Notes: generated by a model from the letters alone, not told the origin. A DNA stretch of 26,489 bases from a virus (IMGVR_UViG_3300032326_000102:1-26489); one strand, 5' to 3'; shown: positions 1 to 26,489, numbered from the stretch's first letter. Translations and numbers: made by a program.

Positions 1-599
1 ATTGCGTTAAAAACTTTTTCTAGATAACCTTGTGTTTCACGTGGAAGTTGTGCAACATTCATTTGGCCTTGATTACGAGCCATGTTCTGATCAACACGAC
101 CTGGGCCAGCATTATAAGCGGCTGCGGCCGCACGTTCATCACCATTGTATTTCTTTAATAGTGCTTGATAGTATTCTTGACCTACACGATTGTATTCTTC
201 TGGAGTTTGTGCTTGTGCTGGACGAATGCCAAAACCTGGCTGTGCCGCTGTTGCAGGCATAACTTGGTTTCTAAACATTGCGCCAGCTGGACTTGTAATT
301 GGACGTCCTTGAGCATCAAAGTCTCTGTTGCCAGATTCAACTTGTTGCATACGACCAAACGTATTTGGACTTACTGGAGCAGCCACAGGAGCTGGTTGAG
401 CAGCCATTGGTGGTCTTACTGGTGCTGGAACTTCTTGTGTTGTTTTAACAGTTTGTGTGCCATCAGCACGTGTAATAACTTCTTGTTTCTGAACTTGTGC
501 TTGTGCGGCTTCACGTTCAGCCTTTTCTCTGGCTAAACGTTCTTCTTCAGTTTCGTATTCGCCAGCCACGTTGCCCATTGCGTCATATAAGATTGCCAT
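1..599 (-). CDS. Lytic transglycosylase (SLT-type) virion protein, C-terminus cut by window edge
   Basis: Reading leftward from an ATG at 599, 199 codons stay open to the edge, so the gene is partial. Residues 1-80 are charged, then Ala/Pro/Gln-rich. Residues 81-199 match a soluble lytic transglycosylase fold: catalytic Glu88 in QQVESGN, a GAMFRNQVMPATA block (105-117, family pattern GxxxxxQvmP.Ta), PGFG at 121-124, AAAAYNAGPGRV at 158-169 and LPRETQGYLEKV at 185-196. This family cleaves the glycan strand of peptidoglycan. In phages it is usually carried in the virion to open the wall during DNA ejection. A strong Shine-Dalgarno (AAAGGAAAA) overlaps the end of the upstream gene. Neighbouring internal-protein genes support an ejection role rather than an endolysin, but the missing end could hold further domains. 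Confidence 0.9.
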   Translation of the reverse strand, partial: MAILYDAMGNVAGEYETEEERLAREKAEREAAQAQVQKQEVITRADGTQTVKTTQEVPAPVRPPMAAQPAPVAAPVSPNTFGRMQQVESGNRDFDAQGRPITSPAGAMFRNQVMPATAAQPGFGIRPAQAQTPEEYNRVGQEYYQALLKKYNGDERAAAAAYNAGPGRVDQNMARNQGQMNVAQLPRETQGYLEKVFNA

Positions 600-610
600 A
601 TTGTTTTCCT

Positions 611-1339
611 TTAACCGCCCATTCCTGGTAGACTTATTCCTTTAAAGTCAAGTCCAATCTTATCTGTAACACCACCTTGTGTGCCACGGAAATCAGGATT
701 GTAAGAAGCGGCTGGTGTACCAAAGATAACTGACGCATATTTGTTGTATAAGTCTTGTGGAACCATACTTGCTGTAACTGCGTTACCAGCGGCACCCAAT
801 GCTTGTCCAATACCGCCTTGTCCAAGTTGTGCAAGTTGATTTGCAACTGCGGCACGTTGACCAGCAATTTGTTGTTGGATGTTTGCGGCTGTTTGCATTT
901 GTGCGGCTTGTGTTGAACCAGCCAATGCACGATCAGCAAGTGCTTGACGTGCTGAACCTAAACCGCCAGCACCACCAAATGCACGTTGTTGCATTTCTAA
1001 GTTTTGTTGATACTGTGCTTGTGCTGGCGCAAGTGCTGCCATTACTTGAGCACGTTCATAGTTGGGATCAAACAGTGTTTGTAATCCTGTGATACCTGTG
1101 CGTAGTGCTGATTCACCAGTGCCACCTAATGCTTGTTGTGCTTGATAAGCCATTTCAGCTTGGTTTTGTGCGGCATTGGCTACACCACCAGCGGCTCTAT
1201 TGTAAATGTCTGTAGCACCACGAACTGCGCCAGTATATGTTGGAGCAATCGTCTTGGTGAAGAATTCTGTCTGAGCGGCAATCTGAGCACGTTGCTCTGG
1301 TGTTAACACTGCTTGCGATGTTGTAGTGCTTTTACTCAT
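611..1339 (-). CDS. Ala/Gln-rich internal virion (DNA-ejection) protein, putative
   Basis: 242 aa, very rich in Ala, Gln and Gly and predicted largely helical. Residues 70-150 resemble the segment seen in many aquatic-phage internal proteins, with an FGGAGGLGSARQALADRAL stretch near 121-139. No enzymatic motif and no signal peptide are visible. It lies between the 853-aa ejection-type protein and the transglycosylase, a position typical of proteins stored in the capsid and injected with the DNA. The start ATG at 1339 is preceded by TAAAGGAAAAAC, a strong Shine-Dalgarno; the stop overlaps the Shine-Dalgarno of the next gene. The role is inferred from composition and position. Confidence 0.7.
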   Translation of the reverse strand: MSKSTTTSQAVLTPEQRAQIAAQTEFFTKTIAPTYTGAVRGATDIYNRAAGGVANAAQNQAEMAYQAQQALGGTGESALRTGITGLQTLFDPNYERAQVMAALAPAQAQYQQNLEMQQRAFGGAGGLGSARQALADRALAGSTQAAQMQTAANIQQQIAGQRAAVANQLAQLGQGGIGQALGAAGNAVTASMVPQDLYNKYASVIFGTPAASYNPDFRGTQGGVTDKIGLDFKGISLPGMGG

Positions 1340-1376
1340 GTTTTTCCTTTAATATTTCAACTAACACTATTTAACC

Positions 1377-3938
1377 TTAGCGTCCTGGCATCGTTGGCAA
1401 CAGGCCTGCGTATGGATTTCCACCTTGTGTTAGTTGTAATAATTGTTCTGGTGAAATAGGAGTGTACATCTGTTGTAGACCCCATGGTGTTGCTGGTAAC
1501 TGTGGATTGTAAGCTGGATCATAACCAGGTCCTGGCTGATACGCTGTCTTGCTCCAATCAAACTGTGCTTGAACTGGGCTGGTTGTTACATAGTCACGAG
1601 CGCCTGGCATAAAGCCTGGGTTCAAGCCTTGTGCTGTGTTTGGCATTGTGACTTGACCAAAACTGTAGTTACCAACACCGCCGCCGCCGTATGGATCTAC
1701 AGGACCCTTAGGCTCTGGTGGAATGTATGGTACTGGCACGTATGGTGCTGGTGTAGTAGGAGTAGTTGGCTGATTCTGTGGCAAGTTAGGATTGCTACCT
1801 GGCACATAAGGATTACCGTCTGTGTCAGTTGAACCAATTACGTTGCCATCTTCATCATAGGTAATAGTTGAGCCGTCATCAAACTTAACTGTCTTAGGAC
1901 CTTTTTGTTGATTCTGTGGCAAGTTAGGATTGCTACCTGGCACATAAGGTGTACCATCACTGTTAGTAGAACCTACTACGTTGCCGTTCTGGTCGTATGT
2001 AATTGTAGAACCGTCATCGTATGTAACTGTTCTGTTACCACCTGTTGGGGCGCCAATACCTGACTCCATACCAAAGTCATAAACAGGACCTGTATCAGTT
2101 GCTGGTGTTGAAGCAAGCACAGCACCTGTTGTACGATCAATGGTAATTGTAGAACCATCATCGTAAGTGTATGTTTCACCGTTAACAGGAGGTGTTGCAG
2201 GTGTTACTACGCCTGGTGTAGTTGGTGCTGGAGTAACAGGTTGTGTTGTCAATGCTGGATTGCTACCTGGAACATAAGGTGTGCCTTCAGTTGTAGTAGA
2301 ACCAACAACTTCACCGCCTGGACCAGTTACCAATGTTGAACCATCATCAAATATTTGTGTGTTGCCACCAGGTGGTTGCACTGGACGTGCTACTTCAGCT
2401 GGAGGCGTTGTGCTTGGTGCAGGTGTTGTAGCTTTAGGTCCTGGTGCTGTACCTAAGTCACGTTGAACTGTGCCAGCATCAAAATCTGGTGTAAAGTATT
2501 TTACAGTCTTAAAGCTTGAACCAGTTGTCAAGTCCTTAACAATGCTGTCTACTGGACGGTTTGACCAACCTGAAGCGGCTGCGGCTACTTTTGGATCCAC
2601 ACCTGCCATTAACAAGTTGTCTTTGATCTGTGCGTTGCTTAGACCTTGTGCTTTTAATTGTGCTACGTCTTCAGCAATGAAACGTGCATCTTCAATACGC
2701 TGAACAGTTTCAAGTGCGTCTACGTTACCACCACCAACAACTGAGTTCTGAACACCAGTTTGTTTGTCAGTGTATAAGTTCTTGTTAGCGCCTGCGGCAT
2801 TAGATAGTTTAACAGCAATGTCAGCGGCACTTACACCATCAACGGCCAATTTGGCGGCTGTTTGTGCTGTGGTTGAACTTAGACCAGTTGCTTGTAGTGT
2901 TTGTCTAATTTGTGATTCACTTAGACCTTGCTTGGCCAATGACTCAGCGTCAGCGGCTGCGAAACTTGCATCATCAAATGCTTGTTGTGTAATCTTTGGA
3001 TTGGTAATCTTACCTGAGTTGATAGCTTGGTTAGCAATCTGACCTAAGTATGAAGCGGCACCACCTGTTGCGGCTGATTTTAAAATGTCTGCTACAGTAC
3101 CACCACGTAGTGCAGTTAAGCCACCAGCAAATGTTGCTGAGCCAATAACGTTGGTTAACACTGGACTTGTAACGCCAACTGCGCTGCCAACATACTTGCC
3201 CAACACTGGAGTTAGGTATGTTCCTAAGCCTGACAGTGCGGCACTTTTTAATACGTCTTTTGCTGAGCCACCTGATAGTGCTGTAACACCGCCAGCTAAC
3301 ACTGCGGAACCAACAACAGGAGCAAGTGCGGCTGATGCACCAACTGCTGTACCAATTGCTGGAATCAATGCTGGAGCAAAAATAGCAACAGCAGGCAACA
3401 CAAATGGTGCTACCTTTTTAACAACCTTTTTAACACCGTTCCACAAGTCAGAGAAGAAACCATATTCTGGCAAGCCTGTTGCTGGGTTAACGGTGCCAGT
3501 ACCGCCCATTTGTTTAAGCATAGCGGCTTCTTCAGAATTGATGTGAGCCAGCATGGTGTCACCGTTACGTCCCATGTTGGCCATTTGCGCCATTTGCTCT
3601 GGACTTACTGGACCCGCTACGGCACCAGCTTCAGGAGCAGGAGGTGCATTCTCACCTTCCTCAATCATGCTTTCTGCTGTGTTACCAATAGCAACCATAG
3701 AACTAAGTTCTTGGAAGTCTGGTTCAGTTGGTATTTCTGATTCTTCTAAGCCTTGTGAGCGTAGCCAATCCTGAAACTCTGGAAAGCGGCTTGGGTCTGT
3801 GATTACTGCTTCAGCCCAACGTCCAATGTCAGCTAAGACTTCAATAGGCAAGTTTTCTTCACGAAGTATTTCAGCAATGGCTTGACGACTGGCCAAGCCT
3901 TCTTCTTCTGTGAATTGTTGTGGTTGTTGGTTATTCAT
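1377..3938 (-). CDS. 853-aa internal virion / DNA-ejection-type protein with hydrophobic segment and Pro-rich repeats
   Basis: An upstream in-frame ATG at 3980 would overlap the previous gene. The ATG at 3938 has AGGA five bases upstream and begins MNNQQPQQF, so it is preferred. Order of parts: acidic N-terminus (1-110); a GRNGDTMLAHI motif (123-133) followed by a TGTVNPATGLPEYG stretch, seen in many phage internal/tail proteins; basic amphipathic VKKVVKKV and a long hydrophobic Ala/Gly/Val region (about 175-310) with two similar blocks (AGGVTALSGG, AGGLTALRGG); two helical repeats (323-378 and 417-470) each with a QGLS..QI motif; then a Pro/Thr-rich tail with four DDGST-type repeats (527-722). 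The hydrophobic part could insert into membrane during ejection. Function is inferred; no enzyme motif is seen. Confidence 0.7.
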   Translation of the reverse strand: MNNQQPQQFTEEEGLASRQAIAEILREENLPIEVLADIGRWAEAVITDPSRFPEFQDWLRSQGLEESEIPTEPDFQELSSMVAIGNTAESMIEEGENAPPAPEAGAVAGPVSPEQMAQMANMGRNGDTMLAHINSEEAAMLKQMGGTGTVNPATGLPEYGFFSDLWNGVKKVVKKVAPFVLPAVAIFAPALIPAIGTAVGASAALAPVVGSAVLAGGVTALSGGSAKDVLKSAALSGLGTYLTPVLGKYVGSAVGVTSPVLTNVIGSATFAGGLTALRGGTVADILKSAATGGAASYLGQIANQAINSGKITNPKITQQAFDDASFAAADAESLAKQGLSESQIRQTLQATGLSSTTAQTAAKLAVDGVSAADIAVKLSNAAGANKNLYTDKQTGVQNSVVGGGNVDALETVQRIEDARFIAEDVAQLKAQGLSNAQIKDNLLMAGVDPKVAAAASGWSNRPVDSIVKDLTTGSSFKTVKYFTPDFDAGTVQRDLGTAPGPKATTPAPSTTPPAEVARPVQPPGGNTQIFDDGSTLVTGPGGEVVGSTTTEGTPYVPGSNPALTTQPVTPAPTTPGVVTPATPPVNGETYTYDDGSTITIDRTTGAVLASTPATDTGPVYDFGMESGIGAPTGGNRTVTYDDGSTITYDQNGNVVGSTNSDGTPYVPGSNPNLPQNQQKGPKTVKFDDGSTITYDEDGNVIGSTDTDGNPYVPGSNPNLPQNQPTTPTTPAPYVPVPYIPPEPKGPVDPYGGGGVGNYSFGQVTMPNTAQGLNPGFMPGARDYVTTSPVQAQFDWSKTAYQPGPGYDPAYNPQLPATPWGLQQMYTPISPEQLLQLTQGGNPYAGLLPTMPGR
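1771..2360 (-). repeat. DDGST / PYVPGSNP protein repeats inside the 853-aa gene
   Basis: Four imperfect copies of a unit built on (F/Y)DDGST, G(N/E)V(V/I)GST and PYVPGSNP encode residues 527-562, 589-611, 637-676 and 683-722 of the 853-aa protein. The last two are nearly identical: a 41-base DNA stretch is repeated exactly at 1771-1811 and 1909-1949, an offset of 138 bases (46 codons). Near-identity at DNA level suggests recent duplication or gene conversion. Confidence 0.85.
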
Positions 3939-3948
3939 ATTCATCCTA

Positions 3949-3955
3949 TATTTAG
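3949..3955 (-). promoter_or_regulatory. CTAAATA motif upstream of the 853-aa gene
   Basis: Exact minus-strand CTAAATA between the stop of the 462-aa gene (3959) and the start at 3938. It is one of five such motifs, all intergenic, and resembles the T4-type late -10 box (TATAAATA). It lies only 11 bases before the start codon and just before the Shine-Dalgarno, so as a promoter it would give a very short leader. Least certain of the five. Confidence 0.35.
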
Positions 3956-3958
3956 CGG

Positions 3959-5347
3959 TTACTCTTTTACCACTTGGCATGATAAACTGCGGTATCCTAA
4001 TTCACACTGTGTAATCACAGCGTCACTGCCAGGGCTGGGTACAAATTCTACTTCTAATATGTAACGATAGTAGCCTGGCGGTGGTGTGTCAATAATGCTG
4101 GTAAACAGAGTATCAATTGGCTCTAATGTTACTGTGCCTGATGTTACTCCACTTACTGTTAAATTCATGTCATTGCCAGGTGTTGCACCACCTAATAAGT
4201 TTCCTGGAACTACCAGTGTATCACCTACGTCGTAACCTTCACCGCCTGATACAACTTTGATAGAAGTATTACTGATACTGTAAATGGTAGCACCAGTTGG
4301 GAACTGTGTTATTTCTAACGACAAGTTAGAACCTGAACCTGTAACTGTTGTTGGGTTAACTGTGTAAACTATTGGATATGTCACAGCAGAGGCTGCTTTG
4401 TTACCACTATATGCTAATGCTGTGTCAGATGGTACACTGTTTTCTGTTGGGTCCAATGTGGCAAAATTGTATGTGCGATACGCAACTGCTACTGGAGCAT
4501 CAAATATAAAGTCTGGATTGGCTGGGTCATTAGATGGAAAGCCAACATAACGATTAACAGCAACGTTATAAAACATTTGTGAAGTCAATGAAGCTTTGTA
4601 TGTAATTGTGTTCAGCACTTGTGCAGAAATAAACACACGGTCAGAAGCTGAGTTTACAGTTACACGTGCATCACCATCTGTTGAATTGTATCCACCAAAC
4701 AAACTTAGGCCTACAGTACCACCTGAGCCAGTTCCTGGATCTGGATATGGTGTGTTAGTTCTTGCAATAACATACGTTGATGTGCATTCAGCAACACCAA
4801 TAGGACTGTAAGTGCCATCATAAAGGCTAGGTGTTACACCGTTAACTTCAATGCGTGAGCCCAATGGAAATGGTGCAACGCCATCAGTGTAGTTGCCACC
4901 AATAGCAGTAGATGACACCGTTTGAGAAATTGACACACGCCAAGTTGAACCTGAACCTGAACCAGAAATGTTGCTTACAATCTTAGTGCCAGCGGCAACG
5001 CCTGACCCTGTAACATATTGACCAACACCAACGGTACCTGATGTTAAAGTGCCAATGGTCAGCACAAAACCAGCAATGCTTGAACCAGTGCTGGCAAATG
5101 TTTCAAATGTAAACTTCCAAGTGTTAGGATCTAATCTTTCTGACGTGCCTAATGGAATAGGTTCTACATATACAACCACTGGTGCAGTTGAAGTAAATGG
5201 CACACGGAAGTTGCCAGTTAGATAACCAGTTTCACTTACGCTGACACCAGAGAAGTTTTGTCCCAGTCCTGCTGGGCCACTTAGCACATAGTTTAACGCT
5301 TCAGCAATGCCATCACTGTCAGTACGTTCTACAGGATACTTTGCCAT
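3959..5347 (-). CDS. Virion/tail-associated protein of unknown function, 462 aa, with inserted β-modules
   Basis: I do not recognise the core family. The start ATG shares one base with the stop of the 809-aa gene (TAATG), so the two are translationally coupled. Residues 80-213 form a Gly/Ser/Thr-rich two-part module (GQYVTGSG, GSGSTW, then LYDGTY) that closely parallels residues 181-310 of the 809-aa protein. Residues 336-408 form a second module (GEGYDVGDTL, LLGGATPGND) that parallels residues 566-645 of the same neighbour. The intervening core (about 220-335 and 415-462) is β-rich and ends in a short LEVEFVPSPGSD stretch. No signal peptide. Position after the nozzle-like gene suggests a tail or head-tail component, but this is inference. 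Confidence 0.6.
   Translation of the reverse strand: MAKYPVERTDSDGIAEALNYVLSGPAGLGQNFSGVSVSETGYLTGNFRVPFTSTAPVVVYVEPIPLGTSERLDPNTWKFTFETFASTGSSIAGFVLTIGTLTSGTVGVGQYVTGSGVAAGTKIVSNISGSGSGSTWRVSISQTVSSTAIGGNYTDGVAPFPLGSRIEVNGVTPSLYDGTYSPIGVAECTSTYVIARTNTPYPDPGTGSGGTVGLSLFGGYNSTDGDARVTVNSASDRVFISAQVLNTITYKASLTSQMFYNVAVNRYVGFPSNDPANPDFIFDAPVAVAYRTYNFATLDPTENSVPSDTALAYSGNKAASAVTYPIVYTVNPTTVTGSGSNLSLEITQFPTGATIYSISNTSIKVVSGGEGYDVGDTLVVPGNLLGGATPGNDMNLTVSGVTSGTVTLEPIDTLFTSIIDTPPPGYYRYILEVEFVPSPGSDAVITQCELGYRSLSCQVVKE
4124..4342 (-). repeat. β-module 2, copy in the 462-aa protein
   Basis: Encodes about residues 336-408, with VTGSGS, a GEGYDVGDTL segment and LLGGATPGND. It is paralogous to 5842-6081 in the 809-aa gene, where the matching segments are VTGTGS, GSGYVVGNQI and NLGGATPAND. 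Gly/Thr-rich β modules of this type are common inserts in aquatic-phage virion proteins. Confidence 0.7.
4709..5110 (-). repeat. β-module 1 plus partner domain, copy in the 462-aa protein
   Basis: Encodes residues 80-213. The first half shares STGSSI.G, LTIGT, GTV..GQYV.G.G, ISG.GSGSTW and VSISQ with residues 181-256 of the 809-aa protein. The second half shares the YDG.Y core and a following Pro/Gly turn. A shorter relative of the first half is inserted in the adaptor protein. Confidence 0.75.
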
Positions 5348-7776
5348 TAACGGTCATCCTCAGTTTGTGTGTACTGCCATGTCACTGCTGTGCATAGCCA
5401 AATGTTTGAATCTGAACTGTTGCCAATTTCTAAACTGTTAACACGGAAAGCATTTTGGTTAATCTGTGTCCATGGATTGTCAGTGTTGGTTGCCATTGTG
5501 ATTGCAGTAGAAGCCGCTGGAGCTTGTCCAACTGAGTTGGCACCTTCAACTGTAACACTTACGTTACCAATACGTCCTGTATTAACTGCGGGGTCAATAG
5601 GTGTACCAACTGCAAAAATGTTAATAACTTCTGGCATGATACGATGCACTAACAGTTTGCCTGAATAGTCTTCTAGCATCTTAATGTTGTCACGACGGAA
5701 GTATGAAGTAATAGGCAACGTAACACCATTGGTGTCATCTAAGAAAAAGTATCCAACGTCCTTTTGTACAACTCGCACATCTTCATCACCGCGAGCGTAA
5801 ACAACTAAACGACTACCTGGATCGTATGTAAACGTTCCGTTGGCCAGTCCTGTTGGTGGTGCGTCAAAGCCTGTAATACCACCTGTGCCGTTAACTGATG
5901 TAATTGTAAACACGCAATCATTGGCTGGTGTAGCGCCACCTAAGTTAGTGCCTAATATTTTAATCTGATTGCCTACCACATAACCTGAACCTGCGGCTGT
6001 TATATCTCCACGTGCTGGATATGCTTTATAACGTGAGCCAACTTGTTGCACAGTAATACGTGCGCCAGAACCAGTGCCAGTTACGGCTTGCGTTGCACGG
6101 TTAGTAAAGTATTGGTTAGGTGAAGCTATCCAACGTGGACTTTCACACGCAAAGGTAGCGGAGTTAACATCACGTGGTGCGTTCCAAATATCTAAGTCAT
6201 AACGATAAGCCAACATCTTATTTGGCACACCATTTGTTGCTTCAGTAGTTGGATAGTAAATTTCAACTTGGTTCTTGTAAGTGTTGACTTGCATGAACAC
6301 ACGATCAACATACAGTGGATCTAACTGATCAAAGAACCATTGCTTAACACGCTGGTTACCAAGACCAGTAAAATCTTGACCATTGAATACCCAGATGTCA
6401 CGTGCGTCAATACCATACACTAACTTGTCTGTGTTTGCCCAGCAGTTGCTTGAAAGCAATCCACGACCTTGGTTGAACAATCGCACACCTAGGATAGGCG
6501 TTGTTGTGGTTGAGTAGTTGATTGGTGAAAACACCACAGTGTCCCAATATGAACATACGAAGAATTGTCCGTTACATGGAAACGCATCAAGTGCTCCACC
6601 ACGAAGCGGAACATCAAGCTGGTTGGCTACGTTTAACACAGTTGGCTCCCATGTTGCTGGTGCTTGGTTTTGTCCAAAGCGTTGTGACCATTGTACAGCA
6701 ACAGGATATTCTTTTACTTCTCCATCAAGTGTTGTTGCTGTCAAATTGCCAGCTACTAAAATGTTACCTACGTTTGGAGTATTGTATAATCTCATAAACT
6801 TGGCGTACACTGATTTCCAATTTGGGTCATAGTTCCAAGAATAGCGTGGAGCAACAGAACCACCACCTGGATAGGCTGCGCCAGGTGACGCTGTGTAATT
6901 GATGGTTGTCATTGTGCTTGACACAACTGTGTAGAAACCATCGTAAAAGTTATTGACTTCTGAAATACTGATTTGATCACCAGCTGAGTAAGGTGCTGTT
7001 TCATATGGACCACCTCTTACTGTTGTTGAACCTGCTGATTGACTAATGCTAACAGTCCATGTGCTACCTGAACCAGTGCCTGAAATGTTGTTTAAGATTC
7101 GTGTGCCAACAGTTATGCCAGTGCCACTTACATATTGACCAATTGCAACAGTACCAGCAGTGACTGTGCCAATAGTAAGTGTTGTGCCTGATATAGAACT
7201 GCCTGTACTGACAAAAGTGTTTTCTAATGTTATTTGTTGCACTGTTGGACTAACATAAGTGATAGTGTCAATGCCTACAGGAAACAAGTTTGAATACGCA
7301 ACCATCTGCGGATATTGCACACCTTCTTCTTCTGGCCAAAAGAAAGGAGGATTTTGTTCGTCATTAAAAATAGGCACTGTGCCTGACCAAGCTTCAGTAA
7401 TGTTCTGTGCTTGTGTATAAGTGCCAACTCCACCAGGTGGAGTAATTTCAGTCCAGTTTACAGCGGAACTGTTGGTCTCACCGTTTGATGCCCACCACTT
7501 ACCTTCGTTGGTTGCTACAATGAAATAAAAGTCATTGGTTACGCCAGGTATTGGTTGACGGAAACCACCTGAAATGTAAGTAGGTGTTCCTGGCACTCCA
7601 TCAGGTAATGTTGCTGATTCACCTGAAATAGCTCGTATGCCACGCACATCAGTTTCAATGTTTAGTCCATCGTTGTATTCATTTGGTCCTAATGCCGCAG
7701 ACGGAACGTCTGGCGTAAATGACATTTTAGCAAGTGGAATACGCACTTCATTCAATGCTTTTTTTGGTTGCCCCAT
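5347..7776 (-). CDS. Tail nozzle / β-propeller-like tail tubular protein, 809 aa
   Basis: The conserved core resembles podoviral nozzle or tail-tubular-B/P22 gp10-type proteins: an N-terminal strand region (1-170, with a DGLNIETDVRGIRAI segment), then repeated blade-like blocks about 310-550 (VAGNLTAT, VQWSQRF, DAFPCNGQFFVCSYWDTVVF, LVYGIDARDIWVFNGQDF, VNTYKNQVEIYYPTTEA), and a C-terminal β region (650-809). Two modules interrupt it: 181-310 after the N-terminal region and 566-645 near the end; both have paralogues in the next gene. The ATG at 7776 has AAGGA about ten bases upstream. It follows a terminator and a CTAAATA motif, so it probably starts its own transcript. The core assignment is from sequence pattern, not a search. 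Confidence 0.72.
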   Translation of the reverse strand: MGQPKKALNEVRIPLAKMSFTPDVPSAALGPNEYNDGLNIETDVRGIRAISGESATLPDGVPGTPTYISGGFRQPIPGVTNDFYFIVATNEGKWWASNGETNSSAVNWTEITPPGGVGTYTQAQNITEAWSGTVPIFNDEQNPPFFWPEEEGVQYPQMVAYSNLFPVGIDTITYVSPTVQQITLENTFVSTGSSISGTTLTIGTVTAGTVAIGQYVSGTGITVGTRILNNISGTGSGSTWTVSISQSAGSTTVRGGPYETAPYSAGDQISISEVNNFYDGFYTVVSSTMTTINYTASPGAAYPGGGSVAPRYSWNYDPNWKSVYAKFMRLYNTPNVGNILVAGNLTATTLDGEVKEYPVAVQWSQRFGQNQAPATWEPTVLNVANQLDVPLRGGALDAFPCNGQFFVCSYWDTVVFSPINYSTTTTPILGVRLFNQGRGLLSSNCWANTDKLVYGIDARDIWVFNGQDFTGLGNQRVKQWFFDQLDPLYVDRVFMQVNTYKNQVEIYYPTTEATNGVPNKMLAYRYDLDIWNAPRDVNSATFACESPRWIASPNQYFTNRATQAVTGTGSGARITVQQVGSRYKAYPARGDITAAGSGYVVGNQIKILGTNLGGATPANDCVFTITSVNGTGGITGFDAPPTGLANGTFTYDPGSRLVVYARGDEDVRVVQKDVGYFFLDDTNGVTLPITSYFRRDNIKMLEDYSGKLLVHRIMPEVINIFAVGTPIDPAVNTGRIGNVSVTVEGANSVGQAPAASTAITMATNTDNPWTQINQNAFRVNSLEIGNSSDSNIWLCTAVTWQYTQTEDDR
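5842..6081 (-). repeat. β-module 2, copy in the nozzle-like protein
   Basis: Encodes residues 566-645 of the 809-aa protein, with a VTGTGSGARITVQ start, GSGYVVGNQI and NLGGATPANDCVFTIT. It matches the module at 4124-4342. It interrupts the conserved propeller-like part near its C-terminal end. Confidence 0.7.
6847..7236 (-). repeat. β-module 1 plus partner domain, copy in the nozzle-like protein
   Basis: Encodes residues 181-310: STGSSISGTTLTIGT, GQYVSGTGITVGT, ISGTGSGSTWTVSISQS, then FYDGFY and a Pro/Gly-rich end. It has the same two-part order as 4709-5110 in the next gene, so the pair moved or duplicated as a unit. Confidence 0.75.
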
Positions 7777-7803
7777 CTTGAGAGAGTCCTTAGTAATATG
7801 GAG

Positions 7804-7810
7804 TATTTAG
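7804..7810 (-). promoter_or_regulatory. CTAAATA motif, candidate late promoter for the tail/ejection genes
   Basis: Exact minus-strand CTAAATA 28 bases before the 7776 start and directly after the terminator hairpin at 7822-7852. A terminator followed at once by this motif, then a Shine-Dalgarno and a gene, is the arrangement expected of a promoter. It resembles the T4-type late -10 element. No sigma-like -35 is evident. Confidence 0.5.
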
Positions 7811-7821
7811 TACCAAAGAAA

Positions 7822-7852
7822 AAGCCCCAACGCTTCACAGCGTGAGGGCTTC
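7822..7852 (-). terminator. Rho-independent terminator after the small membrane-protein genes
   Basis: On the minus strand AAGCCC pairs with GGGCTT and ACGC with GCGT around a TGTGAA loop, with one mismatch and one wobble, followed by TTTTTCTTT. It closes the transcript of the 59- and 70-aa genes. The rest of the gap to 7924 holds smaller nested inverted repeats (AATGC/GCATT around CTAC/GTAG, about 7885-7915) and no gene. Confidence 0.85.
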
Positions 7853-7924
7853 TTAGGACTATGATTGTTTTACATGAAAAAGAAGAATGCCCTACTCATG
7901 TAGTCTTACAGCATTGCTTCACGT

Positions 7925-8137
7925 TTACTTATTGCGTTCGTCTTTGTCTTGCGTCTTCAATTCAGGCTGTTTTGGCTGTTCTTGTTGTGGTGCAGGTTGA
8001 ACAACGGGAACGGGCTCTGGTACTTTAGTTTGTTCTTTGTAGTTCATTATGCCTGACGCAACGGCACTTGAAATAGCTATGGCGTAAATCATTTTATCAT
8101 TGTCTTTCATAGTAGTAGTTATTGTTTCTGAATCCAT
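7925..8137 (-). CDS. Small single-TM protein with Pro/Gln-rich tail, 70 aa
   Basis: Unrecognised family. Residues 16-31 (MIYAIAISSAVASGIM) form one membrane segment after a short polar N-terminus; residues 36-60 are rich in Pro, Gln and Glu, ending in a charged KTQDKDERNK. The ATG at 8137 has AAGG four bases upstream and overlaps the end of the 59-aa gene by 19 bases, so the two are coupled. No lipobox is seen, so it is not an obvious Rz1. A lysis-accessory (holin- or spanin-like) role is possible from size, topology and pairing with another membrane protein, but is unproven. Confidence 0.6.
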   Translation of the reverse strand: MDSETITTTMKDNDKMIYAIAISSAVASGIMNYKEQTKVPEPVPVVQPAPQQEQPKQPELKTQDKDERNK

Positions 8138-8298
8138 TGGCCTTGCTGATAATCAAAGTAACGGTCAGCGTGGTCATAATAGTGCAGGTTGGTCAAACGT
8201 GTGATCTGATCTTGTTTGTAGGTTGCAATTAGTTTGATTGAACCTACAAGCACACCTAAGAACAATCCTATAAACATCGCACCAATTATTGTTGACAT
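8119..8298 (-). CDS. Small membrane protein, 59 aa
   Basis: Found by reading the gap between annotated-size genes. The ATG at 8298 has a strong Shine-Dalgarno (AGAGGA, seven bases away) and a consensus sigma70 promoter just upstream, and the frame stays open for 59 codons. Residues 4-25 (IIGAMFIGLFLGVLVGSIKL) are a Gly-rich membrane helix; the rest is polar and Tyr/Gln-rich (YYDHADRYFDYQQGQ). It overlaps the 70-aa gene by 19 bases. The family is not recognised. Together the pair form a two-gene membrane operon ended by the terminator at 7822-7852; lysis or superinfection functions are both possible. Confidence 0.75.
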   Translation of the reverse strand: MSTIIGAMFIGLFLGVLVGSIKLIATYKQDQITRLTNLHYYDHADRYFDYQQGQWIQKQ

Positions 8299-8330
8299 AA
8301 TTCAATCCTCTTTTGTTTGAACATGTATGT

Positions 8331-8359
8331 ATTATAGCAAAGAGTAACGAAAGTGTCAA
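8331..8359 (-). promoter_or_regulatory. Consensus sigma70 promoter for the small membrane-protein operon
   Basis: Minus strand: -35 TTGACA (8359-8354), 17-base spacer, -10 TATAAT (8336-8331), both perfect consensus. The spacer contains ACTTTCGTTAC (8354-8344), an 11-mer also present in the promoter at 11105-11134. Expression by host RNA polymerase early in infection is the natural reading. Confidence 0.88.
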
Positions 8360-8383
8360 GTCTTTTGGCAAAATTAAATTTGA

Positions 8384-8881
8384 TTAAGATTCAAGTTGTG
8401 GTCCTAAGACATGCGTTTCTAATACTTCAGTTTGCATACGCAGTGATTCTCTTTGTTTTAATAATTTTAACGCCTTCTTACGCTGATGTTTTTGTGCTTT
8501 TTGTATTTTATTGTGTGCTATTGCTTTATGATTAATAATCCAACCTTTTAATGAAATATCAAATATAAATGCTAGATAATCTATTTTGCGAATACGATCG
8601 CATAATTGCAAACTAAAATGTTGACATGCTAAGTTAATGCACTCTTTCTGATGAATTACTTTGCGTATTGTCTCATTTTCAATTTTAAATGCTTCTGCTT
8701 TAGTATCATACGCACCTAGGATTATCTTGTTAAATTTAACACCGTTTAACATTAAATGTTTTACAAGTTCACTGGAACTTTGGTAATGAATGTCATCTTC
8801 TGGCAGACACTTACATGATCTTGATCCAATATAAAACGCATCTTTAGCAGTCATCATGTAAACATAATAATATTTGCTCAT
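8384..8881 (-). CDS. GIY-YIG nuclease, 165 aa
   Basis: The N-terminal domain carries the family signature: YVY (6-8) as the GIY element, FYIGSRSC (16-23) with YIG and the conserved Arg21, then D30..Y33 and SSS, a Glu-rich helix (AEAFKIENETIRK, 62-74; Glu70 likely catalytic) and CINLA with Asn83. These enzymes cut DNA with a single metal site. The rest (90-165) is very basic (KKALKLLKQRESLRMQ) and probably binds DNA. It overlaps the AT-hook-like gene by four bases (ATGA) and seems AT-richer than the virion genes. It could be a free-standing homing endonuclease, or work with the polymerase upstream in replication or host-DNA breakdown; sequence alone cannot separate these. Confidence 0.85.
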   Translation of the reverse strand: MSKYYYVYMMTAKDAFYIGSRSCKCLPEDDIHYQSSSELVKHLMLNGVKFNKIILGAYDTKAEAFKIENETIRKVIHQKECINLACQHFSLQLCDRIRKIDYLAFIFDISLKGWIINHKAIAHNKIQKAQKHQRKKALKLLKQRESLRMQTEVLETHVLGPQLES

Positions 8882-9030
8882 AACGCTTTAGATTCTTTCA
8901 AACGCAGTACTAGTTCATGTGCTTCACGTTTAACACGTTCTCTCCAACGCTTTTGGCGTTCAGCATTAGTCATTGCTTTACTATAAACTGTAGGGCGCCC
9001 CATTTTCTTTTTTGGTTTCTTGATTTCCAT
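8878..9030 (-). CDS. Small basic AT-hook-like DNA-binding protein, 50 aa
   Basis: A longer reading from 9099 would run inside the polymerase gene. The ATG at 9030 lies one base after the polymerase stop and has AGAGGAAA just upstream, so it is chosen. The protein begins MEIKKPKKKMGRP: a Lys-rich stretch with a GRP AT-hook core at 11-13. It continues with AMTNAERQKRWRERVKRE (19-36), a basic helix of a kind recurring in small phage proteins. It is tightly coupled to both neighbours. Likely role: binding DNA or nucleic acid alongside the polymerase and nuclease (inference). Confidence 0.7.
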   Translation of the reverse strand: MEIKKPKKKMGRPTVYSKAMTNAERQKRWRERVKREAHELVLRLKESKAL

Positions 9031-9031
9031 T

Positions 9032-10447
9032 TTATTTTCCTCTTGATAAATGCCAAGCCATTTCTTCTCTATGACGGCGGGCTCTTTCTGCTGTTTCATC
9101 TACTACTGGAACGGCTTCTGTCCAGGCATTGTGTGCAGTATGCACAAGTTGAATACCATCACCATAATCCATGCTTAATATACTATTAATGTTTGGCAAG
9201 TTAATTGCACGGCGTGTGCAAAAACCATCATGTACCCATAACAGTATTTCAGCATCTTTAACGTATTCCATTACATGTTTAATCATTCTTGCTTCAGCTT
9301 GCTGATATAAAAATGCTAGTAAACGTTTACGACTTAACTTGCCATTGTTTGATACTACTGGGTCAATTCTATAATTTGGTTCAATTTCTAGTACTGCATC
9401 ACAAATTTGTTTGCCAATTGCATCTTGCTCTGCAATAAACTCTACAACCCAAGGATGATTGCAAAATGCTTCTCTTGATCCTTTGTCGTAAATTACGCCA
9501 GCCAGTCCTTTGGTCTGTAACACATCATTTTCATAATAAGCATTGCTTTTACGAGCACCAAACCCAATTGCTGTTAGTGCTTGCTTAATGATGTTTAGTT
9601 TATGTTCATCAGATCCTGCTGTATCTACAAGTGTTTCTACTAATCTATTACGAACTGTGTGCTTGTCATTGATTAATTCCCTTGTGCAAATGGTGCCACT
9701 TGGTGTATCATATTTGCCTAAATCTTGAATCATTCTCAACATGTAAATTTGCCAAGCATAAACGGAACTGCGTAAGTCATAACTGTGATGTGTGCCTAAT
9801 GCCGCATGACGCACAACTGCTGGACAGTTTTGCAAATTGATACCACCATAATAAACACGTCCACTATCAGCTGGCTTGCGTAGTTGTGGTAATTTGGCCC
9901 ATTTATCATCAATTCTAAACTTTTCTGCCACTGCCATAATATTCATTGCACTCTTCTGAATATTCTTAACACGGCATTGCAATATAAATGCACCAATACT
10001 GTCAAGATCAATAGGAGTCCAATCATAAGCATCAGCTATTGCTTCTACTTGTGATTGAATTGCTTCAATCCACATTTCTTCCCAATCCATTTCAAATAGT
10101 ACCTTTACTTTTGTTAATGAGCCTAGTTTGCCTAAGGCTTTGTTTTTTGATCCTTTAACTCTGATTTCAATTAGTGGAAATTGCTTGTGCAAAATAGGCC
10201 ACCAATATTGCTCTTTGCCTCTTGATCCAAAACGACCACACGCTACATTAAGTTTTTCTGTGCTTACTGGATACAAATCTAACTTAACATCCATTGGATC
10301 ACGCAACTTGTAATTTGCGGCTATTTCTTTTATTACTGCACGACGATAACGATCTGCTATCAAATGCGGATCACTGCGTAAATTTGGAAAGCTCAACTTA
10401 ATGAATTGAGCTACCAAATCTACATTACAAATTTGATCTAAGTCCAC
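9032..10447 (-). CDS. Divergent family-A-like polymerase (DNA polymerase / single-subunit RNA polymerase palm), 471 aa
   Basis: The start is GTG with AAGGAG seven bases upstream. Three palm/finger motifs occur in family-A order. Motif A: HSYDLRSSVYAWQ with Asp224, preceded by INLQNCP (203-209), like NLQNIP of DNA polymerase I. Motif B: IKQALTAIGFG (287-297) with Lys288 and Phe296-Gly297, like K(x)6-8(F/Y)G. Then YQQAEARMIKHVM (381-393) and motif C: LLWVHDGF (402-409) with His406-Asp407. Motif spacing (about 64 and 119 residues) fits DNA polymerase I better than T7 RNA polymerase, yet HDGF is nearer RNA-polymerase HDSF than HDE. No 3'-5' exonuclease motif is visible and 471 aa is short for either family. 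It may be replicative, or transcribe the virion genes. Its stop is one base from the next gene. Confidence 0.65.
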   Translation of the reverse strand: MDLDQICNVDLVAQFIKLSFPNLRSDPHLIADRYRRAVIKEIAANYKLRDPMDVKLDLYPVSTEKLNVACGRFGSRGKEQYWWPILHKQFPLIEIRVKGSKNKALGKLGSLTKVKVLFEMDWEEMWIEAIQSQVEAIADAYDWTPIDLDSIGAFILQCRVKNIQKSAMNIMAVAEKFRIDDKWAKLPQLRKPADSGRVYYGGINLQNCPAVVRHAALGTHHSYDLRSSVYAWQIYMLRMIQDLGKYDTPSGTICTRELINDKHTVRNRLVETLVDTAGSDEHKLNIIKQALTAIGFGARKSNAYYENDVLQTKGLAGVIYDKGSREAFCNHPWVVEFIAEQDAIGKQICDAVLEIEPNYRIDPVVSNNGKLSRKRLLAFLYQQAEARMIKHVMEYVKDAEILLWVHDGFCTRRAINLPNINSILSMDYGDGIQLVHTAHNAWTEAVPVVDETAERARRHREEMAWHLSRGK

Positions 10448-10486
10448 GAAGGGGCTCCTTATTAACTTCTTACTTCAACTACTCTA

Positions 10487-10510
10487 AGCAATGCCATAGG
10501 TGGCATTGCT
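10487..10510 (-). other. Perfect hairpin in the polymerase leader
   Basis: A 10-bp perfect inverted repeat, AGCAATGCCA / TGGCATTGCT, around a 4-base loop, lies 40 bases before the GTG start of the polymerase gene. No U-run follows, so it is not a standard terminator. It could be an attenuator, an RNase III site or an mRNA-stabilising 5' end. The Shine-Dalgarno itself sits in a small AAGG/CCTT hairpin near 10451-10462. Confidence 0.7.
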
Positions 10511-10522
10511 ATTACTTCAACA

Positions 10523-10551
10523 ATTATACTATTAGCCTCACGACTGAACAA
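10523..10551 (-). promoter_or_regulatory. Possible promoter for the polymerase cassette
   Basis: Minus strand -10 TATAAT (10528-10523), with only a weak -35 (TTGTTC, 17 bases upstream). One copy of the 12-mer TCAGTCGTGAGG (10547-10536) overlaps the spacer, suggesting activator or repressor control. Transcription from here would place the 10487-10510 hairpin at the start of the mRNA. Confidence 0.45.
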
Positions 10552-10580
10552 TATTGCTGACCGCCAAACCTCACGACTGA
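10536..10580 (-). repeat. Two direct copies of a 12-mer, 33 bases apart
   Basis: Minus-strand TCAGTCGTGAGG occurs exactly at 10547-10536 and 10580-10569. The 33-base offset is about three helical turns, placing both on one DNA face. A CAATATTG palindrome lies between them (10549-10556). One copy abuts the stop of the 158-aa gene. This looks like a paired protein-binding site; an iteron-like origin function is also possible. Confidence 0.6.
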
Positions 10581-11057
10581 TTACTCAAACAAATCCTCAA
10601 TCATTTGGTTCAACTTAGCTACTTGAGCCTGTAGTTCTATCTTAGTAGGCTTAACTTTCTTTGCTGGTTGTGGTGCGTTGTGTGTAATAAATGGACGATT
10701 TGTAATTTCAGCAACGATGTCCTTGATAGCCATAGCACCACGAAACGCTGGTTTGTTGTAACCAGTTTTGTTGTAAGGTTTTGTAATAGCTTCACCTTTG
10801 TCAATGCGTGTTGCAACAGTTACAGTATCTTCGTAAATGTGCGTGTGCTTGCGAAAGAACTCTGGATGGCTTTGATTTAGTTCACCATACAGCTGGCACC
10901 AAGCGGACCATACTTCAGGTTTAACTGCGTGAATGCAATGCGCCCAAAAGTCTTTGTCATTGTGTACGTCACCATTTAAGTGTGCCCAATGAGGACGCAT
11001 ACTGTTGACCCAGTTTTCAACTTTGGTAAAGTTGTTAATAAATTGTAGTTCGTTCAT
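10581..11057 (-). CDS. Unknown early-region protein, 158 aa
   Basis: Not recognised. The N-terminal two thirds is rich in Trp and His (WVNSMRPHWAHLNGD, DFWAHCIHAVKPEVWSAW) and looks globular. The C-terminus (133-158) has a basic KKVKPTK segment followed by a short coiled coil (ELQAQVAKLNQMIEDLF). The ATG at 11057 has AAAGGA upstream and a strong sigma70 promoter at 11134-11105, so it should be expressed early by host RNA polymerase. It is separated from the polymerase gene by 133 bases containing the direct repeats, a possible second promoter and a hairpin. A role in host takeover or replication is likely from position only. Confidence 0.75.
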   Translation of the reverse strand: MNELQFINNFTKVENWVNSMRPHWAHLNGDVHNDKDFWAHCIHAVKPEVWSAWCQLYGELNQSHPEFFRKHTHIYEDTVTVATRIDKGEAITKPYNKTGYNKPAFRGAMAIKDIVAEITNRPFITHNAPQPAKKVKPTKIELQAQVAKLNQMIEDLFE

Positions 11058-11104
11058 TTGTTATCCTTTGTTTGTTGTGTAACACTTGATCTTTGTGTTA
11101 CTAT

Positions 11105-11134
11105 ATTATATATGCAAGACGTAACGAAAGTCAA
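11105..11134 (-). promoter_or_regulatory. Sigma70 promoter for the 158-aa gene
   Basis: Minus strand: -35 TTGACT (11134-11129), 18-base spacer, -10 TATAAT (11110-11105), transcription start expected near 11098, 41 bases before the gene. It shares the 11-mer ACTTTCGTTAC (11131-11121) with the promoter at 8331-8359. Confidence 0.85.
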
Positions 11135-11147
11135 CTCAAATAGGTGA

Positions 11148-11162
11148 AAAATTGCAAATTTT
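11148..11162. promoter_or_regulatory. Inverted repeat between divergent promoters, candidate operator
   Basis: AAAATT and AATTTT flank GCA, exactly between the -35 boxes of the leftward (11129-11134) and rightward (11176-11181) promoters. The position suits a repressor or activator site acting on both, but short A/T inverted repeats also arise by chance. Confidence 0.35.
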
Positions 11163-11175
11163 GAACAAACGCAAT

Positions 11176-11205
11176 TTGACACTTGCCAAATAAAATGCTT
11201 AAATA
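11176..11205 (+). promoter_or_regulatory. Rightward sigma70-like promoter
   Basis: Plus strand: -35 TTGACA (11176-11181), 18-base spacer, -10 TAAATA (11200-11205). The TTGACACTT start matches the promoter at 8331-8359. It is the only promoter-like site upstream of the single plus-strand gene. Confidence 0.6.
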
Positions 11206-11211
11206 CACTTA

Positions 11212-11471
11212 TGCGCTACCTGCAATGGGCTAGTGCTAGGGTTGCACTCATATCATGTTCTTAAAGCCATTAGAATGTACTCCGTAAGTAAATTAGGTTC
11301 GTTATCCTCTTTCCTAGTTTACACTGCAACCTGGTAATTTGTGCCTGGACAGTCTGATCAACTGTTTACCGTGAGTTTTAGTAAGGCATTTCTCACAAAA
11401 GGGCCATTTTATTTTTTGCGTTTTTGACCCCATAACCAGTACTTTAGTATGATTGTCAGATACATAAGAGT
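11212..11471 (+). ncRNA. About 260-base structured leader or small RNA, candidate
   Basis: No gene fits here although genes elsewhere are almost abutting. Complementary segments are visible: TGCAA/TTGCA (11220-11245) enclosing two CTAG boxes, GGTTGCA (11240-11246) with TGCAACC (11325-11331), and ACAGT/ACTGT near 11349-11365. The first two pairings compete for GTTGCA, so the region may switch fold. It could be the leader of the 68-aa gene, a stand-alone RNA or an origin. It matches no RNA family I know. Confidence 0.35.
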
Positions 11472-11678
11472 ATGAGCACATTCTACAAAGAACAAGTGGC
11501 CAAGGCCCACATAATGATCACCATGTATCTAAATGACGCACTGGCCCACCCTGAGTGCAAAGGTGCTTACCAAGCGATCCAAGTTATGAAGAACTGTGTG
11601 GAGGATGCGTACAGTCAAATACTAGGAGGTGAAGGCTTTTTAGTAGACCTTGACTTTGAAGAAGATGATGACAATTAA
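11472..11678 (+). CDS. Small acidic protein, 68 aa, the only plus-strand gene
   Basis: Not recognised. Mostly helical (KEQVAKAHIMITMYLNDALAHPECKGAYQAIQ in short), ending in a strongly acidic FLVDLDFEEDDDN. The ATG at 11472 has only AAGAG one base upstream; ATG 11514 (residue 15) has AAGG eight bases upstream and could be the true start, giving 54 aa. It faces against all other genes, follows its own promoter and long leader, and ends in the bidirectional terminator. A small acidic early protein could bind or mimic nucleic-acid partners of a host protein, but this is speculation. Confidence 0.65.
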   Translation: MSTFYKEQVAKAHIMITMYLNDALAHPECKGAYQAIQVMKNCVEDAYSQILGGEGFLVDLDFEEDDDN

Positions 11679-11720
11679 ACCGTTCTAAAAAACCATGCAT
11701 AGCGGTACCGCTAGACGTGA

Positions 11721-11747
11721 AAAAAGCACCCTAAAAAGGTGCTTTTT
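11721..11747. terminator. Bidirectional Rho-independent terminator
   Basis: Perfect 10-bp stem AAAAAGCACC / GGTGCTTTTT around a 7-base loop, with a U-run on either strand. It separates the convergent 68-aa gene (plus) and the 256/99-aa genes (minus). A small palindrome (GCGGTACCGC) lies just left at 11702-11711. The remaining gap to 11794 shows nothing else. Confidence 0.93.
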
Positions 11748-11794
11748 CTATTTTTGCCTGTTTTACGCCTGATCAGTACCTACCCCCTTAGGCG

Positions 11795-12094
11795 TCAATA
11801 ATCAGATGTAAGTTCTTCAATAAATCTACCACCACTTAATCTTATAACTGTAAATTCAGCGGTATTGAACCTTTCATTCAAACGTTCAGCCAAGTTGAAT
11901 GCATGACCTGGCTCAGGAAAACTTACTTTGTTGTACTTGCTGTTAGGATATCGTTTGGTCATATCACGGCGGCGAATCTTGATAGGTTTACCTTTGTAGT
12001 ACACTGAGTAAACTGCATCTGCTTCGCACACTTCAAACATCATTCCTGATGGTTCTAGTTCATCCAATAGCACTTTTGGCTTTGGTCTCGCCAT
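11795..12094 (-). CDS. Small basic protein of unknown function, 99 aa
   Basis: Not recognised. Starts MARPKPK, with a basic KGKPIKIRRRDMTKRYP segment at about 34-50 and a probable α/β C-terminal part (FNLAERLNERFNTAEFTVIRL). The ATG at 12094 has a strong AGGAGG nine bases upstream and the gene overlaps the end of the double-HTH gene by 35 bases, so the two are likely coupled and may act together. Nucleic-acid binding is possible from charge. Last gene before the bidirectional terminator. Confidence 0.7.
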   Translation of the reverse strand: MARPKPKVLLDELEPSGMMFEVCEADAVYSVYYKGKPIKIRRRDMTKRYPNSKYNKVSFPEPGHAFNLAERLNERFNTAEFTVIRLSGGRFIEELTSDY

Positions 12095-12830
12095 TATTCT
12101 TTCCTCCTCTTGATTGCCCTACACGCCCAGCCCATTTACTTACAGTAGCTCTTGTTGTGTTGTGTTTTACTGCTATTTCCATAAATGTCATTTCACCAAT
12201 AATAATATCTTGGATCAATGCTTCTCGCACACTGTCATCCAACTTGCTTACTGTTGTTAACGCAGGTAAATTGTTTTCCCACTTTTGCTTAACGTATGAA
12301 ATTGCTTGTGGTTCAACATTAAACTCATGTGCTAAACTTACAACACTGTCACCACGTTCAAAACGTTGATACAACAACTCATGGTCTAATCTTTTATTGC
12401 GTGGTCTTCCATCAACGTCCGCAGGATTGGCGTACACTGCTTCACCAGGAAACGCCCACCAAATCCACTGTGCGCCTGACTGCTTGAATGCACGAACCCA
12501 TGTCAATATTTCATCAGGCTCAGCTTCAATGGCCATGCCAATAAAAGATACCAAGCGACTGTTGCTGTTACCACGTTGTATACCTTTAGGCAAGTCAAAG
12601 AAACGAAACAGTGTTTTGCGGTTACCAGTGTCAGGTAATCTTGCTCCGTCACGTTCCCACAGTCCAGCTACAGCAATTGATTGAGGATGCAGTGAGCCTG
12701 CAGATATGCCAAGCTCTTTGCCTTTGCCTATATCTAAAGCACGAAGGAGCCAGGCTCTTGGGGAACCTGCTCCTGTGTTAAGACCAACTTCAACGTTAGT
12801 CTTAGTGTTGATCCAAATGTTTTCTTTCAT
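12060..12830 (-). CDS. Double helix-turn-helix DNA-binding protein with unknown N-terminal domain, 256 aa
   Basis: Residues 1-135 form a Trp/Gly-rich domain I do not recognise (SPRAWLLRALDIGKGKELG, WIWWAFPGEAVYANP). A GRPRNKR AT-hook-like linker (141-147) leads to two helix-turn-helix units: 148-183 (VVSLAHEFNVEPQAISYVKQKW) and 199-235 (TFMEIAVKHNTTRATVSKW). The tail is basic. Tandem HTH suggests sequence-specific DNA binding, as a regulator or a small-terminase-like packaging factor; its place far from TerL favours a regulator. There is no Shine-Dalgarno before the ATG at 12830; TATAGT and TATAAT lie immediately upstream, so a short-leader or leaderless mRNA is possible. The 99-aa gene overlaps its end. 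Confidence 0.65.
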   Translation of the reverse strand: MKENIWINTKTNVEVGLNTGAGSPRAWLLRALDIGKGKELGISAGSLHPQSIAVAGLWERDGARLPDTGNRKTLFRFFDLPKGIQRGNSNSRLVSFIGMAIEAEPDEILTWVRAFKQSGAQWIWWAFPGEAVYANPADVDGRPRNKRLDHELLYQRFERGDSVVSLAHEFNVEPQAISYVKQKWENNLPALTTVSKLDDSVREALIQDIIIGEMTFMEIAVKHNTTRATVSKWAGRVGQSRGGKNNGETKAKSAIG

Positions 12831-12868
12831 ACCATTATATATTACTATAACGGACAGTGTGTTGGATC

Positions 12869-13147
12869 TTATTTTAAGTGTGTTATAACGTACCCTAACA
12901 TTGCCAGCAAAGCAACAACTACGCTACCACCTGATGCAATGATAGTTTTAAACTTTTCATCTTTGGCAGCTTGTAGCATAACTTTGACTTCACCAAAACC
13001 TTTACGCATTTCTTCTTTTAAGTCTTGCACATCAATGTTTACTTCTTGCACTTTAGACTCTATGCGAGTCATACGATCATCAAGTTGTTTGTATCGCAAT
13101 TCGCATAGGTCTACATGTATCTCTAATGAGTCGCGTTCCGTTGACAT
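12869..13147 (-). CDS. Coiled-coil plus C-terminal TM protein, holin/XhlA-like, 92 aa
   Basis: An upstream ATG at 13159 lies inside the fibre gene; ATG 13147 is one base after that gene's stop and has GGAG seven bases upstream. Residues 15-65 are a heptad-type coiled coil (LDDRMTRIESKVQEVNIDV, DLKEEMRKGFGEVK); residues 70-89 form one membrane helix (IIASGGSVVVALLAMLGYVI) near the C-terminus. This matches the layout of XhlA-type and some holin-associated proteins, which sit in the inner membrane and help lysis. Its place right after the receptor-binding fibre genes is common for lysis genes. No endolysin is next to it, so the assignment is by architecture. Confidence 0.6.
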   Translation of the reverse strand: MSTERDSLEIHVDLCELRYKQLDDRMTRIESKVQEVNIDVQDLKEEMRKGFGEVKVMLQAAKDEKFKTIIASGGSVVVALLAMLGYVITHLK

Positions 13148-13148
13148 T

Positions 13149-15617
13149 TTATGCTCCAATTGGCACTAGCGTAATAAACATACTTGCGGCTGCTGGACCA
13201 AATGCTGTTGCCGCATAAGTTGGCAATGTAATTGATGTATCACTTACAGCATACATCAATTCCCAATAGTCAGTTGTGTTGGCACTGGATATCATGTTGT
13301 CCCAACCTGCAATGGTAGCCGCACCTTTAACCACAGTGACCTGACCCATTGAATTTGGAACATCAGTACCATTCTTACGCCACCAGAAATAACCAATATG
13401 GTCATTGCCGTTGTCTGCGTTGTCAAGTTGAACACTGAACTGTAGTTTATACATACCAGCCGCACCAGGAATAATACGACTTGTGCTACCAACAGTTGCA
13501 ATGTTAGAAAAGTCTGTAATACCCAACGCAATTGGGTAAGCATAAGCAGTATTTGCTGCCACTGGCGTTACAGTTGTGTTGTATTGCCACTGACCATACA
13601 CACGGTTGTAAACAAGGTTGTTGCCAACTACGTTTGCTGTAGTTGAACCACTTTGGAATGTAAACTGGTCTGAACGATAGTTTGCAGTTGCTGAACTGTG
13701 TTCAATAAATGTTACACGGTTTGTGTTAGTTAATGGCTGTCCTGTGACAAAGCCACGCACACGTAATGCAGCCGCACCAGTTACGTTTGTAAGGCCAATT
13801 GTACCTGCGGCTGCGGCTTGGTTACCTGCGGCTGGGATATACATACCCATTGCTGTGCCAGTTGTGTTTGAAAACACTGCCCAACCAGTACCATCAAATT
13901 TTCCTGCTGTTGAACCAGCAATAGTAACTTTTGAGTTTACACCAAATGGAGCGGCTGTTTGTGTTGCATAGTTAAACTGAACACGATTGCGTGTAAATGT
14001 TAAACCAGTTGTAGTTCCTGATGTAGTTGCAATTGGGGCACCACCTGGAGTTGCACTTAATGTAAATGTTGTAGTTGGGTTAGCACCTGCTGTAACATAA
14101 TACAAGTTACCATCAACATAACCTGGAAACGTCATTGTACCAGTTAGTGTTCCTGTTACACGCACTACGTCATTGCGGCGCACGTCAGCAGATGTGTTTG
14201 TAAACACACCAGATCCGCTTGACACAACAGAACCAATTGTTATTACCTGACGTAAAATGTAGTTGCCGCCTTGCACAGCGTTAGCAAGTGTAAATGCTGT
14301 TTCAACAGGTGTTTCAGTTGCCAAACTTTGAATTTGTAATGGGTGAAACGCTACTAAGCCGCCACCTTGATTTTGTGAAGCAACATAGTTTGTAAAGCCT
14401 GTAGTAGCATAACCAGTAAAGTTAACAGTTCCCATTACATCGCCTGAAGCTGAAGTAGTAGGAGTAGTGTTTGTTCCTTGTGCGCCACGTAATTGGAATG
14501 AAGCACTAGAGTTTGCCCCAGCTGCCGTATCACTTTGATAATATGTTAATGAACACTGAGCACCATAACCATTGTTGGTAGCATCACTGTTACTAAAAAT
14601 ATCAACACCGTTGTTAGCTGTTACTGAAGTTAACAACGCTGGAGGAACTACGAATGCGTCATTGCGTGTGTATTCAATAGCACCTTTAACACGACTAGCA
14701 TCTTCCATAACAGTTACAGCAGATATTACTCGTCCTGTTCCGTTTGGATCAAGAATAATATCACCGTTTGTGTTTGTGCTTGCAATAGTGTTGTCTGTTG
14801 CTACACCCACTGTTAGGTTACCAGCACTCACGCCAGCAAAGCTTGGTGTGTCGCCTGTGCCTACACTTTGACCAATAGCAACACTTACTTCTGTGCCGCT
14901 GATCTGTGCAACGCTTACGCCAGTGCCACTGCTGATCTTAACTGTATCAGTAGTAGAATCTGAACCAACCAAGTTTAGGTTGGCACCACCAGTTGTTGAA
15001 CTTGCGTTGAAATCATAAGTGGTGTTTGTGTCAGTTGCGGCAATAGTAATTGTGTTAGCATCTGTAGCTGTTACTGTTACATTTGTGCCATTGGCAAATT
15101 TAACACTGTCTGTTGTGCTATCTGAGCCAACTAAGTTAAAATTAGCACCACCAGTTGTGCTAGAAGCATCAACAGTGTAAGTTGTGCCAGGATGAGCATC
15201 TACATAAGCTTTGTCAGTTAAATCTGTTGAATTGGTTACGCCAGCTGGATTAACTGTGGCATACACAGTACCGCCATCAGCAAACGCAACAGCATCACCT
15301 GATGGTCCAACTACACCAGCTGTATATTCACCAGTCTGAATGCGAAGTGGATCTGTACTGCCGCGAGCCTGAATACTGATAAACTTACTGTTATCTATAT
15401 CATTGGTGCTAAACGTACTGACAACAGCTTGCGCTGAACTAGTTGCATTTGGTGATAATACACGAAGTCCAGATGCATTACCAGTTGTTGATTTGATAAC
15501 TGGACGATTGTCTGCATTGTTGTTTTCACTATATTCAATAGTGGTGCCTTGTGCGATGTCAATTTCTGTGCCACCAACTTCAAGGCCATTCTTTACTCTA
15601 AAATTCTTATCTGCCAT
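13149..15617 (-). CDS. Tail fibre / receptor-binding protein with C1q/TNF-like tip, 822 aa
   Basis: Domains in order: a short N-terminal segment; a 120-aa fibre repeat (21-140) that also occurs twice in the preceding fibre gene; two tandem 50-aa β repeats with ASSTTGGAN and LVGSDSTTD (147-200, 201-250); a LTVG.ATDNTI/GDIILDPNG strand block (268-296); a long β-rich middle including a RRNDVVRVTGTL / FPGYVDGNLYYVT module; and a C-terminal jelly-roll-like tip (about 720-822) with LQFSVQLDNADNG, YFWWRKNGTDVP and DYWELMYAVSD, the pattern of C1q/TNF-like trimeric phage tips. It probably binds the host surface. No chaperone or autoprotease motif seen. Confidence 0.8.
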   Translation of the reverse strand: MADKNFRVKNGLEVGGTEIDIAQGTTIEYSENNNADNRPVIKSTTGNASGLRVLSPNATSSAQAVVSTFSTNDIDNSKFISIQARGSTDPLRIQTGEYTAGVVGPSGDAVAFADGGTVYATVNPAGVTNSTDLTDKAYVDAHPGTTYTVDASSTTGGANFNLVGSDSTTDSVKFANGTNVTVTATDANTITIAATDTNTTYDFNASSTTGGANLNLVGSDSTTDTVKISSGTGVSVAQISGTEVSVAIGQSVGTGDTPSFAGVSAGNLTVGVATDNTIASTNTNGDIILDPNGTGRVISAVTVMEDASRVKGAIEYTRNDAFVVPPALLTSVTANNGVDIFSNSDATNNGYGAQCSLTYYQSDTAAGANSSASFQLRGAQGTNTTPTTSASGDVMGTVNFTGYATTGFTNYVASQNQGGGLVAFHPLQIQSLATETPVETAFTLANAVQGGNYILRQVITIGSVVSSGSGVFTNTSADVRRNDVVRVTGTLTGTMTFPGYVDGNLYYVTAGANPTTTFTLSATPGGAPIATTSGTTTGLTFTRNRVQFNYATQTAAPFGVNSKVTIAGSTAGKFDGTGWAVFSNTTGTAMGMYIPAAGNQAAAAGTIGLTNVTGAAALRVRGFVTGQPLTNTNRVTFIEHSSATANYRSDQFTFQSGSTTANVVGNNLVYNRVYGQWQYNTTVTPVAANTAYAYPIALGITDFSNIATVGSTSRIIPGAAGMYKLQFSVQLDNADNGNDHIGYFWWRKNGTDVPNSMGQVTVVKGAATIAGWDNMISSANTTDYWELMYAVSDTSITLPTYAATAFGPAAASMFITLVPIGA
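15198..15557 (-). repeat. 120-aa fibre repeat, copy 3 (in the 822-aa fibre)
   Basis: Encodes residues 21-140: AQGTTI.YSE.N, NRP, STTGN.SGLR, IQARGSTDPLRIQTGEY, GV..PSGD, TVYATVNPAG and a final K.YVD. It aligns end to end with both copies in the adjacent 580-aa gene. Confidence 0.85.
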
Positions 15618-15632
15618 GGTTCCCTATCCCCA

Positions 15633-17375
15633 TTAAATTACGATCAACTGTCTGCTGATCTTATATGTTGTTACAGCATTTACTGGTGTAACCTGTAACA
15701 GCACGTTACCACCTGAAATAGTAACTGCTATGTCTGTTAAACTTGCGTTGCTGAACATGTCAGCATAAACTGTTTGATATGCTGTTGTGCCATTGTGCAT
15801 TACAAGCACTTCCATTACTTGCACATCTGAACCACTGCTTACGCTGATCTGATATTTGGCACTGCGATATGTAGCAACTGCAAATGAATCTAGTGTTTGT
15901 AACGGTGTTGTTGCTGAAGTTATTAATTGTGTGCTGTCTAAGTAAACACGGTTGTCAATGTTAACTTGAGAAAATACAAATGAACCAGCTGTTAGATAAC
16001 CAACTGTGACCAAGTCTGTAGTTGCGCTTGGACCAGCTGGGTTGATACTTGCATGAGCCGCACCTGTACCATCAACGAATACTAAACTATTACCTGATGC
16101 ACCTAATACGCCAGCAGTATATTCGCCAGTAACAAAGCGCAATGGTGTTGTTGCATTACCACGTGCTTGTAAACTTAAGAACTTACCATTGTTGTTGTCA
16201 TTGGTATTAAATGAAGTTAAGTTAGCAACGGCTGCGGTTGTTGCATTTGGTGCTAATACACGGAAACCAGAACTGTTACCACTTGTGCTCTGAACAGCTG
16301 GACGATTTAGACGGTCATTGTTTTCATCATACAAGAATGTAGTAGCTTGTGCCAAGTTGTAGTCACCTGGGCTGGTAACGCTACCATCAGATTCTAATTT
16401 GAATGTAAATGAACCATTGACCAATTCACTGCCAGGAGTAGTAGCAATAGCATTGTCCACATATAACTTGGTTGCCAAGTCTGAATTAACTGTGGTACCA
16501 CTTGGGTTTACAGTTGCGTATGTTGTGCCACTGTCAATGAATGCAAGGCTTGTGCCGCTTGGATTCAATACACCACTGATGTATTTGCCTGTTTGAATAC
16601 GAAGTGGATCAGTGCCGCCGTTGTTGGCTTGAATGTTAATGAATGATCCATTGTCTAAGTCACTTGAACTAAACGCTGAAATAACACCACGTGAACTGCT
16701 TGAAGTATTTGGTCCAATTGCTCGCATACCAGATGTGTTACCTGTTGTGCTTTGAAAGTTTGGACGATTAAAACGGCTATTAGCTTCACTGAAAGCTATT
16801 GTTGTGCCTTGCGCTAGTGTAACAGTGTCACCATCAACAGTTAAGTCGTTATTAACTGTAGTAGTTCCAGTGTCTTCACCAATGCTTAGTGTAGTAGCGT
16901 TTCTAAATGCAAACACTGTTGTAGGAGCATTTAGTAAATTGAATGTACCAGTAGTGTCAGTGTATAGTGTATCAATGCCTGCTAATTTAATATCACCACT
17001 GGTGCTACCTAAACGCAATTCACCACTTGTTGTTGTAATTGTTTGATTGTCAGCTACAGCAATAGTAATGTTGCCAAAGTCAGCTGACTCTGCTACCAAC
17101 GCATTGTTGATAGTAGTTGTGCCTGAACCAGCACCAATGTTAACTGCGGTTGCCGCAAGACCTAAATTAATTGTTGTTGCGTTAGCTGGAAAAATATTGC
17201 CAGTTGTAGCAGTGGTTAAAATGTTGCCACTTAGGACTATCAAATCACCGCGGACTACTACGTTACCACTGCTATCTGGAATAGGTGTGGCCGCACCACC
17301 ATACAAACTTGTTGAGTTAGTAGAGCTTGTATTTTGTTGTGTTACTGTGCCATATAAACTTGAAGAACTTGTCAT
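15633..17375 (-). CDS. Tail fibre protein with two internal fibre repeats, 580 aa
   Basis: N-terminal Ser/Thr-rich segment (1-60), strand-rich region with short TTIN/TTTINN/LSIGEDTG hexapeptide-like turns (66-180), fibre repeat copies 1 (187-307) and 2 (341-461), and a C-terminal globular β domain (about 470-580, VYLDSTQLI, YRSAKYQISVSSGSDVQVMEVLVMHNG) of a type common at the end of aquatic-phage structural proteins. Ends 16 bases before the 822-aa fibre, which begins with the same repeat, so the two probably arose from one another and may form different parts of one fibre. Its N-terminus would be the side attached to the tail. Confidence 0.78.
   Translation of the reverse strand: MTSSSSLYGTVTQQNTSSTNSTSLYGGAATPIPDSSGNVVVRGDLIVLSGNILTTATTGNIFPANATTINLGLAATAVNIGAGSGTTTINNALVAESADFGNITIAVADNQTITTTSGELRLGSTSGDIKLAGIDTLYTDTTGTFNLLNAPTTVFAFRNATTLSIGEDTGTTTVNNDLTVDGDTVTLAQGTTIAFSEANSRFNRPNFQSTTGNTSGMRAIGPNTSSSSRGVISAFSSSDLDNGSFINIQANNGGTDPLRIQTGKYISGVLNPSGTSLAFIDSGTTYATVNPSGTTVNSDLATKLYVDNAIATTPGSELVNGSFTFKLESDGSVTSPGDYNLAQATTFLYDENNDRLNRPAVQSTSGNSSGFRVLAPNATTAAVANLTSFNTNDNNNGKFLSLQARGNATTPLRFVTGEYTAGVLGASGNSLVFVDGTGAAHASINPAGPSATTDLVTVGYLTAGSFVFSQVNIDNRVYLDSTQLITSATTPLQTLDSFAVATYRSAKYQISVSSGSDVQVMEVLVMHNGTTAYQTVYADMFSNASLTDIAVTISGGNVLLQVTPVNAVTTYKISRQLIVI
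15993..16355 (-). repeat. 120-aa fibre repeat, copy 2
   Basis: Encodes residues 341-461 of the 580-aa fibre: AQATTFLYDENN, NRPAVQSTSGN, NGKFLSLQARGN, LRFVTGEYTAGVL. The most diverged of the three copies: TTPLRFVTGE replaces TDPLRIQTG(E/K). Confidence 0.85.
16455..16817 (-). repeat. 120-aa fibre repeat, copy 1
   Basis: Encodes residues 187-307 of the 580-aa fibre: AQGTTIAFSEANS, NRPNFQSTTGN, TDPLRIQTGKY, GTTYATVNPSG, KLYVD. It is closer to copy 3 in the next gene than to copy 2 beside it in parts such as TDPLRIQTG and TYATVNP. Confidence 0.85.
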
Positions 17376-17387
17376 TATCCGCTGTCC

Positions 17388-18596
17388 TTATTTGATGTTG
17401 TATTGGCGATATTGTCTTGGTTGCCATACACTTGTCAAACGAGTGTGACCACCTGACCACTTACCAAGGTTATTTTGATCCTCAACAGTATTCATAGCTG
17501 CCTGGAATTTCATTTCATACACTTGGGCATCAGTTTCATTGTGACGCTTGATGTAATATTCGCGTAATGTAGAATATACATAACCTTCTGGCCATGTTTG
17601 TAAGACTGCGTTGTTTTGTACTGTTAGGCCAGTTTGTGTGATACCTGTAACAGTACCGCCATCTGGACCTGTGCCACCAGTTGTAGTTGCTGTAATGCTT
17701 GTTGGGCTAACAATGCTAGTTACAGTTGTAACGCCACCTGTACCAAATGATCCAACACCATCTGTTGCGTAAATTGTATCGCCAACTTGTAAGTCACCTA
17801 CGCTAGTCATACCACCTACACCAAATGTCCACGGACCTGTGCCAGTAATGCCACTCACGCTACCAGTAGCAGAGATAACTTCATCTTCTAATGGTGCGAA
17901 CAACAGTGGCCATGCTTTGTAATAATACATGTTGATCAAGTCACCTTCAGCAACATATGGCAAGAATTGATACTTGTCATATACTTCAGAGAACTTACCA
18001 CGGATAACTGCTGGTACGTTAACAGGTTGTAGATACAACTGTGCAATCATACCTTGTGTAATAATATCACGATCACCAATGCGGTCATACACAATCCAAG
18101 GACCTGTCTGACTTGATTGCTGACCAGTTGTAGAAAATACTAATGTGCCACTTACTGTGCCTGTGTTAGCAAGATTCAATGTAATAACACTGCCTATGCC
18201 ACCAGAGCCAGAAATGTTTGTAATTGATGCACCAATAGCAATGCCTGTTCCTGTTACTAACATACCGTTTGTAAGAGTCTGACCAGGAACAGATGTTAAT
18301 GTAATAGTTGTTTGGCCACTTGTGCCAGATGCAGTTGCTTGTGTTGTAACTTGTTGACCTTGTTTGAAAAACAAGATTGGTTTGTTCATGTCGCCTGGAA
18401 TAGGAATGCGACCGTTCTGATCAGCAATACCAATGTTCTCTGGTGCATATGGGTCTGAACGTAATGCTGGTAGTTCAATGTTACGCATGGACATCTCAGC
18501 CATGAAGATACACTGTTTAATTTCTGCGTCATTTGTGCTACCAGTAAAGTCTTTGATAAACTCTACTAAGGCGTCACCAGTTGGTATTGTAAACAT
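17388..18596 (-). CDS. Head-tail adaptor (SU10-adaptor-like) with two β-module insertions, 402 aa
   Basis: The core splits into three pieces: 1-80 (helical start, MAEMSMRNIELPALRSDPY, IPIPGDMNKPILFF), 161-240 (VYDRIGDRDI, LPYVAEGDLINMYYYKAWPLLF) and 326-402 (WPEGYVYSTLREYYIKRHNETDAQVYEMKFQ in short, ending in a polar tail). This pattern fits phage adaptor proteins that dock below the portal and join it to the nozzle; without the insertions it would be near 237 aa, a usual size. Insertion 1 (81-160: SGTSGQTTITL, MLVTGTGI, ISGSGG) is related to β-module 1 of the nozzle-like protein. Insertion 2 (241-325: GPWTFGVGGM, GDTIYATDG, TGGTGPDGG) is a different β module. The ATG at 18596 is three bases after the previous stop. 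Confidence 0.7.
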   Translation of the reverse strand: MFTIPTGDALVEFIKDFTGSTNDAEIKQCIFMAEMSMRNIELPALRSDPYAPENIGIADQNGRIPIPGDMNKPILFFKQGQQVTTQATASGTSGQTTITLTSVPGQTLTNGMLVTGTGIAIGASITNISGSGGIGSVITLNLANTGTVSGTLVFSTTGQQSSQTGPWIVYDRIGDRDIITQGMIAQLYLQPVNVPAVIRGKFSEVYDKYQFLPYVAEGDLINMYYYKAWPLLFAPLEDEVISATGSVSGITGTGPWTFGVGGMTSVGDLQVGDTIYATDGVGSFGTGGVTTVTSIVSPTSITATTTGGTGPDGGTVTGITQTGLTVQNNAVLQTWPEGYVYSTLREYYIKRHNETDAQVYEMKFQAAMNTVEDQNNLGKWSGGHTRLTSVWQPRQYRQYNIK

Positions 18597-18599
18597 TCT

Positions 18600-19184
18600 T
18601 TAGTTTCCTTTGAAATATCTTTTCTCACCCTTTTTAGTAGGATAAGGTACGTTGAGTGGTATTGGCAATTTGCCACCTGGATAGCACACATACTCAGGAT
18701 ACTCTGTTTCTACTACTCTGTAGAATTGTGCTTTTAATGTGCGGTCGTTTTTGAGTGCGTTCCATGGAATGCCATCAAAGTATTGGTCTGAAATACGAAT
18801 TGCAATAACTGATGGTAAATCCATCCACTTCCATGTTAACTTGCCATCATCACCAATAGGTGCTAGCGGATCTGGCACACCTGCTTCTGCGGCAGCTCTG
18901 TAATTTCTGACACCTTGTTTAATTGCTTCAGTGTTCATTTGTTCGCGTTTGATGTAAAATTTACCATCTTCGCGTCCAGTTGTTACTTTAATGTTATTGC
19001 CTTTGTTCCATGCTGTACGGCTCCAATCGCCCTTCATGCTACGATAAAGATCGTTGTTTTTTAGCAGTTTGTCTGCTGTTCCATTATGGTTTGTAATCAT
19101 ACCCCCATGATCTTGACGCCAGTAGTCATAGTTCTTTTCTGGGTCGTTATCGTTTAGGTATTCTGGTTGGTTAATATCGCTCAT
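18600..19184 (-). CDS. Unknown virion-region protein, 194 aa
   Basis: Not recognised. Polar and Trp/Tyr/Asn-rich (NYDYWRQDHGGMITNHNGT, YFDGIPWNALKNDR), with a basic C-terminus (YPTKKGEKRYFKGN). No membrane segment, signal or coiled coil. It lies between the capsid gene and the adaptor and begins only 6 bases after a CTAAATA motif, with no Shine-Dalgarno in its short leader. That arrangement, following a strong terminator, suggests it is the first gene of a separately transcribed tail operon. A capsid-accessory or connector role is possible. Confidence 0.7.
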   Translation of the reverse strand: MSDINQPEYLNDNDPEKNYDYWRQDHGGMITNHNGTADKLLKNNDLYRSMKGDWSRTAWNKGNNIKVTTGREDGKFYIKREQMNTEAIKQGVRNYRAAAEAGVPDPLAPIGDDGKLTWKWMDLPSVIAIRISDQYFDGIPWNALKNDRTLKAQFYRVVETEYPEYVCYPGGKLPIPLNVPYPTKKGEKRYFKGN

Positions 19185-19189
19185 AGTGT

Positions 19190-19196
19190 TATTTAG
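19190..19196 (-). promoter_or_regulatory. CTAAATA motif, candidate late promoter for the adaptor/fibre operon
   Basis: Exact minus-strand CTAAATA, directly behind the capsid-gene terminator (19204-19229) and ending 6 bases before the start codon at 19184. As a -10 box it would give a nearly leaderless mRNA, which fits the lack of a Shine-Dalgarno. Confidence 0.5.
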
Positions 19197-19203
19197 TTCA
19201 ATA

Positions 19204-19229
19204 AGAAAGGACTCCTAAGAGTCCTTTCT
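19204..19229 (-). terminator. Terminator after the major capsid gene
   Basis: Perfect 11-bp stem AGAAAGGACTC / GAGTCCTTTCT with a 4-base loop, followed on the minus strand by TTATT. A strong terminator behind the capsid gene is common in phages and uncouples abundant capsid mRNA from downstream genes. Confidence 0.88.
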
Positions 19230-19254
19230 GTAACACAACTTAATCCGTTAAGAA

Positions 19255-20433
19255 TTAAGGAGTAACATCGCCAGGGCCAATGTTTGTGCGGCTTACATAA
19301 GCGGCACTACGTGCACCAGGTAATGAACTTTGTGCAGTTGTACCTGCTGTGATGTTGTTTAATAGACCAACACCTGCTGGGTTACGCACGATAAGTGTCC
19401 CTTCCATAATGAACTGATCCAATGAAGCATCCGCATTTGAAAAAACTTCATTATTAGGACCTAGGTCACGTAAAGAACCCCACTGAACTACGTCTTCGTT
19501 CAAGAAGTAGATAGCGTTAGGGTTGATCTGATCCATAATCCAAGAATCAAAGATCTCGTATGTGTAGTTGAAGTCGCCTTCGTAAGTCTGGATTGTGTCA
19601 CCACGAGCAGAATCAACACGGTTGATACCACGTGATTGTGTGATGTTATCAGAAATACTTGTGCGTAGGCTTGTTGGAGCAACTACTGTGCGGATCTTAG
19701 CATTGTAACGCTGTTCAGCAACAGTTACCAATTGCTTGTATAAAGCTGGGCTGAAGAATTGGTTAGTGAAAGAACCACCTAAGAAAGAACTACCGTTAGC
19801 GTAAACGCGGAATGCGTTAGAAGCTTGAACTGCAACGTCAGTATCTTCGTTGTTGATGAATGTGTCAACACCACTTAGTGAACCAGAACCTGCGGCTGCG
19901 TTGATAGAGATTGTACCAGCAAAAGATGCTAGAGAACCCATACGACGACCTGTTTGGCCACTTGGTAGACCAGAAGCAGAACCAGACTGACCTGCATACT
20001 TTGTACCAATTTGGTCTGCGCGAACTAATTGTAGTTCAACGTCAAACATCAATTCAATTAACTGCTTAACTTCTTGGTAAGCTTGTGGATCTCCACCAGC
20101 CTGCATAACAGCACGTGCAGTACCGCTTGAAGCGATAGTTGTACTGAAAATCTGTGTGTAGTTACCTAAGTTGTAACGACTGTTAGATTCTGCATTGCTT
20201 GTAGAAACAGCGGCACCTTCTAATTGTGCTTGAACTGCTGGAGCACGATAGATATCGTCTGTCCATAGTGGTAAAGTGCTGTTAACTTTACGCTTCTTTG
20301 ACATCGCCATGTTTAGAACAGGAGTGTCATCTTTAACACGGTTAGACACATCTAGGTCTAAGTCTTTGACAACGATGTCTGAGCCATATGCTGTTGTACC
20401 GTTACCAATTTGACTGGTTGTAATTTCTGCCAT
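19255..20433 (-). CDS. Major capsid protein, SU10/DUF5309 type, 392 aa
   Basis: Three blocks fit the SU10-type (DUF5309) HK97-fold capsid family: DTPVLNMAMSKKRKVN with a Trp-Thr-Asp-Asp motif (36-63); EGA, SRYNLGNYTQIFS and SGTARAV (72-109); and YQEVKQLIELMFDVELQLV (119-137), the spine-helix-like segment. The C-terminal half has the expected RTVVAPTSLRTSIS, GDTIQTYEGDF and GTLIVRNPAG elements. It forms the icosahedral shell around the scaffold. Strong Shine-Dalgarno (AAAGGA) before the ATG at 20433, directly after the scaffold gene and before a perfect terminator, as expected for a highly expressed gene. Family call is by pattern only. Confidence 0.87.
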   Translation of the reverse strand: MAEITTSQIGNGTTAYGSDIVVKDLDLDVSNRVKDDTPVLNMAMSKKRKVNSTLPLWTDDIYRAPAVQAQLEGAAVSTSNAESNSRYNLGNYTQIFSTTIASSGTARAVMQAGGDPQAYQEVKQLIELMFDVELQLVRADQIGTKYAGQSGSASGLPSGQTGRRMGSLASFAGTISINAAAGSGSLSGVDTFINNEDTDVAVQASNAFRVYANGSSFLGGSFTNQFFSPALYKQLVTVAEQRYNAKIRTVVAPTSLRTSISDNITQSRGINRVDSARGDTIQTYEGDFNYTYEIFDSWIMDQINPNAIYFLNEDVVQWGSLRDLGPNNEVFSNADASLDQFIMEGTLIVRNPAGVGLLNNITAGTTAQSSLPGARSAAYVSRTNIGPGDVTP

Positions 20434-20458
20434 GATTATTTTTCCTTTAAATCATTTA

Positions 20459-21631
20459 TTATCTACCACCTCTTCCCTGACGCAATCGTTGCAACTGGGC
20501 TACTAAGAGGTTGTCTGCGGCTTTCTTATCACCGCTCTTGGCTTGTTCACGAAGTTTGGCAATATCACCGTCTCCAGATTGTTTGCCTGGGCTTGAACCA
20601 CGGCGCTGTGTAAGTGCCGCCATACTAGAACCTGCGCTCTTAGTATTTGGTTTATCGCGATACTTTAGTCCATCACGTACTAAACTTAACAAGGCTTCAT
20701 CTGAACTAATCAGATCAATATTAGGAACTCCAGGCACTATTTCACTCTTAGCACTAGGCCAAAGTTTTGCAATCTTTTCACGAACTTCGTTGTACACATA
20801 CTCGTTTTTCAATTCCTTATCTTGGAAATTCTTACGAGCATACGCTAATTGCTCACTAACCTGTTGCTGGCGTACTTGACGAAACTGCTCTACCGCTGGT
20901 TGCAACTGCTGAATAACAGCTTGTTGCTGGCGAATGTATTGCTCGTTCTGTTGCATACTTGCCTGAATTCTTGCTCTTTGCGCTGGGTCGTTTGTCTGTG
21001 CTAGTTGTTGTTGGAAAGTGTTTTGATAAGATTGTGTTTTAATAATCTCGTCATAAGCACCTTGCAATTTAGGTTGCACAGTAAACTCCATTGCTAGAGT
21101 TAAGCCTTCTTGTCTTGTACGGACATCGTTTAAGTATTCGTCAAACTCTGCACGTTCAATCTTTAACTGTCTTGCTTCTTCGTGTATTGCAGAACCCTGA
21201 CCTAGAATTGCCGCAGCCTTCTTAGCGTCAATTACAACTTCTTTGCCATTTTTCATGAACTTGAATTTGGCTTGAGGATTAGACTCAGCAAATTCTAAGA
21301 AGTCAATTAATTCTTCGCTAGTACTATCATTACTCGTGTTGCTTACATGTTCATCATGGGCTTCAGTTTCTTGATTGCCTTGTGCATATTCTGTGTCGCT
21401 TGATTCAGCAACTTCTGGCACAGCATTTTCGCTGTCTGGCGCCACAGGGCTTGATGATTCTGCCGTTTCATCTGCTCCTGTTGCAGTTTGTTCAGTAGCA
21501 CCAATTTGATTACGTAATGTCTGTTCGCGCATTGCGGTCATCTTAGCGGCTATAGAATCTAAACTTGGAACTGCACTTTGAGTATTGGCCGCGCTTGTTG
21601 CGTTAGGCGTGCTCGTTGTCATATCTGTCAT
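20459..21631 (-). CDS. Capsid scaffolding protein, 390 aa
   Basis: Acidic, Ser/Thr-rich and disordered N-terminus (1-110), a small KFMKNGKEVVIDAKKAA segment (124-140), long Gln-rich coiled coil (150-275: EEARQLKIERAEF, QQNEQYIRQQQAVIQQLQP), and a basic, Gly/Arg-rich C-terminus (LQRLRQGRGGR). This layout and its position between portal and capsid genes are typical of scaffold proteins, whose basic end contacts the capsid protein. No protease motif is seen. Start ATG 21631 has AAAGGA upstream; an ATG three codons further on could also serve. Confidence 0.85.
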   Translation of the reverse strand: MTDMTTSTPNATSAANTQSAVPSLDSIAAKMTAMREQTLRNQIGATEQTATGADETAESSSPVAPDSENAVPEVAESSDTEYAQGNQETEAHDEHVSNTSNDSTSEELIDFLEFAESNPQAKFKFMKNGKEVVIDAKKAAAILGQGSAIHEEARQLKIERAEFDEYLNDVRTRQEGLTLAMEFTVQPKLQGAYDEIIKTQSYQNTFQQQLAQTNDPAQRARIQASMQQNEQYIRQQQAVIQQLQPAVEQFRQVRQQQVSEQLAYARKNFQDKELKNEYVYNEVREKIAKLWPSAKSEIVPGVPNIDLISSDEALLSLVRDGLKYRDKPNTKSAGSSMAALTQRRGSSPGKQSGDGDIAKLREQAKSGDKKAADNLLVAQLQRLRQGRGGR

Positions 21632-21678
21632 TTCAATTTTTCCTTTACGTTGGGCCCTTGCGGGTTACCTTGTAAGTT

Positions 21679-21685
21679 TATTTAG
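21679..21685 (-). promoter_or_regulatory. CTAAATA motif upstream of the scaffold gene
   Basis: Exact minus-strand CTAAATA in the 61-base gap between the 114-aa gene and the scaffold gene, 48 bases before its start. Fits a promoter boosting scaffold and capsid mRNA. A GGGCCC box and CCCGC/GCGGG-like bases follow in the leader. Confidence 0.5.
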
Positions 21686-21692
21686 TATCTTG

Positions 21693-22037
21693 TTATGGCT
21701 GGTTGTCAGCTGATTCAGCTTTTACCATCACATTTTTTTTGTAAACAGCACTTTTCAATGTGTTTATAAAACTGTCAATACCACTTAGTTGATTGGCAAG
21801 TGCAATACGTTCTGCATTTGCTTCAACTGTATGGCTACGTATATTTGCCATTGCTTCATTTACTTCAAATCTAAAGTGATGTATAAACATAGCCAAGTCG
21901 CGATTTGTTAGCAATGCTTCTGCTAAACTACCATATTGCTTAACAGCATCGCGCTGGCTTGGCGTTAACTTTTTAGGGTTACTTGTATCTATAGTGAGCC
22001 TACGATTGTAGGCATCCACTGCTTCTTCACTGATCAT
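21693..22037 (-). CDS. Small helical protein between portal and scaffold, 114 aa
   Basis: Not recognised. Predicted mainly helical (SLAEALLTNRDLAMFIHHFRF, VNEAMANIRSHTVEANAERIALANQL) with a basic patch near the end (YKKNVMVK). The ATG at 22037 has AAAGGA upstream and lies 20 bases after the portal stop. Small genes here are often of unknown function and travel with the portal/scaffold block; a role in assembly is inferred from position only. Confidence 0.75.
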   Translation of the reverse strand: MISEEAVDAYNRRLTIDTSNPKKLTPSQRDAVKQYGSLAEALLTNRDLAMFIHHFRFEVNEAMANIRSHTVEANAERIALANQLSGIDSFINTLKSAVYKKNVMVKAESADNQP

Positions 22038-22057
22038 TTCTATTCCTTTTTAAAATC

Positions 22058-24337
22058 TTAACTATAAACTTTTGGATCACCCATTGCCATAGCCATAAAG
22101 TCTAACTGTGATTCAGCATCCTCACCTGCAACTTCTGCGGCAATTTGCTGTGCTTTAACTTCATTAAGTTTAGCAACGCTCATGTCCTTCTGATCTGCTG
22201 GACTTGGCTCACGGTTTTGTGCGGCTTCTTGACCTGCTTTAATCATTTGTTCTACTTCTGCATCAGTTGCTAGGTAGCTGTCGCAATCTTTAACACCTAG
22301 CACATACAGAGTATCAGCAAATGGTTTCTTGATCTTCTTGTACATTTCAGGTGTAAGTGTGCCAGCTTGGACCATTGCTTGAACAGTTTGGTATAGATCG
22401 CTTTGGCACTTTTGAATAATTTGTAAACGACCTATTGCGTTTTCATCACTCATCATACCAAGTGCTAGTTCTAAGTGAACTTGTTTACGATCACAGAAAT
22501 TCATGTCATCCCAAGCCATGTAATCTAAGAATACAGGCTGTTTATCAGGATGTGAACTTGCGGCTAATTTCTTAACACCATAATCATCGCCATATTGGAT
22601 CAATGTGCGCCATACTAACCATAGTGCTTCACGTAGACCTTCAGCGGCATTACGCACTGTGTTGTCTTGAATAATTTGGTTAGGACTTAGAGCCATTTGA
22701 AGTTTAACACCTGAGTTACCTGGTGCCATTACTTCTGGATTGAATACGTCTTGTGGTGTAGTCATACCTACCATGGCCATAGTATCTTGTTGGATACGGT
22801 TCATTGCAACTTCTAAGAATTGTAAGTTGCCTGCTGGAGGTGGCATTTGATAGATGTCTTTTGCTGGATCAAACTTGCTGTCTAAGATAAAGATAGCGGC
22901 TTCACCGTCTTGCATCATTTCAAAGTCAACACGGTCTGGCTTAACACCAATACGTGGAGTAGCAGTTAATAGACCCAACTGGATTTCAGCACGAGCGGCT
23001 GAAGTGTTGTATTCTTGCATTGGAATAACTGATTCAGCAATGCTCATACCATAGAAGTTGCCAGGTAGTGGTTTTGGACACATGTTAGCAACAGGAATAA
23101 ATTCTACTTCACGTGCAGAGATAATGTATGAACCTGAGTAAATTAATTCTACTAGTTCTAGTTCACCATCACCGTCAATGTCATACTTGTTCCATACTGT
23201 AACAATAGATACTTGTCTGCTGTCTGGGTCAGCACTTGCGGCTGAACTTACTGGAATACCCATAACTGGCACAGAGTCACGAGCATGAATGGCCAAGTTG
23301 TTTAGTACTGAACCTGCTTGGTAAGCGCCGTTCATGTTGTATTCAGCAAACTGACGGAAGTTTTCTAAGTCACCTTGAATGCCTGGATATAATTCACAAG
23401 CTTCTTGGATTGTCATTGGATCGTAGTAACCGCAGAAAGGTTGATCTTTCATTTCAGGAACTGTTGGATCACAAATCCAGTAGTGCTGTGCAATAGGGTG
23501 GAACTTGATGTTGATATTGTAGCCAGTTAGTTTGTACTTGGCCTTGTAGCTTGTATTGCGCTTGATAGCTTCTTGAATAATTGCGTCACGATCAGCTAAG
23601 TCAGAAACTTGTGCTGTCATTGCTTCTGCTTCTAGTTCAACATCATCTTGATCTGTTTCTAAACCAGTTAGGAACTTGTCTTTAATTGTTTGTTGAAATG
23701 CTTGATCTTGTTCACCTAATAACTGTGTAATTTCTGCCATGGCCTTGACCATGTCTACTGAGTCTTGACGCTTGCTTTGACGTAATGCTGTTAATCCTGA
23801 ATCAGCGGCTTGTGCTTCAAAGGCACGTAATTGTTCTGAAGTACCAACAGTTTCAATGTAACGTGTAATTTGTTCACGCACTGGTTTGATCATCATCATA
23901 CCATTTTTGTGCATTGCGGCATCCATAACCCAACGCTCTACAATAAAGTGTGGGTCATTCATTTGGTTAACAACTTTGCTAACCATGTTAGTTGCTTGAC
24001 GGGCCGCTACTTCATCATCAGCACCATCTGCTACAAAGTCAAAGTTAATTTCACCATTGGGCATTAGTCCTTTGGTAATAACTGCTGTAGCATAGTCCAC
24101 AACTGGTTTTACAGATGGGTGGATGTAGTCAATGCCGTTTACAGGGGCTGTAGAATCAGTAACAGCCAAACATAGGTAATGATAGTCACTTGCACGATTA
24201 ACGGCATTTTTTGTCCCTAAGTAACGTAGGTAAGACGCCATCTTAACGTCCATTTGGTTTTTCATACGCACAAAGGTAGCATTAATCTTTTTGTTCTGAT
24301 TAATGTCTTGCACGGGTATGTTCTTAATATCAAGCAT
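22058..24337 (-). CDS. Portal protein, SU10/podovirus type, 759 aa
   Basis: The size and the core blocks fit podoviral portal proteins that form the 12-subunit DNA gate at one capsid vertex: HPSVKPVVDYATAVITKGLMP (73-93), WVMDAAMHKNGMMMIKP (135-151), a HYWICDPTVPEMKDQPFCGY segment near 305-324, and the ring-core helix region PLPGNFYGMSIAESVIPMQE to IQLGLLTATPRIGV. A DIDGDGELE calcium-type acidic loop lies near residue 390. The last 100 residues are helical and charged, as in barrel-type tails. Next to TerL and the scaffold gene. An insertion with acidic helices (about 155-260) may be specific to this group. Confidence 0.87.
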   Translation of the reverse strand: MLDIKNIPVQDINQNKKINATFVRMKNQMDVKMASYLRYLGTKNAVNRASDYHYLCLAVTDSTAPVNGIDYIHPSVKPVVDYATAVITKGLMPNGEINFDFVADGADDEVAARQATNMVSKVVNQMNDPHFIVERWVMDAAMHKNGMMMIKPVREQITRYIETVGTSEQLRAFEAQAADSGLTALRQSKRQDSVDMVKAMAEITQLLGEQDQAFQQTIKDKFLTGLETDQDDVELEAEAMTAQVSDLADRDAIIQEAIKRNTSYKAKYKLTGYNINIKFHPIAQHYWICDPTVPEMKDQPFCGYYDPMTIQEACELYPGIQGDLENFRQFAEYNMNGAYQAGSVLNNLAIHARDSVPVMGIPVSSAASADPDSRQVSIVTVWNKYDIDGDGELELVELIYSGSYIISAREVEFIPVANMCPKPLPGNFYGMSIAESVIPMQEYNTSAARAEIQLGLLTATPRIGVKPDRVDFEMMQDGEAAIFILDSKFDPAKDIYQMPPPAGNLQFLEVAMNRIQQDTMAMVGMTTPQDVFNPEVMAPGNSGVKLQMALSPNQIIQDNTVRNAAEGLREALWLVWRTLIQYGDDYGVKKLAASSHPDKQPVFLDYMAWDDMNFCDRKQVHLELALGMMSDENAIGRLQIIQKCQSDLYQTVQAMVQAGTLTPEMYKKIKKPFADTLYVLGVKDCDSYLATDAEVEQMIKAGQEAAQNREPSPADQKDMSVAKLNEVKAQQIAAEVAGEDAESQLDFMAMAMGDPKVYS

Positions 24338-24364
24338 TCTTAAAGGTTCCCTTTATTGATGAGT

Positions 24365-24371
24365 TATTTAG
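24365..24371 (-). promoter_or_regulatory. CTAAATA motif upstream of the portal gene
   Basis: Exact minus-strand CTAAATA in the short gap between the 83-aa gene and the portal gene, 28 bases before its start. This is the same distance as for the nozzle-like gene at 7776. Confidence 0.5.
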
Positions 24372-24376
24372 CATGA

Positions 24377-24628
24377 TCAAAATTCACCTGGCAGGACAAT
24401 CTTAGGCTGATTTGCTTCTTCAACTTGTTTTGCGTATGCTTTTGCTACTTGTAAATCACATGCTTGACAGTATTGTGATTCGTCTTCATCATCAAACTCG
24501 TAAATTGTGTGAGGTATTTCATTGGCTATACATGCCAATTCAAATACTTTGGCGTGCTTTTCACACATAATAACAGGGGGTTGGTCCCCTACTGTTGTTA
24601 AAAAGCGGCCTGTCTTTTCTAATGCCAT
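24377..24628 (-). CDS. Small Cys/His (zinc-binding-like) protein, 83 aa
   Basis: Not recognised as a named family. Cys22-x2-His25 (MCEKH) and Cys54-x2-Cys57 (YCQAC) could hold one zinc ion, separated by an acidic loop (YEFDDEDES). The C-terminus has a short helix. It lies between TerL and portal genes, where small accessory packaging or connector proteins occur. ATG 24628 overlaps no gene and follows the TerL stop by 9 bases. Zinc binding is inferred from residue spacing. Confidence 0.65.
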   Translation of the reverse strand: MALEKTGRFLTTVGDQPPVIMCEKHAKVFELACIANEIPHTIYEFDDEDESQYCQACDLQVAKAYAKQVEEANQPKIVLPGEF

Positions 24629-24637
24629 ATCTGTTCC

Positions 24638-26251
24638 TTATTCTGGTGAAAATGTTTTCTTCCAAGCGGGCTTGTTAGATTCATCTTTTGGTTTGTAATA
24701 TTTGTCGCGTGCCGCAGCCATGCGTTGTGCAGGTGTGCGGTTATCCCATGGTTCTGCAATACCTTGCAAACAAGCAAGTAGCGCATAACGGCATGAGTCA
24801 ATTGTGTCATCTGGATCACTAAAGCGACCTTGTTGATCCACATAATAGTTTTGTGCATCACTTAAAAACTGTGTGCAGTTTTCATTTACCATTAAGCTAC
24901 CAACTTCAAGCATTTGGCGCATTTGGTTAATACCATAACTTTTATGGTTAGTAACACGCCCTTCTGAGTCTGGTGGGTTCATAATAGGTTTGTGATACAC
25001 GTTTAATTCATAGCTTTCAAACAATTCACGTATTGAATTTGAACTCATTGTATAACGGCCTGGAGTACTAGCATCAGCAGGCAAAACGATAGGAGTACCA
25101 AAAACTTCAGGACGCAGTAAATGATTGATATACTGACTGGGGACAGCCTCTTCAATACCTTGCACAATAATTTGTCTATGTAAGTAAGCAACTCGTTCAT
25201 ATGGTTCCCAATACATTAAACTTATCACAGTTTGATCGTTCACCAAGCCCAAGTCAAGTGCAATAACACGCTGAATGTTTGGAATACGTGTAAAATCAAT
25301 TTGACCTGTGGAGTATGTTGGCCATTCGCGGATTTGGAATACAGCACCTTTACCCATAACTGGCTTACCAGCAATACGTGCTTCACGTTCATGCGGCAAG
25401 TAATCACGCTCTAACTGACGGCGAGTCTCCTTCAGCAGGAATGGCATGCCCCAGGGATCATACTCTGGAACGTCATCCCAACTTACACGAATGTATTCAT
25501 ATCCTTCTTCTTTGTTCCAAAACTTTGATACAAGTCCGTTAAGGCCCTTTAGTGGTGTGAAAGAACACAACACTTTACCTTGTGTAGTAGCAGTACGTGT
25601 AACAATTTCTGAGAAGAAGTCATCTGGTGGCTGTTCGTCAAACACAGCAAGGTTCAATTTGAAACCCTGTAACTGACGAACTTCCTGCGTATAGTTTGCA
25701 AACAACAAGTAGCTGTTTGAGCCACTGACATGTTTGATCTCTACACCAATACAGTTAGCACCATCATTACGCATGGTCTCCTGTACAATGCAGTCGCGAG
25801 GAATGAAACCCGTGCCTAAGTTCTCTGTAATCTTGACATCTTGGGTTCCCAGCAGTTCATTCTGTAATACAAGCGCAACCTGACTCCACCCTTCACCTGC
25901 TACCATACAAGTGATAGGTTTGTTGAAACGATAGCCATTCCACCACGCAGGATATTGTCCTGTTAGGTGCATTGCTGTTTCTGCACAAGTTGATACTGTT
26001 TTGCCAATACGGTTGGCAGCTAGAATACCACGGCGTTCTGAATCGCCTGTGGCAAAGAAAGTAAGTTGATGTTCAAAAGGACGGAAGTACTTGAGTTGAT
26101 TGTACTTCATGTCATCAGCAACATCAATTACTAAATCTTGTAATTGGTTTTGTAGATTAGATGGCCAGCGTTTATATGTTTCAGGAGCTACGTTGTTTGT
26201 ATCTAATGCATAACGCAAGGCACGAGCCATTAAGGTTTCTGTGCCTGTCAT
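24638..26251 (-). CDS. terL: Terminase large subunit
   Basis: 537 aa. ATPase domain: Walker A variant AANRIGKT (78-85), Walker B LAVFDEQ (201-207) with Asp205 and Glu206, and coupling motif SFTP (230-233). Nuclease domain of RNase-H type: Asp333 in ALDLG, Asp393 in LPADAS and the acidic DPDDTIDS cluster (479-486). The enzyme drives DNA into the procapsid through the portal and cuts the concatemer. No small subunit is recognised nearby, though it may lie to the right. The start at 26251 lies one base after the preceding stop; it has no clear Shine-Dalgarno and relies on coupling, while Met8 (26230) is an alternative. Confidence 0.96.
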   Translation of the reverse strand: MTGTETLMARALRYALDTNNVAPETYKRWPSNLQNQLQDLVIDVADDMKYNQLKYFRPFEHQLTFFATGDSERRGILAANRIGKTVSTCAETAMHLTGQYPAWWNGYRFNKPITCMVAGEGWSQVALVLQNELLGTQDVKITENLGTGFIPRDCIVQETMRNDGANCIGVEIKHVSGSNSYLLFANYTQEVRQLQGFKLNLAVFDEQPPDDFFSEIVTRTATTQGKVLCSFTPLKGLNGLVSKFWNKEEGYEYIRVSWDDVPEYDPWGMPFLLKETRRQLERDYLPHEREARIAGKPVMGKGAVFQIREWPTYSTGQIDFTRIPNIQRVIALDLGLVNDQTVISLMYWEPYERVAYLHRQIIVQGIEEAVPSQYINHLLRPEVFGTPIVLPADASTPGRYTMSSNSIRELFESYELNVYHKPIMNPPDSEGRVTNHKSYGINQMRQMLEVGSLMVNENCTQFLSDAQNYYVDQQGRFSDPDDTIDSCRYALLACLQGIAEPWDNRTPAQRMAAARDKYYKPKDESNKPAWKKTFSPE

Positions 26252-26252
26252 A

Positions 26253-26453
26253 TTACGCCCGTGGACACGAATCTATGAATTCATTTAATACATTGCGTAA
26301 AAACACCAAGTCATACAAATCAAACTTGTAATCAATTTCTGTATCACCCATGCCATCTTCATTTAGACGGAATGTTAAATGGCAATGTTCTTTATTGAGC
26401 CAATCACCTGTAATATCAAAGCTTGATGTTTCATTACTTGCTATGTTCTTCAT
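26253..26453 (-). CDS. Small unknown protein before the terminase, 66 aa
   Basis: Not recognised. Acidic, with a DFDLYDLVFLRNVLNEF-type C-terminal helix region after a β-like DTEIDYKF segment. A GTG at 26456 could start it, but ATG 26453 has GAGGAG seven bases upstream and overlaps a possible upstream stop (TGATG), so it is preferred. Coupled to TerL, one base away. It could be a packaging accessory. Confidence 0.65.
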   Translation of the reverse strand: MKNIASNETSSFDITGDWLNKEHCHLTFRLNEDGMGDTEIDYKFDLYDLVFLRNVLNEFIDSCPRA

Positions 26454-26489
26454 CACTGTTCTCCTCTGGCATTGGAAACACTTGACTGA

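Follow-up and report, generated by a model that had tools for sequence, protein, structure and literature searches.

What does a short, divergent polymerase do in a phage whose genome places an AT-hook-like gene and a GIY-YIG nuclease gene directly behind it, and do the three genes belong together? We addressed this question in a ~26.5-kb genome fragment of a small freshwater bacteriophage (IMGVR_UViG_3300032326_000102:1-26489; the window, that is, the whole 26,489-nt stretch of DNA analysed). The zero or near-zero spacing described in the original prediction was confirmed for three ORFs on the minus strand (Table 1), with a 1-nt gap after the first and an ATGA overlap between the stop of the second and the start of the third. 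The polymerase ORF has a GTG start, with an AAGGAG ribosome site ahead of it, and ends with TAA at 9034-9032. The ATG at 9030 adjoins this stop and has its own AAGAGGA site; hence, the second gene, encoding a basic GRP-containing protein, more likely comprises 50 aa (9030-8878) than the 73 aa of the mechanical ORF from 9099. A sigma-70 consensus promoter precedes the next gene block and a second strong sigma-70-like promoter stands before 11057; both flanking gene sets can therefore be transcribed by host RNA polymerase. The 11795 gene and the sole clear plus-strand gene (11472-11678) are separated by a bidirectional terminator, a perfect 10-bp hairpin with an A-run and a T-run (11721-11747).

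Table 1. Features of the polymerase locus, with positions counted from the first letter of the window.
Feature	Position	Strand	Evidence
Upstream gene, 158 aa	10581..11057	-	C-terminal tail resembles a 133-aa gene at the equivalent place in L006
Polymerase control region, 133 bp: promoter, paired direct repeats, 5'-leader hairpin	10448..10580	-	Layout kept before the gene in L002, L006/L007, L003 and L004
Direct repeat copy 1, TCAGTCGTGAGG	10569..10580	-	Counterparts in relatives
-35-like TTGTTC, 17 bp before the -10 box	10546..10551	-	TTGACG at the equivalent place in L006
Direct repeat copy 2, TCAGTCGTGAGG, at the -35 region and spacer	10536..10547	-	Sequence
-10 box TATAAT	10523..10528	-	5/5 aligned relatives
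Perfect 10-bp hairpin, 4-nt loop, near the predicted transcript 5' end	10487..10510	-	Sequence
Divergent family-A-like (TV-Pol-type) polymerase, 471 aa	9032..10447	-	ORF, relatives, AlphaFold, Foldseek, HMM
R197 codon, GRxY template-strand hairpin motif	9857..9859	-	23/23 members
D224 codon, motif A metal ligand	9776..9778	-	23/23 members
K288 codon, motif B fingers, K-x7-[F/Y]-G-A (F296-G297-A298)	9584..9586	-	23/23 members
D407 codon, motif C metal ligand, HDG/HDA/HDC	9227..9229	-	23/23 members
Small basic GRP (AT-hook-like) protein, 50 aa if from ATG 9030	8878..9030	-	PHROG 6334/10506, E about 1e-5
GIY-YIG nuclease, Seg/F-LimXI-like homing endonuclease, 165 aa	8384..8881	-	PHROG 314 homing endonuclease, 2.8e-11
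Sigma-70 consensus promoter, TTGACA-17-TATAAT, extended -10, before the next gene block	8331..8359	-	12/12 match

As a single sequence, the 471-aa protein returned nothing credible from Pfam, NCBIfam, PHROGs or PDB sequences, and neither did a PDB profile search with the polymerase family. The family-A DNA polymerase profile PF00476 gave no match at E up to 1 for the window protein and up to 10 for four relatives, and was absent from the eight contigs searched; the T7-like RNA polymerase profile PF00940 matched neither the window protein nor the four relatives. Positive controls were recovered readily (T7 gp5 at 8e-48 to PF00476, T7 gp1 at 3e-109 to PF00940). We gathered relatives of the polymerase from viral contigs and bacterial genomes, and a 17-row alignment of them (A5) yielded a confident AlphaFold model (mean pLDDT 85.8). 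The predicted fold is the palm, fingers and thumb core of family-A DNA polymerases, with no exonuclease. Foldseek against the PDB matched it to T7 DNA polymerase, Klenow-type polymerases and Pol theta (E 2e-5 to 1e-3) and far more weakly to mitochondrial RNA polymerase (E about 0.05). The TM-scores of the PDB matches are moderate (about 0.3-0.4), as expected of a shared core with different appendages. Against BFVD, the top matches are the protein's own uncharacterised homologues and an uncharacterised phage protein; the next best include replication proteins of virophages and giant viruses (Zamilon, E 7e-8; Qinghai virophage, 5.5e-6), with ordinary phage Pol I ranking behind the virophage proteins (1.6e-5). 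The structural comparison with family-A and RNA polymerases proposed in the original prediction thus points to a family-A DNA polymerase core, RNA polymerase being the weaker match.

The catalytic motifs A, B and C originally reported in the protein are borne out by their conservation, scored over 23 aligned members (Table 1), with K288 invariant in A5 as well; a Q and an E ahead of motif C are also present in 23/23 members. It was likewise correct that the protein is short, lacks an exonuclease and has HDG (H406-D407-G408) instead of HDE as motif C. In the AlphaFold model, strands 183-192 and 198-201 form the GRxY beta-hairpin, and helices 148-157 and 161-175 precede it; these helices are placed from the model, without residue-by-residue superposition on the TV-Pol bi-helical thumb. 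From R197 to D407 the motifs are spaced by 27 (R-to-D), 64 (D-to-K) and 119 (K-to-D) residues. The corresponding distances are 37, 53 and 124 residues in E. coli Pol I and 112, 94 and 181 residues in T7 RNA polymerase, and so the spacing, as read from the sequence, is Pol I-like. In T7 RNA polymerase, sugar discrimination uses Y639, which aligns with F296. By motif alignment, the equivalent of Pol I E710 (D+5) is V229 and that of F762 (K+4) is T292. E710 and F762 are the sugar discriminators of Pol I and both are kept in CCPol (PMC7581432). As these residues are not conserved here, a preference for dNTPs or rNTPs cannot be read off the sequence.

To which polymerases is this family related? 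Against a background of about 350 frames, the A5 profile picked out two Polaromonas plasmid proteins (E 5e-19 and 4e-18), and both plasmids carry a resolvase-type recombinase gene. The window protein matches one of them by BLASTP at 2e-9, and hhalign aligns the clade with the Polaromonas group at 98% (E 3e-14). A search with the Polaromonas protein in 300 genomes of the host order gave no match. The protein links (2e-11) to MAP_030 of the Microcystis phage Ma-LMM01, for which a TV-Pol element has been reported (Iyer, Abhiman and Aravind 2008, PMC2579912). We infer from the transposase genes beside it that MAP_030 is the published Ma-LMM01 TV-Pol. By sequence and predicted structure, the nearest relatives outside the protein's own clade are TV-Pol-type polymerases, a group that includes the SCCmec primase-polymerase CCPol. 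The clade shares with TV-Pols (PMC2579912) a stand-alone, minimal family-A core of 400-600 aa that lacks nuclease domains, a conserved hairpin arginine, two palm aspartates and a fingers lysine, and occurrence in viruses and recombinase-bearing elements. It differs in having no adjoining D5-like helicase and no conserved arginine in the RxxxK of the fingers (the window protein has L at position 284, and of the 23 members L084 alone has R), in the form of motif B (K-x7-FGA) and motif C (HDG/HDA), and in occurring in tailed phages and Limnohabitans loci. MAP_030 likewise has no R at the RxxxK position. Tyrosine recombinases, a linkage trait of TV-Pols, lie near the bacterial members, and neither helicase nor recombinase was seen in the window or in G002, a related podophage contig. 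Because the arginine listed by Iyer et al. is absent, we place the clade next to TV-Pol and not inside it: it is a distinct, unnamed clade adjoining the TV-Pols of virophages, plasmids and integrative elements, and not a plain TV-Pol member.

Three other systems invite comparison. CCPol-MP and the PolA-SSB primases (PMC7581432, PMC10061031) are also exonuclease-less or truncated family-A polymerases of recombinase-bearing mobile elements, with a proposed role in starting DNA synthesis. However, CCPol keeps the E710 and F762 equivalents, belongs to Bacillota and is encoded in an operon with an OB-fold partner and a D5/COG3378 helicase, none of which is established here. The divPolA2 proteins of barbaviruses and ICP1-like phages (PMC11348598) resemble ours as orphan phage palms with a novel N-terminal part, no exonuclease, a variable neighbourhood and a GRMYxxG..N-like hairpin motif, but they have RxxxK and an FDE motif C, and their hosts also encode a regular PolB. 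We rejected membership in divPolA2 on the hhalign scores (13-46%, E 2e-3 to 2e-4), the HDG motif and the missing R. Finally, T7 DNA polymerase and Pol I (PF00476) provide the best PDB fold matches and a similar spacing of motifs A, B and C, while the protein here has no Pfam match, no exonuclease, no E710 and F762 equivalents, and HDG for HDE.

The 133-base region ahead of the polymerase was predicted to hold two 12-mers 33 bases apart, a -10 box and a 10-bp hairpin; all were confirmed, and the layout is conserved in relatives. In five contigs, 11-12-mers are paired 32-33 bp apart, the second overlapping the -35/-10 interval, and a palindrome follows. The sequence of the repeat varies by phage (TCAGTCGTGAGG, CTATAGTGATG, TCAGTAGTGGC), and the two copies covary, being identical in four contigs and slightly different from each other in L006/L007, as expected of a bound protein with two sites. 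At the hairpin position the palindrome has 8 bp in L002, is imperfect in L006 and is of another sequence in L003/L004. Compared with Markov shuffles of the whole window, identical 12-mer pairs within 60 bp (3 observed versus 0-1) and 10-bp hairpins (4 versus 0-2) are in excess, though neither the repeat pair nor the hairpin by itself is overwhelming statistically; it is the conservation of this arrangement before the polymerase of relatives that makes the region real. The two TCAGTCGTGAGG copies are the sole two sites in the window, and the exact repeat pair is limited to the polymerase upstream region in each contig. We therefore rejected a genome-wide phage promoter motif, the 12-mer being found twice only, before the polymerase. 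The simplest reading of the paired repeats is a putative operator, with an autoregulated polymerase gene as the best reading of the whole; the repeats may also be origin iterons.

We found polymerase homologues in both podophage and siphophage contigs. The window is collinear with G002 (36,440 bp), gene order being kept. Identities of 70-88% apply to terminase, portal, capsid and most other structural genes, falling to 42-56% for some minor proteins and a single tail protein. The polymerases of the window and G002 share just 44% identity, yet the figure is 80% with the polymerase of contig G001, whose tail genes are of siphophage type, and 77% with that of L006/L007. These identities indicate that the polymerase is swapped between phages together with its control region, as one module; in-situ swapping of phage polymerases has been described (PMC11348598). 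The window runs uninterrupted (11795-10447) across the junction of the two G002 ends, which suggests that G002 is a permuted and almost complete genome. Its 33 larger ORFs encode, by Pfam and PHROG, an SU10-type portal and capsid, a terminase, a holin, a DNA-binding protein, a ferritin-like protein, a 2OG oxygenase, and homing and other nucleases; no helicase, primase or other polymerase was recognised among them. Unannotated ORFs of the window could hide unrecognised replication genes.

Among bacteria, the polymerase gene occurs in 17/90 genomes of the Limnohabitans genus-level group, some with two or three copies, and in 1/300 genomes of the order; so scattered a distribution is typical of mobile elements. 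Its neighbours in Limnohabitans and related MAGs are DUF6641, directly beside it, and, close by, small and large tyrosine recombinases and DUF6876. In a 17-kb locus of Limnohabitans parvus (L021), tandem mobile-element parts surround the polymerase, with small and large tyrosine recombinases, DUF6641 and porins recurring two or three times. An 87.5-kb contig of Sphingomonas sp. Ag1 (L025/L026) carries inverted polymerase genes at both ends (99.7% over 1.8 kb), which would fit a linear element bounded by long inverted ends or may stem from assembly.

Overall, we suggest that this minimal family-A-type polymerase probably starts phage genome replication, as a host-transcribed, regulated and swappable module. 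The suggestion draws on homology, the predicted fold, the catalytic motifs, the swapping, the conserved control region and a G002 genome with no other recognised replication gene. Host RNA polymerase would transcribe the polymerase gene early, from its own sigma-70-like promoter, and a dedicated regulator, presumably a repressor, would bind the paired direct repeats, which might serve also as origin iterons; HTH proteins of the phage, such as that encoded at 12830-12060, are candidates for binding the region. By analogy with CCPol-MP, which primes de novo (PMC7581432), the polymerase would then prime and briefly extend DNA strands on the opened phage template, and the host replisome would take over elongation. 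Beside the polymerase, the window encodes no helicase and no certain single-strand-binding partner. Small beta-rich proteins with conserved N..W..I and ADS are encoded upstream of it in three contigs (L006:5220-5621, L010:6896-7216, L015:6719-7051), and an OB fold is suspected; the model of these OB-like candidates is poor (pLDDT 48.9) and the gene also occurs without the polymerase. The 158-aa gene product of the window has just the C-terminal tail in common with the L006 protein. The siphophage-like contig L002 encodes two AAA ATPases (PHROG 1250) downstream of the polymerase (11782-12585 and 13605-14507), one weakly clamp-loader-like; they could be helicase or loader partners.

Many small phages replicate wholly with host enzymes, and the polymerase might instead be an accessory enzyme of repair, recombination or counter-defence, dispensable for replication, with all DNA synthesis left to the host. 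That host-only replication is common among small phages speaks for this reading, as do the variable positions of the polymerase, apart from recognisable replication genes, and two contigs (L090/L091) collinear with L006/L007 in which an unrelated 221-aa gene stands in its place, making the enzyme replaceable or dispensable there. The 221-aa protein (L090:3607-4272, L091:2372-3037) has no family match and may be a functional substitute for the polymerase. Nevertheless, the polymerase is kept across podophages and siphophages with almost no other non-structural enzymes, under a dedicated conserved promoter with paired repeats, and its TV-Pol kin are replicative (PMC7581432, PMC2579912); we consider a purely accessory role unlikely.

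Another alternative, raised originally as the phage's own transcription enzyme, casts the protein as a single-subunit RNA polymerase of the T7 or N4 kind, serving transcription of phage genes or synthesis of RNA primers. T7 RNA polymerase likewise has HDxF around motif C and K-x8-G in motif B, the anti-ribonucleotide residues of Pol I are replaced (V229, T292), no other polymerase was found in relatives, and for the comparable orphan divPolA2 an RNA polymerase function has been suggested as possible (PMC11348598). On the other hand, the fold is DNA-polymerase-like and the motif spacing Pol I-like, PF00940 gave no match, mitochondrial RNA polymerases reached only E about 0.05, and T7 RNA polymerase aligned with the family profile by hhalign was not significant. 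Moreover, the repeated promoter motif is limited to the polymerase gene, and the flanking blocks have sigma-70-like promoters. We regard this function as quite improbable, and it keeps some standing because the sugar-discriminating residues are not conserved.

The AT-hook-like and GIY-YIG genes do not travel with the polymerase. Downstream of its polymerase, L004/G002 encodes a GRP protein homologue (L004:3231-3374), which makes the AT-hook gene part of the podophage backbone. The GIY-YIG protein matches homing endonucleases of the F-LimXI/Seg-like type by tblastn (5e-7) and its gene has the lowest GC of the neighbourhood (30.5%), which suggests that it is probably a homing-endonuclease passenger; it is absent beside the polymerase from all sequenced related loci, including collinear G002, a contig with other nucleases elsewhere in its genome. 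Thus, of the coupled cassette with its own control region that had been proposed, the control region stands and the three-gene coupling falls. A mobile three-gene replication or homing unit, suggested by the near-zero spacing and ATGA coupling and by bacterial polymerase homologues in integrase-bearing loci, is very hard to maintain: the same three-gene order was not found in relatives, the AT-hook gene is kept in the collinear podophage alone, the genes after the polymerase differ from phage to phage, and the polymerase occurs without the other two genes at several places, in unrelated phages and bacterial genomes, a distribution that the original prediction had itself named as grounds for rejection.

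TV-Pols were predicted to be primase-polymerases in 2008 (PMC2579912), and in the literature surveyed the SCCmec branch is the sole one tested. The clade described here offers small single-enzyme systems in tailed phages and cultured Limnohabitans, in which motifs free of the Pol I ribonucleotide-excluding residues are combined with a compact, swappable promoter/origin-like region. Such systems allow direct tests of how family-A polymerases acquire the ability to initiate chains. The isolated, unannotated 142-kb Desulfovibrio phage 7757 encodes a homologue of 767 aa, extended by further domains at both termini (L005:5128-7431), and is a cultured system for testing the enzyme.

Some virion genes of the window also share segments. 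Three virion proteins (5347-7776, 3959-5347 and 17388-18596) contain a similar Gly/Ser/Thr-rich insert of about 70-130 residues, 48% identical between two of them, and the G002 homologue of the first is enlarged to 1577 aa. The adjacent tail-fibre-like genes at 13149-15617 and 15633-17375 have a common 140-aa segment (56% identity), and part of the former is 64% identical to a tail gene of the siphophage-like G001.
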